The notes below the pieces were generated by a model, which saw nothing but the letters and a program-made list of their open reading frames with translations, did no database searches and was not told where the DNA came from. 64,000 nt of DNA from contig NZ_CP007287.1 in the NCBI RefSeq assembly GCF_000737865.1, forward strand, positions 213,453 to 277,452, given 5' to 3'. Of the stretch, positions 1-64,000 are shown piece after piece; positions within the stretch are counted from its first letter, which is position 1; the number at the start of each line of letters is the position of its first letter. Both the position numbers and the translations under genes were made by a program. This DNA comes from Bifidobacterium coryneforme (lineage in GTDB: Bacteria > Actinomycetota > Actinomycetes > Actinomycetales > Bifidobacteriaceae).

Positions 1-166
1 CCAGTGGATCATCGCCTACCATCGGTTCGCCATGGACGGGCACGGTGATGGCTGCCATCGCGAGATCGTCTGTGCCCCGCTGGCCTTCGATGATGAAGGG
101 GGTATGGAGCAGGTCCATCCGCAGGTCGGGTCGTATTGGTGCCCGGCACCATCAACGCAACGATAG
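1..166 (+). CDS. C-terminal end of a GH43-type glycoside hydrolase (partial)
   Basis: The frame starting at base 2 is open to a TAG at 164-166 and encodes the last 54 residues of a protein that begins outside the window. The stretch WIIAYHRFAMDG followed by CHREIVCAPLAFDDEG matches the end of the GH43 five-bladed propeller, where a Y-H-R motif and an H/R-E motif close the fold before an 'F-D-x-x-G' strand. GH43 enzymes release arabinose or xylose from plant polysaccharides. The gene converges on gnd with only seven bases between the stop codons. Subfamily and substrate cannot be told from this fragment. Confidence 0.7.
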   Translation, partial: QWIIAYHRFAMDGHGDGCHREIVCAPLAFDDEGGMEQVHPQVGSYWCPAPSTQR

Positions 167-173
167 GGGGAGG

Positions 174-1052
174 TCACTCCTTGACGATGGGGTGACCGCC
201 AAAGGCGTTGCGCAGGGCCGAGACCGCCTTCATGGTCATGGGGTCCTGAATCTGCGAGGACTGGCGGGCGTACAGGGCCGAGGTGATGGCCGGGGTGGGG
301 ATGCCGAGCTCCAGGGCATCATCAACCATCCACTTGGTCTCACCGGTCTCCTCGGCCTTACCGGCGATGTGTGCCAGGTGGGGGTCCTCCTGGAGGGACT
401 TGGCCAGGAGGTCCAGGAGCCAGGATTGGATGACCGACCCCTTTCGCCAGGACTGGACGACCTCGCCGGGGTCCTGAATCAGATCGGAGGCCTCCAGGAC
501 GGCATAGCCCTCGGCCAGAGACTGCATCATTCCGTACTCGATGCCGTTATGGACCATCTTGGCATAGTGGCCGGCCCCGGTGCCGCCTGCGTGGACCAGG
601 CCAAAATCGCCCTCGGGCTTGAGGGTGTCGAGTATGGGCTGAATCGGGGCAACATCCTCGTCCGATCCACCGACCATCAGGGCGTAGCCGTTCTCCCTGC
701 CCCAGATGCCATTGGAGGTGCCCACGTCGACCAGGCCGATGCCCTTCGCCCCCAGGGCCTTGGCATGTGCCTGGTCCTGGGTGAATCGGGTGTTGCCCCC
801 ATCGATGACCAGGTCGCCGCGGTCCAGCAGGTCGCCCAGCTGGTCAAGGGTGGACTCGATGGGTTTGCCTGCGGGCACCATGACCCAGATGGCCCGGGGT
901 GCCTCCAGGGAGTCGACCAGGGCCTGGAGGCTGTCCACGTCCCTGCCCGACTCGGGCGATATGTCGTACCCGACGACCTGGTGACCGCCTGTGCGCAGGC
1001 GGTCGGCCATGTTCTTGCCCATGCGGCCTAGGCCTATCATTCCGATCTTCAT
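174..1052 (-). CDS. gnd: 6-phosphogluconate dehydrogenase, decarboxylating (short type)
   Basis: 292 residues. Oxidises 6-phosphogluconate to ribulose 5-phosphate and CO2, the last oxidative step of the pentose phosphate pathway. The N-terminal Rossmann motif GLGRMG (residues 8-13) is intact. The substrate region VDVGTSNGIWGRENG corresponds to the family's VDVGTSGG-WG-ENG block, with N in place of the usual second G. KMVHNGIEYGMMQ carries the catalytic Lys-x2-His-Asn. The length matches the short, often NAD-preferring GndA/YqeC class rather than the 470-residue dimeric form, but cofactor preference is inference. It is the last gene of gntP-gntK-gnd, 24 bases after gntK. Confidence 0.93.
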   Translation of the reverse strand: MKIGMIGLGRMGKNMADRLRTGGHQVVGYDISPESGRDVDSLQALVDSLEAPRAIWVMVPAGKPIESTLDQLGDLLDRGDLVIDGGNTRFTQDQAHAKALGAKGIGLVDVGTSNGIWGRENGYALMVGGSDEDVAPIQPILDTLKPEGDFGLVHAGGTGAGHYAKMVHNGIEYGMMQSLAEGYAVLEASDLIQDPGEVVQSWRKGSVIQSWLLDLLAKSLQEDPHLAHIAGKAEETGETKWMVDDALELGIPTPAITSALYARQSSQIQDPMTMKAVSALRNAFGGHPIVKE

Positions 1053-1076
1053 GATGTTGGTTCCTTCCTGCTTCGT

Positions 1077-1751
1077 TCAGTCTTGTTCGGTTTTCCTGGC
1101 GGCCTGACGGGCCCGCTCGGCCTTGACCTGCGTGGTGTGGGCCTTGACGTCGCACTGCAATCCCAGGGTGTCGATGACCTCCTCGGCCTCGATTTCGGGG
1201 GCCATGCGCAGGCCCACGTCGATGGTCATGTGAATCTCGTCCTTGCCTAGAGGCTCCAGGGTCTCGAACTGCGACTTGAGCATCCGGGGTTTCATGAAGT
1301 GCCCCTGGCGGTGCGAGAGCCGTTCCATGATGGAGTCGTAGTCACCGCTCAGGTGGATGAACACCACCCCGGGCATTCGAATCCTGTCCCGGTAGGCCCT
1401 CTTCAGGGCCGAGCAGGTAACGGTGCCGGGTACCTTCCTGTCCATGTGGTCCTGAATCCAGTCGTGAATCTTGTCGAGCCAGGGCCAGCGGTCCTCATCA
1501 TTCAGGGGAATTCCGTGGGCCATCTTGTCGATGTTGGCCTGGGGGTGGAAGTCATCGGCCTCAGCCATGTCCCAGCCCAGCTTTTCGCTCAAGTGGGTGT
1601 TCATCGTGGTCTTGCCGCAGCCGGAGACGCCCATGATGACCAGGATTGGCGTGTGGTCCTTGAGGTAATCCGCGGGAACCGTATTCTCCACCGCCGAGGG
1701 AATGGAGTGTTCATCGAACCCCTTGGCGTTCGTTGACAGTGTGTCTACCAT
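1077..1751 (-). CDS. gntK: Gluconokinase
   Basis: 224 residues. Phosphorylates gluconate with ATP to 6-phosphogluconate, feeding the adjacent dehydrogenase. The P-loop GVSGCGKTT is at residues 41-49, followed by the family block EADDFHP and GIPLNDEDRWPWL. TCSALKRAYRDRIR is the typical gluconokinase CSALK-YRD motif. It has about 35 extra N-terminal residues and a charged C-terminal tail compared with the usual 160-175 residue enzyme. An AGGAAA ribosome site precedes the ATG. It lies 36 bases after gntP and 24 before gnd, so it is co-transcribed. Confidence 0.95.
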   Translation of the reverse strand: MVDTLSTNAKGFDEHSIPSAVENTVPADYLKDHTPILVIMGVSGCGKTTMNTHLSEKLGWDMAEADDFHPQANIDKMAHGIPLNDEDRWPWLDKIHDWIQDHMDRKVPGTVTCSALKRAYRDRIRMPGVVFIHLSGDYDSIMERLSHRQGHFMKPRMLKSQFETLEPLGKDEIHMTIDVGLRMAPEIEAEEVIDTLGLQCDVKAHTTQVKAERARQAARKTEQD

Positions 1752-1787
1752 GCGTTTCCTTTCTGAATGAGTGCGCCGTGTTGGGGC

Positions 1788-3206
1788 TCAGCCTGCGATG
1801 GGGACGAAGATGCTGGCGATCATGACCAGAATCAGCACCACCACCGAGAGGAGGCACTCCAACACAGACCAGGTCTTCAGGGTGTCGCCCACGCTCATGC
1901 CGAAGTACTCCTTGATCAGCCAGAAGCCGGCATCGTTGAGGTGGGAGAGGAAGATGGACCCAGCCCCGATGGCGATGACCAGCAGTGTGGTGGCCATGGG
2001 GGTAGCGTGCATCATGGTCATGGCGTTGCTGAGAATGCCGGCCGTGGTCAGGATGGAGACCGTGGCCGAGCCGGTGGCGACGCGGACGAAGACGGCGATG
2101 AGCCAGCCCAGCAGGAAGATGGAGACGTTGGAGGTCTCGACGAAGGTGCCGATGATCTTGCCGATGCCGGTGGAGACCAGGACGCCTTTGAAACCTCCAC
2201 CTGCGCCGACGATCAGGAGGATGCCCGCCACGGCAGGGAGTGAAGCGCCCAGGGAGTCGTTGACCGTCTTCCAGGAGATGCCCGAGGCGGCCTTGAGGAG
2301 CAGCATGGAGACAATCAGGGCTATGGCCAGGGCCATGACCGGGTTGCCGATGAAGTTGATGGTCTGGGCGAGCCCGTCGGTCCGGGTACGGAAGTCGGGT
2401 GAGGTTATCTCGAAAACGGAGGTGAGGAGCATGAGGATCGCCGGGAGGATGATGCAGAAGACCGAGAGCCCGAAGGAGGGGAGCCTGGCCTCCTCCTTGG
2501 CGGCCTCTTCGCTTTTGGCCGCGAAGTCCGCCGGGGCCTCGATGGGGACCCAGCGAGCCGCCACCTTGGAGAAGAGAGGGCCGACAATCACCAGGGTGAT
2601 CAGGGCTATGGGTATGCCGAACATCATGGTGAGACCCACATTGCCGGTTTCCTTGAACTGGCTCAGGGCGGCGAGGGGGCCGGGATGTGGCGGCACGCAG
2701 GCGTGCATGATGGAGAGGCCTGCCAGGGTGGGGATGGCCACCCTCATCAGGGGAAGCTCGGTCTTGCGCGCTACCAGGATGATGACCGGAACCAGAATGA
2801 CCAGCCCCACCTCAAAGAACATGGGCAGGCCTATCAGGGCTCCTATCAGGGCCATGATCCATGGAATGGTGGCCGGTGACGATTTGGATACCAGGGTGTT
2901 GACCACCTGATCGGTGGCCCCGGTGTCCATCAGAACCTTGCCAATCATGGCTCCGAGACCAATCAGAATGCCGACCGACCCCATGGTGGAGCCGAATTCA
3001 CCGGTGAAGCTGGTCAGTGTGGCCACTGGTCCGTAACCCGACCCGATGCCGACCACCATGCCGGCTGCCAGTAGGGACACGAAGGGGTGGAGTTTAACGA
3101 CGGTGACCAGGAAGATGAGCACCACCAGGCTGAGAACAAGACTGATGCCCAGTCGGGTGCTGTTGAGCTGTACGGCCTCTCCTGCCGCGAGCAGTGCTGT
3201 ATGCAT
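1788..3206 (-). CDS. gntP: Gluconate:H+ symporter, GntP family
   Basis: 472 residues, about 12-14 membrane segments, in the inner membrane. GntP family signatures seen include the glycine-rich VGIGSGYGPVATLTSF, IGLGAMIGKVL, GLPMFFEVGLVILVPVI and the segment around ACVPPHPGPLA. The start is placed at the second possible ATG (3206), which has GAAGAGG five bases upstream. The earlier ATG at 3275 overlaps a TATTAT -10 box at 3274-3279 and cannot be the translated start if that promoter is used. It heads the gntP-gntK-gnd operon and is divergent from a GntR regulator, with palindromes between them. Confidence 0.93.
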   Translation of the reverse strand: MHTALLAAGEAVQLNSTRLGISLVLSLVVLIFLVTVVKLHPFVSLLAAGMVVGIGSGYGPVATLTSFTGEFGSTMGSVGILIGLGAMIGKVLMDTGATDQVVNTLVSKSSPATIPWIMALIGALIGLPMFFEVGLVILVPVIILVARKTELPLMRVAIPTLAGLSIMHACVPPHPGPLAALSQFKETGNVGLTMMFGIPIALITLVIVGPLFSKVAARWVPIEAPADFAAKSEEAAKEEARLPSFGLSVFCIILPAILMLLTSVFEITSPDFRTRTDGLAQTINFIGNPVMALAIALIVSMLLLKAASGISWKTVNDSLGASLPAVAGILLIVGAGGGFKGVLVSTGIGKIIGTFVETSNVSIFLLGWLIAVFVRVATGSATVSILTTAGILSNAMTMMHATPMATTLLVIAIGAGSIFLSHLNDAGFWLIKEYFGMSVGDTLKTWSVLECLLSVVVLILVMIASIFVPIAG

Positions 3207-3273
3207 GGCTGCCTCTTCTCTGAGGATAGGAACGAAGTCAGGACGTACGCCCATGGCTCCTATTTTGCATGGC

Positions 3274-3326
3274 ATAATATCGGCAGTGTGATATTACGTA
3301 TGTCTTATACGTATACAAGTGTACAC
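3274..3326. promoter_or_regulatory. gntP promoter and probable GntR operator cluster
   Basis: On the minus strand TATTAT (3274-3279) is a good -10 for gntP. Just upstream sit three perfect palindromes: TACGTA (3295-3300), TATACGTATA (3306-3315) and GTGTACAC (3319-3326). Short AT-centred palindromes of this kind are typical of FCD-type GntR operators. They lie between gntP and the regulator gene at 3416. The -35 is weak. Operator identity is inference. Confidence 0.5.
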
Positions 3327-3415
3327 GGGATGACCTTCCGATTGGGGTTCCCCTGCCGTGTGGGCAGTGAGGTTACAGACAATTCCCGCCCTTGTGCATT
3401 GCTAGAGTGGGATTT

Positions 3416-4136
3416 ATGAGTACAGAACCTTCGCTGCACGATAGGCTCCTGGAACAATGGGGTATGGGCATCGTCACAGGGGAAATCAGCGAGGGGGGAG
3501 CGTCTGTCGGTCCCGCCCCTGGATCATGAAGTGCCATCGCGTACGGTAACCCGCGAGGTGACACGGGTATTGGAATCCATGGGAATGGTGACCGTGAGGC
3601 GGAAGGCTGGGGCCACCGTGAACCCGATGACCGCCTGGAACATCTATGACCCCAGGGTGATTGAGTGGCGGCTGCGTGGCCCCGACAGGGACCGGGTCCT
3701 CCATGAGCTCTCGGAATTAAGGGCCAGCGTGGAACCCATGGCCGCACGCCTGGCCGCCACCAGGGCCAGGCCCGGGCAGTGGGCGGCCCTGACCCAGGCC
3801 GCCATCGACATGGTGGCCCACGCCAACCATGCCGACCAGGCGGATTATCTGCAGGCCGACGAGCGTTTCCACCGGGCACTCCTGGAGGCCTCGGGCAATG
3901 CTATGTTCGCCGCTCTGGGCGACGTGGTTGCATCCGTGCTGGCCGGTCGTACCCGGCACGAACTCATGCCCCATGAGGCCAATGAACAGGCTCTGAGACT
4001 TCATGGCGACGTGGCGGCCTTGATACGCCAGGGTGACGGTGAGGCGGCCCGCCAGGCCATGACACGAATCGTCGATGAATCGGATCGGGCCATGGCGCGT
4101 CGTCTGTGCTCGCGCGCGCCAGGGAGTCGGGACTGA
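3416..4136 (+). pseudogene. GntR/FCD-family regulator of gluconate genes, frameshifted
   Basis: An ATG at 3416 opens a frame coding MSTEPSLHDRLLEQWGMGIV and continues to a winged-helix GntR start, but ends at TGA 3527-3529. The next frame continues the same protein without a break (GERLSVPPLDHE, SRTVTREVTRVLESMGMV, then an FCD ligand domain with ERFHRALLEASGN) to 4136. The two join exactly if one G is removed from the six-G run at 3493-3498. With the correction the protein is 239 residues, normal for the family. A TAGAGT box eight bases before the ATG suggests a leaderless transcript. The shorter product from GTG 3531 would lack most of the DNA-binding domain. It may be a sequencing error, a true mutation or a switchable site. 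Confidence 0.75.
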
Positions 4137-4186
4137 ACGGTTCAGAAACAGCCGGATTGTTGTAGTGCCGGTTTATGGTGTTGGGT

Positions 4187-4226
4187 GGAGGCGGCCCGAT
4201 ATTGGGATGTTGGGTGGGCCGCCTCC
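4187..4226 (-). terminator. Terminator hairpin after the first RCC1 gene
   Basis: GGAGGCGGCCC (4187-4197) pairs perfectly with GGGCCGCCTCC (4216-4226) across an 18-base loop, starting about 38 bases past the stop of the gene at 4264-9486. A very similar hairpin lies at the same place after the second RCC1 gene (9762-9802). Confidence 0.6.
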
Positions 4227-4263
4227 GGGTGGCCAGGGGTTGGGGACCCCCTTATGTGGCCTC

Positions 4264-7200
4264 TTACTCGTGTGAAGTATTGGTGGTTGTGGGTGGTACG
4301 CGTCGTTGTCGGTTGGCGTCGGATGTTGCGATGCCGAGCATGCCGGCGGTGATGAGGAGGATGATGCCTGCGCCTCCGGCGTTGGGCAGGCTGCCGGTGT
4401 GCCGGTAGGTGTAGGTGTTGCTGGTGTCGTCGGGCTGGTCCTGTCCGGCGAGGGCCCATTGGACGCGTACGGGCATGGTTCCGGGGGCGTGGGCGGTGGT
4501 TGTGGCCTGCCAGGTGCCCGCGCCGGTCTGCCTGAGGGGGAGTGTGTCGTTGTCGATGGTGAGGCCGGCCGGTGTGGGTTGTGGGGGGATGGTGGCCGCG
4601 CGCGGCCCTGGCACCGGGTTGGTGTCGCCGTGTCCTGCCTGTCCGTTGGTGTTGTCTCCCCAGGCCTGGGTGTCGCCGTTGGTGTCGATGGCGATGGTGG
4701 TGTCGCCGCCGCTGGCGGTGAGGGTGGTGTTCAGGCCGGCTATGACGGTGGGTGTGCCGGGGGTTCCGGTGTTGTGGCCGAGCTGGCCGCTGGTGTTGTC
4801 TCCCCATGCCCAGGTGCGGTGGTCCTGTCCGGTGGCGACGCTGTGGTTGCGTCCGGTGGAGACGTGGGTGAACCGGTACGTGTCGGCCGTGCCCGCCGTC
4901 CATATGCGCGCGGGTGTGGCGGTGTCGGTGCCGTCGGCGAGCCTGCCCCAGGCCCAGAGTCGTCCCTGCCGGTCGATGGCGAGCGTGTGGTCGCCTCCGG
5001 CGCTGGCCTGGACGTAGCCTGCGGGCTGCTGCGGGTCGGCTGCGGCTGCGGGTGTGCCGGTGGGGTCGTGGCCGAGCTGGCCGTGGGTGTTGTCTCCCCA
5101 CGTGTACAGGTTGCCGTCCGATCCGATCGCCGCGGCGTGCGTGTCGCCCGCCGTGATCTGCTCGTACCGGAACGCGGGGGGTGTCCCGTCGGGGATGCGT
5201 ACGGGCAGGGGCCGGCTGCTGCTGGCGGTGCGGCCGGTGTCGCCGAGCCCGCCGGGCAGGCTGCCCCACGCGTACAGGTTGTCGTCGGAGCCGAGGGCCA
5301 TGGTGTAGCCGTCACCGGCTGCGGCCCGTATCCAGGTGAACCCGGTGTCGGTGCCGTCGGGGCGGGCGGCCTTGACGGGTCTGGTGTGCTGGCTGGTGGT
5401 GCCGTCGCCGAGCTGGCCCTGGGTGTTGTCTCCCCAGGTGTAGAGCTGCCCGTCGCTGCCGACGGCGGCGCTGTGGTTGCGTCCCGCCGCGGCCTGCACC
5501 CAGGTGAATCCGTCACCGGTGCCGTCGGGCTTGGCGACCCGGGTTGGGGTGGTGCGTCGGGTGGTGGTGCCGTCGCCGAGTTGGCCTTGGGTGTTGTCTC
5601 CCCAGGCGTACAGGCCGCCGTCGGATCCGATGCCGAGGCTGGTGGTGCCGCCGGTGTCGATGGAGGCGAGGCGGATGTCGGGTGCGGCGGGTGCGGTGAG
5701 GGTGACGGTGTCCTTGCCGTATTCGCTGCCGTGGTCCGGGCTCAGGGTCCACCTGCCGGTCCGGTGCCAGCGGGCCGTCACGGTCAGGTCATGCTCCAGA
5801 GGCCGGGTGAAGTCGTAGGCGACATCCCCGTCGAACCATCCGTCGAACGTCCACCCGTTTTCGGACGGGTCGGCGGGCCTCCTGGTGGGCTCGCCCGCGG
5901 GGACCTGCTGCGCATCGGGGGCATGGCCGTGTTGGGTGGTGAAGGTGAGGGTGGCCGTGTCGCCGGTGTACATGAACCGCAGGCTGGTGTCCTCGTCCCG
6001 TGCCTGCCCGGTGGCGGACCGGATGGTCAGGGGCACGGTCTCGGGCCGGTGCCTGGGGGAGGCGGCGTGCCACCCGTCCGCCCGGCGCCGCACCTCTCCC
6101 GCGCTCGGCTTGGCGCCGAACAGGACCCCGGTGACGGGGGAACTCACAGGCCGCCACACCATGGTCGGGTCCGGGTGGGCTGTGGTGGACGTGGTGCCGT
6201 CGCCGAGCTGACCGGCACTGTTGGTACCGACCGCATACACGTCTCCGTCCGAGCCGACGGCCAGCGTAATGTCTGTGCCCGCGACGGCACCGGTGTATGC
6301 GAACCCCGAGGGTGCGCCCTTGGGGTTGGGCATACGGGCAGGGGCCACGCCGTCGCTGGTGCCGAGCTGGCCGTACTGGTTGCCGCCCCACGCCCAGGCC
6401 CCGGAGCCGGTGATGGCGGTGGAGTGGGTGCGTCCGGCGCTGACGCCGGTGGCGCCGGACGGGCCGGGGACCGGGCCCGGCCTGCCCGCGGGCTCGGCGC
6501 CGGTGGGGGTGCGGCCTAGCTGGCCGTTCTCGTTGTGCCCCCACGTGTAGACGGTGCCGTCCCGGGCGATGCCCATGCTGTGGTCGGCCCCGGCGCTGAG
6601 GGCCGTGAACCGCTGGGTGGTGTCCGCGGGGGCGGGCTTGTAGCCGGCATGGCCGAGCAGGTCATCGTCGTTTCCGGCGGATTTGCTGCCGCCCCAGGTC
6701 CAGGCGGTCCCGTTCGCGTCCAGGCCGATGGAGTGCCTGGGGCCCGCGCTGACGGAGGCGAAGGCTGCCTCGGGCACACCCACACCCGTAGGCGTCGGTG
6801 TGGAATAGGAGGAAGAACCCAGCTGCTTGTATGTGTCGTATCCCCAGGTCCAGATGTTGCCGTCCCGGTCCAGGGCCATGCTGTGGTCGGCCCCGGCGCT
6901 GACGGCGATGAACGTCATGCCGGCGGGCGTGTCTGCCTTGCCGGGCCTGTTGGCGGGGTTGCTGCTTGTGCTGCGTCCGAGTTGCCGGGAGCGGTTGTTT
7001 CCCCAGGTCCAGATGTTGCCGTCCCGGTCCAGGGCCATGGAGTGGCCGTCCCGGTCCAGGGCCATGGAGTGGCTGTCCCCGGCGGACACCTGGACGAACT
7101 TCACCCCCGCGGGTGCGGCGGCCATGATTGGTGCGGTCCGGTTTGTGGTGGTGCCGTCGCCGAGCTGGCCGTCCTTATTGTTGCCCCATGCGTATAGGTT

Positions 7201-9486
7201 GCCGTCGCTGCCGACGGCGAGGGAGTGGGACTGTCCGGCGGATACCTGGGCGAACCGTACCCGGGAGGTGGGGGTGTCGAGGTGCACGTCGGTGCCGCCC
7301 CGCGAGGGCCCCTGGGCCGGGTCGGCCTTCCACCGGCCCCAGCGTGCGGTCAGGACCGTGTCCCCGCTTACGGGCTTGGTGAAGTCGTAGGGCTTGTCGC
7401 CCTGGAACCATCCGTTGAAGGTCCACCCGTCGTCCGCCGTCGGGTCGTCGGGCCGTCGGGCGGTGTCGCCGACGATGACCTGCTGGGACGGGACGGGGGA
7501 GCCGTGTTCCGTTTTGAAGGACACGGTGGCGGTGTCGCCCGTGTAGGTGAACCGCTGGCTGGTGCCGTCGGGCTGGGGGACGCCCTTGTATGTGGATTGG
7601 ATGGTGAGGGTGACGGTGCCGAGGCCGTGCCTGGGCGAGGTGGCGTGCCACCTGTCGGACCTTCGGTAGGGGCCGCCGATGTTGCGGGCCTCACCGAACA
7701 GGACCTTCGTGACCTCCGTGACGACGGGTCTCAACGTCATGACAGGCAAGGGGCTGCGTTCGATGCTGGGGGCGGTGTTGCTGGCGATGCTGCTCCTGCC
7801 GTTGCCGAGTTGGCCGCTCGCGTTGTCTCCGCACGCGTATGTTTCACCGTCCGAACCGAGGAACACCGTGTGCTGATTGCTGGCTGCGATGCTGGTGTAG
7901 CGGAAGTCTGTGGGGGCCCCGGCGGGGTTTGCGACCCGGGCTGGGGTGGCCGTGATCTCGCCTGTTCCGGTTCCGAGCTGGCCGTACGGGTTCTTTCCCC
8001 ACGCCCATGTGCCGGTGTCGGTGATGGCGAAGGAAGTGTATTCTGTGACTGATCCAGTGGTAGCGGCATCGACTTGGGTGGCTCCGGTCAGGCCGGGGAC
8101 CCGGCCAGGCTTGTCGGCGGGGTTGGCGTTGTCGGGGGTGCGTCCCAGCTGTCCGCTTTCGTTTTTGCCCCAGGTCCAGACGGTCCCGTCCCGCGCGATG
8201 GCGATGAGATGAAAACCCCACCTGTCGACGCTGTAGGCCTTGAACCTGACATCGGTATCGACGGTGGTGGGTTTGTAGGTGGAATGCCAGGTCCAGATTC
8301 TGCCGTCCGTGTCGAGGGCCGTATATCCGTTTGTCCACCAATTTAATGCGGTGTAGATGGCGGTGAAGACGGTCCCTCCGTCCATATCCAGCTTGTGGGG
8401 TGTCTCTGCGTCTATGTATCCCCAAGTCCAAGCCTGTCCATTGCTGTCGAGGGCCATGGAACTCTCATCGCCTGCGGAGACGGCGGTGAACTTCACGCCC
8501 TCCGGCACTACGGCCAGACCGGGTTGGGGATTAGATAGGAGATCGGTGGTGGGGCGGCCGAGAGTGCCGCCGAAGTTGTTGCCCCAGGTCCAGATTCTGC
8601 CGTCCCGGTCCAGGGCCACGCAGTGGTTATATCCGGCGGACACCTGGGTGAACTTCACACCTTCCGGCATGGCGACTATCCGTGGAGCCACCGAATCACC
8701 ACGGATAGTCTGTCCGAGCTGCCCGGAACCATTGGACCCCCATGCGTATGCGTTGCCGTCGCTGCCCAAGGCCAGGGAGAAGTTGCGGCCTGCGGATACC
8801 TGGCTGAAGCGTACCTGGTCTGTGGGGGTGTCGATTTTGACGTTGGTGCCGCCCTGCCAGGGCCCTGTGTCGGTGCTGGTGGTCCATTTGCCCCATTTGG
8901 CGGTGAGGGTCAGGTCCTGGGTGACGGGCTTGTTGAAGTCGTAGGCGAGGTCGCCTTGGAACCATCCGTTGAAGGTCCATCCTGGCCTGGTGGGGTCGTC
9001 GTGTGGCCATGTGGCGGTCTTGCCGTCGGGGATGGTCTGGCCTGCCGGCATGCCCTGGGTGTCGGGCTGTGAGGTGAAGGTGACCGTGTGGCTGCCGGTC
9101 CTGGCCTGCGGTCCGGGGGCCTGCGCTCCGGCGGGTGCTGGTGTGGTGGTCTGCCTGGTGGTGAGCGGGTTGGGTGTGGCCAGGGTGGTGGGTGTCGCGG
9201 TGGTTGTCGTGGGCTGCGTCGCTGCTGCCGGGGACTGCGGTGTGGCCGAGGGTGACGGGGTCGCGGCCGGTGTGGTGGTTCCTGTGGGTGTGGTCAGGCC
9301 GTCATCCGCGGCTGCGGGTTGACCCCCCCCCCCGTTGATTTGGGAGTAGGGGGCGGCGGTCGTCTGGAGGGTGTCGGCGGCCTGAGCGCCCGCGGCCAGG
9401 CCGCCGCCCATGATGGACAGGGCCGCCAGGACCGCGACGGCAGGGCGCGCGAAACGACGACCATGGAACGTGTTCCAAGTGTGCAT
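4264..9486 (-). CDS. Giant wall-anchored RCC1-repeat/InlB-repeat surface protein A, with poly-G tract
   Basis: 1740 residues. A signal peptide ends at about AQA/AD (residue 37), followed by a Pro/Thr/Ala-rich stalk to about 130. Then come three modules: InlB-like (Listeria-Bacteroides) repeats with GWTFNGWF at about 134-198, 650-715 and 1172-1247, each followed by RCC1 repeats (AWGxNxxGQLG, SAGxxHSMALD) at about 212-580, 735-1105 and 1250-1625. Each RCC1 block fits one seven-bladed propeller. IPT-like spacers precede the second and third InlB repeats. The tail is LPNAGG (1700), a hydrophobic segment and an RQRR charge cluster, as in sortase substrates. Codons 51-55 lie in an 11-G run. It is probably a secreted adhesin or ligand-binding protein; the ligand is unknown. 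Confidence 0.85.
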   Translation of the reverse strand: MHTWNTFHGRRFARPAVAVLAALSIMGGGLAAGAQAADTLQTTAAPYSQINGGGGQPAAADDGLTTPTGTTTPAATPSPSATPQSPAAATQPTTTTATPTTLATPNPLTTRQTTTPAPAGAQAPGPQARTGSHTVTFTSQPDTQGMPAGQTIPDGKTATWPHDDPTRPGWTFNGWFQGDLAYDFNKPVTQDLTLTAKWGKWTTSTDTGPWQGGTNVKIDTPTDQVRFSQVSAGRNFSLALGSDGNAYAWGSNGSGQLGQTIRGDSVAPRIVAMPEGVKFTQVSAGYNHCVALDRDGRIWTWGNNFGGTLGRPTTDLLSNPQPGLAVVPEGVKFTAVSAGDESSMALDSNGQAWTWGYIDAETPHKLDMDGGTVFTAIYTALNWWTNGYTALDTDGRIWTWHSTYKPTTVDTDVRFKAYSVDRWGFHLIAIARDGTVWTWGKNESGQLGRTPDNANPADKPGRVPGLTGATQVDAATTGSVTEYTSFAITDTGTWAWGKNPYGQLGTGTGEITATPARVANPAGAPTDFRYTSIAASNQHTVFLGSDGETYACGDNASGQLGNGRSSIASNTAPSIERSPLPVMTLRPVVTEVTKVLFGEARNIGGPYRRSDRWHATSPRHGLGTVTLTIQSTYKGVPQPDGTSQRFTYTGDTATVSFKTEHGSPVPSQQVIVGDTARRPDDPTADDGWTFNGWFQGDKPYDFTKPVSGDTVLTARWGRWKADPAQGPSRGGTDVHLDTPTSRVRFAQVSAGQSHSLAVGSDGNLYAWGNNKDGQLGDGTTTNRTAPIMAAAPAGVKFVQVSAGDSHSMALDRDGHSMALDRDGNIWTWGNNRSRQLGRSTSSNPANRPGKADTPAGMTFIAVSAGADHSMALDRDGNIWTWGYDTYKQLGSSSYSTPTPTGVGVPEAAFASVSAGPRHSIGLDANGTAWTWGGSKSAGNDDDLLGHAGYKPAPADTTQRFTALSAGADHSMGIARDGTVYTWGHNENGQLGRTPTGAEPAGRPGPVPGPSGATGVSAGRTHSTAITGSGAWAWGGNQYGQLGTSDGVAPARMPNPKGAPSGFAYTGAVAGTDITLAVGSDGDVYAVGTNSAGQLGDGTTSTTAHPDPTMVWRPVSSPVTGVLFGAKPSAGEVRRRADGWHAASPRHRPETVPLTIRSATGQARDEDTSLRFMYTGDTATLTFTTQHGHAPDAQQVPAGEPTRRPADPSENGWTFDGWFDGDVAYDFTRPLEHDLTVTARWHRTGRWTLSPDHGSEYGKDTVTLTAPAAPDIRLASIDTGGTTSLGIGSDGGLYAWGDNTQGQLGDGTTTRRTTPTRVAKPDGTGDGFTWVQAAAGRNHSAAVGSDGQLYTWGDNTQGQLGDGTTSQHTRPVKAARPDGTDTGFTWIRAAAGDGYTMALGSDDNLYAWGSLPGGLGDTGRTASSSRPLPVRIPDGTPPAFRYEQITAGDTHAAAIGSDGNLYTWGDNTHGQLGHDPTGTPAAAADPQQPAGYVQASAGGDHTLAIDRQGRLWAWGRLADGTDTATPARIWTAGTADTYRFTHVSTGRNHSVATGQDHRTWAWGDNTSGQLGHNTGTPGTPTVIAGLNTTLTASGGDTTIAIDTNGDTQAWGDNTNGQAGHGDTNPVPGPRAATIPPQPTPAGLTIDNDTLPLRQTGAGTWQATTTAHAPGTMPVRVQWALAGQDQPDDTSNTYTYRHTGSLPNAGGAGIILLITAGMLGIATSDANRQRRVPPTTTNTSHE
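7021..7074 (-). repeat. 27-bp tandem duplication inside an RCC1 repeat
   Basis: Two consecutive 27-base units (7021-7047 and 7048-7074) differ only in the last base. They duplicate nine residues (the HSMALDRDG segment) within one RCC1 blade of protein A, keeping the frame. This looks recent and would insert an extra loop into a blade. Confidence 0.85.
9323..9333 (-). repeat. Homopolymer tract of 11 G in the coding strand of RCC1 gene A
   Basis: Eleven consecutive C on the + strand (11 G in the mRNA) encode the run GGGG at residues 52-55, just after the signal peptide. With 11 G the 1740-residue frame is open. With 12 G the frame meets a TGA (read gga TGA) and with 10 G a TGA (read gcc TGA), both within about 12 codons. 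This is the classical layout of a slipped-strand contingency site. Confidence 0.75.
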
Positions 9487-9530
9487 ACGACAAACCTCAC
9501 CAACTCATATCCCCGCCCGGATGACAGCCG

Positions 9531-9554
9531 CCGAATCGCCCCCATGACGAAACC
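9531..9554 (-). promoter_or_regulatory. Conserved 5' hairpin element, copy A
   Basis: Read on the minus strand, a TTTCGTCATGGGGGCGATTC element about 45 bases before the start of RCC1 gene A resembles elements before genes B (15231-15254) and C (34508-34530). The shared plan is a TCG-C-A arm, four to five G, then a GCGA arm. Pairing in this copy is weaker than in B and C. The rest of 9487-9761 shows no gene; it must hold the promoter of gene A, which I cannot place with confidence. Confidence 0.45.
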
Positions 9555-9761
9555 GGAACAGCCCGGACCGAGGATCACCCCTTCAAAAGTAAACTTACTT
9601 GACCCTACCATCCCCCAGTCCCCACACGCAACACGGACCATGGGCTGACACAACCAGGCAAGTCAAAACAAGCGAACGTGGGCGCTCACGACGCGGAACA
9701 GCCCGGCCAAAGGTATACACGCTCAGCTGCGAGTCGTGGGTCGGTTTGATGTGGAGGGGGT

Positions 9762-9802
9762 GGAGGCGGTCCGTTGTTGGGGTGTGGGGGCGGACCGCCT
9801 CC
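9762..9802 (-). terminator. Terminator hairpin after the second RCC1 gene
   Basis: GGAGGCGGTCCG (9762-9773) pairs perfectly over 12 bases with CGGACCGCCTCC (9791-9802), downstream of the gene ending at 9845. Flanking sequence up to and past the stop codon matches that after RCC1 gene A, showing that the genes and their 3' ends were duplicated together. Confidence 0.65.
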
Positions 9803-9844
9803 GGTGGCCAGGGGGTTGGGACCCCTTTTGGTGTGGCCTCTTAC

Positions 9845-12800
9845 TCATGTGAAGTACTGGTGGTGTTTGGGGATGCGCCGCTGCCGGTTGGCTGTGGTGG
9901 CGGCAAGGATAAGGGTGCCTGCGATGATCAGGAGGATGATGCCTGTGCCTCCGGCATTGGGCAGGGTGAAGATGTGCAGATAGGTGTACGTGTTGGAGGT
10001 GTCATCGGGCTGGGCCTGTCCGGCGAGGGTCCATCTGACGCGCACGGGCACAGCCCCGGGGTCGTGGGCCGTGGTGGTCGCCTCCCAGGTGTTCGGTCCG
10101 GTCCGGTGCAGGGGGAGCGTGGTGGAGTCGATGGTCAGGTCGGTGGGTGTTGGGTGAGAGGGAATGGCGGAGGTGCATGGCGTGGGGGTTTCGCCGGTGT
10201 CTCCGTGTCCGCCCTGCCCGTTGGAGTTGTCGCCCCATGCCTGGGTGTTGCCGTTGGTGTCGATGGCGATGGTGGTGTCGGCCATGCTGGCGGTGACGGT
10301 GGTATTCAGACCGGGTATGGTCGTGGGCTGTGTTGGGGTGCTGGTGGCGTGCCCGAGCTGTCCATTGGTGTTGTCGCCCCAGGTCCAGGTGCGGTGGTCT
10401 TCTCCGGTGGCGGTGTAGTGGGCGCGCCCGGTGGACGTGTGGGTGAACCGGTACGTATCGTTCGTGCCTGCGGGCCAAATGCGTGCGGGTGTTGCAGTGT
10501 CGGTGCCGTCGGCGAGATCGCCCCAGACCCAGAGGCGTCCCCGCAGGTCGATGGCCATAGTGTGGTCGCCTGCGGCGCTGGCCTGAACGTAGCCTACGGG
10601 CTGCTGCGGGTCGTCCCAGGCGGCCACGGTGGGTGTGGCTGCGGCGGCAGGTACTCCGGTGTCGGCGTGGCCGAGCTGCCCATGTGTGTTCGATCCCCAG
10701 GTATACAGGTTCTCATCCGACCCGATCGCCGTAGCATGCCTGTCACCGGCAGCGATTTTCTCGAAGCGGAACGTGGGTGGCACGCCTTGAGGCAGGGCGA
10801 CCATGACGGGTCGGGTGCTGGCGGTGGTGCCGTTGGTGTCACCGAGTCCACCGGGCAGACTGCCCCAGATATACAGGTTGTCGTCTGACCCGATCGCCAA
10901 GGTGTATCCGTCGCCGGCTGCGACCCGAATCCAGGTGAACCCGTTCCCGGCAGGGCGTATGACCTTGACGGGTGTGGTGCGTTGGGTGTTGGTGCCGTCT
11001 CCGAGTTGCCCGCAGGTGTTGTCTCCCCATGCGTACAAGTTGCCGTCGGATCCGACGGCGGCGCTGTGGGTGCGTCCGGCCGTGGCCTGCACCCAGAAGA
11101 ACCCGGTGTCGGTGCCGTCTGGGCGGGGAATCAGGGTGGGTGTGGTGCGTCGGATGCGGGTTCCGTCGCCGAGCTGGCCTTGGGTGTTGTCTCCCCATGC
11201 GTACAAGTTGCCGTCGGATCCGACGCCCAGGGAGGACGATCCGCCCGTGTCCACGGATGCCAGACGGAGGCCGGGTGCTGCGGGTGCGGTCAGGGTAAGC
11301 GTGTCACCACCGTGTTCACTGCCGTGGTCCGGGCTCAGGACCCACCGGCCGGTGCGGTGCCAGCGTCCGGTCACGGTCAGGTCGTGCTCCAGGGGCGCGG
11401 CGAAATCGTAGGCCACGTCCCCGTTGAACCACCCGTCGAAGGTCCACCCCTCCTCGGACGGGTCCGCGGGGCGTTGGGTGGGCTCTCCCGCGGCAACCTG
11501 CTGCGCGGGTGTGGGGGCGCCGTGATCGGACACGAAGCTCAGAGTAACGATGTTGCCCGTGAAAGTGAACGTCAGACCAGTGTCCTCGGTTCTGACTGGG
11601 GCTGAGCGAATGCCGGTGGAGGACTTGACGGTCAGCGAGACGGTCTCAGGCCTGTGCCGGGGCGAGACGGCAAGCCACCCGCTCGCGGTGCGCTCCACTT
11701 TACCCATATTCGGTTTGGTGCCGAACAGAACACTCGTGATTGAGGCGCCCACTGGATGCCAGACCATCGTCGGTTTATTTGCCCCTGCCAGGCCAACAGT
11801 CGCTTTATTGATGGTGTTGTCTCCGAGCTGCCCGCTGGCGTTACTTCCGAACGCATATGCTTCGCCGTTGGAACCGATGGTCAGTGTGTGCTCGCCCGTC
11901 ATGCTGGCGACGGCGTTGGTATACACGAACCCCGCGGGTGTCCCCTCTGGTGCCGGTATGCGTTCGGGGGTGTCGACACCGCTGCTGGATCCGTTGTTGG
12001 TACCGGTGCCCAGCTGGCCCTGGGCGTTGAGGCCCCATCCCCAAACGTCGGTGCCGGTGATGGCGATAGAGTACCTGCGGCCGGCCCTGATGCCGGTTGC
12101 TCCGGTGAGGCCGGGGACCCGTCCGGGCCGGTTGGCGGGTGTGGTGGTGGTTGGGGATCGGCCCAGCTGCCTGGTCGACCAGGTTCCCCAAGACTGAACG
12201 GTGCCGTCCTGAGCAACTGCCAGGGAGTGGTAGTAGCCGGCGCTGACGGTTGTGAATCGTAGGTCGGTATCTACCGGGGCGAGATCGGTGCCGCCGGCGT
12301 GACCGAGTACGGTGTCGGTGCTGATGTAGCTGTTGTCGATGCCGCCACCCCAGGACCATGCGGTTCCGTCTGCAGATAGGCCTATGGAGTGCGTGAAGCC
12401 GGCACTGACCATAGTGAATGCGGTTCCCCTCGATGGCCTTATTTTCTCAGGTGTTGCATCGTTGGTACCGCTGGTGTCGCGCCCCAGCTGTTTGTAGGCG
12501 TTATTTCCCCAGGTCCAGATGTTGCCATCCTGGTCCAAGGCTGCAGAGTGTGTCCGCCCGGCGCTGACAGCGATGAAACCTACGTTCTTGGGTGCGGCGA
12601 CCAGGCCTGGTCGTCTTGCAGGGGTTGCCGCGGTGGGAGTGCGGCCCAGCTGTCCGTCCGAGTCGAATCCCCAGGTCCAGATTCTGCCTTCGCTGTCGAG
12701 AGCCATGACGTGATAAAAACCGGCGGATACCTGAATGATTTTCGCTCCCTCAGGCGTGAAGACCGGTATCGGGGCAGGCAGGTCGTTTTTTTCATATTCG

Positions 12801-15181
12801 GCTACTTGCGAGTAGTGGTTGTAACCCCATCCGTATACGTTGCCGTCGCTGCCGACGGCCAGAGAGCAGTTCCTGCCTGCAGTTATTTGGGCGTATCGTA
12901 CCTCGGAGGTGCTTCGGCTAAGGTGCACTTCGGTGCCGCCTTGCCATGGTCCTTGTGTGGGTGTGGTGGTCCATTGTGCCCATTTGGCGGTGAGGGTGAG
13001 GTCGTGGGTGACGGGTTGGGAGAAGTCGTAGGCGGTGTCTGCCTGGAACCAGCCGTTGAAGGTCCATCCGTCGTGGGTGGGTGGGTCGTCGGGTCGTGGG
13101 GCGGTGTCGCCTTTGGCGACGGTCTGGGGTGGTGGGGGTGTGCCGTGGTCGGTCTGGTAGGTGATGGTGGCGGTGTCGCCGGTGTAGGTGAAGCGCTGGC
13201 TGGTGTCGTCGGGTTGGGGTGTGCCGTTGCGGGTGTGTCTGATGGTGAGGGTGGTGGTGCCGATGGGGTGTCTGGGCGAGGTGGTGTGCCATCCGTCGGC
13301 TTCGCGGTGGGGTGTGGCAAGGTTGTGCGACTGGCCGAAGAGGACATCGGTGGGTTGCAGGTGGGTGGGCTGCCAGGTGGTGGTGGGCCGGTTGGCGGGG
13401 TTCCGGGTGTTGTCGCCGAGCTGGCCGGTGGTGTTGTCGCCGCAGGCGTAGGTGCGGCCGTCGTTGCCGAGGAGGAGGGTGTGGCCCGGGGTGCCGGTGG
13501 CGGGTGCGGCGGCGGTGTAGCGGAAGCCGGGTGCGGCGCCGCCGGGTGCGGGGGTGCGTGCGGGTGCGGTGTTGTCGTCGGTGGTGTTGTCGCCGAGCTG
13601 GCCGTGGCTGTTGAGGCCCCATGCCCATGCGGTGTCGGGGGTGATGGCGGTGGAGACGCCGGTGCCGGCGTTGACGCGGGTGGCGCCGGCGGGTCCGGGG
13701 ACCTGTCCGGGCCGGTTGGCGGGGTTGGCGGTGTCGGGGGTGCGGCCGAGCTGGCCGTGGTCGTTGCCGCCCCAGGTCCAGACGGTGCCGTCGCGGGCGA
13801 TGGCCATGGCGTGGTCGTTGCCGCTGCTGACGGCGGTGAAGCGCTGGGTGGTGTCGACGCGGGCGGGGGTGTCCCGGGGGCCGTCGTGGCCGACGGGGCC
13901 GGCGGCGTCGCCCCAGGTCCATACCCCGCCGTCGGTGTCGAGGGCCATGGAGTGGTGGGATCCGGCGCTGACGGCGGTGAAGGCGGTGCCCGCTGGCGTG
14001 GGGACTCTGCCGGGGGTGGCGCCGTCGCCGGAGCGGCCGAGGTTGGCGTCGCCCCAGGTCCATACCCCGCCGTCGGTGTCGAGGGCCATGGAGTGGTGGG
14101 ATCCGGCGCTGACGGCGGCGAACCTCACGCCCGCGGGCGTGGCGGCGGGAGCGGGCCGGGTGGAGGTGCCGCCGGTGGTGCCGCGGCCGAGCTGGCCGGT
14201 GGTGTTGTCGCCCCAGGTCCAGACGGTGCCGTCGCGGGCGATGGCGATGGCGTGGGAGGCGCCGGCGGCGACGGCGGTGAATCCGACCCCGTCGGGCATG
14301 GCGGCCATGGCCGGGGCGGCGCGGTGGGCTCCCGCGTCGTCGCCGGCGCCGAGCTGGCCGGTGGTGTTGCCGCCCCAGGTGTAGGCCTTGCCGTCGCTGC
14401 CGAGCGCGACGGAGAACCCGGCCCCGGCGGCGACCTGGGCGAACCTCACCCCGTCGGCCGCGTCGGAGATCCTGACGTCGGTGCCGCCCTGCCAGGGGCC
14501 CCGGTCGGGGGTCACGGACCGGCGTCCCCACCGGGCGGTCAGCGTCACGTCGCCGGTCACGGGCGCGGAGAAGTCGTACGCGGCGTCGCCCAGGAACCAC
14601 CCGTTGAACGTCCACCCCGGCCGGGACGGGTCCTCACGCGGCCAGGATGCCGTGCCGCCGTCCGGCACCGACTGCGCCCCCGGCACGCCCGTGCTGTCTG
14701 CCTCCGACGAGAACGACACCGTATGCACCACACCCACCGCCGTCTGCACGGAAGGGGCGTCCGCGGCGTGGGACGACAAGGGGCTCGACGTCGCCAACCC
14801 TGCCGGACCCGAAGGCAATACCACACGGGACCGGCCGGCAGCCGACAAAGAGGACACACCCGAAACAGTGGGGCCACCCGACGAGGACACGCCGGAAGAC
14901 AGGGAGCCACCGGACGAAGACGACGAGGCATCGGAAGAAGAGGACGACGAGGCATCGGGCGACGGGGAAGGGACCCGATCCGGACCATCCACCTGGATGG
15001 GGCGAGCCTGGCCGCCGTCGGCAGGGGCCAGGACCCCGGGTGCCGCCCCAGCGGACACCGGGGAATCAACCGCCTGCGCAATGGACACCAGGCCGGCACT
15101 CAAGACCGTCATCACCGACACGACGGCAACCACCGGGCGAGCCAAACGACGACGGCTCTGGAACACGTTCCACATACGCAT
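9845..15181 (-). CDS. Giant wall-anchored RCC1-repeat/InlB-repeat surface protein B
   Basis: 1778 residues, paralogous to protein A. A signal peptide ends near IAQA/VD (residue 37), followed by a Ser-rich stalk (about 75-140) including long serine runs. InlB-like repeats lie near 150-220, 670-735 and 1207-1280, with RCC1 blocks at about 233-594, 747-1130 and 1287-1660, about seven blades each. The third module (LSPDHGSEHGGDTLTLTAPA onward) is the closest to that of protein A. The C-terminus is LPNAGG at 1740, a membrane segment and NRQRR. It has no long G tract, so unlike A it should be expressed constantly. The coding end is read in a different frame from A relative to the shared 3' sequence. 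Likely exported and sortase-linked; ligand unknown. Confidence 0.85.
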   Translation of the reverse strand: MRMWNVFQSRRRLARPVVAVVSVMTVLSAGLVSIAQAVDSPVSAGAAPGVLAPADGGQARPIQVDGPDRVPSPSPDASSSSSSDASSSSSGGSLSSGVSSSGGPTVSGVSSLSAAGRSRVVLPSGPAGLATSSPLSSHAADAPSVQTAVGVVHTVSFSSEADSTGVPGAQSVPDGGTASWPREDPSRPGWTFNGWFLGDAAYDFSAPVTGDVTLTARWGRRSVTPDRGPWQGGTDVRISDAADGVRFAQVAAGAGFSVALGSDGKAYTWGGNTTGQLGAGDDAGAHRAAPAMAAMPDGVGFTAVAAGASHAIAIARDGTVWTWGDNTTGQLGRGTTGGTSTRPAPAATPAGVRFAAVSAGSHHSMALDTDGGVWTWGDANLGRSGDGATPGRVPTPAGTAFTAVSAGSHHSMALDTDGGVWTWGDAAGPVGHDGPRDTPARVDTTQRFTAVSSGNDHAMAIARDGTVWTWGGNDHGQLGRTPDTANPANRPGQVPGPAGATRVNAGTGVSTAITPDTAWAWGLNSHGQLGDNTTDDNTAPARTPAPGGAAPGFRYTAAAPATGTPGHTLLLGNDGRTYACGDNTTGQLGDNTRNPANRPTTTWQPTHLQPTDVLFGQSHNLATPHREADGWHTTSPRHPIGTTTLTIRHTRNGTPQPDDTSQRFTYTGDTATITYQTDHGTPPPPQTVAKGDTAPRPDDPPTHDGWTFNGWFQADTAYDFSQPVTHDLTLTAKWAQWTTTPTQGPWQGGTEVHLSRSTSEVRYAQITAGRNCSLAVGSDGNVYGWGYNHYSQVAEYEKNDLPAPIPVFTPEGAKIIQVSAGFYHVMALDSEGRIWTWGFDSDGQLGRTPTAATPARRPGLVAAPKNVGFIAVSAGRTHSAALDQDGNIWTWGNNAYKQLGRDTSGTNDATPEKIRPSRGTAFTMVSAGFTHSIGLSADGTAWSWGGGIDNSYISTDTVLGHAGGTDLAPVDTDLRFTTVSAGYYHSLAVAQDGTVQSWGTWSTRQLGRSPTTTTPANRPGRVPGLTGATGIRAGRRYSIAITGTDVWGWGLNAQGQLGTGTNNGSSSGVDTPERIPAPEGTPAGFVYTNAVASMTGEHTLTIGSNGEAYAFGSNASGQLGDNTINKATVGLAGANKPTMVWHPVGASITSVLFGTKPNMGKVERTASGWLAVSPRHRPETVSLTVKSSTGIRSAPVRTEDTGLTFTFTGNIVTLSFVSDHGAPTPAQQVAAGEPTQRPADPSEEGWTFDGWFNGDVAYDFAAPLEHDLTVTGRWHRTGRWVLSPDHGSEHGGDTLTLTAPAAPGLRLASVDTGGSSSLGVGSDGNLYAWGDNTQGQLGDGTRIRRTTPTLIPRPDGTDTGFFWVQATAGRTHSAAVGSDGNLYAWGDNTCGQLGDGTNTQRTTPVKVIRPAGNGFTWIRVAAGDGYTLAIGSDDNLYIWGSLPGGLGDTNGTTASTRPVMVALPQGVPPTFRFEKIAAGDRHATAIGSDENLYTWGSNTHGQLGHADTGVPAAAATPTVAAWDDPQQPVGYVQASAAGDHTMAIDLRGRLWVWGDLADGTDTATPARIWPAGTNDTYRFTHTSTGRAHYTATGEDHRTWTWGDNTNGQLGHATSTPTQPTTIPGLNTTVTASMADTTIAIDTNGNTQAWGDNSNGQGGHGDTGETPTPCTSAIPSHPTPTDLTIDSTTLPLHRTGPNTWEATTTAHDPGAVPVRVRWTLAGQAQPDDTSNTYTYLHIFTLPNAGGTGIILLIIAGTLILAATTANRQRRIPKHHQYFT
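13904..14118 (-). repeat. Pair of identical 74-bp segments inside RCC1 gene B
   Basis: The segments 13904-13977 and 14045-14118 are identical and offset by 141 bases (47 codons, one RCC1 blade). They encode HSMALDTDGGVWTWGD twice in neighbouring blades. Recombination between them would add or remove one blade without changing the frame. Confidence 0.8.
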
Positions 15182-15230
15182 GCGTGTTGATTCCTCATCA
15201 ATTCACACCCCCGTCCGATCAACGGTGACA

Positions 15231-15254
15231 GATTCGCCTCCCCCGTGGCGAATC
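15231..15254 (-). promoter_or_regulatory. Conserved 5' hairpin element, copy B
   Basis: On the minus strand GATTCGCC, a G-rich loop, then GGCGAATC form an eight-base perfect stem about 50 bases before the start of RCC1 gene B. This is the best-formed of the three copies. Upstream lie a possible TATACC -10 near 15290 and an inverted repeat (CCTGCGG/CCGCAGG) near 15311-15330. The rest of 15182-15513 shows no gene. Confidence 0.55.
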
Positions 15255-15444
15255 AGGACCGGATCAAGGGCTATCCCAACATCAGATTAGAGGTATACCG
15301 TACCATTGCACCCTGCGGTCGACCCGCAGGATGAAACAAATTGTTTCACGCTGGTAGTGAATTGTAGGTGCACCAGCCCTGTCGACGGTGAGTAGGGCTG
15401 AATGATGCCGCCAGAACGAGTGGTTGTAGCCGGAGCCACGTCGT

Positions 15445-15485
15445 AATACCGAGTGAGGGTCGAGCGGCCCCGGTCTGGCCGGTAT
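15445..15485 (-). terminator. Possible terminator after pgl
   Basis: AATACCG pairs with CGGTATT across a GC-rich loop that can itself fold (CCGG pairs). It begins about 30 bases after the pgl stop codon. No clear U run follows, so this is a weak call. Confidence 0.3.
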
Positions 15486-15513
15486 TCCCGTATCGGCGGA
15501 ACCGGTGGTAGGC

Positions 15514-16314
15514 CTACACGTGCTGCAGTTCGTCAGCGGCATCCTTGTCCAGGAGCCAGAGTGTTTGTTCGGTGCCCCGTGCGAAGGAAGAGGGGACGTG
15601 CGGATTATCCACGCCTGCCAGGGCCTGGCTCACAGCCCGGGCCTTTTCCTTGGTAGAGGTGAAAAGCCAGACCTTGGGTGTTCGGCGGATGAAGGGGTTG
15701 GTCATGGTCAGCCGGAGCGGGGGGAGCTTGGGGGAGTGGCTCACTCCGACCACCAGCTTGCTCTCGTCGGTGATCAGGACCTCGGGTCGGTCAGGGAAGA
15801 GCGAAGCGTAGTGGCCATCGGGGCCCACCCCGAAGACGGCAAGGTCCATGTGTCCGTCAGGGCCGATTTCCTTGATGATCTCGTCCTGGTAGGAATGGGC
15901 GGCCCGAATCAGGTACTCCTCGTTTTCCTCGTCGGTCGCGGCGGCAACCTGCTCGGGGGTGCGGGGGTCGGCGGGCATCTCGTGAATATGCTCCTCGGCA
16001 AGTGCGTTGCCCTCACTGAAGACGTCCTTGTCGAAGCACTGTCGGGCCTGCAGGGAATTGCGTTCGCCATCCTCTGCGCTGATGAACCGCTCATCGCTCC
16101 ACCATAAGTGGACCTTGCTCCAATCCAGCAGGTCCTTCTGGGGGAATGAGGCCATCTTGAGGTATATGTCCACGGAGTCTCGCCCGCCGGTCAGGGCCAC
16201 GTCGACCCGTCCCCTCCTGGCGATGACATCGCCCATTTCCAGCACCGCCCGGTAGGCCACGGCACTGTTCATCGCATAGGTGTCCTTATAGACGATGACT
16301 TGACGCTCGTTCAT
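15514..16314 (-). CDS. pgl: 6-phosphogluconolactonase
   Basis: 266 residues. Hydrolyses 6-phosphoglucono-lactone to 6-phosphogluconate in the cytoplasm. Family motifs include VALTGGRDSVDIY near the N-terminus (usually SGG-T), WWSDERFI with the conserved D-E-R, and FGVGPDGHYASLFP, the lactonase G-G-x-DGH-ASLFP signature that carries catalytic residues. An AAGGAG site six bases before the ATG supports the start. It is the third gene of zwf-opcA-pgl, 56 bases after opcA, and supplies the substrate of gnd at the other end of the RCC1 pair. Confidence 0.93.
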   Translation of the reverse strand: MNERQVIVYKDTYAMNSAVAYRAVLEMGDVIARRGRVDVALTGGRDSVDIYLKMASFPQKDLLDWSKVHLWWSDERFISAEDGERNSLQARQCFDKDVFSEGNALAEEHIHEMPADPRTPEQVAAATDEENEEYLIRAAHSYQDEIIKEIGPDGHMDLAVFGVGPDGHYASLFPDRPEVLITDESKLVVGVSHSPKLPPLRLTMTNPFIRRTPKVWLFTSTKEKARAVSQALAGVDNPHVPSSFARGTEQTLWLLDKDAADELQHV

Positions 16315-16370
16315 ACGATTCTCCTTATGGTCATTACCGACCGTGCGCGGGTTCCGGCTGCCTGAATGAA

Positions 16371-17402
16371 TCAGGGTTGGTCCTGGCTGTTGTGGTCGAC
16401 CATGGGCCAGCCCTGCCGAATCACGTCCTGATAGACCTCGTCGGGGTCGAGACGGCCAAGTTCCTCGCTCATGCAGTCCACGGCCGTGCGCAGAGGCATG
16501 GAGATGGCCTGGCTTGCCTGGCCTGGCTGGTTGATCCTGGCCTGGTCCGTCTTGTGTCGTTCCATGCTCATGGTCCCGTCGCTGCGCTCGAAGTACACGC
16601 CTGTGATGGCACGGGCTTCAGAGTCCCGTTCCACACTTACCGGCACATGGAGTTTCAGGGCCAGCCATGAGGCCAGGAGCTCCAAGGGCAGGTAGTGGGA
16701 CTGGCCGGTCACCCGTGCGGAGGTGATGGGCAGGTGGGGCGGCTGGTCGACCATGGAGGCGAGCAGAGCCCGCCAGATGGTGGTTCTTGTCCAGGAAAGG
16801 TCCACGTCTTCCGCGCCGGAGTGCTCCAGAAGCGAGGCGAAGGCGGCCTGGCGGTCATCGGATCCCATGACATCGGTGATGCGGCTGGTTGCCATGGCTC
16901 CAATGGGGTCCTTGGATGGGTCCTGTGGCGGGTTTCCGGGCCACCAGACCACCAGGGGTGCATCAGGAACCAGGAGGGGGATGACCAGGGCATCGGAGTG
17001 GTCCAGGAGCGCTGTGACCGGCTTCAGCACCACCACTTCGCCCGCCCCGGCGTCCGAGCCGAACCGTATTTCGGCATCCAGGGTGTGCTCACCCCCGTGC
17101 TCGGTGGCCTTGTAGGAGATGCACTCGTCATCCGGGTCGATCTGACGGGCAGGCGCGGATTCCTCGGGGCCCGGCTCGGTGGCCGTGTGCCCCTCGGCAT
17201 CGGTCACCATGGCAATCACCCGGCAGGGGTGTTCCCGACTGGCTGAGTTGATGGTCTCCAGGGCGGTTTCCAGATGGGGGCCATCGGTGATGATGACCAG
17301 GGTCAGCACTCTGCCCTGGGCGGCCTCGCCTCGTTCCACATGGAGTTCATCAATCTCGCGCGCTATTGCGGAGGTTGTGGTGTTGTTCAGCCTGACAATC
17401 AT
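16371..17402 (-). CDS. opcA: Glucose-6-phosphate dehydrogenase assembly protein OpcA
   Basis: 343 residues. OpcA proteins help assemble and activate glucose-6-phosphate dehydrogenase. Recognised from the actinobacterial block VPLLVPDAPLVVWWPGNPP and from the position right after zwf. The ATG at 17402 overlaps the zwf stop as ATGA and has GGAGG five bases upstream, so I prefer it to the ATG at 17414, which forms part of that ribosome site. The overlap implies translational coupling to zwf. No membrane segment or signal peptide. Confidence 0.9.
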   Translation of the reverse strand: MIVRLNNTTTSAIAREIDELHVERGEAAQGRVLTLVIITDGPHLETALETINSASREHPCRVIAMVTDAEGHTATEPGPEESAPARQIDPDDECISYKATEHGGEHTLDAEIRFGSDAGAGEVVVLKPVTALLDHSDALVIPLLVPDAPLVVWWPGNPPQDPSKDPIGAMATSRITDVMGSDDRQAAFASLLEHSGAEDVDLSWTRTTIWRALLASMVDQPPHLPITSARVTGQSHYLPLELLASWLALKLHVPVSVERDSEARAITGVYFERSDGTMSMERHKTDQARINQPGQASQAISMPLRTAVDCMSEELGRLDPDEVYQDVIRQGWPMVDHNSQDQP

Positions 17403-18991
17403 GGCATCCTCCAATGGTATCCATCTCGGGCGAGCATCCGGTCGGCCTCTTCAGGACCCCAGGTACCGGCCCGGTATGGCTGCGGTTGACCCTGCCCGGC
17501 CCAGAATTCCTCAATCGGATCGAGGATCTTCCAGGAGAGGTTGACCTCCTCTGTGGTGGGGAAGAGGGGCGGGTCTCCCAGGAGTACATCCAGAATCAGT
17601 CGCTCGTATGCCTCCGGGGAGGCCTCGGTGAAGGACCGACCGTAGGAAAAGTCCATGTTCACATCCCTGACCTCCATGGCCGACCCTGGGGTCTTGGCAC
17701 CGAACCGCATGGTGACGCCCTCGTCGGGCTGGACGCGTATCACCACGGCGTTGGCGCCGAGCTCCCTGGTCGCCGTGGCCTCGAAGGGGAGGTGGGGGGC
17801 GCGCTTGAAGACCACCGCGATTTCGCTCACCCGCTTGCCCAGGCGCTTGCCCGTACGCAGGTAGAAGGGGACCCCCGCCCAGCGTCGGGTGTCAACATCC
17901 AGGCGGATGGCGGCATAGGTCTCGGTGGTTGAATCGGGGCTGATTCCCTCCTCATCCAGGTAGCCGGCCACATGCTGTGACCCCTGCCAGCCGGCGGCGT
18001 ACTGCCCTCGGGCGGTATGGGCGGCCAGATCCTTGGGCAGGCGGATGGCCGAAAGCACCTTGGTCTTCTCGGCGGTCAGGTCTTCTGCCGCGAATGATAC
18101 CGGCTCCTCCATGGCGGTCAGGGCCATGAGCTGCAGGAGGTGGTTCTGGATCACGTCACGGGCGGCGCCGATACCGTCGTAGTAACCGGCCCTGCCGCCG
18201 ATGCCCATGTCTTCGGCCATGGTGATCTGTACATGAGATACGTAGTTGGAGTTCCAGACCGGCTCGAACATCATGTTGGCGAAGCGTAGGGCGAGCAGGT
18301 TCTGCACGGTCTCCTTGCCCAGGTAATGGTCGATCCTGAATACGGAATCGGGCTCGAACACCTCGGAGACCACCCGGTCGAGTTCCTTGGCCGAGGCCAG
18401 GTCGCGGCCGAAGGGTTTCTCTATGATGACCCTGCGCCAGGCGCCCTCCTTGGAGTGGGAGAGGCCGGATTCGGCCAGCTGGCGGGCCACGATGGGGAAA
18501 GCCTTGGGTGGTACCGACATGTAGAAGGCGTGGTTGCCGCGTGTACCGCGCACCCGGTCGAGTTCGGAAACCGTGGCCGAGAGGTGCCGGAAGGCCTCCG
18601 AATCGTCGAAGGTCCCCTTGACGAACCGCATGCCCTGGCTCAGGTGCCGCCATGTGGACTCATTGAAGGGGGTCCGGCAGTATGCTCGTACGTTCTCCTC
18701 GGCGAAGGAGGCAAAGGCCTGGTCGTCCCAGTCGCGTCGACCGAATCCGATCAGTCCGAAGCTGGCGGGCAGGAGGCCCCTGTTGGCCAGGTCGTAGACG
18801 GCCGGTAGCAGTTTCTTCTTGGCCAGGTCGCCCGTCACACCGAAAATGACCAGCGAGCTGGGACCGGCGATACGGGGCATGCGCAGATCGCGCGGATCCA
18901 GCAGTGGATTATGCCAGGGTTCCTGCATGGATGGACTGCCGCCGCTGTGGGCGGTATCCTCCACGGGGCGCCGGTTGGGTGTAGTGGCCAT
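17399..18991 (-). CDS. zwf: Glucose-6-phosphate 1-dehydrogenase
   Basis: 530 residues. Oxidises glucose 6-phosphate to 6-phosphogluconolactone with NADP. The nucleotide motif GVTGDLAKKKLLPA is near residue 51, RVIIEKPFGRD near 160, and the substrate and catalytic motif RIDHYLGKE near 190. The length is normal for the actinobacterial enzyme. The start at 18991 has AGGAG five bases upstream; the ATG twelve bases earlier lies within that ribosome site. First gene of zwf-opcA-pgl. Bifidobacteria mainly ferment sugars by the phosphoketolase shunt, so a full oxidative branch suggests a need for NADPH or gluconate use. Confidence 0.95.
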   Translation of the reverse strand: MATTPNRRPVEDTAHSGGSPSMQEPWHNPLLDPRDLRMPRIAGPSSLVIFGVTGDLAKKKLLPAVYDLANRGLLPASFGLIGFGRRDWDDQAFASFAEENVRAYCRTPFNESTWRHLSQGMRFVKGTFDDSEAFRHLSATVSELDRVRGTRGNHAFYMSVPPKAFPIVARQLAESGLSHSKEGAWRRVIIEKPFGRDLASAKELDRVVSEVFEPDSVFRIDHYLGKETVQNLLALRFANMMFEPVWNSNYVSHVQITMAEDMGIGGRAGYYDGIGAARDVIQNHLLQLMALTAMEEPVSFAAEDLTAEKTKVLSAIRLPKDLAAHTARGQYAAGWQGSQHVAGYLDEEGISPDSTTETYAAIRLDVDTRRWAGVPFYLRTGKRLGKRVSEIAVVFKRAPHLPFEATATRELGANAVVIRVQPDEGVTMRFGAKTPGSAMEVRDVNMDFSYGRSFTEASPEAYERLILDVLLGDPPLFPTTEEVNLSWKILDPIEEFWAGQGQPQPYRAGTWGPEEADRMLARDGYHWRMP

Positions 18992-19119
18992 AGTGCTCCT
19001 CATGAATATGTGCTCACCAGTCTAGTATTTGCTCCCCCAAGGGAAAGGATATGTTCGTGAATGTAGGGCAACAGTCGGTAAAGTCACATTTCCCGGCCGA
19101 CCTCCCTAGAATGGTCCTT

Positions 19120-19812
19120 ATGGTTCCGAATGTTGAAATGGCCGAGGCGCTGCACCGCAAGGTGGCCCCCTCGCAGGCCGCCTACGATCTGATACACACC
19201 CACTGCTCGATAATCTCCACCATCGCCGTGGGAATCACCGATCGGATCAATGCCCTTTTCCTCAAACAGTGCACCCTGCCACAGGATGCGCCCGAGCGTG
19301 ACCCGGCACATGGCGGGGGAAGCATCCCGCCCCGTCTCCTCAACCGCGACCTGGTGCAGGTCGGTGCCCTGCTGCATGACATCGGCACCTACCTGATACT
19401 CAAGGATGATGGTGCCGAGGGCCGCCCCCTGACCTTCCAGGGTGAGCGCTACATCCAGCACGGCCTGGAGGGATACAGGCTCCTCATCGACGAGGGGGTC
19501 GACGAGTCCGTGGCCCAGTTCGCCCGGAACCATACCGGGGTCGGGCTGACCCGTCGGCAGGTCGAGGAGGAACATCTGAATCTTCCTCCTGACGATTACG
19601 TACCCGTCAACCTGGAGCAGGAGGTGGTCATGTACGCGGACAAGTTCCACAGCAAACGCCAGCCTCCCATATTCGTCTCGGAGGCCACGGCCGCCAGGCG
19701 CACCGCCAAGTACGGGCCGGACAACCTGAAGCGTTGGCAGGACCTGGTCGCCAAGTACGGGGTGCCGGACCTGAAACCCCTCGCCGATCACTACGGCATG
19801 GAGATTGTCTGA
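19120..19812 (+). CDS. HD-domain phosphohydrolase-like protein
   Basis: 230 residues from the ATG at 19120. An HD metal-binding domain is shown by an early HTHC (about residue 27-30), GALLHDIGTYL near 84-93 (the HD pair), and a later NHTGVGLT and MYADKFHS. This order fits the HDIG-type phosphohydrolases that act on nucleotides or phosphate esters; the substrate cannot be predicted. A TAGAAT box at 19107-19112 ends eight bases before ATG 19120, suggesting a leaderless message starting there; ATG 19111 would lie in the -10. It stands alone, divergent from zwf and convergent with the ATP-grasp gene. Confidence 0.75.
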   Translation: MVPNVEMAEALHRKVAPSQAAYDLIHTHCSIISTIAVGITDRINALFLKQCTLPQDAPERDPAHGGGSIPPRLLNRDLVQVGALLHDIGTYLILKDDGAEGRPLTFQGERYIQHGLEGYRLLIDEGVDESVAQFARNHTGVGLTRRQVEEEHLNLPPDDYVPVNLEQEVVMYADKFHSKRQPPIFVSEATAARRTAKYGPDNLKRWQDLVAKYGVPDLKPLADHYGMEIV

Positions 19813-19815
19813 GAC

Positions 19816-20742
19816 TTAGGCCTTGCCCCAGTAGGACCGATACCGATTGCGGAATTGGTCGGCCATCCAGGAATCCGGGTTATAGGGGGCTGCGCCCGCA
19901 AGGTGCGTGCCTCCGGGTCTGCGTCCGGCTGCGATGGCGGCAAGGAATCCGGCCATGCCCGCCTGTCCGTAGTCATAGGGGGAGCAGCACCAGGCGGGAT
20001 TGACCTCCAGCACGAACGGGTGCATCAGCTCGGGCGCCCGGTTCGGAGAGGAACTCGCAGGGAAGGCCAGGTCGATGCAGACCGCGTCCATGCCCCCGAG
20101 TGCTGCCGCGTGAACGGCTGTCTCCTCGGCCGGCGCACGCAGGTTCGGGTCGAAGGAGGCCCCATCGAAGACCGTGATGATGTCGTGGTCATCCGATCCG
20201 ATATGGCGGCAATATCCACTGGAGGCCACGGCGCGACCACCCAGGACCACCACCCGCCACTCCTGGTCGATGTCATCAATATGCCGGCTGATTTGAATCC
20301 GTGCATCATCGGGAGCCTCGGCCAGGTCCTGGCGCAGTTGAGACAGAGTCCGGCGTGCGGCACGGAATGCCGGTACCCTGCCGCCGGCAATCTGGGACCA
20401 GGGTCGGTCCCCCAAGCCTGCGGGAGGGTGCCGCCACTGCCGAACCTCGCCGGCGCAGGCCACCATGACCCTGCGCCCCAGCAGACTCTCGCCCAGTCCG
20501 CCCAGACAGTCGGCTGGCGGGGCCATCAGGGTCATGGGGGGCCGCCCCAGGGATTCCAACCAGGCGTTCTGCGCAATCAGCAGCCCGGGGTCTATCCAAA
20601 GGGCGTCATTGTCGCCCAGGTCCCGCGTCGGCGCCAGGCCATCATGCCGGACCAGGTCCCAGGCGGTATCCGAGGGGAGGGCCTGACGGATGGTCCGGGC
20701 AATCCACCCGTCATGCGAAACGATGTGGCAGGTTGACCGCAC
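19816..20742 (-). CDS. ATP-grasp protein, R2K/DUF4343-like
   Basis: 308 residues, GTG start. The C-terminal half has ATP-grasp features: a block EWRVVVLGGRAVASSGYC and the metal-binding end FVLEVNPAWCCSPYDYG, where E and N match the family's E-x-N. These recall the R2K clade of ATP-grasp enzymes, thought to join amino acids or peptides to other substrates. The N-terminal half is less conserved. It follows the degenerate ABC ATPase by 34 bases on the same strand, with no clear ribosome site, so it may be translated from the same message. Substrate unknown. Confidence 0.65.
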   Translation of the reverse strand: MRSTCHIVSHDGWIARTIRQALPSDTAWDLVRHDGLAPTRDLGDNDALWIDPGLLIAQNAWLESLGRPPMTLMAPPADCLGGLGESLLGRRVMVACAGEVRQWRHPPAGLGDRPWSQIAGGRVPAFRAARRTLSQLRQDLAEAPDDARIQISRHIDDIDQEWRVVVLGGRAVASSGYCRHIGSDDHDIITVFDGASFDPNLRAPAEETAVHAAALGGMDAVCIDLAFPASSSPNRAPELMHPFVLEVNPAWCCSPYDYGQAGMAGFLAAIAAGRRPGGTHLAGAAPYNPDSWMADQFRNRYRSYWGKA

Positions 20743-20776
20743 GGCGGTATCGGGCCCGGGTGGGAGCCTGTCCGGA

Positions 20777-21664
20777 TCAGTCGACGATGAATCGATCGTC
20801 GTAGGTCCACTCCTCGGCCGTATCGGTGCTGTCGGAGGTGACGATGACCACAGAGCAGTCGTTTCGGCGCGAGACCTTCTTCAAGGTTGCCAGGATGGTG
20901 TCCCAGTCTCCGGGTTCCAGGCCTTCGGTCGGTTCGTCAGCAATCAGCACATCGCACTCGCAGCACAGGGCGCGGGCCACGGAGGCCAGACGGTAGTTCA
21001 GGCCGTCGAGGTCCTTGGCGGGCTTGGATTGAAGGTTGTCGGGGAAACCGACCCTGTCGAGCATGTGCCGGGCCAGGTTGTCCTTGGGGCCCAGGAAGGT
21101 CCTTCCGCTGGCGTCCATGGTGTAGACCAGGTTCTCCACAGCGGTCAGGTCGTCCCTTAGGGCGTCGGTGCCGAATATGACCCCGATCTGGTGTCCGCGG
21201 TAGTCCGAGGCCTCCAGCTGCCGCAGGTCGGTGCCTCGGAAGAGCACGTTGCCTTCGGTGGGTGCGCGGAGCCCGGTCATCAGGGCCATCAGGGCGGCCT
21301 GCTTGGCGGGTGACCTGGTCACGACTGAGTAGAGGCGGCGCATCTGGAAGTCGAGGTTCACGTCATCAAGGATCAGCTCGGTCTGCCCCTTGACCTTTCT
21401 GGTGAACTCCACATGCCTCAGGGAGAGTACGGGGTATCCGCCGGGTACCAGGACGGTCCCGTCCATCTGCCCGAGGAGGGGGTCTTCGGCCGTGTCCGTA
21501 TCCTCGTCCCCGTCAGGGGCCTTTTGTTCGATGACCACATCAAAGGTCATCTCCTCCACGTCCTCTTCGGGCGCCCCGGCAGCCTCAGCGGCATCCGACT
21601 CTTCGCGGAGCATGTCCTCGTCCATCTCGTCCTGGTCGTCACGGTCCTGCTTCTGGTCGCTCAT
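20777..21664 (-). CDS. ABC-type ATP-binding protein with degenerate Walker A and signature motifs
   Basis: 295 residues. The start ATG at 21664 overlaps the stop of the permease gene (ATGA). After an acidic extension of about 75 residues comes an ABC fold: SLRHVEFTRKVKG, then VVTRSPAKQAALMALMTGLRAPTEG where GPSGSGKST should be. The lysine (K121) is kept, but all P-loop glycines and the Ser/Thr are lost. The usual LSGGQ becomes LDGLN. Walker B, DVLIADEPTEGL, is intact. It resembles MacB/LolD-type ATPases that drive FtsX permeases but probably binds or hydrolyses ATP poorly. It could act as a regulatory or structural subunit. Confidence 0.8.
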   Translation of the reverse strand: MSDQKQDRDDQDEMDEDMLREESDAAEAAGAPEEDVEEMTFDVVIEQKAPDGDEDTDTAEDPLLGQMDGTVLVPGGYPVLSLRHVEFTRKVKGQTELILDDVNLDFQMRRLYSVVTRSPAKQAALMALMTGLRAPTEGNVLFRGTDLRQLEASDYRGHQIGVIFGTDALRDDLTAVENLVYTMDASGRTFLGPKDNLARHMLDRVGFPDNLQSKPAKDLDGLNYRLASVARALCCECDVLIADEPTEGLEPGDWDTILATLKKVSRRNDCSVVIVTSDSTDTAEEWTYDDRFIVD

Positions 21665-22896
21665 GCGCGCTCCTCCAGGTCGTTGGTGTACAGCTGTGAG
21701 GTCTTGAATGCGGCCACCCGCAGGGAGGCCACCAGGGCCATGACCGCACAGACGGCCATGCCGATCAGTGCCACCCGCCAGACCAGGCTGATGTCGGCTG
21801 CGACGGCCAGTTTGCCCAGGTCGAACCTTGCCTGGATCAGCGGCTTGCTGACCAGTGCTCCCAGCCCCAGGCCCAGTCCCAGACCGGGGATGGAGAGGAG
21901 GAGGGTCTCCAGGGCGAACTGCCATCCCAGGCGTGCCTTGTGGATGCCGATGGTCACGGCCATTCCGATTTCGTTCCTACGTGATTTCAGCATCAGGAAC
22001 AGCGAGACCAGAAGAATCAGCCCGCCCAGTATCGAGACAAGGATGATGCCGGTCCTGGCCTGGTCGGCGGCCTGGTGCACGGGCTGGAGCTGCTTCTCGT
22101 ACCGGTCCAGGCTGGGTGAGGATATGTCGTATTTGGACTCCTTGAGCCCGTTTTTACGCATGGCCTTGATGAACTCTCGGTAGTCCGAGGGGGAGGAGAG
22201 CACAAAGGCCACATGCAGGTCATGCCCTTCGGATCCGGGTTCGCTGGCCGTATCCAGCTCAAGATTGGCGAAGACCGGGTAACCGGTGTAGATGGTGTCG
22301 TATGCGGACTCGGGTACGGACCGCTTGCCGTAGGTGTAGATTCCACCCACCTTCACCTGGGTGGTCAGGTCGGTCTTGAAGGGGTTGGTCAGCGACACCT
22401 TGTCGCCCACCTTGGCCTTGTTGGCCCTGGCGGTCTTTTCGGATATCAGGATTGATTGCACACCGGAGTTGTCCTGGGAGGTGTAGTCGATTCCCTTGCC
22501 TTCGATTATCCGGAAGGTCCCGTAGGGCAGGCTGGGTTCGGCATCCTTGCTCGAAATTCCCAGGACCGAGAAGGTCCCCTTGGTGGTGAGTCCCTCGACG
22601 TCCACCCGCGAGGTTTCGGTGAAGTAGGCCTTGTACTGCAGGGTGGGCTGGAGTTGCTGTGCGTACTTGGAGTACTCCTCCCAGCCCAGGGGCTTGGCCT
22701 TGGAACCTTTTTTGGGGGTGATGACCGCATCGGCCGTCTGGGCCTCATAGCCGCTGGTCCTGGCCGTGCGGTCGATCTTGACCACGGTGGCTCCGACCAG
22801 GGTCAGGGCGGCCACAGCCAAGCAGGCCAGGAAAAAGACGAGGCTGCGGGCCAGATGCCGCCTGATGGTGAGCCAGGCGTTCTTGAGAACGAACAT
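21661..22896 (-). CDS. FtsX/MacB-type ABC transporter permease
   Basis: 411 residues. One membrane segment near the N-terminus (RSLVFFLACLAVAALTLVGA), a large extracytoplasmic domain of about 230 residues, then three segments near the C-terminus, the standard MacB/FtsX plan. ATG 22896 has AAGGG four bases upstream and is chosen over an in-frame ATG 21 bases earlier. The next gene, the degenerate ATPase, overlaps its stop by ATGA. Such pairs move lipoproteins, peptides or drugs, or signal through the membrane without transport; no substrate clue is visible. Confidence 0.82.
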   Translation of the reverse strand: MFVLKNAWLTIRRHLARSLVFFLACLAVAALTLVGATVVKIDRTARTSGYEAQTADAVITPKKGSKAKPLGWEEYSKYAQQLQPTLQYKAYFTETSRVDVEGLTTKGTFSVLGISSKDAEPSLPYGTFRIIEGKGIDYTSQDNSGVQSILISEKTARANKAKVGDKVSLTNPFKTDLTTQVKVGGIYTYGKRSVPESAYDTIYTGYPVFANLELDTASEPGSEGHDLHVAFVLSSPSDYREFIKAMRKNGLKESKYDISSPSLDRYEKQLQPVHQAADQARTGIILVSILGGLILLVSLFLMLKSRRNEIGMAVTIGIHKARLGWQFALETLLLSIPGLGLGLGLGALVSKPLIQARFDLGKLAVAADISLVWRVALIGMAVCAVMALVASLRVAAFKTSQLYTNDLEERA

Positions 22897-23072
22897 TGCA
22901 CCCTTCCTGATTAGCACCCGGATGCGGTCGGGGCCGACCGCCCGGGGTTCGGGTCGGTCCCTCAGGTCAGGGCGGCCAGGGGTACCGATTCGCCGAATTC
23001 CAGTCTAGCGAAAGACGGTGCCAAGAGTAGGGAGTCAATCATGGAGAAAGCTGAATGTCTGCTGAACAAAGT

Positions 23073-23123
23073 CGGGCGCCCGCCCCTGGTTGGGAATCGC
23101 TTCCCGCAGGGGCCGGGCGCCCG
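23073..23123 (-). terminator. Terminator hairpin after the DHA2 exporter
   Basis: CGGGCGCCCG-CCCCTG (23073-23088) pairs with CAGGGG-CCGGGCGCCCG (23107-23123), a long GC stem with a one-base bulge, starting 27 bases past the stop of the exporter gene at 23150. No long U run follows. Confidence 0.65.
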
Positions 23124-23149
23124 GAAGATGGACGAAGGTCGGACCTGGG

Positions 23150-24586
23150 TCAGGCCTCCTGCTCGTCCGCGTGAGAGAATCTACGCACCTTCAGCGAGAT
23201 GACCAGGGCGATGACAATCAGGACGATGGTGAACCAGATGCCATAGTGGGTCCCGTTGGTGAAGGCCGCGGCCTTGTCGGTGGTACTTGCGTGGGATTCA
23301 CCAATGGCCAGGAGCGAAGTCGCCACAGCCGTCGCCACTGCACCAACGATCTGCTGCATGGTGTTGATGATGGTGCTGCCGTCGCCGGACTGGGCGCCGG
23401 TCAGGGAATTCAGGGCATAGGTCTGAGCCGGTGACATGGCCAGGGGGCAGCCGATCATCAGGATGACGTGGGCCGCCACCACGAAGAGGGCCGGGCTGTT
23501 CGGGGTGGCGAAGAGCAGCATGACGCCGCCGATCAGAGCCACGATGAAACCGACTCTGACGGGGATACGGGCGCCGAATCCGTCATAGAGCCTGCCTGCG
23601 AACGCCGAGACCAGGGCGTTGATGACCCCTCCGGGGAGCATCAGGATACCGGTCATGGCCACCGGCAGGAGGAGTCCGCGCTGGAGGAACTGGGGCAGGA
23701 TGTACATGGACGAGAGGATGACCGCGAAGTCCAGCATGACCAGGGTTGCGCCATAGCGGAAGGCCGGGATGGAGAAGATGCGAACGTTCAGCACGGGGTT
23801 CTCCATGACCAGCTGGCGGCGCACATAGAGCACCAGGGCGATGATGGCCACAACCAGCACAGTCAGGGTGACAGGGGAGTTCCATCCGTACTCGCTGGCC
23901 AGGCTGACACCCGCCACGAGGCCGCCGAAGCCGATGATCGATTCCAGAATGGAGAGGAAGTCGGGCTTCTGCCTGGTGATGGTTCCCACGTTCTTCAGGA
24001 AGAAGATGGCGAAGATCAGGGCAACGACCAGGAAGGGGGTGAAGAGCCAGAAGACCCAGCGCCAGGAGAAGCTGCCCAGGACCAGGCCGGTCAGGGTGGG
24101 GCCAATGGCCGGAGCGAACATGATGACCAGGGCGCACATGCCCATGACCGTGCCCAGCTTGGCCGGGGGGAAGATCAGCATGGCCACCGTGAACATGAGC
24201 GGCAATATCAGACCCGTGCCGATACCCTGAATCAGCCTGCCGGCAAGGAGGATGCCGAAGTTGGGTGCCAAAGCGGAGATAACAGAGCCCACCAGGAAGG
24301 CGGCCAGCCCGAAGATTACGGTCTGCCGGGTCGTGAACCACTTGGAAATCAAGCTGGAGAAGGGCAGGACGATGCCGATCACCAGCATGTAGCCGGTGAC
24401 CAGCCACTGGACCGTGGCACCGGGTATGTGCAGGCTCTCCATCAGGTTGGGCAGGGCGATGTTGAGCGAGGTCTCACTCAACATGCCCACGAATGCGCCT
24501 ATCATCAAGGCGGCGATGGCAGGCCAGGGGTGGTCGACCTGGACCCTCGATTGTGTCGGGGCTACAGGCTTGGACGTTTCTTTCAA
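23150..24586 (-). CDS. MFS drug exporter, DHA2 (EmrB/QacA) family
   Basis: 478 residues, about 14 membrane segments. DHA2 signatures include LNIALPNLMESL in helix 1 (the LNVALP motif), VQWLVTGYML in helix 2, LAGRLIQGIGTGLILPLMF with the G-R-Q-G motif, and APAIGPTLTGLVLG (motif C, typical of antiporters). The start is taken as TTG 24586 with AGGAGAGG just upstream; no ATG fits. It stands alone and is divergent from nothing obvious, but an inverted repeat covers its promoter. It is a paralogue of the exporter at 55674-57092. Substrate unknown. Confidence 0.88.
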   Translation of the reverse strand: MKETSKPVAPTQSRVQVDHPWPAIAALMIGAFVGMLSETSLNIALPNLMESLHIPGATVQWLVTGYMLVIGIVLPFSSLISKWFTTRQTVIFGLAAFLVGSVISALAPNFGILLAGRLIQGIGTGLILPLMFTVAMLIFPPAKLGTVMGMCALVIMFAPAIGPTLTGLVLGSFSWRWVFWLFTPFLVVALIFAIFFLKNVGTITRQKPDFLSILESIIGFGGLVAGVSLASEYGWNSPVTLTVLVVAIIALVLYVRRQLVMENPVLNVRIFSIPAFRYGATLVMLDFAVILSSMYILPQFLQRGLLLPVAMTGILMLPGGVINALVSAFAGRLYDGFGARIPVRVGFIVALIGGVMLLFATPNSPALFVVAAHVILMIGCPLAMSPAQTYALNSLTGAQSGDGSTIINTMQQIVGAVATAVATSLLAIGESHASTTDKAAAFTNGTHYGIWFTIVLIVIALVISLKVRRFSHADEQEA

Positions 24587-24619
24587 TGTTCCTCTCCTTC
24601 TCAAAGCAAACAGGTTGTC

Positions 24620-24652
24620 ATATTAGGGAGTGAAACGACTTTTCGTAAGTCG
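24620..24652 (-). promoter_or_regulatory. Promoter and operator-like inverted repeat for the DHA2 exporter
   Basis: TAATAT (minus strand, 24625-24620) is a likely -10 and TTACGA (24648-24643) a weak -35 at 17 bases. The inverted repeat CGACTT-ACGAA-AAGTCG (24636-24652) lies across the -35, where a repressor would block transcription. No regulator gene is adjacent. Confidence 0.45.
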
Positions 24653-24753
24653 GCATGTCTGCTGAAGTCCCGGGCTTTTCCTGAGAGCGCGCGGGTAGGG
24701 CGATGAATCATGTCGCCGACGAACGGAGGAACTCCGTGACCTCTGACCGGTTC

Positions 24754-27273
24754 CTATCCGGCCAGGTAATTCCTCCACCCTCCATGGCGCTTCAGGAAGA
24801 GATTCGTCAGGAAGATGGAGGTTCCAAGAAGGGAGGCTCCCGCCAGCAGGGATCCGATGATGACCTTGGTTGGATTTCCCCCTGCCAGCGGCAGTTGGTA
24901 GGAGGACGCCACGATGATGAAGGTAGCATCGTTCGTGCTGTAATCGACATCGAACCACTTGGTACCCACGTGGTTCACATCCAGCTGGCTGGCGATGTGG
25001 GCCTTTCCCTGTGCACTCAGTCTGACCTGATAGGTCCCCGCCGCAGTGGCCCCCTCGCCCAGAACGGTACCGTCATCCTTCTGTACCTGCAGATCGCCTG
25101 AGGTCAGGGAGAGGTTGGCCGGGTAAACGGTGGTCCCATCGGTATCGTAGATGGTCACGGAGTACTTCCCGGTTTCGGGTTTCAGCATCTCCCCGGTCCT
25201 TGCTACGGACGAGCTTCCGGTGAGCTTCGCCGTGAGATGGTGTGTGACGTTGATGTTGGCATCGCCGATTAAAAGAGCACTGGTGCTCCCCCTGGGGTAT
25301 CTGAATTGGACGTGCCAGGCACCCTCCCCGTTCAGCGTCTGCGACATGTTGCTGTGATCCGGGCTGCTATTGGACTGCACCACGCCTTGGGGATTGGTCA
25401 GGATGATATCGAGGTCGTCGAGGGTCAGGTGGTTTCCGTTCCCATCCGTGGCCGACATGAGGTTCTCATAGGGCGTCCACCTGGCTCCATAGGAGCTGTA
25501 GGAGTCACGGACCCTGATTCTGTCCGCGTTCAGATATACCTGGTAGTAGCCATTGAAGACGGACCGCCCGTTCATCTCCATGTCCCAGGCGAAGCGGAAG
25601 CTGCTTGTGCCATGTGGAACGGTGAATTTCCCGTCGGTCGGGGAGTATGAGACCCCGGTGGAAGACCACACGTTGTTGGGATTGATATCGATATGGTCCA
25701 GCTTCTGTCCGGCGACATCGGTTTCACCGAAGAGCTCACTAAGACTGATGCTGGGCTTGTTGGGTGCGAAGTAGATGGTGGCGTTCTCGGTATTGGCCGG
25801 CGAGGTGCCACTCAACCGGGCCGAGGGGAGAAGCAGTTCGGAGATGTTGTTGTAGTCGAAGGCGTGGTCGCCGATGCTGACGGGTTTGGTGGAATGCACC
25901 GAAGTGATCAGGTTGCCCACGAAGGCGAGTTGGCCGACGTTGGTCAGGTTGTCGGGGAATATGAGGTCCTTGGAATTCGCGCCCCCCATGATGCGGTTGT
26001 AGGCGAAGGCGGAATTGCCGATGGTCTGCAGTGCCGAGGTGGCCGGTAGATCCAACCTGCTGATGAGATTGCCGAAGAAGGCTCTGTCGGCGATGGTCTT
26101 CAGGTTTGGCGGAAGGGTGATGCTGTTCTGGATCCTGTCGTATATGAAGGCTTCCGTGCCGATGCTGGACAGGGAGTCCGCCCCGCTCATGTCCAGCTGA
26201 GACAGGTTCGATATGCTGCCGAAGGCGTTGTCGCCGATGGTCTCCACCTTTGGGGGTATCGCGACCGAGGTCAGGTGGGTGTTCCAGAAGGCGCTCTTCC
26301 CGATGCTGGTCAGGGAGGTGGCCTGGCTGAAGTCAACGGTGGAGAGTGCGGATGAATTGTTGGGGCTGTGGGAAAAGGCGTTGTCGCCGATGGTCTTTAC
26401 CTTGCCGGGGATGGCTACCGAGGTCAGACCGGACCCGTAGAAGGCGTAGGTTCCGATGCTGGTCAGGGAGGTGGCCTGGCTGAGATCGAGGGTGTTGAGC
26501 CTGTTGGCGTGGGTGTCATTGTTGAGGAAGGCCGAGTTCCCGATGGTTTCCACCTTGCTGGGGATGGTGATTGAGGGGATGTCGCTGTATGCGAAGGCCT
26601 GTTCGCCGATGGTCTTCAGATTTGAGGACAGGTGGATGTCGGCGATCTTCGTGTTGTAGAAGGCTTCGGTCTTTATGGTCTCCACCGTGTCCGGCATGCA
26701 GAGATGGTTGATGACAAGGCTGCCGGGTTGATATATCAAGGCTTGTTCGCCGATGGAGGTCACCGTATAGGTGTTCCCGTTCTTGGTGAAGGTGCCGGGC
26801 AGCCGGACCTCGCCTCCGGCCGGGATCCACCCCCAGTTGGGAATGTACTTGCCGAGTTCGGCGGTTTTGTTGGCCTCGCTGGTGATGGTCCAGTTCCACT
26901 TATCGGGTTCGGCCGCGACGGTGCATCCACCGTCTCCGGAGGTCGTGGTCGTCTGGGCTTCCTGGCTCTGTACCTGGTTTCCCTGCTCCTGCCGAGGTTG
27001 TGGGTTCGGGGTCTGTCCTGATGTCTGGATCGGTGTTGACTGGTCCGGTTGCGCCTGTCCAGGTGATGGCTGACTCGAGGTCTGTGTCTGCTCAGATGTC
27101 TTCGTGCCGCCGACTTCGTCTGCCTGGGCGCTCTGCGGCACGCCCAGGAGCGTGAGTGTGCCCAGTAGACCGATGACCAGCAGATTCGTTATACAGGTCT
27201 TGGCGCGGGACGTAAAGTCCCCAGAAGACAGGGAACCACAACCTGTCCCTTTACCGCCCAACCTGTATGTCAT
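24754..27273 (-). CDS. BspA-type leucine-rich-repeat surface protein with LPLAGG anchor
   Basis: 839 residues. A long signal peptide ends near SAQA/DE (about residue 52), followed by a Gln/Thr/Ser/Pro-rich region to about 110. About a dozen LRR_5 repeats follow (IPSKVETIGNSAF, LTSIGTYAF and similar), typical of Treponema/Bacteroides BspA surface proteins that bind host matrix. A C-terminal region of about 330 residues without repeats leads to LPLAGG (residue 794), a membrane segment and a basic end. Start ATG has GAGG four bases upstream. Two genomic neighbours of the same surface class lie next to it on the same strand. Ligand unknown. Confidence 0.87.
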   Translation of the reverse strand: MTYRLGGKGTGCGSLSSGDFTSRAKTCITNLLVIGLLGTLTLLGVPQSAQADEVGGTKTSEQTQTSSQPSPGQAQPDQSTPIQTSGQTPNPQPRQEQGNQVQSQEAQTTTTSGDGGCTVAAEPDKWNWTITSEANKTAELGKYIPNWGWIPAGGEVRLPGTFTKNGNTYTVTSIGEQALIYQPGSLVINHLCMPDTVETIKTEAFYNTKIADIHLSSNLKTIGEQAFAYSDIPSITIPSKVETIGNSAFLNNDTHANRLNTLDLSQATSLTSIGTYAFYGSGLTSVAIPGKVKTIGDNAFSHSPNNSSALSTVDFSQATSLTSIGKSAFWNTHLTSVAIPPKVETIGDNAFGSISNLSQLDMSGADSLSSIGTEAFIYDRIQNSITLPPNLKTIADRAFFGNLISRLDLPATSALQTIGNSAFAYNRIMGGANSKDLIFPDNLTNVGQLAFVGNLITSVHSTKPVSIGDHAFDYNNISELLLPSARLSGTSPANTENATIYFAPNKPSISLSELFGETDVAGQKLDHIDINPNNVWSSTGVSYSPTDGKFTVPHGTSSFRFAWDMEMNGRSVFNGYYQVYLNADRIRVRDSYSSYGARWTPYENLMSATDGNGNHLTLDDLDIILTNPQGVVQSNSSPDHSNMSQTLNGEGAWHVQFRYPRGSTSALLIGDANINVTHHLTAKLTGSSSVARTGEMLKPETGKYSVTIYDTDGTTVYPANLSLTSGDLQVQKDDGTVLGEGATAAGTYQVRLSAQGKAHIASQLDVNHVGTKWFDVDYSTNDATFIIVASSYQLPLAGGNPTKVIIGSLLAGASLLGTSIFLTNLFLKRHGGWRNYLAG

Positions 27274-27347
27274 CAGTCCTCATCTCACTACCCCTACACC
27301 CTGCTGCAGGCTCCGTGCGCACAAAGTGATCAGGGACTGCTTCCACC

Positions 27348-27376
27348 TTATAATACGAATCCCGAAAAAGAATCAA
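27348..27376 (-). promoter_or_regulatory. Promoter of the leucine-rich surface protein
   Basis: On the minus strand TTGATT (27376-27371) and TTATAA (27353-27348) are separated by exactly 17 bases, giving a good sigma-70-type promoter about 75 bases before the start codon. Confidence 0.6.
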
Positions 27377-27450
27377 AAAAAGACGGAAAGTCCATAGATA
27401 GTCCGTAAGACCCAACACGTGGTTCCAACTTCCTTTCAGGCTCTCAGATT

Positions 27451-27492
27451 GCAATTAAGGGGCGGCAGGACATCCTGCCGCCCCTTAATTGC
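27451..27492. terminator. Very strong bidirectional-looking hairpin terminator
   Basis: A perfect 20-base stem (GCAATTAAGGGGCGG... paired with its complement ending CCCCTTAATTGC) with a two-base loop lies 18 bases after the stop of the third RCC1 gene. AATTAA/TTAATT at the base of the stem gives a U-rich end on the transcript. Confidence 0.8.
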
Positions 27493-27510
27493 ATGCCCTT
27501 CCGGGTTGGT

Positions 27511-30500
27511 CTACTCCCGGGGCCTCTTCAACTGTCGTTGCCTTGCCGCGGCAGCCGCCATGGTCAGCAACCCTACGACCAGCAGGAGGACGATGCCGAT
27601 GCCGCCTGCGTTTGGGAGCCTGGCAGTGTGCTGGTAGGTGTAGGTGTTGGAGGTGTCGTCGGGTTGGGGGTACCCGGCGATGGTCCACTGGATGCGGGCG
27701 GTGGTCGATCCGGGTTCATGGGCAGGTGTGGTGATCTGCCAGGTGCCGTCGGGTTGTTGACGGATGTTGGTGCTGTCCTGCCCGTCGAAGGAGATTCGGG
27801 TGGGTACTCCGTCGGCTGGAATGGTGATGGGGGTTGCTTCGGTGAGGTCGGCGGATCCGGCTCTTGTGCCACCCTGGTGGTTGGTGTTCTGCCCGAATCC
27901 ATAGGCCGTCCCGCTGGTTCCGATGGCCAGGCTGTGGTCACCTGCGGCGCTGATGGCGCGGGCGGTGAGTGCCTGATTGGGGGTATCAGGGTTCTTGGCC
28001 TGTGCGGGTTGCTGTGAAGCGCGCCCGTCGGCGAGCTGGCCGTGGGTGTTGTCGCCCCATCCGTAGACCACCTGATTGGTTCCGATGGCCAGGCTGTGGC
28101 TTCCCCCTGCCGCCAGCTGGGTGTAGGCGAACCCTTCGGGTGCGCCCTGGGGGAGCGGTACCTGGACGGGTACGGTCTGGTCTCCGCTCAAGGCAGGGGT
28201 GGTCTGTCCGCTGTTGTTGCGGCCCCAGGCCCAGGCGTGTCCGTCCTCGTCCAAGGCCAGGGCATGATAGGCACCTGCGCTGATCTGGGTGAAGACGGGG
28301 GCCTTGTCGGCTCCTACGGGTGTGGCAATAGGCCCGGGCAATAGTCCGTTTCCGCTGATTGCGCTGCCTTGACCGAGCCTGCCGTTGGAGTTGGAACCCC
28401 AACTGTATACCTGCCCGTCATTACCGAGTGCCAGGGCGAATCCGTCTCCAGCGCTGATGCGGGTGTACCGGAATTCGGGTGCGGTTCCGGTTGGGGTGGC
28501 GACTCGGACGGGCAGGGCGGAGGAGGTGCTGGTGCCGTCGCCGAGGCCGTTGGTGTTGGATCCCCAGGCGTAGGCGTTGCCATCAGAGCCGAGTGCCATG
28601 AGCTGCTGACCGCCGACTGCGACCTGCGTGTACCGGAATTCGGGTGCGGTTCCGGTTGGGGTGGCGACTCGGACGGGCAGGGCGGAGGAGGTGCTGGTGC
28701 CGTCGCCGAGGCCGTTGGTGTTGGATCCCCAGGCGTAGGCGTTGCCATCAGAGCCCAGGCCGATGCCCATGGATTCACCGGCCTGGACCTGGGTCCAGGT
28801 GAATCCGTTGCCTGCTCCGGTCGGAGTGGCGACTCTTACGGGGGTGGACCGGTCGGTGCGGGTCCCGTCGCCGAGCTGACCACTATCGTTGGATCCCCAG
28901 GCGTAGGCGTTGCCGTCTGAGCCGATGCCCAGTGAGTTTCGACTTCCTGCGCTGACCTGGGCCAGGCGCATGCCGCCTGGTGCGGGAGGGGTTAGGGTGA
29001 CGGTCTCGCCGCCGGAGTCAATGCCGTGGTCCGGACTCAGCGTCCAGTGGCCGGGCTGGTGCCAGTGGGCGGTAAGGGTCATGTCCCGGTCGATGGGCTG
29101 GGTGAAGTCGTAAGCCGTATCTCCGTCAAACCATCCGTCGAACACATGGTCCGCTCGTGTGGGGTCGGTGGCAGGCCGTGCCGTGATCCCATCCTCGTCC
29201 ACTGTGGCATCGGGAGGGACGGGTGTCCCTCCGCCGGTGTCGTAGGTGACGGTGTACCGGCTCGGGGCATAGGTGTAGTCCAGGTCGGTGTCGGGTTGTG
29301 GTTTGCCGTTCAGACTCCATCGGATAGTCAGGGGTACCCGACCGGGCCGGTGCTTCCTCGCTGGTGCAGTGACCTGCCAGGAATCGTCGGTTTGTGGGCT
29401 GGGGTTTCCGCCAGGTCGAGCCCCGAATGCGGTCGAGGTGACCTGCAAGGTGGGGAAAGTGGTCTTTCCGGGTGTGGATCGGGGCGTGTCGGTTCCTTCG
29501 CCGAGCTGGCCGTGGGTGTTGTCACCCCAGGTATGCAGGGTACCTGCCGAGTCGATGCCAAGGGTGTGGCTCATTCCCACGGCGGCCCGCTTCCATGTGA
29601 AGTTCGCCCGACCCGGGGTGGTGATGGCGACTGGCACGGTCCTGTCGGTATTGGTGCCGTCGCCGATCTGGCTGTTCGTATTGCTTCCCCAGGTGTAGAG
29701 AGCTCCAGTGGAGATGATGGCCTGCGAGGTCTGACCCCCGGCGGAGACTCTCAAGATAGTGGCACCGTTGGGCAGATCGGACTTGGTAGGCAGGGGGTTG
29801 TCGGCCTCTGCAGGGTATTTGCCGATTTGGCCGTGCCGGCCGGAGCCGAATGCGTACACGGCGGTGGTGTTGGCGGTGGTGTCGGTTGCGATGGCAAGCG
29901 TGTGGTTCTTGCCTGCGGCCAGATACAACCAGGTGAAGCTTGGGGGTGCACCGGTCGGGGTGCGTACAGGGGTGGGGGTGGCCGTGGCGGTGCCGGTCTT
30001 ATTGTCTCCCAGCTGGCCGTAGGTGTCGTCGCCCCAGGCATACAGGGTGCCGTTGTTGGCTATGGCGAGGGAGTGATTGCCACCGGCCTGTATCTGGGTG
30101 TAGACCAGCCCGGGCGGCGTGCCCTCGGGCATTGGGCGTATTGCGGGTGTGCCTGTGGCGCTGCCGGCCGCTCCGCGTCCGAGCTGGCCGTAGGTGTCGT
30201 TGCCCCAGGTCCAGACGTGCCCGGTCGTGTCCAGGGCGATGGTGTGGTCGTCGCCGGCATTGATCTGAGTGAATCGTGTATCGCCAGTGGCGGCAAGGCC
30301 GGGCGTGGAATCATCTCCGCCGACCGTTCCGCGTCCGAGCTGTCCTTCTGAGTTGTCGCCCCAGGTCCAGATTCGTCCGGTGGTGTCGAGGGCTGCCGTG
30401 TGGTTCCTGCCTGCCGTCGCCTGGGTGAAGAGCACATCTGCAGGTGCGGCTGTGCCGGTGGGGAGGGTGCGTCCGGTGTGGGTGCCGTCGCCGATTTGGC

Positions 30501-33500
30501 CGTGCGTGTTGTCGCCCCACGCGTATACCTGTCCGTCGCTGGAAACGGACACGGAATGGGAGCCGCCTGCGTTGATGCCGGCCAGGCGTGCGCCTAATGC
30601 TCCGGAGGGGGCGGTGAGGGTTATGGCCGTGCCGCCGCCGGTGGGGCCGGATGCGGGTGACCGTGACCAGGAACCGGGACGGCTCCACTTGGCCGTCACA
30701 GTGGTGTCTTCTGAGATGGGCTGGGTGAAATCGTAGGCCGCTTCGCCCTGGAACCATCCGTCGAACTGGTAGCCGGCACGGGTCGGATTCGTGTCAGGCC
30801 GGATGGCCAGTCCCCACTCATCCACGGTCTGGACGATAACCGGGTCTCCATTGCCTGGGTCGAACCTGACCTGGTGTCTCAATGGCAGATATGTATAGGG
30901 CAGGATTTCCACACCCTGGTCTCGACCTGGCCGTGACCAGGGCACCCGTAGCTCCACCTGTCCCGGCGAGTGGGCAGGAGGACGCGCAATCCAGGAACCG
31001 TCCGTCTGCCGTGTCACCACGCCCTGGGCCGGTACTCCGTCGAAGGTGACGCCGGACAGGGTCAACGGCCACGGAAACCAAACGCTGGCCGATTCGTAAG
31101 TGCTGTCTTGTTGGGTGGGGCCGCGTCCGAGCTGGCCGCCTCCGTTGTAGCCGAAACTGTAAGTGGAGCCATCGGAACCGATGATCAGCGTGTGACTATT
31201 GCTGTTGGAAGCTGCGGTCCTGCGGTAGGAGAAACCGGCGGGTGCATCCCTGGGCGCAGGTATGCGGGTGGGCACAGGCACGCCCGGACTGTCATTGCCG
31301 GTGTTGGTGGGGATGCCCAGCTGCCCTTGATGGTTGCGGCCCCAGGCCCAGGTACCTGTGGGGGTGATAGCGAAGGAAGAGCGATTGTTCGAGGCGCTGA
31401 TGTCGGTGACCCCGGACAGGTTATCGATACGCCCGGGTCTGCCGGCGGGGTGGGCGCTGTCGGGTGTGCGACCCAATTGGCCATACTCGTTGAGACCCCA
31501 GCTCAGGACGGTGCCGTCTGTGGCAATGGCCAAGGAGTAATCATCTCCTGAGCTGACGGCTGTGAACTTCAAATCACTGTTGACCGGAGCTGGGCCTGTG
31601 CCGTCGTGAAAGTCAGTACTTCCGATGCGTCCGGACCGTGCGTCTTGGTAGCCCCAGGTCCAGGCGGTCCCGTCGACGGACAGTGCTGTGGTGTGCCCGG
31701 TGCCGGCGCTGATGGCAACGAAGGTGGCTCCACGGGTCATTACCACTTTTCCCGGAGTTTTCCTTTCTTCTGCCTCGACGGCGTACCGTCCGAGCTGTTT
31801 CCAGCCGTTGTTTCCCCAGGTCCAGATGTTTCCGTCCTGGTCCAGGGCCACTGAAAATTCATAACCGGCGCTGATGGCAATGAACGATACGCCTGTCGGC
31901 ACGGAGATTATGCCAGGTTTGTTGGCTGGGTTTGCATCGTTCGGTACACGGCCGAGCTGGCCGTAAATATTGTCTCCCCATGTCCAAACTCTGCCCTCGC
32001 TGTCCAGGGCCATGGCATGACTGCTGCCTGCGGATACTTGAGTGAATTTCACGCCTTCAGGCATGGGTACCTTCACCGGAACGTTACGTAATGTCGTGGT
32101 GCCGTCGCCCAGCTCGCCGTGGGTGTTGTCGCCCCAAGCGTATATGTTCTGGTCGCTTCCCAAGCCCAATGAGAACCAACCACCTGCTACTACTTGGCTG
32201 AAGGCGATACGGCTTGGTGGGTCAAGTCGTACATCATTGCCGCCTGTCCGGGGGCCTGAAGTGGGATGGGCTGACCACTGGCTGTTCCCATATGTCCACC
32301 GGGCTTTCAGCGTGGTGGGGCCGGTAACGGGGGTGATGAAGTCGTAGGCGACGTCGCCCTGGAACCATCCGTCAAAGGTCCACCCATCCTCGGAGGGATC
32401 ACTTGGACGTTGGGCCACGTCACCGACTGCCACCTCCTGCTGGGGTATGGGGGCTCCGTGTTCGGATTGGAAAGTCACGGTGGTGGCGGTGCCGGTGTAC
32501 GTGAACTGGTGGCCGGTCTCGTCGGGTTGGGCGATGCCGTCGATGGTGGATCGGATGATGAGGTCGACGGTGCCGATGCCTTGCCTGGGGGTGGAGGTGT
32601 ACCACCCGTCAGCACGGCGGTACACTCCGGCTGCGTTGTTTCTGTCGCCGAATATGACGGTAGTGATCTCCCTGCTGGTGGGTCTCCAAACCATCACCGT
32701 CTTGAGGGAGTTTTTTGATGTGTTCTGTCCGAGCTCTCCGGAGGTTCCGTTTCCTGTACCGTAGGCGTTGCCGTCGGATCCGATTGCCAAGGTCCGGAAA
32801 TCGCTCTGGTTTGAACCATTGGCTGCGAAGCCGATGTACTTGAATCCGGCGGGTGCCCCGTCGGGAGCGACCATGCGTGTTGGTGTGGCTGAGTCGGTGG
32901 TGGTGTTTGTGCCGAGCTGTCCTTGATTATTGCGTCCCCAGGCCCAGCTCCCGGTGCCGGAGGTGGCTGCGGAATATTGGTTTCCTGCGTGAATAACGCT
33001 GATGTCGGTCAGGTCGGGGACGGGGCCTGGCTGGGTGGACGGGTTGTCTGTTGTGGGCGCGCGTCCCAGCTGGCCGTAATCATTGCTTCCCCAGGTTTGG
33101 AGGGTGCCGCCCGCATCCAAAGCCATGGAGTGATCTCCGCCGGCGCTGATATCAGTGAATTTCAGATTGGTATTGACCGCTGCGGGTGATGTGCCGGTGT
33201 GACCGAGCCAGTCCCCGCCGTTTCCCCAGGTCCAGACGGTCCCGTCAGCTGCCAGGGCCATGGAGTGGTTTCTGCCCGCGCTGATGGCTGTGAACACGGT
33301 GCCTGCGGGTAGTTGTGCCTTACCGGGTATATCTGCGGGGTTGGAACTACTGTTGGGGCGTGCAAGTAGGCTGCCCCATGAAGGTCCCCAGGTCCAAACT
33401 TCGCCGTTCTGATCCAGGGCCACGGCATGTTTTTGACCGGCGCTGATGGAGGTGAACGTCACGCCTGTCGGCATGGGGACCATGCCGGGTCTATTGGCGG

Positions 33501-34452
33501 GATTGGCGGCATCGGGTCTCCGGCCCAGTTTTCCAAAATCGGCGTCACCCCAAGTCCATACCCTACCCTGACTGTCCAGGGCCATGGAAAACTGATAGCC
33601 TGCAGATACCTGAATGAACTTCACGCCCTCGGGCATGGGGACCATTAGCGGGACCATGGAGTAGGGTATGTCAGCGATGCCGAACTCGGAGTGACGGTTG
33701 GACCCCCATACGTATACGTTCCCGTCGCTGCCCACCGCCAGGGAGTGCGAATGGCCTGATGCGACCTGAGCAAACCGATTCTGATCCGTGGGCAAATTCA
33801 CCTGGACGTCGGTGCCGCCCCTCCAGGGTCCCTCGGTCGGGCTGATGGACCATTTGCCCCATTTGGCAGTAAGAGCCGTGTCCTTCGTTACCGGCCGGGT
33901 GAAGTTGTAGGCGACGTCGCCCTGGAACCATCCGGCAAAGGTCCACCCAGGCCGGGTGGGATCGCTGAGAGGCCGGGTGGCGGTCCTTCTGTCGACGACC
34001 GTCTGGGCGGCAGGCATGCCTTGGGTGCCGGCCTCGGAGGTGAATGTAACGGTATGGCTGTCACCGGATCTGGCCGCCGGTTCACGGGATTTTGCGGTCG
34101 CCTGGTCTGAGTCCTCGCCTGACAGTGGATTGGGGGTCGCCAGCTGGGACGGTCCGGAATCGGATTGCGGGGTGGAAGTGGTTGACGATGGTGCCGGTTC
34201 AGCGGGCCGTGAGGCAGACGGTGTAGGGAGCGGTGATGAAGGCGTATCCGAGGGAGACAAGGTGGAACCCTTGCCGGGGTTCAGGGTCTGAAGACCTGTG
34301 TCTTCTCCTGTCCGGGACAGTACGGACTGGTCCGCCGACTGTGCGTCAGCCGGGTCGGAACCTGCCATCAGGCCAACCCCCATGGCGGCCAGGACGGCAA
34401 GCGCGCCTATGATCGGCCTGGCGATGTGCCTGGATACGCTGTTATTGTGCAT
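27511..34452 (-). CDS. Giant wall-anchored RCC1-repeat/InlB-repeat surface protein C (four modules)
   Basis: 2313 residues, the largest gene here. Signal peptide to about ADA/QS (residue 37), Ser/Pro/Thr-rich stalk to about 125. Four InlB-like repeats near 129-197, 654-717, 1194-1257 and 1727-1800, each followed by an RCC1 block (about 210-584, 734-1124, 1284-1660, 1817-2197) of about seven blades, so four propellers against three in A and B. IPT-like GG-T segments (TSGPRTGGNDV, ASGPTGGGTAITL) open the blocks. Ends with LPNAGG (2279), a membrane helix and a basic tail. The last module resembles the last module of A and B. Contains an exact 128-bp internal repeat. Likely a secreted, wall-linked binding protein; ligand unknown. 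Confidence 0.86.
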   Translation of the reverse strand: MHNNSVSRHIARPIIGALAVLAAMGVGLMAGSDPADAQSADQSVLSRTGEDTGLQTLNPGKGSTLSPSDTPSSPLPTPSASRPAEPAPSSTTSTPQSDSGPSQLATPNPLSGEDSDQATAKSREPAARSGDSHTVTFTSEAGTQGMPAAQTVVDRRTATRPLSDPTRPGWTFAGWFQGDVAYNFTRPVTKDTALTAKWGKWSISPTEGPWRGGTDVQVNLPTDQNRFAQVASGHSHSLAVGSDGNVYVWGSNRHSEFGIADIPYSMVPLMVPMPEGVKFIQVSAGYQFSMALDSQGRVWTWGDADFGKLGRRPDAANPANRPGMVPMPTGVTFTSISAGQKHAVALDQNGEVWTWGPSWGSLLARPNSSSNPADIPGKAQLPAGTVFTAISAGRNHSMALAADGTVWTWGNGGDWLGHTGTSPAAVNTNLKFTDISAGGDHSMALDAGGTLQTWGSNDYGQLGRAPTTDNPSTQPGPVPDLTDISVIHAGNQYSAATSGTGSWAWGRNNQGQLGTNTTTDSATPTRMVAPDGAPAGFKYIGFAANGSNQSDFRTLAIGSDGNAYGTGNGTSGELGQNTSKNSLKTVMVWRPTSREITTVIFGDRNNAAGVYRRADGWYTSTPRQGIGTVDLIIRSTIDGIAQPDETGHQFTYTGTATTVTFQSEHGAPIPQQEVAVGDVAQRPSDPSEDGWTFDGWFQGDVAYDFITPVTGPTTLKARWTYGNSQWSAHPTSGPRTGGNDVRLDPPSRIAFSQVVAGGWFSLGLGSDQNIYAWGDNTHGELGDGTTTLRNVPVKVPMPEGVKFTQVSAGSSHAMALDSEGRVWTWGDNIYGQLGRVPNDANPANKPGIISVPTGVSFIAISAGYEFSVALDQDGNIWTWGNNGWKQLGRYAVEAEERKTPGKVVMTRGATFVAISAGTGHTTALSVDGTAWTWGYQDARSGRIGSTDFHDGTGPAPVNSDLKFTAVSSGDDYSLAIATDGTVLSWGLNEYGQLGRTPDSAHPAGRPGRIDNLSGVTDISASNNRSSFAITPTGTWAWGRNHQGQLGIPTNTGNDSPGVPVPTRIPAPRDAPAGFSYRRTAASNSNSHTLIIGSDGSTYSFGYNGGGQLGRGPTQQDSTYESASVWFPWPLTLSGVTFDGVPAQGVVTRQTDGSWIARPPAHSPGQVELRVPWSRPGRDQGVEILPYTYLPLRHQVRFDPGNGDPVIVQTVDEWGLAIRPDTNPTRAGYQFDGWFQGEAAYDFTQPISEDTTVTAKWSRPGSWSRSPASGPTGGGTAITLTAPSGALGARLAGINAGGSHSVSVSSDGQVYAWGDNTHGQIGDGTHTGRTLPTGTAAPADVLFTQATAGRNHTAALDTTGRIWTWGDNSEGQLGRGTVGGDDSTPGLAATGDTRFTQINAGDDHTIALDTTGHVWTWGNDTYGQLGRGAAGSATGTPAIRPMPEGTPPGLVYTQIQAGGNHSLAIANNGTLYAWGDDTYGQLGDNKTGTATATPTPVRTPTGAPPSFTWLYLAAGKNHTLAIATDTTANTTAVYAFGSGRHGQIGKYPAEADNPLPTKSDLPNGATILRVSAGGQTSQAIISTGALYTWGSNTNSQIGDGTNTDRTVPVAITTPGRANFTWKRAAVGMSHTLGIDSAGTLHTWGDNTHGQLGEGTDTPRSTPGKTTFPTLQVTSTAFGARPGGNPSPQTDDSWQVTAPARKHRPGRVPLTIRWSLNGKPQPDTDLDYTYAPSRYTVTYDTGGGTPVPPDATVDEDGITARPATDPTRADHVFDGWFDGDTAYDFTQPIDRDMTLTAHWHQPGHWTLSPDHGIDSGGETVTLTPPAPGGMRLAQVSAGSRNSLGIGSDGNAYAWGSNDSGQLGDGTRTDRSTPVRVATPTGAGNGFTWTQVQAGESMGIGLGSDGNAYAWGSNTNGLGDGTSTSSALPVRVATPTGTAPEFRYTQVAVGGQQLMALGSDGNAYAWGSNTNGLGDGTSTSSALPVRVATPTGTAPEFRYTRISAGDGFALALGNDGQVYSWGSNSNGRLGQGSAISGNGLLPGPIATPVGADKAPVFTQISAGAYHALALDEDGHAWAWGRNNSGQTTPALSGDQTVPVQVPLPQGAPEGFAYTQLAAGGSHSLAIGTNQVVYGWGDNTHGQLADGRASQQPAQAKNPDTPNQALTARAISAAGDHSLAIGTSGTAYGFGQNTNHQGGTRAGSADLTEATPITIPADGVPTRISFDGQDSTNIRQQPDGTWQITTPAHEPGSTTARIQWTIAGYPQPDDTSNTYTYQHTARLPNAGGIGIVLLLVVGLLTMAAAAARQRQLKRPRE
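28463..28755 (-). repeat. Pair of identical 128-bp segments in RCC1 gene C
   Basis: Bases 28463-28590 and 28628-28755 are identical, offset by 165 bases (55 codons, one blade). They encode GSNTNGLGDGTSTSSALPVR and flanks twice. Identity at synonymous positions means a recent duplication or gene conversion. Confidence 0.85.
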
Positions 34453-34507
34453 AGCGAGAACTCCCCAATAATCCCGCCTCCTGCAGCTGGGAGATTATCG
34501 GTCTCCG

Positions 34508-34530
34508 CACTCGCCACCCCAATGACGAGT
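34508..34530 (-). promoter_or_regulatory. Conserved 5' hairpin element, copy C
   Basis: On the minus strand ACTCGTC, a G-rich loop and GGCGAGT form a seven-position stem with one G:T pair, 56 bases before the start of RCC1 gene C. It matches the copies before genes A and B in place and plan. A TATGAT -10 candidate lies further upstream near 34580. No gene is seen elsewhere in 34453-34730. Confidence 0.5.
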
Positions 34531-34730
34531 CAGCACAAAAGGCGGTCCCCCTCGTGATGAAACTTCCAAAGACCATATCATACGGCGGCAAGGAATCATA
34601 TAGGTTTTCTTATCAATTCATCGGTGTGTCTCGCTTGGTAGACTCGGAACGTTGTCTGTGGGCTCTTGGAGAGACGAGAAGTCTTGCCCCTCTCCCCTAA
34701 GTAAGATGGTCAGCAGAGGAGGTCCTGGGT

Positions 34731-37700
34731 TTGGATTGGCATGCGGCGGTCTACGGGGGAAGGTCCGGCAGGGGTAACGATTCCGGGTTCTTCGACATAG
34801 GCGATGATGACGACTCAACCACATACGGCAGTCTGGACACCATAGCGGATTCCACCTTGCGCCGTCTGGGCGGGAGGGCCTACTTCCGCGCCCACGAGAT
34901 TCTGGATGCCCACCGCATGACCGATTTGAAGGTCCGTGAGGAGGGCGATATCCTCACCCTCTCGGCCAGGATCAGTTCCACGTATGACCTGACCGACGAC
35001 TACCTGGTGCAGACCCGACTTGACCAATCCGCCGGCGAGGTCATCGGCTCATCCTGCACCTGTCAGGCCTTTGGTCGGCAGGGTTCCGTATGCAAGCACG
35101 TGATTGCGTTGATAATGGCCTACAACGAGAACCCGGACCGATTCGACCTTATGACGGTCCAGGGCGCTCGCAGGACCGGCACCCGCAGAACCTCCCATGC
35201 CCTGGGTGCCTATATGCTCCGGGAGGACGGGAACATCAGGCGCTCCTATCGGGAAAGGCAGCTCAAGCTCCTTCGGGAGGTCGGTACTCGTGCCGAGGGG
35301 CAGGCCATTCCCGCCACTGACCAAAAGCGTCATCTGCCGATCGGGTCGGTGGGGCTCAGACCCGACCTGTCCGATTTGTCCGGCGGGTGGGAAATTCGAC
35401 TCCATATCGGCATGGCCTCCAGGGGTGTCTCCTACTTGGTCAAGGACATCCCCGCCCTTCTTCGGGCCGTGGACCAGACCGAATTCGTTTCTTACGGTCG
35501 GCGCCTGGCCTTTGTGCATTCCCGGGACACCTTTGACCAGCGTTCGCTCTCCCTGCTTGGGCTGATTGAGCGGGCCGCAGCCATCCGCAGGAGCCTGGCC
35601 GCCCAGCAGGACCCGTTTGGCCGACACGTGTCCAGGTCGTCCCTCGGACGGATGACCCTTACCGACGACGAGGTGGCCCAGCTTCTCGAGCTCTACCTGG
35701 ATTCCGATCTGACCCTGGACTACACGCCTTCCGAACGCTTCCTGCGTCAGACCTTGCCGGCTCGGGTGGTCGACGGGGACCCGGACCTGGGAATCCGCAT
35801 CAGCTCCGACAGATCCGGTGATGCCGGTTCCGACGGTTATGTGATTGAGCACAAGGCATCGGTGGAACGGTTCATTCCAGGCCAGGCCGCCTCGTTCGTG
35901 GTGGTCAGGTCCGTCGCTTCCGGTGGGATTCAGGATGCCGCCCCCTTATTCCATAGGTGTTCCCCCGGCTTCATCAGGGACCGTGAGCTTATCGAGACCC
36001 TATGTGGGGGCCAGGAGGATTCCCGGCTCTACCTGGGTCGGGACGACCTTGAACTCTTCACCCGGACCGTACTGCCCGAGTTGGGTGGGCCAGGTGCCGA
36101 GCCCAGGCAGGGTCGCGGTGGGCTGCGCAGCCCTGCCCTGACCGCCAGCCTCCCACCTGAACTCGTGGAGTTGCGCCGTCCCCCATGCCAGATCGAGTTC
36201 TATCTGGACCGGGACCAGGAGGGGATCAGCTGCGATTTGGAGGCCAGGTACGGGGAGCATCGGTACCCTGTGTTCCAAGACCTTCCCACAACAGCCGATG
36301 CCTTGCGGGACCTGGACAGCGAGCGCCTGGCCAGGGAGGCGGTCCGTCAGTACTTCCCCGCTCCCCAGGAGGGCGTGGCCAGGATTCCGGAGTCTGACGA
36401 AAAGGCCGTCTATGCCTTCCTGACCCAGGGATTGCCTCTTCTGCGCGGCATGGGTCATGTCTTCTCCACCCCCGCCTTCGATGGCCTGACCGTAACCAGT
36501 CATACCCAGATAAGGGTGGGGGTCAGACTCAAGTCGGGTCTGGTTGAAATATCTCCCATCGCCAAGGAGATCGACCCGGACGAGGTGCCCGAGTTGCTGG
36601 CCCAGTACCGTAAACGTCGGCGATTCCACCGGTTGCGTAGCGGGGCCTTTGTGGATCTGACCACCCTGGATGCCGGCCAGGTCGATGCCGTGGCCTCGGA
36701 CCTGGGCATTCCTGTTGCGACTCTGGATGCCGGACAGGTGCCGGTGCCTGCCTACCAGTCCTACTATCTGGATGACCAGGTGGGGGAGGACGAGCGGGAC
36801 CAGGACTTCAGTTCCTATCTGGAGGGGCTCAAAGCCGTGGACCCCCAGGCCTACCGGGTGCCGGAGACCCTTCACGGGCAGCTCAGGCCCTACCAGATTG
36901 AGGGGTTCCGCTGGCTTAATACGGTGAGTGACAGGGGGTTCGGCGGCATTCTGGCCGACGAGATGGGTCTGGGCAAGACCGTGCAGATGCTCGCCTACCT
37001 GCTCTCCCGTCATGATCGGACACTCGGCGATTCCGAGGAGGTCCTGCCCTCCTTGATTGTCTGCCCTGCCTCCCTGGTCTATAACTGGGCTGCCGAAGCC
37101 AGTCGCTTCGCGCCCGAATTGAAGGTCGGTGTCCTGGCCGGGCGCAAGACCGACAGGCGTTCCATGCTTGAAGGCAGTGGCTCCTATGACCTCCTGATCA
37201 CCTCCTATGACCTGCTCCGTCGTGACATCGAGGACTACCAGGGATCTTCCTTCGATACCCTGGTTCTGGACGAGGCCCAGTACATCAAGAACCACGCCAC
37301 CAAGGCCTCCCGGGCCGTGCGAACCGTGGACTCTCGCCATCGATTTGCCCTGACGGGAACACCCGTGGAAAACCGGCTCTCCGAACTCTGGAGTATCTTC
37401 GACTTCCTCATGCCCGGAATCCTGGGGCCATACAGCCACTTCCGCGACAGGTTCGAGATGCCCATCCTGAGTGGTGACCAGGACGCCCAGGCCAGACTCC
37501 AGGCCCTGGTCGGTCCTTTCATTCTTCGCCGGCTCAAGTCCCAGGTCCTGACCGACCTGCCGGAGAAGATCGAGAATGTCATCACCGTCCCCTTGGAGGG
37601 GCGCCAACGCAAGCTCTATGCCGCTCTCGAACAGGAACTCCGCTCCACCCTGAACCGCGAGAAGGACCGGGAGTACGAGACCGGGAAGATTCAGGTTCTG

Positions 37701-38324
37701 GCCCAGCTGACCAGGTTGAGACAGGTCTGTTGTGATCCGAGACTGGTCTATGAAGCCCTGCCGGAGGGCGGGACCCAGTCCGAAACCGACCGGCATGGTC
37801 AGTCGGCCAAGCTCGATGCCATCGAGGACCTGGTCCTCTCCTGCCAGGACGCTGGCCGGAAGATGCTGATCTTCTCCCAGTTCACCTCGTATTTGGACCT
37901 GATCGCCCAACGCCTGCGTGGTCTGGGCGTGGGGTACGACATGATAACCGGCGCCACTTCCAAGAAGCAGCGCCTGGAATTGGTCGATCGGTTCAATCAG
38001 GATCAGACCCCCGTCTTCCTGATTTCCCTGAAGGCCGGCAACACGGGCCTCAATCTGACCGGGGCCTGTGTGGTGGTTCACGCCGACCCCTGGTGGAACG
38101 CCGCCGCCCAGGAGCAGGCCAACGACCGTGCCCACCGGATTGGACAGGTTCAGGACGTCAATGTGTATCAGATTGTGGCCAAGGACACGATTGAGGAGCG
38201 GATTCTTGGTCTCCAACACACCAAGAGCGATCTGGCCTCCCGGTTCGTCGATTCCGCAGCGGTCACCGGCGCCTCCGATATCGGCCGTCTGAGTCGCAAG
38301 GACCTCCTTGCCCTCCTGGGCTGA
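34731..38324 (+). CDS. SNF2-family DNA helicase/translocase with SWIM zinc finger
   Basis: 1197 residues, TTG start with AGGAGG eight to nine bases upstream. A SWIM zinc-binding motif (C109-x-C111 ... C121-x-H123) is followed by a long middle region and then a SNF2 ATPase: LRPYQIEGFRWL near 716, motif I DEMGLGKT near 742, DEAQ near 845, RFALTGTPVENRLSELWSIFD, and the C-terminal helicase half with FSQFTSYLDLI near 1048 and DPWWNAAAQEQANDRAHRIGQ ending near 1140. Such SWIM-SNF2 proteins are common single genes in actinobacteria, acting on DNA or protein-DNA complexes; their exact role is not settled. It is divergent from RCC1 gene C and has no partner methylase or nuclease here, so it is probably housekeeping rather than defence. 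Confidence 0.9.
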   Translation: MDWHAAVYGGRSGRGNDSGFFDIGDDDDSTTYGSLDTIADSTLRRLGGRAYFRAHEILDAHRMTDLKVREEGDILTLSARISSTYDLTDDYLVQTRLDQSAGEVIGSSCTCQAFGRQGSVCKHVIALIMAYNENPDRFDLMTVQGARRTGTRRTSHALGAYMLREDGNIRRSYRERQLKLLREVGTRAEGQAIPATDQKRHLPIGSVGLRPDLSDLSGGWEIRLHIGMASRGVSYLVKDIPALLRAVDQTEFVSYGRRLAFVHSRDTFDQRSLSLLGLIERAAAIRRSLAAQQDPFGRHVSRSSLGRMTLTDDEVAQLLELYLDSDLTLDYTPSERFLRQTLPARVVDGDPDLGIRISSDRSGDAGSDGYVIEHKASVERFIPGQAASFVVVRSVASGGIQDAAPLFHRCSPGFIRDRELIETLCGGQEDSRLYLGRDDLELFTRTVLPELGGPGAEPRQGRGGLRSPALTASLPPELVELRRPPCQIEFYLDRDQEGISCDLEARYGEHRYPVFQDLPTTADALRDLDSERLAREAVRQYFPAPQEGVARIPESDEKAVYAFLTQGLPLLRGMGHVFSTPAFDGLTVTSHTQIRVGVRLKSGLVEISPIAKEIDPDEVPELLAQYRKRRRFHRLRSGAFVDLTTLDAGQVDAVASDLGIPVATLDAGQVPVPAYQSYYLDDQVGEDERDQDFSSYLEGLKAVDPQAYRVPETLHGQLRPYQIEGFRWLNTVSDRGFGGILADEMGLGKTVQMLAYLLSRHDRTLGDSEEVLPSLIVCPASLVYNWAAEASRFAPELKVGVLAGRKTDRRSMLEGSGSYDLLITSYDLLRRDIEDYQGSSFDTLVLDEAQYIKNHATKASRAVRTVDSRHRFALTGTPVENRLSELWSIFDFLMPGILGPYSHFRDRFEMPILSGDQDAQARLQALVGPFILRRLKSQVLTDLPEKIENVITVPLEGRQRKLYAALEQELRSTLNREKDREYETGKIQVLAQLTRLRQVCCDPRLVYEALPEGGTQSETDRHGQSAKLDAIEDLVLSCQDAGRKMLIFSQFTSYLDLIAQRLRGLGVGYDMITGATSKKQRLELVDRFNQDQTPVFLISLKAGNTGLNLTGACVVVHADPWWNAAAQEQANDRAHRIGQVQDVNVYQIVAKDTIEERILGLQHTKSDLASRFVDSAAVTGASDIGRLSRKDLLALLG

Positions 38325-38545
38325 CCCGGACTGTAGGTCTGCCGGGAAGGTGGCGGTATCTCCCCGGTTGTGCAGGAGTACCCTGTTCCGGCTACGCTTA
38401 ATGGTCTGATGCTATCCGGCGGTTGCGCCGCATAGGGTTGACGGGTGCCTTACCGGTACCTGCCGGGCTGGTCGTTGTTGACCGCCCGGGTTACGGGGGT
38501 GGCTGCACTCCGCGCGTTCGATTACGAGAAACGATGAGGTCAGGC

Positions 38546-39316
38546 ATGATGAGCGGCATTGAGATGTTCGGTTCGGAGTTTCTGGGAACGGCCGTCATGA
38601 TGGCCATCGCCTGCATGGTCTCGGCCAGCAGGTCACTGCCCAAGAGCGCCGCCTTCAGGAGCGACTGGATCAACGCGGCCCTGGGCTGGGGGCTTGCCGT
38701 CTATGTCGGTGTCTATGTGGGCTGGCGGACCGGAGGCCACCTCAACCCTTCGATCACCCTGGCAAGGGTGGTCAACCATTGGTTCAATCCGGGCGCCACC
38801 CTGAACGGGATGCCCATGGGGAAGGGCGGCATACCTGTCACGGCCGCCAATGTCGGTATCTTCATCCTGGCCCAGTTCCTGGGTGCCTTTGTGGGATGCT
38901 GTATCGGATACCTGGCCACCCGCAAGCACTTCGACCTGCACACCGACCCTGATGTGAAACTCACGGTCTTCTGCACCAAGCCGGGCATCAGGTCGAATTT
39001 CTGGAATGTCGTATCCGAGATTGTCGGTACGGCCGTCCTGGTCACCTGGGTCTTTGTCAATGGCGGAACGCCCACCCAGGTCGGCCCGCTCGGGGTCGCC
39101 CTGGTCATTACGGTTCTGGTTCTGGCCCTAGGTGGCATCTCCGGTGCCGCCTTGAATCCCGCCCGTGACTTCTCCGCCCGGGTGGCGTATGCGCTCCTGC
39201 CCATGGCCGACAAGCGGGACGCGGACTGGGGGTACGCCTGGGTTCCCTTTGTAGGCCCCTGCATCGGTGCAGTGATTGGTGTGGTTCTTCCCGGCCTCTT
39301 CGGATTGGCCTCCTGA
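38546..39316 (+). CDS. Aquaporin/glycerol facilitator (MIP family)
   Basis: 256 residues, six membrane segments. The two half-helix motifs are present: HLNPSITLA (NPS in place of the usual NPA) and ALNPARDFSARV (the NPARD form typical of glycerol-conducting members). GTAVLVTWVFV is helix 4. The ATG at 38546 has GAGG six bases upstream; the ATG at 38534 is a possible alternative. It stands alone. It passively conducts water, glycerol or similar solutes; the D after NPAR favours glycerol, which is inference. Confidence 0.88.
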   Translation: MMSGIEMFGSEFLGTAVMMAIACMVSASRSLPKSAAFRSDWINAALGWGLAVYVGVYVGWRTGGHLNPSITLARVVNHWFNPGATLNGMPMGKGGIPVTAANVGIFILAQFLGAFVGCCIGYLATRKHFDLHTDPDVKLTVFCTKPGIRSNFWNVVSEIVGTAVLVTWVFVNGGTPTQVGPLGVALVITVLVLALGGISGAALNPARDFSARVAYALLPMADKRDADWGYAWVPFVGPCIGAVIGVVLPGLFGLAS

Positions 39317-39385
39317 CCCTCCGACCCTGCCGAGTTCCCGGGGATTATCCGGAGCGTGGGGCGGGGCTGAGTTTCCGGGAACCGG

Positions 39386-39420
39386 CGATGCCCCGGAAGG
39401 TTTGGTCTTCCGGGGCATCG
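39386..39420. terminator. Terminator hairpin between aquaporin gene and small hypothetical gene
   Basis: CGATGCCCCGGAAG (39386-39399) pairs perfectly with CTTCCGGGGCATCG (39407-39420), 14 bases with a seven-base loop. It lies between two convergent genes and could serve both. Confidence 0.75.
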
Positions 39421-39435
39421 GTATGAGGCAGCGAA

Positions 39436-39852
39436 TCAGTAGCTGGTTGAGGTGGGGCCTTCGAAACGCACTGTCAGGCCGCGGCCATGGTGGAGGAACA
39501 TCTCGGCGCCGTGGCGGTCCAGGTCGCGGTGGGTGAAGAGCATGCGGATGGCGAAGGCCGTCTGCACGTCGTCAGGCAGATCCAGGAAGGCCTTGTGGGC
39601 ATCCCACCCGTCGGCCGCCACCGCTTCGTCCGGCACGTAGGCGTAACCATAACCATCCTCGTCCACATATCCCAGGAAGGGGAGGTCCCATGCCTGGTGA
39701 TAGCTCAGCTGGTCCTTGTAGTCCTCGACTTGCTTCAAGGCCTCATCGCTGATCCCGAACTTTTTGGCCACCTCGTTGGCCTTGGCCGTCTTTGATGCAG
39801 CGTCCTTTGCAAACATGGACGTATCGACGACGATGAGTGTATCTTCTGCCAT
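39436..39852 (-). CDS. Conserved-looking hypothetical protein, 138 residues
   Basis: Start at ATG 39852 with AAAGG eight bases upstream. I do not recognise a domain. The protein is soluble and acidic, opens with MAEDTLIVVDTSMFAKDAA and has a middle GYVDEDGYGYAYVPDE and a C-terminal segment MLFTHRDLDRHGAEMFLHHG. The codon use and ribosome site look like those of a real gene. No signal peptide or membrane segment. It stands alone between an aquaporin gene and a polysaccharide deacetylase gene, with 247 bases of apparently empty sequence on its upstream side. Confidence 0.65.
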   Translation of the reverse strand: MAEDTLIVVDTSMFAKDAASKTAKANEVAKKFGISDEALKQVEDYKDQLSYHQAWDLPFLGYVDEDGYGYAYVPDEAVAADGWDAHKAFLDLPDDVQTAFAIRMLFTHRDLDRHGAEMFLHHGRGLTVRFEGPTSTSY

Positions 39853-40099
39853 GACTGACCTTTCTGATTGGTCCGCCTGCACGGGGTCAAGCAGATGTCA
39901 TGGCCGTGCAGTGCCATGACAAGTGGCTGGCCATCAATTTCTGACGACCCGCCTGGATGCAACAGTGCTTCCATTTCTTACGTTATCAAATTCCGGGGCG
40001 GAAAGTGGGATGGTGGGCGAGGAAATGTCGCGGTCGAAAACCACGCGACAATTGGGATTGCCTCAGGTTGACATACGAAGTGGTCGCAGGTTCTGTCTG

Positions 40100-41434
40100 T
40101 CAGGGTCTGAGGATGTTGGTGCGGGAGATATAGACCGCCCCGGCGCGAGGGTATTCCCCTGTCAGCTCGGGTATGGTGACCGGGCGGTATCCCTTCCTGC
40201 GCAGGTCATCCAGCAGACCGGGCAGGGCCTGTGCGGTGTGGGGCTGGATGTCGTGCATGAGGACGATGGAGCCAGGCTGGAGTTCGGCCTTGATCTTTCC
40301 TGTGATCGAGCCGGGGGAGGCGCCACGGGCCCAGTCGTAGGAGTCCGCGTTGTACGAGGCGATGGCCGCCCCGAGATGATTGCCGATGTATGACCTGCTG
40401 GCCTCGTCCACCCTGCCATGGGGAGGTCTGACCATCGTGACGGCCCGCTTGGCCGCATTCTGGATTACCTGACCGGACTGTGCAATCTGCAGTTCTTCCT
40501 GATGCCTGGCCATGATGTCGGGGAGGTCCTGGTGGCTCCAGGTGTGGTTGCCGACCGGGTACCCTTTTTGGGTCATCCGCTCCAGGATCCTGGTGGTCCG
40601 AGGGCCGACCTTTTGCGCTATGGGGAAGAAGGTCGCGGGTGACTGGCTGTCGATCAGGTCATCAAGTATCTGGTTGGTGAGCTTCGTGTCGGGTCCATCG
40701 TCGAAGGTCAGGGCAAGGCAGGACTGCCGGGCGCAGTCGATGCCCTTGCGGTTGTTCCCGGCCTGAACCAGGCGGTCGGCATCTCTGTAGAGGGTCTCTT
40801 CCAAGGTCCTGGCGCTGTATGGGTCCGTCTGATTCTCCGCGACCTTCAGGTCCTCCACCAGGGTCAATCGGTCGGCATTGTTCCGGCCGACCAGGGCCTT
40901 GGAGTCCTCGGCGAACTCGGCCATGCCGGGCATGATTGCCCTGAGCCGGTCCAGGTCGTCCGCCCGGGGAGGCAGGCGGGTATCCAGCTTGTGCAGGTCG
41001 ACGATGGCCCGCTCGGATTTAGCTGTCAGACCGCTCAGGGTATCGGCCATCCTGTGCCGGTGGCTGGGCATCTGCCGGGCCGTGCATCCGTCCTGGCCGA
41101 ACGCGCCCGTCTGCATGGCCTGTTTGCGGTCCCTGCCTTCCTGAAGCCGTATCCTGTCCAGGATCTTCTGTGTGGATGCCGGTGGCTGGGCCCCGCCCTG
41201 ACCTGCTTCCATGGCATCCAGGAGCCTGTTCAGGTGGGCATCACTGATTCTCCAGGCGTTACCCCATTCCATGCACCTGGAGATGCTCGATCTGTAGCGG
41301 TTGTAAACGGGTCTGTAGGCGGCCAGCCCGGAGACCAGGGCAAGCGGGACCAGCAGGACCACAGACAGGGCAACCTTCTTCGATCGTCGGAGTTTGTGCC
41401 CCCGGGTGTCCGAGGTGCCTGCGCCTTCAGCCAT
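40100..41434 (-). CDS. Membrane-anchored polysaccharide deacetylase (NodB domain)
   Basis: 444 residues. An N-terminal membrane anchor (VALSVVLLVPLALVSGLAAY) follows a basic stretch, placing the enzyme outside the cell. A helical region of about 180 residues precedes the NodB domain: TFDDGPD near 242 (catalytic base and metal Asp), GNHTWSHQD with the two metal His, RPPHG, and near the end IVLMHDIQPHT. All catalytic motifs are intact. Such enzymes remove acetyl groups from peptidoglycan or other glycans, often giving lysozyme resistance. ATG 41434 with AAGG seven bases upstream is chosen over the earlier in-frame codon at 41476, which lies in a hairpin. Confidence 0.9.
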   Translation of the reverse strand: MAEGAGTSDTRGHKLRRSKKVALSVVLLVPLALVSGLAAYRPVYNRYRSSISRCMEWGNAWRISDAHLNRLLDAMEAGQGGAQPPASTQKILDRIRLQEGRDRKQAMQTGAFGQDGCTARQMPSHRHRMADTLSGLTAKSERAIVDLHKLDTRLPPRADDLDRLRAIMPGMAEFAEDSKALVGRNNADRLTLVEDLKVAENQTDPYSARTLEETLYRDADRLVQAGNNRKGIDCARQSCLALTFDDGPDTKLTNQILDDLIDSQSPATFFPIAQKVGPRTTRILERMTQKGYPVGNHTWSHQDLPDIMARHQEELQIAQSGQVIQNAAKRAVTMVRPPHGRVDEASRSYIGNHLGAAIASYNADSYDWARGASPGSITGKIKAELQPGSIVLMHDIQPHTAQALPGLLDDLRRKGYRPVTIPELTGEYPRAGAVYISRTNILRP

Positions 41435-41452
41435 ACTTGAACCTTGTGATAG

Positions 41453-41528
41453 AGAGACGCCATCTCTCCTCTGCAAGGATGGCGTCTCTGGTCGGGTTAG
41501 GTGCCCGGGAGCCGATCCGGCCCCCGGG
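41453..41528 (-). terminator. Terminator hairpins after the SDR gene
   Basis: Two stems follow the SDR stop codon at 41537. GCCCGGG (41502-) pairs with CCCGGGC (to 41528), and AGAGACGCCAT (41453-41463) pairs perfectly with ATGGCGTCTCT (41479-41489). Together they separate the SDR and deacetylase transcripts. Confidence 0.6.
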
Positions 41529-41536
41529 CGGTCGAA

Positions 41537-42277
41537 TCACTGGGCGATGAATCCGCCGTCGACCACGAACTCGGAGCCCAGGGCGAACTTGGACTCATCC
41601 GCGGCCAGGTAGACGCAGATCTCGCCGATGTCGCGGGGTTCGCCGATGTGCCCCAGGGGGGTCAGCTTGCTCATACGATCCTCAAGGTCCTGGCTGATCA
41701 ACGGTGTCTTGATGAAGCCGGGGTGGACCGAGTTGATTCGGACCTTATAGTCGTTGTTGGCCGAGTCCAGGGCCGCCGACTTGGTCAGGATCCTGGTGCC
41801 GCCCTTGCTGGCGTTGTAGGCACCGGCCCCGCTCAGGCCCACGAATCCCTCGATGGAGGAGATGTTGATGATGGAGCCGCCGCGGCCCTTCATCACCCGC
41901 ATGCCGTGCTTGGTGCCTAGGAAGGTGCCGTTCAGATTGATGTCGATGACCTTCTTCCAGTCCTCGTACTTCTCCTGATCCAGAGTGGCACCGCTGCCGC
42001 CGATGCCTGCATTGTTGACCACGGTGGTCAGCTCGCCGAGTTCGGCCTGGACCTTGTCGATGGCCTCGATCCACTGGTCTTCGTCGGTCACGTCCAGGGG
42101 GGTGAACATGACCTGGTCATGGTACTTGTCCATGAATTCCCTGGATGCGTCGCTCTCCTTGATGTCGGTCAGGGCCACCTTGGCTCCCTCCCGTACGAAG
42201 CACTCAGCCACACCCAGTCCGATTCCGCCGGTTCCGCCGGTGATGATGGCAACCTTGCCATTGAGACGATCAGTCAT
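41537..42277 (-). CDS. Short-chain dehydrogenase/reductase
   Basis: 246 residues, classical SDR. The cofactor motif TGGTGGIG is near residues 14-21, NNAG follows near 90, and the catalytic YNASK (Tyr-x3-Lys) near 154, with the Ser of the active site in INISSIEG. Asp in ALTDIKE after strand 2 suggests NAD rather than NADP. The C-terminal segment ending GSEFVVDGGFIAQ is typical of tetrameric alcohol/hydroxyacid-type SDRs. It reduces or oxidises an unidentified alcohol/ketone. Single gene followed by its own terminators. Confidence 0.88.
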   Translation of the reverse strand: MTDRLNGKVAIITGGTGGIGLGVAECFVREGAKVALTDIKESDASREFMDKYHDQVMFTPLDVTDEDQWIEAIDKVQAELGELTTVVNNAGIGGSGATLDQEKYEDWKKVIDINLNGTFLGTKHGMRVMKGRGGSIINISSIEGFVGLSGAGAYNASKGGTRILTKSAALDSANNDYKVRINSVHPGFIKTPLISQDLEDRMSKLTPLGHIGEPRDIGEICVYLAADESKFALGSEFVVDGGFIAQ

Positions 42278-42430
42278 ACTACTCTCCTTTGATAGAACGA
42301 ACTGACGGTCCTAAGTGTACAGAAAGATGGTCGGGCCTGCACGGATAGATTCGTGCGGGTCCCGCCGTGGTCCCCATAGGGTGTGAGGATGGAAACGGCT
42401 CGCTGGGGAGAAGAGGAAAGAGAGGATTCG

Positions 42431-43642
42431 ATGGCTGTCAATACCGGTCGGCGCAATGTGCGCGAACGTCTGGCCACCTTCGGGTTCTTCATCTTCATGG
42501 GGACGGGAACCTCTGCCTGGTTCTCCCGTCTGCCTTCGGTCAAGGAGATACTGGGGTTGCAGCCCTCCTCCCTGGCTTTGATGACCATCCTTGGCGGGTG
42601 CGGCGCCCTGGTGGGCATGGTGGTTTCCGGCGTTCTGACCAACCGCCTGGGTGTGCGTCGTGCCATGCTTCTGGGTGCTTCTACCTGGTGCCTGGGCATG
42701 CTGGTGGCCTCGTTTGCCATTTGGCGGCTCTCGCTGCCTGGCGTGGTCTTGGGACTTCTCTTCAATTCGGCGGGAATCAGTCTCTGGGGAACGGTCAACA
42801 CCGTCGAGGCCGGAGCCGTTGAGCGCAACGCCGAGCACTCGGTCATGGCCAGGTTCCATGCCTCCTACAGCCTCGGCATGTTCCTGGCCTTGGGGTTGGG
42901 TTCTCTGATTTCCCACCTGGGCATACCGGTCGAGGTCCACCTGGCGGCTAATGCTCTGGTGACCCTGGGTCTGATGGCCTGCTGTCTTTTTATTTGCCCG
43001 GCCGATCCCCAGGGCGATGACACCGGCCCCGTCGAAGGTTCAGGTGCTGATTGCGCCGGCGACGACCGCAGCCCCATGCGCAAGCAGATGGCGGCCTGGG
43101 GGGACTCCCTGGTGCTGATGCTGGCACTGATCAATGTGGCCCTGGAGGCCAGCGAAGGTGCCGTCAATGACTGGAGCAGCATCGGATTGGTCGATTCCTT
43201 CAGCGCGCCGGAATCCATGGCCAACCTGGCTCCAACGGTCTTTGCGGCCGCGATGATCGTCTCCAGGATGCTGGGTCCCTGGGTTGTCGAGCGTCTGGGC
43301 AACACGGTCAGTCTCTATCTGACCCTTGTGGTTTCGGCTCTGGGCATCCTGGTCTACTCCCTTTCGCCGGTCCTGGTGGTCTCCCTCGTGGGGACCTGCA
43401 TCTGGGGCATCGGTGCGGCCCTGGGCGTCCCCATCGTCACCACCCTGGCTACACGGGACCCGTCCATGGCGGCCCAACGGGCCTCGGTCATCTCGACCGC
43501 CTATTACGGGGTTTCCTGGATCATCCCGCCCGCCATCGGCTTCCTGGCCGACCATACCGGTGTCCGGCCCGCCCTCCTGCCCCTGGCGCTGGTCCTGGTT
43601 CTGGTCACCCTGCTGGTCAGGCCGGTCAGCAGAAAAGGCTGA
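42431..43642 (+). CDS. MFS transporter, YbjJ-like
   Basis: 403 residues, 12 membrane segments with a hydrophilic loop in the middle (SGADCAGDDRSPMRK). FMGTGTSAWFSRLPSVKEILGL at the N-terminus and DWSSIGLVDSF in the second half resemble the YbjJ/FucP-like MFS group with a W-R-P-type helix 1. ATG 42431 has GAGAGGA four bases upstream and is preferred to the GTG at 42383. It is divergent from the SDR gene. Substrate unknown; both uptake and export are possible. Confidence 0.8.
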   Translation: MAVNTGRRNVRERLATFGFFIFMGTGTSAWFSRLPSVKEILGLQPSSLALMTILGGCGALVGMVVSGVLTNRLGVRRAMLLGASTWCLGMLVASFAIWRLSLPGVVLGLLFNSAGISLWGTVNTVEAGAVERNAEHSVMARFHASYSLGMFLALGLGSLISHLGIPVEVHLAANALVTLGLMACCLFICPADPQGDDTGPVEGSGADCAGDDRSPMRKQMAAWGDSLVLMLALINVALEASEGAVNDWSSIGLVDSFSAPESMANLAPTVFAAAMIVSRMLGPWVVERLGNTVSLYLTLVVSALGILVYSLSPVLVVSLVGTCIWGIGAALGVPIVTTLATRDPSMAAQRASVISTAYYGVSWIIPPAIGFLADHTGVRPALLPLALVLVLVTLLVRPVSRKG

Positions 43643-43663
43643 CCGCCTGTTGTCGAGACGGCC

Positions 43664-44050
43664 TTATGCTGCGTGAAGGTTGTCCGGGCTGATGATGATG
43701 CCCTTGCCTATGAGGTTTTCCAGGCACTCCTCCAGATAGGCCTCATCGTGCTCCGGATAGATTGGCGAGGTGAGTCGGATGGCCTCCAGATGTTCATAGG
43801 GGTCGCAGTGCCTGCCGCGATAGAGGGGATCGCGCCAGTCCGGATCCGGATGATGCCCCCTGGTCGCCATCTCATCCATGACCAGGATGTGGAATTGATA
43901 GAGCTTGTATGGCGAGTGGGAGAAGACGTAATCCACGGTGGCATGCCTGCGGCCCCAGCCGAGCCCCCTGAGGGCGGTGATTTCCCTATGCTGCCCCAGG
44001 AGCTGTTGCCGAGGCAGTGCCCCAATCAGGTCCTGATGCCACAGCCGCAT
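43664..44050 (-). CDS. Pyrimidine-dimer-glycosylase-like family protein (PF03013/TIGR02328 type)
   Basis: 128 residues. The start MRLWHQDLIGALPRQQLLGQH is the hallmark of the family related to T4 endonuclease V (PF03013) and the TIGR02328 proteins: N-terminal MRLWH, then a conserved L-P-R-Q-Q-LLGQHRE. VDYVFSH and YKLYQFHILVMDEM complete the fold. T4 enzyme chemistry uses the N-terminal amine at thymine dimers; whether this relative repairs DNA is not known. ATG 44050, preceded by GGGGCAGG, is preferred over upstream codons that would lie inside nhaA. The start overlaps the end of nhaA (stop at 44103) by none; spacing is 52 bases. Confidence 0.75.
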   Translation of the reverse strand: MRLWHQDLIGALPRQQLLGQHREITALRGLGWGRRHATVDYVFSHSPYKLYQFHILVMDEMATRGHHPDPDWRDPLYRGRHCDPYEHLEAIRLTSPIYPEHDEAYLEECLENLIGKGIIISPDNLHAA

Positions 44051-44102
44051 ACCTGCCCCCGATCCTGGACCGTCACTCCTCGTGGTTTCCCAAGCATAGT
44101 CT

Positions 44103-45338
44103 TCAACCGCGGCTGGTGGTCTCTCTTTTCGTGAAGGCGATGGTGACGGCAGCCAGAAGGAAGGAGAGTGCGGATCCGGCCAGGACCGCCACAAGGGCCA
44201 TGCTGATGTGACTTGTGCCGGAGTAAGCAAGGTCGGCGATCAGGAAGGACATTGTGAACCCAATCCCGCACAACTGGGCCACTGCGCCCAGGTCAACCGT
44301 ACGGATTCCGGAGGGGAGCCTCAGTCCCAGCCGCGAGCAGACCAGAACCACGGACATGATCCCCAATGGTTTGCCTAATGCCAACCCGATGGTAATCCCC
44401 AGGAAAATGGGACTCGTCAACCAGGTGGGGCTGAAGTCGCGCAGAGGTATTCCCATGGATAAGAAGGCGAACAAGGGCAGTGCCAGCAGCGCGGATAGGG
44501 GGGTGAGATTCCTGCTCAGGCTCTCCGCTCTCGATTCCTTGCCCTGAAGCGAAGGCCTGCCCGGGGTGAGCAGCCCGAGAGCCACGCCTGACAGGACCGG
44601 ATGAATCCCTGCACGAAGAAACCCGTACCAGGCGCCCAGGGCGGCGAGTAGGGCGATTGGGCGGAGGGCTCGCCTCATCCGCATAAGCAGATACCAGCCG
44701 CCCAGACAGAGCATGGCGGGAAGCAGCATCCAGGGCTGAGAAAGGTGTGAATAGCCTACGGCAATCAGCAGTACGCCGATGATGTCGTCGAATACGGCCA
44801 GGGTCATGAGGAATGACTGGCGTCCTGCACCGGTGCCGGGGGCGAGTATCCGCAGGGCCGTCAGGGAGAAGGCCACATCTGTTGCAGTCGGTATGGCCCA
44901 GCCCCGTAGTCCTGTGGGGTCGGAGTGGTTGATGGCCCAGTATATGCCAATGGGGGCGATCACCCCTCCGATTGCCGCAAGCATCGGGGTCAGGGCCTGG
45001 CGTGGGTTGCGCAGTGTTCCCGTCGACATCTCCTGCCGGAGGTCCAGGCCGATGACCAGAAAGAACAGGGTCAACATGCCGTCCTGCACCCATTCTTTGA
45101 CGGTCAGGTCCAGACCCGGTATGAGGTGGTCCAGGGCATGCAGGGGAACCCATGTGGAAATCGCCTGATAGGTATCGAGAGTGGCCGGTAAGTTGGCCCC
45201 AACAAGTCCCAGGATGGCAGCCGATACCATGAGCAAGGCGGTGCTGCGGTCGTTCTGGGCGGTGTTGCATAGGTGCAGCCAGGTTTTGGTGACGAGGTGT
45301 CGAATAGGCTTGAGTGGGTTGGTCTGGCGCGCAAACAT
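44103..45338 (-). CDS. nhaA: Na+/H+ antiporter NhaA
   Basis: 411 residues, about 12 membrane segments. It exchanges Na+ (or Li+) for H+ and controls internal pH and sodium. Family motifs include FFLVIGLDLRQE, the helix IV block PTATDVAFSL, and the ion site AVFDDIIGVLL with the Asp pair corresponding to D163/D164 of E. coli NhaA. A 15-G run lies about 130 bases upstream of the start, in the region that should hold its promoter. Confidence 0.93.
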   Translation of the reverse strand: MFARQTNPLKPIRHLVTKTWLHLCNTAQNDRSTALLMVSAAILGLVGANLPATLDTYQAISTWVPLHALDHLIPGLDLTVKEWVQDGMLTLFFLVIGLDLRQEMSTGTLRNPRQALTPMLAAIGGVIAPIGIYWAINHSDPTGLRGWAIPTATDVAFSLTALRILAPGTGAGRQSFLMTLAVFDDIIGVLLIAVGYSHLSQPWMLLPAMLCLGGWYLLMRMRRALRPIALLAALGAWYGFLRAGIHPVLSGVALGLLTPGRPSLQGKESRAESLSRNLTPLSALLALPLFAFLSMGIPLRDFSPTWLTSPIFLGITIGLALGKPLGIMSVVLVCSRLGLRLPSGIRTVDLGAVAQLCGIGFTMSFLIADLAYSGTSHISMALVAVLAGSALSFLLAAVTIAFTKRETTSRG

Positions 45339-45468
45339 ACGGTCGTTGGTCCTTCTGAGAGATGTATGTTGTCTGTTTCGCCGACCAGTCTTCCCGGCAT
45401 GAATCCTATTGGGGACTCCCGATAGGCAGAATACCAGGGAGCCTGAATACAGGAGTTCCGGCAGGGGC

Positions 45469-45483
45469 GGGGGGGGGGGGGGG
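45469..45483. repeat. 15-G homopolymer in the nhaA upstream region
   Basis: Fifteen consecutive G on the + strand (preceded by GGGGC) lie between the end of the HxlR gene (45553) and the start of nhaA (45338). At this length the tract is very prone to slippage. It would alter spacing upstream of nhaA by single bases. Confidence 0.7.
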
Positions 45484-45552
45484 TAACGTGCGCGGTAAGG
45501 GGAAACCGTTGGAGTGGGGTTGGCTGAGCCTATATGCCGTCGAGAGGGAGTG

Positions 45553-45891
45553 TCAGGCAGCGCGTTCGGCCTGGTAGTTGCTACCCCAATCGCGCATGGC
45601 TTCGATGACCGGCCTGAGACTTTTTCCTGTTTCCGTCAGGGAGTACTCCACGCGCGGAGGAACTTCCGGGTATACCTTGCGATGTACCAGGCCATCGCGC
45701 TCCATCTGGCGCAGATTTGCGGTGAGCACCTTCTGCGAGACGCTGCCCAGGGAGCGGCGCAGCTCTCCAAAACGTAGTGTCCCGCCCAGCAGATCCCGCA
45801 ATATCAGGACCTTCCACTTATCGGAAATCAGCAACAGTGTCGTTTCGACGGGACACGCCGGTAGTTCATCCTGCATCAGAGGAATCTCCAT
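45553..45891 (-). CDS. HxlR-family winged-helix regulator
   Basis: 112 residues. The HxlR fold is clear from CPVETTLLLISDKWKVLILRDLL (the conserved single Cys near the N-terminus, a possible redox or electrophile sensor), FGELRRSLGSVSQKVLTANLRQME (recognition helix) and GLVHRKVYPEVPPRVEYSLTETG. It is divergent from a NAD(P)H-binding reductase gene 147 bases away, the usual arrangement of an HxlR regulator and its target. ATG 45876 is an alternative start. Confidence 0.9.
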   Translation of the reverse strand: MEIPLMQDELPACPVETTLLLISDKWKVLILRDLLGGTLRFGELRRSLGSVSQKVLTANLRQMERDGLVHRKVYPEVPPRVEYSLTETGKSLRPVIEAMRDWGSNYQAERAA

Positions 45892-45928
45892 TCCAGAACA
45901 CCATGAAATTCCACAAACGTTCCCTTTT

Positions 45929-45987
45929 GGTAACTATGGAACTTCTTTATGCCTACTATCTTCTTCATCCGTATGGTAATAGGGTAC
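45929..45987. promoter_or_regulatory. Possible HxlR operators between regulator and reductase
   Basis: GGTAACTATGGAAC (45929-45942) and GGTAATAGGGTAC (45975-45987) are imperfect direct copies about 46 bases apart in the divergent promoter region. TACTAT at 45954-45959 could be a -10. Assignment to HxlR is inference from position. Confidence 0.35.
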
Positions 45988-46038
45988 ATCACGACAAGGA
46001 AAACGGAGTGACCTCCAAAAAGTTGAACGAAAGGACAC

Positions 46039-46671
46039 ATGATGAAGATTGCAGTAGTTGCGGCAAATGGTAAGGCGGGCCGGCTCATTGTCGAAGAGGC
46101 AGTGAAGCGCGGCCATGAAGTGACGGCGGTGGTGCGCAGCGACAACAAGACCGATGCTCAGCACGCCATCATCAAGGATCTGTTCGACCTGACGGCGGCC
46201 GACCTTGCCGGATTCGATGTGGTGGTGGATGCGGCGGGAGCCTGGACCCCGGATACCCTGCATTACATCGCCGATGCGGCCAAGCATCTGGCTGACCTGT
46301 TGTCGGGAACGGATACCCGGTTGCTTGTGGTCGGTGGCGCCGGGAGCCTCTTCGTCAACAAGGACCACACCTTGGCCCTTGAGGATACCCCGGACTTCCT
46401 CGATGCGCACAAGCCGGTCTCCAGTGCCCATGGCAAGGCCTTGGCCCACCTGCGCACCCGTTCCGATGTGCGCTGGACCTATGTCAGCCCGGCCGCCGAC
46501 TTCCAAGCCGAGGGTGAGCGTACCGGCTCCTACGGGCTGGCCGGGGAGGAGCTGACCACCAATGCGGAGGGTCAGAGCTTCATCAGCTATGCCGACTATG
46601 CAATCGCCATGGTGGACGAGGCCGAATCCGGCAAGCATGTCGGTGAGCGTATTTCCGTTTACGCCAAGTAA
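46039..46671 (+). CDS. NAD(P)H-binding reductase (NmrA/atypical SDR)
   Basis: 210 residues. The N-terminal Rossmann motif is MKIAVVAANGKAGRLIVEEA, a variant of GATGxxG with N-G-K-A-G. VDAAGAWTPDTLHYIADA and LLVVGGAGSL are typical of the NAD(P)H-binding PF13460 group near the quinone/flavin reductases. AAGGA lies three to four bases before ATG-ATG. The gene is divergent from an HxlR regulator, which suggests induction by reactive electrophiles or quinones (inference). A long terminator follows at 46788-46836. Confidence 0.88.
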   Translation: MMKIAVVAANGKAGRLIVEEAVKRGHEVTAVVRSDNKTDAQHAIIKDLFDLTAADLAGFDVVVDAAGAWTPDTLHYIADAAKHLADLLSGTDTRLLVVGGAGSLFVNKDHTLALEDTPDFLDAHKPVSSAHGKALAHLRTRSDVRWTYVSPAADFQAEGERTGSYGLAGEELTTNAEGQSFISYADYAIAMVDEAESGKHVGERISVYAK

Positions 46672-46787
46672 TCGTCGTGCGGAAAGCCCGAATCGGGCCT
46701 GCTCTGCCAGGGGGGATTGAACAGGCCCGTTACGGACAGCCGGTGAAAAGCCTGGCGCATAGACCGATAGCGTCATGAATGACAACG

Positions 46788-46836
46788 GGGCCGCACTCCT
46801 GCAATTCGATTCACCCGAAAGGCAGGAGTGCGGCCC
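46788..46836. terminator. Terminator hairpin between the reductase gene and the carrier gene
   Basis: GGGCCGCACTCCTGC pairs perfectly over 15 bases with GCAGGAGTGCGGCCC, followed on the + strand by TTTT. It lies between convergent genes and probably ends both transcripts. A smaller stem (GCCCGAATCGGGC) lies at about 46688-46700. Confidence 0.8.
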
Positions 46837-46874
46837 GGTGTTTTCCGGTCTGTACTGCGCGGCCGGCTCCGGTG

Positions 46875-48323
46875 TCAGAGGAGCGTGGCCACCCAAAGCA
46901 GGATGGCTGCCGCAACGAACAGAATGGCGAATATCTTCCCGCCGACCTTCAGCCACTTACCGAAGCTGATCCCGGCCACGGACAGCCCGGCCAGAAGCAC
47001 GCCGCCGGTCGGGTTGATGATGTTCATCAGGCCGTTGCCGAACTGGTTGCTCAGCACAATCACGTCACGGTTGATATGGACCAGATCGGCCAGGGGACCC
47101 ATGACAGGCATGGTCAAGGCTGCGGAGCCGGAGGATGAGGGGACGAACAGGGTCAGTATCGACTGGACGGCAAGCAGAATGGTGGTGAAGAGACCCTTGG
47201 GCAGATTGCCCAGCAGTCCCACCAGCCAGTTCAGGATGGTATCGATGATCATGCCGTCCTGGAGAATGACCAGGATGCTGCGGGCCAGACCGATGATTAC
47301 CGCTGCATAGACAAAGTCCCCGCATCCGCTTACGAAGCTCTCGCATATCTGATTGAGCGAGAAACGCGCCACAATCCCGATAATGAGGCCCACGGCGAGG
47401 AAGAGGGCGCCGATTTCGGTCATATACCAGCCCAGGGCCAGGATGCCGTATACCATCACGGCCAATCCGAGGACAAAAATGCCGATGATGATCTTGTCGC
47501 GAGTGGTGAAGGTGTCGGTCTTGCCGGTTTCGTCCTTGCCGTTCGCGCCCTCATTTCCGGAAAGCAGTCGGGCGCGCAGACGCTGGTCGCTGTCATAGAC
47601 GATTGAGGATTCGGGAGTCTTGCGAACCCGGTAGGCGTACCGCATGGTGAAGGCAACGGCTATCAGGGTGAAGATGGCCCAGCAGACGATACGCCACATC
47701 AGCAGGGGATTCCCGTGCACTTCGCCGATGCCTTGGGCTATCAGCACGTTGAAGGGGTTGATGGTTGAACCGATATACCCGACCTGGCTGGCCAGGAAAA
47801 GAGTCAGTATGGCCGTCATGGAGTCAAACCCCATTGTCAGCATGAACGTGATGAAGATGATGAACAGGGGAATCAGTTCCTCGCTCATGCCGTAGGTTGA
47901 GCCGCCGAGGCTGACAAGGAGCATCATCATCGGGATGACCAGGATGCCCTTGGCCCCCAAAGAGTCGGCCAGTGCCCTGAGACCCCGGTCGATGGCACCG
48001 GTTTTGAGGATGATGCCGAAGGCTCCTCCCAGGATGAGCACGAAGGAGATGACCTCCACGGCCTGGATGATTCCGTTGCCGGGTGCTTCCAGGATGGCGG
48101 CCAGACCCTGACGGTGGTCCAGGCCGTCGCTGATCTTGCCGATTTCATGGAAGGTCCCGGGAAGGATGACGGTCCTCTCCGTGCCGTCCACCATCTGTTT
48201 TTTGGAATCGAACTGGCCGCTCGGAATCAACCAGGTCGATGCTGCGGCCAGAATGACCATGAAGAACAGCAGGGCGTAGCTATGGGGGAATGTAAATGAC
48301 TTGCGTTTCTTGGTTGTGGACAT
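46875..48323 (-). CDS. YfcC-family (DcuC-like) carrier
   Basis: 482 residues, about 12-14 membrane segments. FPHSYALLFFMVILAAASTWLIPSGQF, GGAFGIILKTGAIDRG, FGSTYGMSEE-like block (SLGGSTYGMSEELIPL), and the second-half GSAALTMPVMGPLADL are characteristic of the YfcC/AitC family (PF03606). These carriers take up organic acids or amino-acid-like compounds. Start ATG 48323 replaces longer frames that run into the amidohydrolase gene. It lies 37 bases after the amidohydrolase and in the same direction as the frl genes, so it may import the Amadori substrate or its product; that is inference. Confidence 0.82.
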   Translation of the reverse strand: MSTTKKRKSFTFPHSYALLFFMVILAAASTWLIPSGQFDSKKQMVDGTERTVILPGTFHEIGKISDGLDHRQGLAAILEAPGNGIIQAVEVISFVLILGGAFGIILKTGAIDRGLRALADSLGAKGILVIPMMMLLVSLGGSTYGMSEELIPLFIIFITFMLTMGFDSMTAILTLFLASQVGYIGSTINPFNVLIAQGIGEVHGNPLLMWRIVCWAIFTLIAVAFTMRYAYRVRKTPESSIVYDSDQRLRARLLSGNEGANGKDETGKTDTFTTRDKIIIGIFVLGLAVMVYGILALGWYMTEIGALFLAVGLIIGIVARFSLNQICESFVSGCGDFVYAAVIIGLARSILVILQDGMIIDTILNWLVGLLGNLPKGLFTTILLAVQSILTLFVPSSSGSAALTMPVMGPLADLVHINRDVIVLSNQFGNGLMNIINPTGGVLLAGLSVAGISFGKWLKVGGKIFAILFVAAAILLWVATLL

Positions 48324-48360
48324 GATTGTCTCATTTCTTGGGGTATACGGGTAATGCGGG

Positions 48361-49866
48361 TCAGGCCTCGTAGGCGGGTTGTCCATCGACGTAGGTGGCT
48401 GCCACCCGGGCCTCGCGCAGGCCCTGCGCGTCGGCATGGACCAGATCCCTGTCGAAGATGGCCATGGTGGCTCTCTGTCCGGGTCGCAGACTCGGGGATG
48501 CATCGGGTGAATCCGGATCAGGGTCATTCCGGTTGGAGTGACCATCATTGGTCCAGGCGGACAATACAGCCATTGCCGGGAGGGCGTACTGGGGGAACCA
48601 CTGCTCGCCTCCCTTGTCGAATTCCCGCAGACTGGCCCGCAGGATGGATTCGGGAAGGCTCGGCAGGAAGAGGGGGCAGTCCGTGCCGCATGTCAGATTC
48701 AGCCCAGGCGTCGTCAGACTGCTGTAATGGAAGAAATCACTGCCGTCATCGTCGGCAATGGTGTTTGGCATGTAGGCATCCTGGGCGGATGGGTTCAAGC
48801 CCAATATCTGCGGATATAACTCGGCTGTGATGCCTGCCTGGGCCATTACGCCGGCTGCCCGATCATTGATCATCTCCAAGTCGCTGATGGAGTGGTGCAA
48901 TCCCGGCGCGGCCGCAGAGGACAGTATCCGAGCGGATTCCTCTATGGCCCTGTCGCCCTCGGCGGTCATGCAACAGGAAAACCCGCTGCCTGCGATGTCT
49001 TCGACGCGATGTTCCAGTTCTCGGTAATCAACTTGTGGGGTGGGCTCACCGGAGGCATAGCGACCGTGAATATCCGCGGTTCTGTCAGCGACGACTCCGT
49101 CGACCATGAGCTTGACTCCGCGTAGCCTGGTCTTGGAACCCAGCGGTTGTGTGGCGATCTGCTTCAGCCTTGCTCCGGTTACCTGCTCCCTTACGGGCTC
49201 TATGTAGAGATCGGCCTTCAGGCGCTTATCGGCCAGCCAGCCATGTACGCCTGTGTCGTCGAAAACGATGTCCTTGCAGGAAACCACTCCTCTTTCGAGG
49301 AGCAATTGCTCGAATCGTCTCCATGAAGCCCGAACCAGCTCTCGGTCACCGGTCATCTCTTTGATCAGCAGGGCCCGGTCCTCTGCCCCAAGCTGGTCCT
49401 CGAAGAATCCATACCGCCGAACCGCCGCTGTATTCATCCAGTAACGGCTGCGTAGTGAGTCGATGGCCACTATCGGGGTCTGGTCGCTGATGTCATCCAG
49501 ACTGTCCCGCTCGGGGTCTTGGCCCCATAGCTGCCGATTCCATCCATGGGCGTATATGGGTCTTGTCGGATTCTCCCTGTGCTCCTTGGCCAAGAGAAGT
49601 GCGGCCTCCTCTTCGGAATCCGCGGATGACAGATCCAGGCCGGCGTTTGCCGCCATCCATCCGGAGAAGAAAACATGGTTGTCGTGAAGGCCCGGCATGA
49701 CCAGGCACTCGTCATATTCGAGCACCTGGCAATCGGGTCCAGGATCTTCGTGATTCCAGTCGCGACCAACCTTGGTGATGGTCGATCCTTCAAACTCCAC
49801 AAACCCCTTGAAGAGGTGCGGGGAAATCCCGTCAAAGATATGACGGGACCTTACAACAGTCCTCAT
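48361..49866 (-). CDS. YtcJ-type amidohydrolase with altered metal motif
   Basis: 501 residues, Amidohydro_3 group. It starts with the usual small beta domain, then PGLHDNHVFFSGW at residues 59-70, where the family normally has D-x-H-x-H. The second metal His is replaced by Phe (H64-V-F66), while His61 is nearby. KLMVDGVVADRTA matches the family's K-x3-DG strand and the C-terminal GTDCPLFLPS includes the catalytic Asp. YtcJ-type enzymes open amide or cyclic ureide bonds. It is downstream of the UTRA regulator and upstream of the carrier, so it may act on an N-acylated or ureide sugar-amine compound. The altered motif could mean a one-metal site. Confidence 0.82.
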   Translation of the reverse strand: MRTVVRSRHIFDGISPHLFKGFVEFEGSTITKVGRDWNHEDPGPDCQVLEYDECLVMPGLHDNHVFFSGWMAANAGLDLSSADSEEEAALLLAKEHRENPTRPIYAHGWNRQLWGQDPERDSLDDISDQTPIVAIDSLRSRYWMNTAAVRRYGFFEDQLGAEDRALLIKEMTGDRELVRASWRRFEQLLLERGVVSCKDIVFDDTGVHGWLADKRLKADLYIEPVREQVTGARLKQIATQPLGSKTRLRGVKLMVDGVVADRTADIHGRYASGEPTPQVDYRELEHRVEDIAGSGFSCCMTAEGDRAIEESARILSSAAAPGLHHSISDLEMINDRAAGVMAQAGITAELYPQILGLNPSAQDAYMPNTIADDDGSDFFHYSSLTTPGLNLTCGTDCPLFLPSLPESILRASLREFDKGGEQWFPQYALPAMAVLSAWTNDGHSNRNDPDPDSPDASPSLRPGQRATMAIFDRDLVHADAQGLREARVAATYVDGQPAYEA

Positions 49867-49965
49867 TGTCTGTCCTTATCGTCAGGACTTGGGGAGTCCT
49901 TTGGGCGCACTTGCCCTTATGAGATGGCAAGAGGATGCGCGTTCCGGGTTCAGCCGACCACCTTG

Positions 49966-50679
49966 TTAGAGGCTGAAGGTATAGAACTCCCCAAGATAAA
50001 ACTGATGACCAACATGAACCGGTCGGTCATCCTGATCGCAGATAAGTGTATGAACCTCAAAGCAGGGAGTGCCTATGACCACCTTCATCTCCTTGGCCAG
50101 CCGGGCATCGGCCAAGGTCATACCAAGCCTTGTCGTCTTGGGATTGATGGGCCGGATTCCGTGCTTCCTCTCAAGCAGGTCATAGAGGGACCCTGACAGA
50201 TCCTCGTGCATGAGGAAGGCGAACCTATCGGCAGGGAAGTAGTTGTTCTCTTCCATGACCGGTTGGTTGTCGGCCATCCGCAACCGCTTCAGATAGACCA
50301 CATCCTCGGACGGCTGGTCGCCAAGTTGCTCGGTAATCCACTGTTCGGCATGGATCAGACGGCATTCGAGCACCTTGCTTGATGGCTTGTAGCCGGCCTT
50401 GGTCAGGCTCTCTGTAAATCCCATGACGTATTCGACTCTCCGGTCGATTTTGTGGGTTCTGACGAAGGTGCCCTTCCCCTGCTTCTTGAGAAGATAACCA
50501 TCGTCCACCAGTTCCTCAATGGCACGACGAACGGTGATACGGGATACGCCGAATTGTTCGCACAACTGGGGCTCAGTAGGGATCTTCTCACCGGGGGCCA
50601 ATTGGCCGGACCGAATTTCGGAGAGCAGGAGCGCCTTGATCTGAGCGTACTTCGGTATCTGCGTATCGCCCTTGAGCAT
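49966..50679 (-). CDS. GntR/UTRA-family repressor of the fructosamine cluster
   Basis: 237 residues from ATG 50679, which has AGGGAG six bases upstream; a leaderless start at 50700 is also possible because CATACT lies about ten bases before it. The N-terminal winged helix is shown by GEKIPTEPQLCEQFGVSRITVRRAIEEL and GKGTFV; the UTRA ligand domain starts near 85 and includes KRLRMADNQPVMEENNYFP. UTRA ligands are usually sugar phosphates, so fructosamine 6-phosphate is the expected inducer. An imperfect palindrome GTAGCA-N5-TGTTAC (50701-50717) precedes the gene and could be an autoregulatory site. Confidence 0.9.
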   Translation of the reverse strand: MLKGDTQIPKYAQIKALLLSEIRSGQLAPGEKIPTEPQLCEQFGVSRITVRRAIEELVDDGYLLKKQGKGTFVRTHKIDRRVEYVMGFTESLTKAGYKPSSKVLECRLIHAEQWITEQLGDQPSEDVVYLKRLRMADNQPVMEENNYFPADRFAFLMHEDLSGSLYDLLERKHGIRPINPKTTRLGMTLADARLAKEMKVVIGTPCFEVHTLICDQDDRPVHVGHQFYLGEFYTFSL

Positions 50680-50833
50680 CAGGTTCTCCCTATCGGTCAT
50701 GTAACACAGTATGCTACCTCATCGAGGCTGACATACCGCTCTTACAAGGTTCGGTTGATCCTTGCTGCCCGGGTTCATATCTATATCCGATTACATCCCG
50801 ATCCGAACTGCCTGGACCTGGATGGTGATATGG

Positions 50834-51679
50834 CTACCTGATGGGTGCGCCATATCCGAAAGAGCCATTCAACTGCACCGCCTCTGCTGCAAAGTCCTGG
50901 CCTGCGACCAGGCTCTCGTCCAAACCGCGCCCTTGCACAACGTGATTCAGCAGGAAGGCGGTCAGGAACGAGTCTCCGGCCGCCATGGTGTCAACGGCTT
51001 CCACGACATGGGGTGCCAGTTCATGGAAGTTCTGGCCGTCATAGACCACCGTGGACTGGGAACCTCGTGTGGCGATCAGGGCCCTGTTGGGCTCCGTGAA
51101 GAGGTGCTTGAGCAACACCTCCACCTGATTGGTTTCCATCCCACTGACCGAGAAGAAGCCATACTGCACGTACCCGATTGCGGCATCAACCATGGCGTTG
51201 TCGAACTCGTCGGAGAAGTCATAGGAGATCGGAATGCCCAGTCTGCTGACCTGGGGCAGCAGATGATTGGCGTTTCCCCATACTCCCATGTGGATGAGGC
51301 CGAACCCCCGCAGGTAATCCAGATCGCCCTCGTCCAGTTGCAGGGGCTCCTGTCCCGCGATGCCGCCTTCATTGCTTCCAATGAAAACGCGGTCGCCATC
51401 GATGATGTTGACCTTGGCACAGCCGTTCTCACCGTGGCGTACCACGCTGTGACTGCGGTCTATCCCCAGGTCGTCAATACTGGATTCGACCAGCCGGGCC
51501 TGACGATCATCGCCGAATACCCCCATGAATGCCGCCTCGTACCCCAGCTTCTTGGCGAATGCCGCGAAATTCAGGGCGTTGCCACCGGGATACATGACGT
51601 TCTTGTTGACGTACTGGTCAACAACCTGGTCTCCCAGGCCGATGACCTTTGTGTCCTCGTGAGGAATATGGCCCGGCAT
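50834..51679 (-). CDS. frlD: PfkB-family sugar kinase, FrlD-like (fructosamine 6-kinase)
   Basis: 281 residues from ATG 51679, preceded by GGTGGAG; longer frames run into the upstream SIS gene. N-terminal PGGNALNFAAFAKKLG (the PfkB G-G-x-N-x-A block) and C-terminal DTMAAGDSFLTAFLL with the catalytic Asp of GD-S are present. The C-terminal ends FGYGAPIR. It follows the SIS/FrlB gene with one base between stop and start, as in frlBD operons where fructoselysine is phosphorylated to fructoselysine 6-phosphate. The actual amino acid moiety is unknown. Confidence 0.87.
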   Translation of the reverse strand: MPGHIPHEDTKVIGLGDQVVDQYVNKNVMYPGGNALNFAAFAKKLGYEAAFMGVFGDDRQARLVESSIDDLGIDRSHSVVRHGENGCAKVNIIDGDRVFIGSNEGGIAGQEPLQLDEGDLDYLRGFGLIHMGVWGNANHLLPQVSRLGIPISYDFSDEFDNAMVDAAIGYVQYGFFSVSGMETNQVEVLLKHLFTEPNRALIATRGSQSTVVYDGQNFHELAPHVVEAVDTMAAGDSFLTAFLLNHVVQGRGLDESLVAGQDFAAEAVQLNGSFGYGAPIR

Positions 51680-51680
51680 A

Positions 51681-52652
51681 TCAGTACTCCACCTTGCCCA
51701 TATACCTCCGCACGTCCAGGTCATGGTTGTGGACCTTGGACAGGGCATAGCGGTACTTGCTGAGCACGCTGTAGAAGAGCACGGGATTGAAGTACTCGCT
51801 GACCGAGTCGTCAATCATGTCCAGTCCGAGTTCCTTTGCGTCGACGACCTCGATCTTCTTGGCATACCGCTTGAGGAACTTCAGCACTCGCTCGTCCAGC
51901 TCGCGGGTACGTCCAAGACCCATCGCTAGGATGAAGGGGGTGTTTTCGTCGGTGATCTCCAGTGGGCCGTGGAAGAACTCGCCGGTGTGCACGGCCGTTG
52001 CATCCAGCCACTGCATCTCCATCAAGGAGCAAATCGAGAACCCGTATGCGTGGCCGTAGGATGCTCCGGAGGCCATCACGTAGAACATCTCCTCGTCCTT
52101 GTAGGCGTCGGCGAAGGCCTTGGCCCTGGGCTCGACCTGCTTTTCCGCGGATGCCACGATGGTATCGATCAGCTTCATGCCTTCCATAAAGGTGTTGTAG
52201 TGATCGTAACCTTCCAATTCGTTTACCATGCCGACAGTCAGTTCCAGCATGATTGCCATGGGGTTGTTGTGGACGCGGGTTTCATCGCCCCACTCGTAGA
52301 GGAAGCTATAGTCCGAAACGGCGAGCAGGTCGGCCTTGTCGTTGTATGTGAGTCCGACCGTCTGCGCCCCGGCTGCTTTCGCAATCCTGGCGGCCTCGAC
52401 CGTCTCGGGTGTATTGCCGCCGTGGGAGCAAGCGATCACGACGGAGTTCTTGCCGAGGCGCTTGGGGGTGGCGTGGACGAATTCGTTGGCTGTGTACCAC
52501 CCGCTGGTAATGGTTGTGGACTCGCTGCGGATGAAATAGTCCGACACATACATATCGACCAGTGAACCGCCGCAGGCCACGAAATAGACCTCGGTGATTT
52601 TGCCCTTGTTGTGCTGGACCAGACGCTTGGACACATCGGTAATATCCTGCAT
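51681..52652 (-). CDS. frlB: SIS-domain deglycase, FrlB-like
   Basis: 323 residues, two SIS domains. Resembles fructoselysine-6-phosphate deglycase along its length: YFVACGGSLVDM near the start, CSHGGNTPETVEA (the S-x-S/T sugar-phosphate loop), VHTGEFFHGPLEI with the catalytic Glu/His pair, and the ending HNHDLDVRRYMGKVEY. It would split a fructosamine 6-phosphate into glucose 6-phosphate and an amine. Start ATG 52652 has AAGGAGG five bases upstream. First gene of the cluster, under a perfect palindrome at 52673-52694. GlmS-like SIS enzymes are the main alternative, but the neighbouring kinase supports FrlB. Confidence 0.88.
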   Translation of the reverse strand: MQDITDVSKRLVQHNKGKITEVYFVACGGSLVDMYVSDYFIRSESTTITSGWYTANEFVHATPKRLGKNSVVIACSHGGNTPETVEAARIAKAAGAQTVGLTYNDKADLLAVSDYSFLYEWGDETRVHNNPMAIMLELTVGMVNELEGYDHYNTFMEGMKLIDTIVASAEKQVEPRAKAFADAYKDEEMFYVMASGASYGHAYGFSICSLMEMQWLDATAVHTGEFFHGPLEITDENTPFILAMGLGRTRELDERVLKFLKRYAKKIEVVDAKELGLDMIDDSVSEYFNPVLFYSVLSKYRYALSKVHNHDLDVRRYMGKVEY

Positions 52653-52672
52653 GATAACCTCCTTGTTCATCA

Positions 52673-52694
52673 CATAACGTTATATAACGTTATG
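52673..52694. promoter_or_regulatory. Perfect 22-bp palindrome, operator for the frl cluster
   Basis: CATAACGTTAT followed directly by its exact complement forms a 22-base perfect palindrome 20 bases upstream of the frlB start codon. The core GTTATATAAC is a common type of GntR/UTRA operator. It overlaps the AT-rich promoter region, so binding would block transcription. The following 52695-53182 (about 490 bases, AT-rich) shows no gene. Confidence 0.7.
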
Positions 52695-53182
52695 GTGTGA
52701 GTATAACGAGTATGACTCGGCTTGTCCACTTGGGTGTCGTCAGTGGGGATGGTTGGGGCTTGTGCGCCTTGATGCATTGAACCAGGCATTGGTCTTCCAT
52801 GGTAAATCTGCCCGGATTGACTAAAGTCATTGTCCTTGTCGTGGAATCTATATGATGTATCTCAGGGTGGTCGTCATGGTTCTCCGCTGGGAGTGCACAG
52901 ACAGCGTGTGACTAGTTTTGGCACTAATTGCAACGCTTTTGCTTTAAAGGCTTGGAAGTGCGATTGACGTTCTGACCTTTATGGGAAGCGAACCTCATTT
53001 GTTTGCGTCTATACGCCAGCTGCGGGAAGCGTAATCCTGCAGAATTGCTGTGCTTTAGCGGCACTGTTCTTTCTAAGGTTATCGGCTCAGCCTGTCTTAG
53101 GGCTTATCGGATATTGCTCTAGTTGTACGATAAGTGCACTGGGCCGCACATCGATTGGTCTGCGAGAGCGAAGGAGCATTAG

Positions 53183-54361
53183 ATGGAGATGGGGATAAGG
53201 CATGCCCTTTCTGAGGTGCTGAGTCGGTATCTCTCCGGGAGTCTGACAAGTGATATTGCTGATGAAATACGAGGTACCTTCCCCAAGATGATTCTTGCTG
53301 GTCTTCCTTCGTCATATGCCGACTATCTGGTTAAAGGATCAGCGGGTATCGGGCGCAAGGCCCAAGTTCCGTGGTTCGGCATATTCGATCCTCGAATCAC
53401 AAATAGAGCCGGGAGGGGGTACTACCTTGTATATCTATTTAAAACTGATATGACTGGTGTTTATTTATCTTTGAACCAAGCGTGGGAACCCTTTAGTCGT
53501 CAAGGCGGTGCCGCGATAGGCAGAGAGAATATTCAGAAAATGTCCGAGCGGGTTCGGTCTGCGCTCGAGCGTAAGGGGATTGTTTCAGCCGATATTCGCG
53601 CTTCAATTGATTTAGCCCTTTCGGGGCGTAATAGCGATCGTCCAAGAGGGTACGAGCAAGGCCATATCTTTGGGATGTACTATCCGGCTGATTCGCTACC
53701 TGATGAAGCCCACCTGGTGGCGGATCTGGAGAACATGCTGAAGCTTTATGCCGGCATGGTGGATATCTTTAAGGGAAGTGCCGAAGCTGACCCTCTCGGG
53801 GCTTATGAAGATGCAATTGAGGAAGTGCGCACAACCGACAAAAGTCTGACGACTATATTGCACAGCTTGCCGGCCAAGGCTTCTGTAAGCGATTTCAAAG
53901 AGGTTGAGTTTCCTGGTTCGCGAGAGCACGCGCGGAAAGTTCAAAGCGGCAATCATAGACCTTTTAAACCTGACTATGTGCTTAACCAGAAGCGCAATAT
54001 AGCAATAGGGAACAGGGGAGAAGCTGCAGCGGTTGAGCTGCTTCAGCAGTGGTATCCCTCAAGCAAGGTGGAGCGGGTCTCGGAGGAGGACGATTCGCTT
54101 GGCTACGACATACGAGTGACAGGCGGTACACTCGAGGCCGAGCTTCACGTGGAAGTGAAAGCTACTGCAGAGATAAGCAAACACGCCCAGTTTTTCATAT
54201 CTTCTAACGAAATTGAGCAGGCTAAAGCGGATGGAGAGCAGTTTATGCTCTTACGACTATTCGGCCTCAACAGTAAGAAGCCTGGGTATTACAAAGTCAC
54301 GGGAACTGAAGTAGCGGAGCTCCATCTAACGCCGAGCAGTTATCTGGTTGAAGTTCTGTGA
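53183..54361 (+). CDS. MrcB_N-DUF3883 protein, probable modification-dependent or defence nuclease
   Basis: 392 residues. The N-terminal 200 residues match the MrcB_N-type domain (WFGIFDPRITNRAGRGYYLVYLFKTDM and GVYLSLNQAWE). The C-terminal 275-380 region matches DUF3883: NRGEAAAVELLQQWYP, DDSLGYDIRV and HVEVKAT, which carry the D and E-x-K of a PD-(D/E)xK nuclease fold. These domains occur in restriction-like and anti-phage proteins, but here there is no McrB GTPase or methylase beside it. GAAGGAG precedes ATG 53183. GC is lower than around it. Likely acquired; a solo nuclease role is inference. Confidence 0.8.
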   Translation: MEMGIRHALSEVLSRYLSGSLTSDIADEIRGTFPKMILAGLPSSYADYLVKGSAGIGRKAQVPWFGIFDPRITNRAGRGYYLVYLFKTDMTGVYLSLNQAWEPFSRQGGAAIGRENIQKMSERVRSALERKGIVSADIRASIDLALSGRNSDRPRGYEQGHIFGMYYPADSLPDEAHLVADLENMLKLYAGMVDIFKGSAEADPLGAYEDAIEEVRTTDKSLTTILHSLPAKASVSDFKEVEFPGSREHARKVQSGNHRPFKPDYVLNQKRNIAIGNRGEAAAVELLQQWYPSSKVERVSEEDDSLGYDIRVTGGTLEAELHVEVKATAEISKHAQFFISSNEIEQAKADGEQFMLLRLFGLNSKKPGYYKVTGTEVAELHLTPSSYLVEVL

Positions 54362-55091
54362 CCGGGTCGAGGCGCTGTCTATGAAGATCAAACTCGGCGT
54401 TTGCTTAGCGTAGAACGGTGGTCACGTAAGTCTCGAAATCCGAGCATGTGGACGGTTGTGGCTGTGGAAAAGAGCGTTTGTTGCGATATTGTGCCGAACA
54501 AATACTGCTTCCGTACAAGGCAATCAGGTGGTTCCACCTTTCCGGATAGCGGGTCAGAGTTGTCAGTGGTCCTTGTGGCGGCTCAGGCTCTTGTTGCCGA
54601 GGTCATTGATTTTAGAGATAAATGTTGGGTTGTATCGCGGTCCGATTCGCCTAAAGTAGCTGGTCTCTCATCGCACTGGGAAAGGCTGTCGAAGTGTTAG
54701 CTGATGGACCTGCTTTGCTCTTTTAAAAGGTTATTCTCCCCCACTCCGGCATGTCTGCAGTGGTCCGTTAATACAAACAAAAGATGGCCTGCCGTATCCT
54801 GCTGTTCGGTGATTATTCCGGATGTTGATTCCTTGATAGATTCTGTGGTGCATACCCTCGAGAGCATATTCACTGGTTCATCTGTCTTCTCGGTGACGTC
54901 GGGCAGTTTCCTCAGTCAAGTAGACCCTCTTTCCGCTGGCGTGATTCCTTCCGAGCCCTTCGCATATCTTGGGTGTTGGTGAAACGCCGCTGCTTGGACG
55001 GCATTGGCGCGGTCTCTTTCCTGAAGGGTTCCGACCGGTTGGCTGCATATGCAGGCGCTTGTGAGTGTTTATCCTGGCGGAGGCCCTTGCC
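54362..55091. other. Gene-poor stretch in the accessory block
   Basis: About 730 bases with no convincing gene. Short open frames on both strands lack ribosome sites and recognisable domains. It may be a remnant of a decayed gene of the accessory block. Confidence 0.4.
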
Positions 55092-55134
55092 TTGACAACG
55101 AGATCGGTTTCTCTAATAATGTAGCAAGCTATAC
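55092..55134 (+). promoter_or_regulatory. Strong promoter and MarR operator
   Basis: TTGACA (55092-55097) and TAATAAT (55114-55120) are 16-17 bases apart, close to consensus. A short inverted repeat TAGC-AA-GCTA (55122-55131) covers the expected transcription start, a common place for MarR self-repression. Confidence 0.7.
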
Positions 55135-55151
55135 TTTTGAAGGGCGGGAAG

Positions 55152-55607
55152 ATGAAGCCGGAATTGTCTGAGCAACGGCCGGAGGGGCTGGTCAAGATAG
55201 CCAATACCTTGCTGGAAAAGCAAATGAATGAATCTGTGCGGGGCATCTTCCCCGAGTTGACAGGCCCTCAGTTCGTCATTGTCTATTACCTGTATGAGCA
55301 TGATGGCCTGGAAGTGACTCAGAAGGCCGTGTCTGACAGATTCCGATTGAGCCATCCCACGGTCCGGGGAATCGTCAAGCGGCTGGTCAAAGCAGGATGG
55401 CTAACTGCAGAGCCGCAGATTGATGACAGGCGTCAGATGGTTCTGGACCTCACGGACCGAGCGCGGGCGGATTTGAATGCCCGTCGAACTGAGGTCTGTC
55501 ATGCGCTGCAGGCTACGGGAGAGTTGGCCTTGAACGGATTCAGCGATCAGGAAAGCAGACAGTTAATCAACTACCTGGAACGAATCATCGGAAACATGGA
55601 ATCCTGA
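55152..55607 (+). CDS. MarR-family regulator
   Basis: 151 residues from ATG 55152 with GGGCGGGA upstream; a TTG at 55137 is an alternative. Winged-helix motif includes VTQKAVSDRFRLSHPTVRGIVKRLVKAGWL and the wing PQIDDRRQMVLDLTDRARADL (the D-x-R motif of MarR). It lies 66 bases before a DHA2 exporter gene on the same strand, the standard layout of a drug-responsive repressor and its pump. Confidence 0.92.
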   Translation: MKPELSEQRPEGLVKIANTLLEKQMNESVRGIFPELTGPQFVIVYYLYEHDGLEVTQKAVSDRFRLSHPTVRGIVKRLVKAGWLTAEPQIDDRRQMVLDLTDRARADLNARRTEVCHALQATGELALNGFSDQESRQLINYLERIIGNMES

Positions 55608-55673
55608 ACTGCCTCACTGAATCAGGCTGGAGAGGTATTCGGATTGAGTCCCGTTGGGGATGGAGGATGTGAT

Positions 55674-57092
55674 ATGGGCAAGGTTGGTAGCAAAGGCGGA
55701 TCTGAGGGTAATCGCTCCGTGATGATGGGCACGCTCCTGGCTGGGGCCTTCATTGCCTTGATGGCGGAGACCTTCCTCAACAACGCGCTTCCGACCATTA
55801 TGGCGGATTTCCGTGTTTCCCAATCCACCGCTCAGTGGCTGAGCACCTCTTATCTCCTTGTAGTGGGACTAATGATCCCCGTATCAGCCTGGGTTTTCTC
55901 GAACTTTCAGTCTAAGCATGCCTTCATTGTGATGATGGCGACTTTTCTAATGGGCTCTTTGGTCTGCACCTTTTCCGGTGGACATTTTGCTCTGCTATTG
56001 ACGGGTAGGATCATTCAGGCCGTTGCCGCTGGATCACTGATGCCTTTCATCCAGAACGTGGTCTTGCTGCTTTTCCCGCCAGAGAAACGTGGTGTGGCCC
56101 TGGGTGTGGTGGGGCTGGTTGTGGCTTTGGGACCTACGGTGGGCCCCACGCTTTCTGGGTTTGTTTTGGAGCACTGGTCCTGGAAGGCTCTGTTCGTCCT
56201 GCTTGCCATTATGAGTGCCGCTATCCTGGTGGTGTCGTTCTTCCTGGTCTACACGGTCAACGACAGGGTGAAAACCCGCTTGGACGTGGCTTCCGTAATA
56301 TATTCCTGCCTGGGTTTCGGGCTTCTTCTTTATGCCCTCTCCTCCATTGGAGACAAGGGCGGAGCATCGGTGCCTGATCTGGGACTGTTCTTGATCGGCC
56401 TCTTGGTCGTGGTCGTGTTCTGCTGGCGCCAGCTGCATCTGGAGTACCCGCTGGTGAATTTGCGGGTCTTCACGAACGCCACTTTCAACCTGACCAGCTT
56501 GCTGAGCACTCTGAGCAACATTGCCATGGTCGGGGTGGAGCTGGTTCTTCCCCTTTATTTGCAGAACACGCGTGGGTCCAGCGCGCTTACCTCGGGCCTG
56601 GTCATGCTGCCGGGGGCCATCGTCATGGGCATATTCAACCCCCTTTCGGGGATGATTTATCAAAGGATTGGGGCGAGGAGAATCTCTCTTTTGGGGTACA
56701 TGGTGTTGCTGGTTGGCACCCTACCGATGATATGGTTCGGAACCGCTACCAGCCTCATCGTGATTGCCTGTTGCTATGCTCTGCGCCTGGCAGGTGTCGC
56801 GCTGGTCATGATGACTACTTTTACTGAGGGCATCAACGCTCTGCCTCCGGACCTCGCAGCCCATGGTAATGCTGCCGCCTCAACTGTCCGACAGGTCGGC
56901 GGATCGCTGGGCACGGCCGCCGCCATGATGATTGTTACCATCGGTGTAGAGCGGGGACGCCACGGCGGGGCCATGTCAGCTCAGGCTTTCGAGCAGGGCT
57001 ACCGGTGGGCCTTCGTCTTCCTGGCGATCGTGGCAGTAGTCGGCCTAGGTGCCTCGTTCTTCCTCAAGTCGCGTACTTCGGAGGCCAGATAG
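55674..57092 (+). CDS. MFS drug exporter, DHA2 family
   Basis: 472 residues, about 14 membrane segments. Motifs include LNNALPTIMADF in helix 1, TAQWLSTSYLL in helix 2, LTGRIIQAVAAGSLMPFIQN, and GPTVGPTLSGFVLEHWSWKALF (motif C). ATG 55674 has GGAGG seven bases upstream. Co-transcribed with the MarR gene. It belongs to the same family as the exporter at 23150-24586 but with different sequence. Likely exports a cationic or hydrophobic compound; the ligand is unknown. Confidence 0.9.
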   Translation: MGKVGSKGGSEGNRSVMMGTLLAGAFIALMAETFLNNALPTIMADFRVSQSTAQWLSTSYLLVVGLMIPVSAWVFSNFQSKHAFIVMMATFLMGSLVCTFSGGHFALLLTGRIIQAVAAGSLMPFIQNVVLLLFPPEKRGVALGVVGLVVALGPTVGPTLSGFVLEHWSWKALFVLLAIMSAAILVVSFFLVYTVNDRVKTRLDVASVIYSCLGFGLLLYALSSIGDKGGASVPDLGLFLIGLLVVVVFCWRQLHLEYPLVNLRVFTNATFNLTSLLSTLSNIAMVGVELVLPLYLQNTRGSSALTSGLVMLPGAIVMGIFNPLSGMIYQRIGARRISLLGYMVLLVGTLPMIWFGTATSLIVIACCYALRLAGVALVMMTTFTEGINALPPDLAAHGNAAASTVRQVGGSLGTAAAMMIVTIGVERGRHGGAMSAQAFEQGYRWAFVFLAIVAVVGLGASFFLKSRTSEAR

Positions 57093-57415
57093 GGATCTCG
57101 CCCGTATCGTGGCTCGGCGATGTGAAGCGGCAAGCCACGAAGTTGGTGAGCCTGTCATAGTAACTGAATACCTTCCTTGTAGGTTCATATTGCTTGCGGG
57201 CTTAACGGAGTAGCTACTGCCTGTGCTTTTCGACTCTGGTGGTTTCTGTGAGCTCTCTCATACGGCGGTCTTTAGCTGATTGCCCTTGTTCGCCTCCATC
57301 CATCGAGTTCTGCCGCATCTGGGGCGCTGGTCGGCTATTTGCATGCGTTCCAGTTGCTGTTTTATTCTGGATACAGTGCTTTGTTTCTGAGCATATTGTG
57401 GAGGGGGAGGGGCGG
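57093..57415. other. Intergenic region before the 792-residue gene
   Basis: About 320 bases. An open frame continues upstream of 57416 but lacks a ribosome site. I see no clear promoter, repeat or RNA gene. Confidence 0.4.
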
Positions 57416-59794
57416 ATGACAAGAGAGTTGGAACTTTCGCCACGGCACGGTAGCGATTTGGTCTCTGCTGAGTATTCACTGGAGCTTGCCAAGGACAAAG
57501 GTATAGAGGCTGGAATCAGCACCGCCAAGGCGACCGAAGATTTCGGTGATGGAATCCATGTGGAATCCATTGAAGAAGATGCTGCAAGTGACCATGTACA
57601 AGATGATGCGCAGCTTGATTACAAGATAGCTGCAGCTTGTGGAGTGGTTGCTGGTTTATGTGATTCGATTTTTGTTGGCAAGTTCTCTTTGGACGGGGCG
57701 AACAAGTGGGGTTTGAAGAAAGTCAATGAATTCGTGGTTTGGGTGGCAGGGCAGCATTCTGGTTTTAGAGGAGAGTCCCTGCGCGATGCGATTCATTTCC
57801 TAGAAGAGAAATATCCGTTTGTTGGGGATAAGTACACGGCCGAATTTGGGGGTGGTTTGCAACATCATCTCAGGGACTTTTCTCACCACTTCTCCCTTGG
57901 GGGATTGGTATTTTCGATACTTACGCAAGTTACCGGAAAGGTATATGGCACCGATCAGTACGGAGATTTCATAGCGGTCCCGGTGGAAGAGCAATGGTTT
58001 GAGGAGGGGCTGATCGGTGATAGTCTCGGCGAAAAGCTGTTCTTAGGCACGGCGCAATGGTTCCTGCACATGGCGTCAGACATGGCGGGATCAAGTTCGA
58101 ATTCCGGTCAGGGCACGGGGATACCTGGCCCTTTGCTCTCTATTATCAAGGAATTGTCTGCCTTGCCCGTGTTTAAAAATGCCATGGATTCTGGCATGGG
58201 GACACGCAAATTCATTTCCAAGATGTTCAATGGGACCTTATTTGCGCAGGTTGATGGTGAAGGTCGTAAAGTGCCTCGTAGATTCAACCTCCGAACTGAA
58301 ATCGGTGTTGTGCATGAACTGGGGAACCAAACGCTCCCAGTGCTACTGAATGAATGCCTGACGCGATGCTGCTATTTTCTTCGTCATCTTTATCTGGAGA
58401 TGAAAAACAATGAGGTCCGTTCTTTGACCGACTTGACGCAGCTGGACATGGGTAGGATTCTCCCATTCAATAACTCCAGAGTCGTTCGCATGGTATCCAT
58501 TGCCTCAGCTACCTTTACCGCGGTGGATCTAGCGGATGCCGCTATTCGGGCTGCTTTGGTTGGGTTTAAGGGAGGCAAGGTACTTGCCGGCAAGGAGTTC
58601 TTGCTGAGAGTCAACTACGTAGGTGTGACTCGTCTGGTTTTTGTTATAGGTGTGGATGTCAAAGTGGTGCGGGAGCGAAGAGCGAATCACGGGATGCGGC
58701 GGCAAGACGATGACCTGACCGATCGGATAACGATGGAAATGCTCTCATTGAAGCCGGAGCACCTGTCTGTTCTGTTTTCGATAGAACGGCTGGCTCTTTA
58801 TGAGGACATAGATCGAAGTAAGGCAACAGACCGAGGTAAAAAAGAAGAATGGCTTGGCAGATGGTCTGAAAACCTGCCCGCGGACTGCGATTTTCTAAAT
58901 CGAGGGCAAGTGAAGCAGAGAATCGAAGAACTTGTTGCGCGAGACGGAACCACGTGGAAAGCGCTGGTTCTGATCGAACTTGCACGGTTTGTCCCGTATG
59001 CCTCATATCGCGCTGAAACGGAATCAGGGAATTCTGATGGAACGTCAGACTCCTCGGACAAGAGGACCAGGCGCCTCAAATTTGATTCAAGGATTCTTGA
59101 AGAACTATGGAGTGATGTAAGCGGCGATTTGGATAAATCCCCTGTGCAGCAGACCGCTAAGGCGCTAAACAAGAATGCTGGCTTATTGGATGGTAGCCGA
59201 ACCAGGAAAATCGTTGGTGTTGCGGGAACTGCTGCGGTTGCGGTTGCTACGGGAGGTGCGGCGTTTACATTAGCGCCAGTCATAGCGCCGGTTATCGCCG
59301 GATCGGCTGTCGCGGGCCTATCTGGTGCTGCTCTTACCAGTGCGAGCCTTGCTGCGGTTGGCGGTGGTGCATTGGCTGCTGGAGGTTTCGGTATGGCAGG
59401 CGGCACAGCCTTAATCGCTGGTGGTGGCGCAGTGTTGGGTTTGGCTGGCGGTAGTGGTGTAACTGCTGTTGCTTCGCTTCTCACTGATCCCAAAGGTGTG
59501 TTTGCTCTCGACGAGTGTTCGAAGCTCCTCACATTTTGCCAATCCGATTTTGCTCGAGCTGATATGAAGCGAGAGACGGTTGATCGGATGCGACAAGATT
59601 TGCTTGATCAGATTGAACGGATGGAAATTCAGCAGGATGTACTCTCTATGCGTTCTGAAGATAAGGACTTAGATAAGGCCGACAGGAAAGAAGCCAGGAA
59701 AGAGCTTTCCGGTCTTAAGAAGAGTTTGGGTTACATGCGTAACTGCGAAAAGGAACTGTTAAAACTGATCAATCAAAACATCATTCAAAGGTGA
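57416..59794 (+). CDS. Uncharacterised 792-residue protein with a glycine-zipper membrane region
   Basis: ATG 57416 follows GGAGGGGCGG, so I prefer it to an upstream GTG frame. Not recognised. An N-terminal hydrophobic stretch, KIAAACGVVAGLCDSIFVG, is near residues 67-88. The middle (100-560) is soluble, with LQHHLRDFSHHF near 140-150. Residues about 600-688 are almost only Gly, Ala, Val, Leu and Ser (AVAVATGGAAFTLAPVIAPV, AAVGGGALAAGGFGMAGG), a glycine-zipper-like region able to insert in membranes. The last 100 residues are charged and helical. Low GC for the region. It lies between a MarR/exporter pair and tRNA-Ser. A membrane-acting effector or toxin is one possibility, not shown. Confidence 0.75.
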   Translation: MTRELELSPRHGSDLVSAEYSLELAKDKGIEAGISTAKATEDFGDGIHVESIEEDAASDHVQDDAQLDYKIAAACGVVAGLCDSIFVGKFSLDGANKWGLKKVNEFVVWVAGQHSGFRGESLRDAIHFLEEKYPFVGDKYTAEFGGGLQHHLRDFSHHFSLGGLVFSILTQVTGKVYGTDQYGDFIAVPVEEQWFEEGLIGDSLGEKLFLGTAQWFLHMASDMAGSSSNSGQGTGIPGPLLSIIKELSALPVFKNAMDSGMGTRKFISKMFNGTLFAQVDGEGRKVPRRFNLRTEIGVVHELGNQTLPVLLNECLTRCCYFLRHLYLEMKNNEVRSLTDLTQLDMGRILPFNNSRVVRMVSIASATFTAVDLADAAIRAALVGFKGGKVLAGKEFLLRVNYVGVTRLVFVIGVDVKVVRERRANHGMRRQDDDLTDRITMEMLSLKPEHLSVLFSIERLALYEDIDRSKATDRGKKEEWLGRWSENLPADCDFLNRGQVKQRIEELVARDGTTWKALVLIELARFVPYASYRAETESGNSDGTSDSSDKRTRRLKFDSRILEELWSDVSGDLDKSPVQQTAKALNKNAGLLDGSRTRKIVGVAGTAAVAVATGGAAFTLAPVIAPVIAGSAVAGLSGAALTSASLAAVGGGALAAGGFGMAGGTALIAGGGAVLGLAGGSGVTAVASLLTDPKGVFALDECSKLLTFCQSDFARADMKRETVDRMRQDLLDQIERMEIQQDVLSMRSEDKDLDKADRKEARKELSGLKKSLGYMRNCEKELLKLINQNIIQR

Positions 59795-59909
59795 TCGTAA
59801 TAGTGGAAGAGGTGGCGTCGGATTGGCCTGCTCGAGAACGGCACTGGGCAACCCCATACTCGCCTTTTAATGCCGCCGCCCTCGCCACTTGGCCCACCTG
59901 CGCATCCTT

Positions 59910-59930
59910 GTCTGGCATGTCCTGCCAGAC
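59910..59930 (+). terminator. Hairpin after the 792-residue gene
   Basis: GTCTGGCA pairs perfectly with TGCCAGAC across TGTCC, 116 bases after the stop codon. No U run is seen, so its role as a terminator is uncertain. The rest of 59795-60087 holds no gene I can support. Confidence 0.35.
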
Positions 59931-60087
59931 CCGTTAGTGGTGAGTTTGCTACCGCCGAAATTGCGCCACCTATCCCACCATTCGACTCGGTACATTCAAC
60001 AGCTTCCAAAGGAACCAAGCGGGGCAGGCGAAAACGGGTGAGGTCGTACAGAAGCACGGAATATTGTCGTTATCAGATATGATAAAA

Positions 60088-60113
60088 GGGCTTTGAACGA
60101 TTGTTCAAAACCC
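60088..60113 (-). terminator. Terminator of tRNA-Ser
   Basis: On the minus strand GGGTTTTGAAC pairs with GTTCAAAGCCC, followed by CTTTT, eight bases downstream of the tRNA 3' end. Confidence 0.75.
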
Positions 60114-60120
60114 TTGTTGG

Positions 60121-60205
60121 CGGAGGATACGAGATTCGAACTCGTGAGGGCGTGAACCCAACACGCTTTCCAAGCGTGCGCCATAGACCACTAGGCGAAT
60201 CCTCC
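60121..60205 (-). tRNA. tRNA-Ser (anticodon GGA)
   Basis: 85 bases on the minus strand. Acceptor stem GGAGGAT pairs with ATCCTCC, followed by discriminator G; CCA is not encoded. The anticodon loop reads CTTGGAAAG with anticodon GGA, and a long variable arm typical of serine tRNAs follows. The T loop GTTCGAATC is intact. Its 3' end faces the accessory block, a common integration site. Confidence 0.93.
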
Positions 60206-60317
60206 AGATGTCTGCTGCGACCAGTTCGTATGAACCTGTCGTAACGACACAACTAGAAACTATAACATAGGTGCCGGATTTGGCAGGCCTTGGCGTGTGG
60301 AATCACCGGCCCGCAAA

Positions 60318-61760
60318 TCAGAGCATCTGAATCAGCTCGCCCACATCCTGGATGACCAGCTGGAGATTCAGTCCGGTCAGGATTGCCACGATAATCCAGG
60401 CGAGGAAGGCCATCCACCGGGGGTTTGCATGCTTCCCCATGATTTTCCTGGAGGAGGTGAACCAGACCAGGGGGACCATGGATATGGGCAGGGCCACGCA
60501 GAGGAAGACCTGGGAGTAAACCAGGAGGCTGTCCAGGGCGGATTCCTTGCCGCCGAAGGCGATGGTACAGATAAGGACGGGGATAATGGAGACGACACGG
60601 GTCACAAGGCGGCGCAACCAGAGTGGGATCCTCATGCGGATGAAGCCTTCCATGACGATCTGTCCGGTCAGGGTGCCGGTGATGGTCGAGTTCTGTCCGG
60701 AGGCCAGCAGGGCCACGGCGAAGAGGGTGGAGAGAAGTCCTGACGCCACAGGTCCGGCGATGGTCTTGTCGCCCAGTGCGTTGTACAGGGCGGTGAACGT
60801 GTCCAGTCCCTCACCGTGGCCGAAGAACATGGCGGCACCCAGTACCAGGAGGAGGCAGTTGACGATGAAGGCGCCCGTGAGCTGGATGTTGGAGTCCCAG
60901 GTGGCGAATCGGACCGCGTTGGAGACTTGGTTCTCGTCCTCCCTGTCGAAGTCGCGGGTCTGGACAATGGAGGAGTGGAGGTAGAGGTTGTGGGGCATGA
61001 CCGTGGCACCAACGATGCCCAGTGCCATGGTGAGCTGCCCCTTGCCCAGAATCTCCGGGGTGGGCACGAATCCTTCGAACATGGCAGGCAGGTCGGGTCG
61101 CGCCAGGACTACCTCGTAGACGAAGACAACCATGATGACCAGGATCAGCGTGGCCACGATGGCCTCGATTCGGCGGAATCCGATCTTGGTCAGGAGGAGC
61201 AGTATCAGAACATCCAGAACGGTCAGGGCCACGCCCAGCACCAGGGGGATACCGAAGAGGAGTTTGAGGGCAATGGCCCCGCCGATCACTTCGGCGATGT
61301 CGGTGGCCATGACGGCAAGCTCGGTGCAGATCCAGAGGACGAAGCTGAGTTTGCGGCCGGTATGCAGGCGGGTGGCCTGGGCCAGATCCAGACCGGTCAC
61401 GATGCCCAGCTTGGCTGACATGTACTGGAGCATCATGGCAATCAGGCTGGATATGAGGATGACGCTCATGAGGAGGTAGCCGTACTGGGCCCCGCCGCCG
61501 ATGGAGGTGATCCAGTTGCCGGGGTCCATGTAGCCTACGGCCACCAGGGCACCTGGACCGGAGAAGGCCGCAAGGTTCTTCCAGAAGGAGGTGGTGGACT
61601 TGGGCACTGCCACCGTGGCGTTGATTTCCTCCAGGGAACGACCGTTGGCGGTCTCGATGATCGAGTGTCCCCGGCCCGGTTCATTGCTGGCCGGATTGGC
61701 CTGGTCGGCGCCGCCCCGGGGTACGGACTCTACTGCTTGTCTTGCCTCTGATTTCAGCAT
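60318..61760 (-). CDS. mntH: Nramp-family Mn2+/divalent metal transporter
   Basis: 480 residues, 11-12 membrane segments after a hydrophilic N-terminus of about 60 residues. The metal-binding motif DPGNW is at residues 79-83 and the second, [10 protein letters not shown], near 255; both are intact. Nramp proteins take up Mn2+ or Fe2+ with protons. ATG has GGAAGG six bases upstream. It is divergent from a DtxR-type regulator with an inverted repeat between them, pointing to metal-dependent repression. Confidence 0.94.
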
Positions 61761-61804
61761 GGCACCTTCCTGGGAATCTGGTCTGCCTGACGGCCCTCGG
61801 TAAA

Positions 61805-61822
61805 ACTTCGACCCTTCGAAGT
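61805..61822. promoter_or_regulatory. Probable metalloregulator operator upstream of mntH
   Basis: ACTTCGA-CCCT-TCGAAGT is a perfect seven-base inverted repeat 45-62 bases upstream of mntH. A TAGACT -10 for mntH overlaps its edge (61820-61825, minus strand). It is the best candidate site for the DtxR-type protein encoded at 61983. Confidence 0.5.
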
Positions 61823-61982
61823 CTAATGATGCCCTGCCGATATTTCCATCCCCTATGGAAGATTGTCCTGTGACCCTGCCAACATCTCGCCCGGCCGGTC
61901 ATGCCATCTGCATAGATGGAGCGGCCATATCCTGCCGCCGGGGCGAAGAGGGTGTGAATCGCCATGCTATAAACTGTGCAAC

Positions 61983-62699
61983 ATGGATGTCACGCAGCTT
62001 TCGGCCAATGCCCAGGACTACCTGAAGGTCATCTGGGACCTGCAGGAGTGGGACGAGGGTCCGGTCCAACCTTCGGCGGTGGCCGAACGGACGGGGATGA
62101 AGCTGTCCACCGTTTCCGGTGCCCTGAGCAGGCTGGTTGATGCCGGTCTGGTGGAGCACAAGCCGTATGGGAAGGTGGGGCTCACCCCTGCCGGGGTACG
62201 CTCTGCCGTTACGATGGTCCGCCGCCACCGACTCTTGGAGACCTTCCTGGTTGAGGTGCTGGATTACAGCTGGGACGAGGTGCATGAGGAAGCGGATGCC
62301 CTGGAACATGCCGTTTCCGACAAGATGATAGAGAAAATCGATCAGTATCTCGACCACCCCACGCTGGACCCGCATGGTGATGCCATACCTTCTGAAACCG
62401 GGACCATCCCGGTCATCCCCGAGACGCAGCCCCTCTCGCAAGTGGAGGAGGGGAACACCATCCGTGTGCACCGTGTCAGCGATGAGGACTCGACGATGCT
62501 GAGGTACCTGAGCAAGCACGGAATCGGCCATGGGACCCTGCTTCAGGTGGTCCGCAAACAAGAGGAAGAGCCGGTCACGCTGCGGGTGGTGACCGATCCT
62601 GCGGATCAGCCGGACCAGGCCGTCGGAAAGCAGGGCGAAGATTTGCAGCTGAACTTCGCTCAGGCTGCTCTGATTCAGGTCAGTCCGGTCCTCGCGTAG
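61983..62699 (+). CDS. DtxR/MntR-type metalloregulator with FeoA-like domain
   Basis: 238 residues from ATG 61983. TATAAA ends about ten bases upstream, so the transcript is probably leaderless. The winged helix reads AVAERTGMKLSTVSGALSRLVDAGLVEHKPYG, followed by a dimerisation and metal domain with RRHRLLETFLVEVLDYSWDEVHEEADALEHAVSDKMIEKID (His and Glu ligands, with H-x-E-A typical). The C-terminal FeoA/SH3-like domain starts near 150 (NTIRVHRVSDEDSTML). Its place beside mntH favours Mn or Fe sensing; which metal is not shown. Confidence 0.92.
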   Translation: MDVTQLSANAQDYLKVIWDLQEWDEGPVQPSAVAERTGMKLSTVSGALSRLVDAGLVEHKPYGKVGLTPAGVRSAVTMVRRHRLLETFLVEVLDYSWDEVHEEADALEHAVSDKMIEKIDQYLDHPTLDPHGDAIPSETGTIPVIPETQPLSQVEEGNTIRVHRVSDEDSTMLRYLSKHGIGHGTLLQVVRKQEEEPVTLRVVTDPADQPDQAVGKQGEDLQLNFAQAALIQVSPVLA

Positions 62700-62742
62700 G
62701 GTTTTACGTCCGTTTACGTGTGTCAGGAGCGCCGAGCGGCCC

Positions 62743-63243
62743 TTATTCCTCAACCCGCTCGATGCCGGAGTCGAGCTCCGTTTCTTTCTTGACCACGCGC
62801 CTGGAGTCGATTCGGTAATGGGCATTGAAGATGCCGCCAGCCGTCAGGATGGACACCAGTCCGACCAGGATCCAGACGCTCTCGACCTCATACTGCTCCA
62901 GGAGCTCGTATAAGGAGGCAATCATCTTCAGCCAGCCGGCCAGAGCCACGAAGTACCAGGCCGTGGCCTTGTCCAGGAAGTTGACGACCTGGCGGCGCTC
63001 GCGCTTGGTATCAGCCGCCTCTCGGAGGATGTTGTTGCCACGTGTTCGTTCCTTGTGGACCTTGAGGGGCGGAATCAGCCACCACCATGGTGAGATTGGG
63101 CTCCATCGTTTGCTGACCTGCTTGAATTCCTCCAAGAGTGCCTTGAACTCCTTGAGTTCCATAAGTCCCTGATAGAGCGGGAAGGAAAAGAGGAGCCAGT
63201 CGCCAATCAGGGAGATCACGGCAATGGACTTCGACATGCTCAT
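62743..63243 (-). CDS. Membrane protein of unknown function
   Basis: 166 residues. Likely membrane segments lie near residues 7-25 (AVISLIGDWLLFSFPLY), 93-110 (ATAWYFVALAGWLKMI) and 122-140 (VWILVGLVSILTAGGIF), with basic and acidic stretches between. No domain recognised. ATG 63243 follows a spaced AAGG. Convergent with the DtxR gene and divergent from the partial membrane-protein gene. Codon use looks normal for the genome. Confidence 0.65.
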   Translation of the reverse strand: MSMSKSIAVISLIGDWLLFSFPLYQGLMELKEFKALLEEFKQVSKRWSPISPWWWLIPPLKVHKERTRGNNILREAADTKRERRQVVNFLDKATAWYFVALAGWLKMIASLYELLEQYEVESVWILVGLVSILTAGGIFNAHYRIDSRRVVKKETELDSGIERVEE

Positions 63244-63381
63244 GCACCTTTCGGACGTAATTGGTGTTCTCAGGTAATCGTATCTCCGGTAATCGCAGAC
63301 GTGATCTTATCCGGATGGGGATGGACGGGACCGCCCTACGTGTAGTCTCATATGCAGTTGCTGCCCTACGGGAGGATGGAT

Positions 63382-64000
63382 ATGACGTCTCAGACAGTCG
63401 ACTCGGTGGACATGGTCGGACCTGTAGAGCCGGATGTCCCATCGGGTACTGCCCATCCCCATGCGGCCGGGCCGCGCTTCTTGAAGTCTGCCTGGCTGGT
63501 TCCTCTTGCCTCGGTGGCCGGGGTGGCCATGGCGTTCGGACTGGTCGTCGCCTGGTTCCCCAAGACCTGGGAGATGTGGAATATGCCCATCCAGGCCATT
63601 GACGCCCCATCCCACTATTACTTCATTCGCAAACTTCTTCGAAATGGGCTCCCAGTCGCTTTCGAGCTGAATCCCAATGACTCCTTCTACCCGCCGCTCT
63701 TCCATCTTATGGTTTACTGCCTGATCAAGGTGGCCGGTTTCTTCGGTTGCACGGTCAACATCTTCACCGGGCTCAACCTGGTCTGGATTTTTGCCTCGGG
63801 CCTGCTCTTCCCTGCGGGAATGCTGCTTTGGTGCTCCTACTTCTTCGGTGATATGCCGAGGTTGCAGGTTGCGGGGATGTGCCTCCTGGTGCCGGTGCTT
63901 TCGGTAACGTCGGCTGCCTTCCCCTTCTGGTTGTTCGACGCGGGCCCTCTCTTCGCCTACGGGTTGGCAACGGCCCTATTGCCGTTCTCCCTATACTCCG
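63382..64000 (+). CDS. Polytopic membrane protein, DUF6541-like (partial, runs off the end)
   Basis: ATG 63382 has GGAGG six bases upstream, and the frame stays open to the window end, giving 206 codons. After a hydrophilic N-terminus of about 34 residues come at least four hydrophobic segments (SVAGVAMAFGLVVAWF, LFHLMVYCLIKVAGFFGC, NLVWIFASGLLFPAGMLL, AGMCLLVPVLSVTSAAF). DAPSHYYFIRKLL between the first two, with FYPPLF, resembles the actinobacterial DUF6541 membrane proteins thought to be glycosyltransferase-like. Function unproven. Confidence 0.7.
   Translation, partial: MTSQTVDSVDMVGPVEPDVPSGTAHPHAAGPRFLKSAWLVPLASVAGVAMAFGLVVAWFPKTWEMWNMPIQAIDAPSHYYFIRKLLRNGLPVAFELNPNDSFYPPLFHLMVYCLIKVAGFFGCTVNIFTGLNLVWIFASGLLFPAGMLLWCSYFFGDMPRLQVAGMCLLVPVLSVTSAAFPFWLFDAGPLFAYGLATALLPFSLYS

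Follow-up and report, generated by a model that had tools for sequence, protein, structure and literature searches.

The window, the 64,000-base stretch of DNA analysed here, covers positions 213453-277452 of the single-contig genome (1,755,151 bases) of Bifidobacterium coryneforme. Gene A, an open reading frame on its minus strand (4264-9486), encodes a protein of 1740 amino acids that matches the Pfam families RCC1 (PF00415, E = 4.9e-161) and Flg_new (PF09479, E = 1.4e-26), the combination that marks the RCC1-repeat surface proteins of bee bifidobacteria. Read from the sequence, protein A has a signal-peptide-like N-terminus and, towards its other end, the motif LPNAG, a variant of the LPxTG-type anchor, with a hydrophobic stretch and a basic tail. 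The features of the gene and of two neighbouring paralogues are collected in Table 1.

Table 1. Gene A, its G tract and two paralogues, in window coordinates
Feature	Position	Strand	Remarks
Leader of gene A, codons 1-51	9334..9486	-	ATG start and signal-peptide-like leader (MHTWNTFHGRRFARPAVAVLAALSIMGGGLAAGAQA...), judged from sequence
G11 contingency tract, codons 52-55	9323..9333	-	11 C on the plus strand
TGA reached with one G more (12)	9302..9304	-	
TGA reached with one G fewer (10)	9294..9296	-	
Body of protein A	4264..9322	-	Pfam scan: RCC1-like propeller repeats, with Flg_new repeats in three stretches
LPNAG sortase-like motif, residues 1700-1704	4375..4389	-	then a hydrophobic segment and a basic tail
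Tandem paralogue B, 1778 aa	9845..15181	-	without tract
Paralogue C, 2313 aa	27511..34452	-	without tract

The tract sits between leader and body. The leader, being upstream, is translated whatever the state of the tract; the fate of the body depends on the number of G. When lengths from 5 to 17 are tried, the frame is open only at 5, 8, 11, 14 and 17. The first-pass annotation had placed the run in codons 51-55; its eleven G stand, but it covers only codons 52-55. The same annotation rightly held that both neighbouring lengths run into TGA soon after the tract: 10 G leads to a stop at codon 64 and 12 G to one at codon 62, or 10 and 7 codons past the tract. Gene A thus has two of the features by which contingency genes are recognized, a long simple repeat within the 5' coding region and a frame that a single-unit change turns out of phase towards an early stop. 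No sigma-70-like promoter was found in 9250-9850.

Does the RCC1 family depend on the tract? Paralogues B and C do without it, as had been noted before, and so does a copy at genome position 686675. Paralogue F (genome 410134), 82% identical over the start, has only five G at the site. From B, C and F we conclude that the family does not need the tract. Nor is the tract limited to protein A: two paralogues outside the window share it at the QIN-G(n) site of gene A. Paralogue D (genome 348391), with 12 G, is OFF; its leader frame closes soon past the tract, and a frame of 1719 codons comes next. Paralogue E (genome 416598) has 13 G, a different flank and an open frame, and is ON. Leaders that resemble that of C by eye occur in three other genomes among the matches listed, with tracts of 13, 14 and 15 G.

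Tract lengths within the genome and between strains

Raw counts of long runs do not set the tract apart, and we rejected an excess of such runs as an argument, the counts not exceeding model expectation. G8 words number 12 against 19.3 expected under a dinucleotide model, and the genome has 18 G/C runs of at least 10 where a Markov model built on the base steps of the window expects 37. The spectrum of lengths has a gap. Eighteen runs in the genome are exactly 7 long (three lie inside rRNA genes by their coordinates and three others match those in spacing), none is exactly 8, one is 9 and 18 are 10-15; in the window 13 runs are 6 long, no run has a length of 7-10, and single runs of 11 and 15 occur. 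Long G/C runs are avoided in general, yet a distinct class of 10-15 is maintained. Because the counts themselves are uninformative, we base the argument on the gap at length 8, the differences between strains and the anatomy of the genes.

A second genome of the species (G040) allows tract lengths to be compared directly. There gene A has 11 G and is ON, D has 12 and is OFF, and E has 14 and is OFF, so that locus E, at 13/14, is ON in our genome and OFF in the other. Matched by their flanks (the 250-base flanks are 89-100% identical), the paired runs of at least 9 read 11/11 (gene A), 12/12, 13/14, 12/10, 12/11, 15/10, 10/11, 10/10, 9/9, 11/14 and 11/9; seven of the 11 pairs differ in length. 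Short runs behave otherwise. Within aligned stretches of at least 88% identity, each selected for containing a long run in one of the genomes, G/C runs of 3-7 (in the longer copy) are unequal in length at 8 of 3592 places, and runs of at least 9 at six of nine. For eight of the 19 runs of our genome, among them the second copy of an rRNA operon, the stretches compared contain no counterpart; the same is true of the G040 runs at 73346, 1193424 and 1237337. At two further G040 runs, 566159 and 542565, each of 10, the matching sites in our genome have only 5 and 4. Gene A is unchanged at 11/11 in both genomes, a comparison of two genomes only. This counts against switching, as length change is unseen at this very site.

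Gene D is OFF in both strains. Its stop-to-stop frame, compared at 1741 codons, gives a dN/dS of 0.39. The seven family members compared range from 0.31 to 0.63, with gene A at 0.61. A search of our genome gave no match to MutS_I, a family present in 11 of 14 control genomes, which agrees with slippage that goes unrepaired.

Tract genes across Bifidobacterium and the sequence after the tract

A protein search returned 69 loci from named Bifidobacterium genomes among the best 80 of 117 matches, and in many of these the tract follows the leader of an RCC1 gene. We take the other species so named to be of bee origin as well. A census of stretches from 12 genomes then gave 67 tract genes with a called start, 19 ON and 48 OFF. 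Tract lengths run from 11 to 17 G; 12 G is the commonest, at 40 of the 67 genes, and genes with 11 G are mostly ON. The identical phase error is shared by 43 of the 67. Genomes differ in how many of their genes are ON: four of nine in G024, 3/12 in G014, 2/6 in G003, 3/6 in G001, 2/4 in G013, 1/2 in G017, 1/1 in G011, 2/3 in G000 and 1/3 in G040, with none of five in G005, of ten in G021 and of six in G010. The census regions were picked by tract together with TCGTCAGACCCC, so the share of RCC1 genes that carry a tract is not derivable from them. Forty-nine G runs were dropped, six with an RCC1 frame lacking a called start and 43 that failed the downstream RCC1 test, many of the latter intergenic in G000 and G040 and some clipped at the end of a stretch. 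Among the 20 dropped runs in L203-L239 are eight module sites (see below), six without a called start and two with broken-looking frames.

OFF genes look intact beyond the tract. An LPxxG motif is retained in all 47 OFF genes read to their end, and the median downstream length is 1158 amino acids for OFF genes and 1154 for ON genes. On a tree of the downstream proteins, made by a quick search and containing several long branches, ON and OFF must interchange no fewer than 13 times, and starred branches force 10 of these changes. When the states are shuffled the mean is 16.8 changes, and 3-5 of 500 shuffles go as low as 13; the states are therefore partly inherited. Near-identical pairs in opposite states occur twice between G003 and G010 (11 G and ON, 12 G and OFF), in addition to the pair at locus E. 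Some copies look less sound: past two module sites in G024, both with 11 G, the frames seem broken, and a B. indicum copy among the matches listed is a decayed fragment.

The bases directly past the tract are strongly conserved. TCGTCAGACCCC follows it in 38 of the 48 tract genes from the protein search, and the ten bases beyond are near-invariant as well (both among the best 80 of 117 matches). The 22-mer TCGTCAGACCCCTCGCGTAGCT, which we call the module, is found in 71 copies in 11 of 27 genomes, up to 15 in a single genome, and all 71 are preceded by at least 10 G. Six of these copies lie outside the census stretches (in G021, four on C3 and one on C6; one in G020). The exact 22-mer is absent from both genomes of the window's species. 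Copies with one or two mismatches add eight distinct sites among the matches listed, five with at most 5 G before them. The conservation extends to synonymous positions: for each of the seven codons of TCGTCAGACCCCTCGCGTAGCT, 93-100% of the rows that share the residue use the same codon. In 196 other conserved columns the mean is 72.5% (sd 16.5), although 15 of them also reach 95%; the best of ten seven-codon windows elsewhere reaches 88%. We also considered, as a recoding or slippage element, a hairpin in which the flank folds back on the tract, and rejected it, its z scores in four sequences (-1.58, -1.51, -0.27 and -0.41) being too weak.

What could hold these codons constant? Part of the answer lies in GTAGCT followed by (A or G)A, where one of the wrong frames reads TAG and the other reads TAA or TGA; these stops explain the codon invariance in part. 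Gene conversion among tandem copies is a possible source of the invariance before GTAGCT. In 66 of the 67 census genes each of the two wrong frames meets a stop within 10 codons, compared with 3.1% of random control positions in the same genes, but 60 of the census genes bear the module and share this flank by descent, so the 66 are not independent. Where the flank has diverged, GTAG(A/C)T(A/G)A mostly keeps the same distance (8 and 7 codons). In unrelated flanks the two stops lie at 1 and 15, 13 and 5, or 10 and 4 codons. Paralogue F, which lacks the tract, is likewise closed in the two wrong frames, by stops 9 and 2 codons past its G5 site; this slightly lowers our confidence in switching. 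The stops in gene A's lineage may predate the switch and need not have been selected for it.

Explanations for the tract

We consider that the tract of gene A very probably acts as a slipped-strand ON/OFF switch for a wall-anchored RCC1-repeat surface protein. Slippage during replication would gain or lose one G. With 11 G, or any length of the form 3k+2, the full protein A would be made and exported; at other lengths the ribosome would translate the leader, cross the tract out of frame and meet a stop within about ten codons. The surface protein would then be absent until a reverse slip restored it. The first-pass annotation had recognized the layout of such a switch, and frame arithmetic, siblings in both states, length differences between strains, intact genes at OFF lengths and stops in both wrong frames all support it. 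Some findings count against it. Besides the constancy of gene A itself, these are some clustering of states on the tree, the totals of long runs below Markov expectation, the two-frame stops of paralogue F, the lack of a tract in B, C and F, and the broken-looking frames behind the two 11-G sites in G024. We infer that slippage occurs at useful rates in living cells and alters the cell surface, and that switching would benefit the cell against host, phage or competitors.

The main rival is programmed slippage of RNA polymerase or of the ribosome; it draws on the high frequency of 12 G and on the identical phase by which 43 of 67 genes are out of frame. On this account genes with 12 G would still give some full-length protein from unchanged DNA, the tract length being set for recoding. 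The conservation of post-tract bases at synonymous positions would also fit, as would their potential to fold onto the tract (best z -1.58, weak). Yet the DNA is not unchanged: near-identical orthologues differ in length and frame (13/14 once, 11/12 twice), and length change is far commoner in long runs than in short ones. Recoding, moreover, has no need for stops in both wrong frames, and these stops themselves account for the invariance of the two codons that make them. Overall we regard programmed recoding as improbable. We think it less likely still that the homopolymer is hypermutable but neutral and simply tolerated by the gene, the OFF copies being pseudogenes in the making. The broken-looking frames of two module sites, the decayed B. 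indicum copy and the intact state of tract-less paralogues would agree with this, but OFF genes match ON genes in length, keep the sortase-like motif in 47 of 47 cases and, in gene D, show a dN/dS of 0.39. Neutrality likewise sits poorly with a post-leader position that is kept across many paralogues and species, together with stops in both wrong frames. Finally, homopolymer lengths are prone to miscalling, and in B. breve the annotated 11 G turned out to be in the minority, at 37%, when a culture was measured (PMC9187656). We see scarcely any chance, however, that the real length never varies and that those reported are mistaken: tracts of 11-17 G occur at one place in separate assemblies of different species, and one-base miscalls cannot create tracts, two-frame stops or a 22-base module.

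Known switches and the meaning of a possibly variable surface

G-tract switching of a bifidobacterial surface structure has been published, contrary to the view that it is little described in these bacteria. In B. breve UCC2003 the sortase-dependent pilus genes bbr_0113 and bbr_1889 carry an intragenic G tract between the parts that encode the Sec signal and the LPXTG anchor; the ON form is one G shorter than annotated (G10 for G11, G9 for G10), ON forms are enriched in mice, and other G tracts lie within genes or in promoter spacers (PMC9187656). As far as that account goes, the likeness to gene A is close. Its tract, too, lies between the signal part and the anchor part of a large wall-anchored protein, and the RCC1 genes mostly have 12 G, with 11 G mostly ON. 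The differences are in the proteins, the numbers and the evidence. The B. breve genes encode pilins in clusters with a dedicated sortase, whereas no pilin is among the six Pfam families listed for protein A; one or two clusters per genome compare with up to 15 module copies; and slippage within a culture was measured in B. breve, whereas the lengths of the RCC1 tracts come from genome sequences. The main text of PMC9187656 contains none of the terms RCC1, asteroides, coryneforme, indicum or honey.

The proteins themselves have been described. The bifidobacteria of honeybees include B. asteroides, B. indicum and B. coryneforme. Genomes of honeybee bifidobacteria carry 7-24 genes for RCC1 surface proteins, in tandem clusters; these proteins combine Flg_new and RCC1 domains with an LPxTG anchor, and their genes are numerous and diversifying and vary in copy number among strains (PMC4449606, PMC3447821). 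Protein A belongs to the same family as far as the descriptions in these papers go, and their main texts use neither of the terms frameshift and phase variation. Among the open-licence papers that searches of PubMed Central listed, none, judged by title and start of abstract, concerned phase variation of RCC1 proteins, and in the same collection we found none on out-of-frame stops beside tracts.

The poly-G contingency genes of host-adapted bacteria, Campylobacter and Neisseria among them, in which a homopolymer in the 5' coding region stochastically switches the frame of surface factors at many loci per genome, offer a broader comparison. Set against these, the RCC1 switch would lie in an actinobacterial commensal, a single protein family would hold many switches, and a conserved two-frame stop stands right past the tract. 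G-tract switching as such is already known; what is new is the size of the repertoire and the two-frame-stop module.

Judged from these genomes, the predicted ON/OFF switch belongs to a clade-wide family and not to gene A alone. We give an even chance to a larger picture, in which bee-gut bifidobacteria have a combinatorial surface. A conserved module of G tract and two-frame stop would stand behind the signal peptide of many RCC1 genes; the commonest length, 12 G, would be OFF and one deletion away from ON; and each cell of what is a commensal, not a pathogen, would show few of many propeller proteins. That these proteins serve attachment, or help the cell to evade phage or host defences, is a guess. 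Automatic annotation would probably label many tract genes as truncated or late-starting, and the two-frame stop offers a signature that can be scanned for and that tells selected switches from accidental homopolymers. If the picture is true, these commensals diversify what they display clonally, drawing on surface proteins of which most are OFF, in a gut that is simple and experimentally tractable, and this variation could help to explain strain coexistence, escape from phage or attachment to niches.

Tracts in genes with C-like leaders and near paralogue E

Three genes in other genomes whose leaders, judged by eye, resemble that of paralogue C carry a G tract at the place where paralogue C has none; one is in frame (ON) and two are out of frame (OFF). 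The switchable paralogue E may possess two switches: a second tract, of 12 G here and 10 G in the same-species B. indicum genome (G040), directly follows a G5-domain gene and lies about 227 bases upstream of the paralogue E start (L064 13249).

Features discussed, with positions in the window, the fetched stretches (L) or the genome
Feature	Position	Genome position	Strand	Remark
C-like leader gene	L002		 	G008; 13 G, ON
C-like leader gene	L003			G002; 14 G, OFF
C-like leader gene	L004			G020; 15 G, OFF
Second tract near paralogue E	L064 13476-13487	416975		12 G
15-G run	window 45469-45483			intergenic, between the next two genes
HxlR-type regulator gene	window 45553-45891		-	
Na+/H+ antiporter gene	window 44103-45338		-	
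G/C run, first rRNA operon	L061 2770-2780	139769		11 bases
G/C run, second rRNA operon	L061 9107-9117	146106		11 bases
Decayed RCC1 fragment	L114	G040:C1:73346-73356		B. indicum; 11-G tract

Runs outside the RCC1 genes

The intergenic 15-G run, whose B. indicum counterpart has only 10 G, lies about 130 bases upstream of the antiporter gene start and might act as a switch by changing the length of a promoter or leader; a search there for a sigma-70-like site found none. Two tandem rRNA operons each have a G/C run about 600 bases upstream of the 16S rRNA gene, and the first of these runs is 14 long in G040 versus 11 here.

Tract states and the history of the module

In the census assemblies no tract gene is ON in G005 (0/5), G010 (0/6) or G021 (0/10), a pattern behind which culture history may lie; in G001, by contrast, three of six are ON. 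The decayed B. indicum fragment has a QTPRVAEQ stretch near its tract, which suggests that this lineage formerly had the type of module seen in other species.
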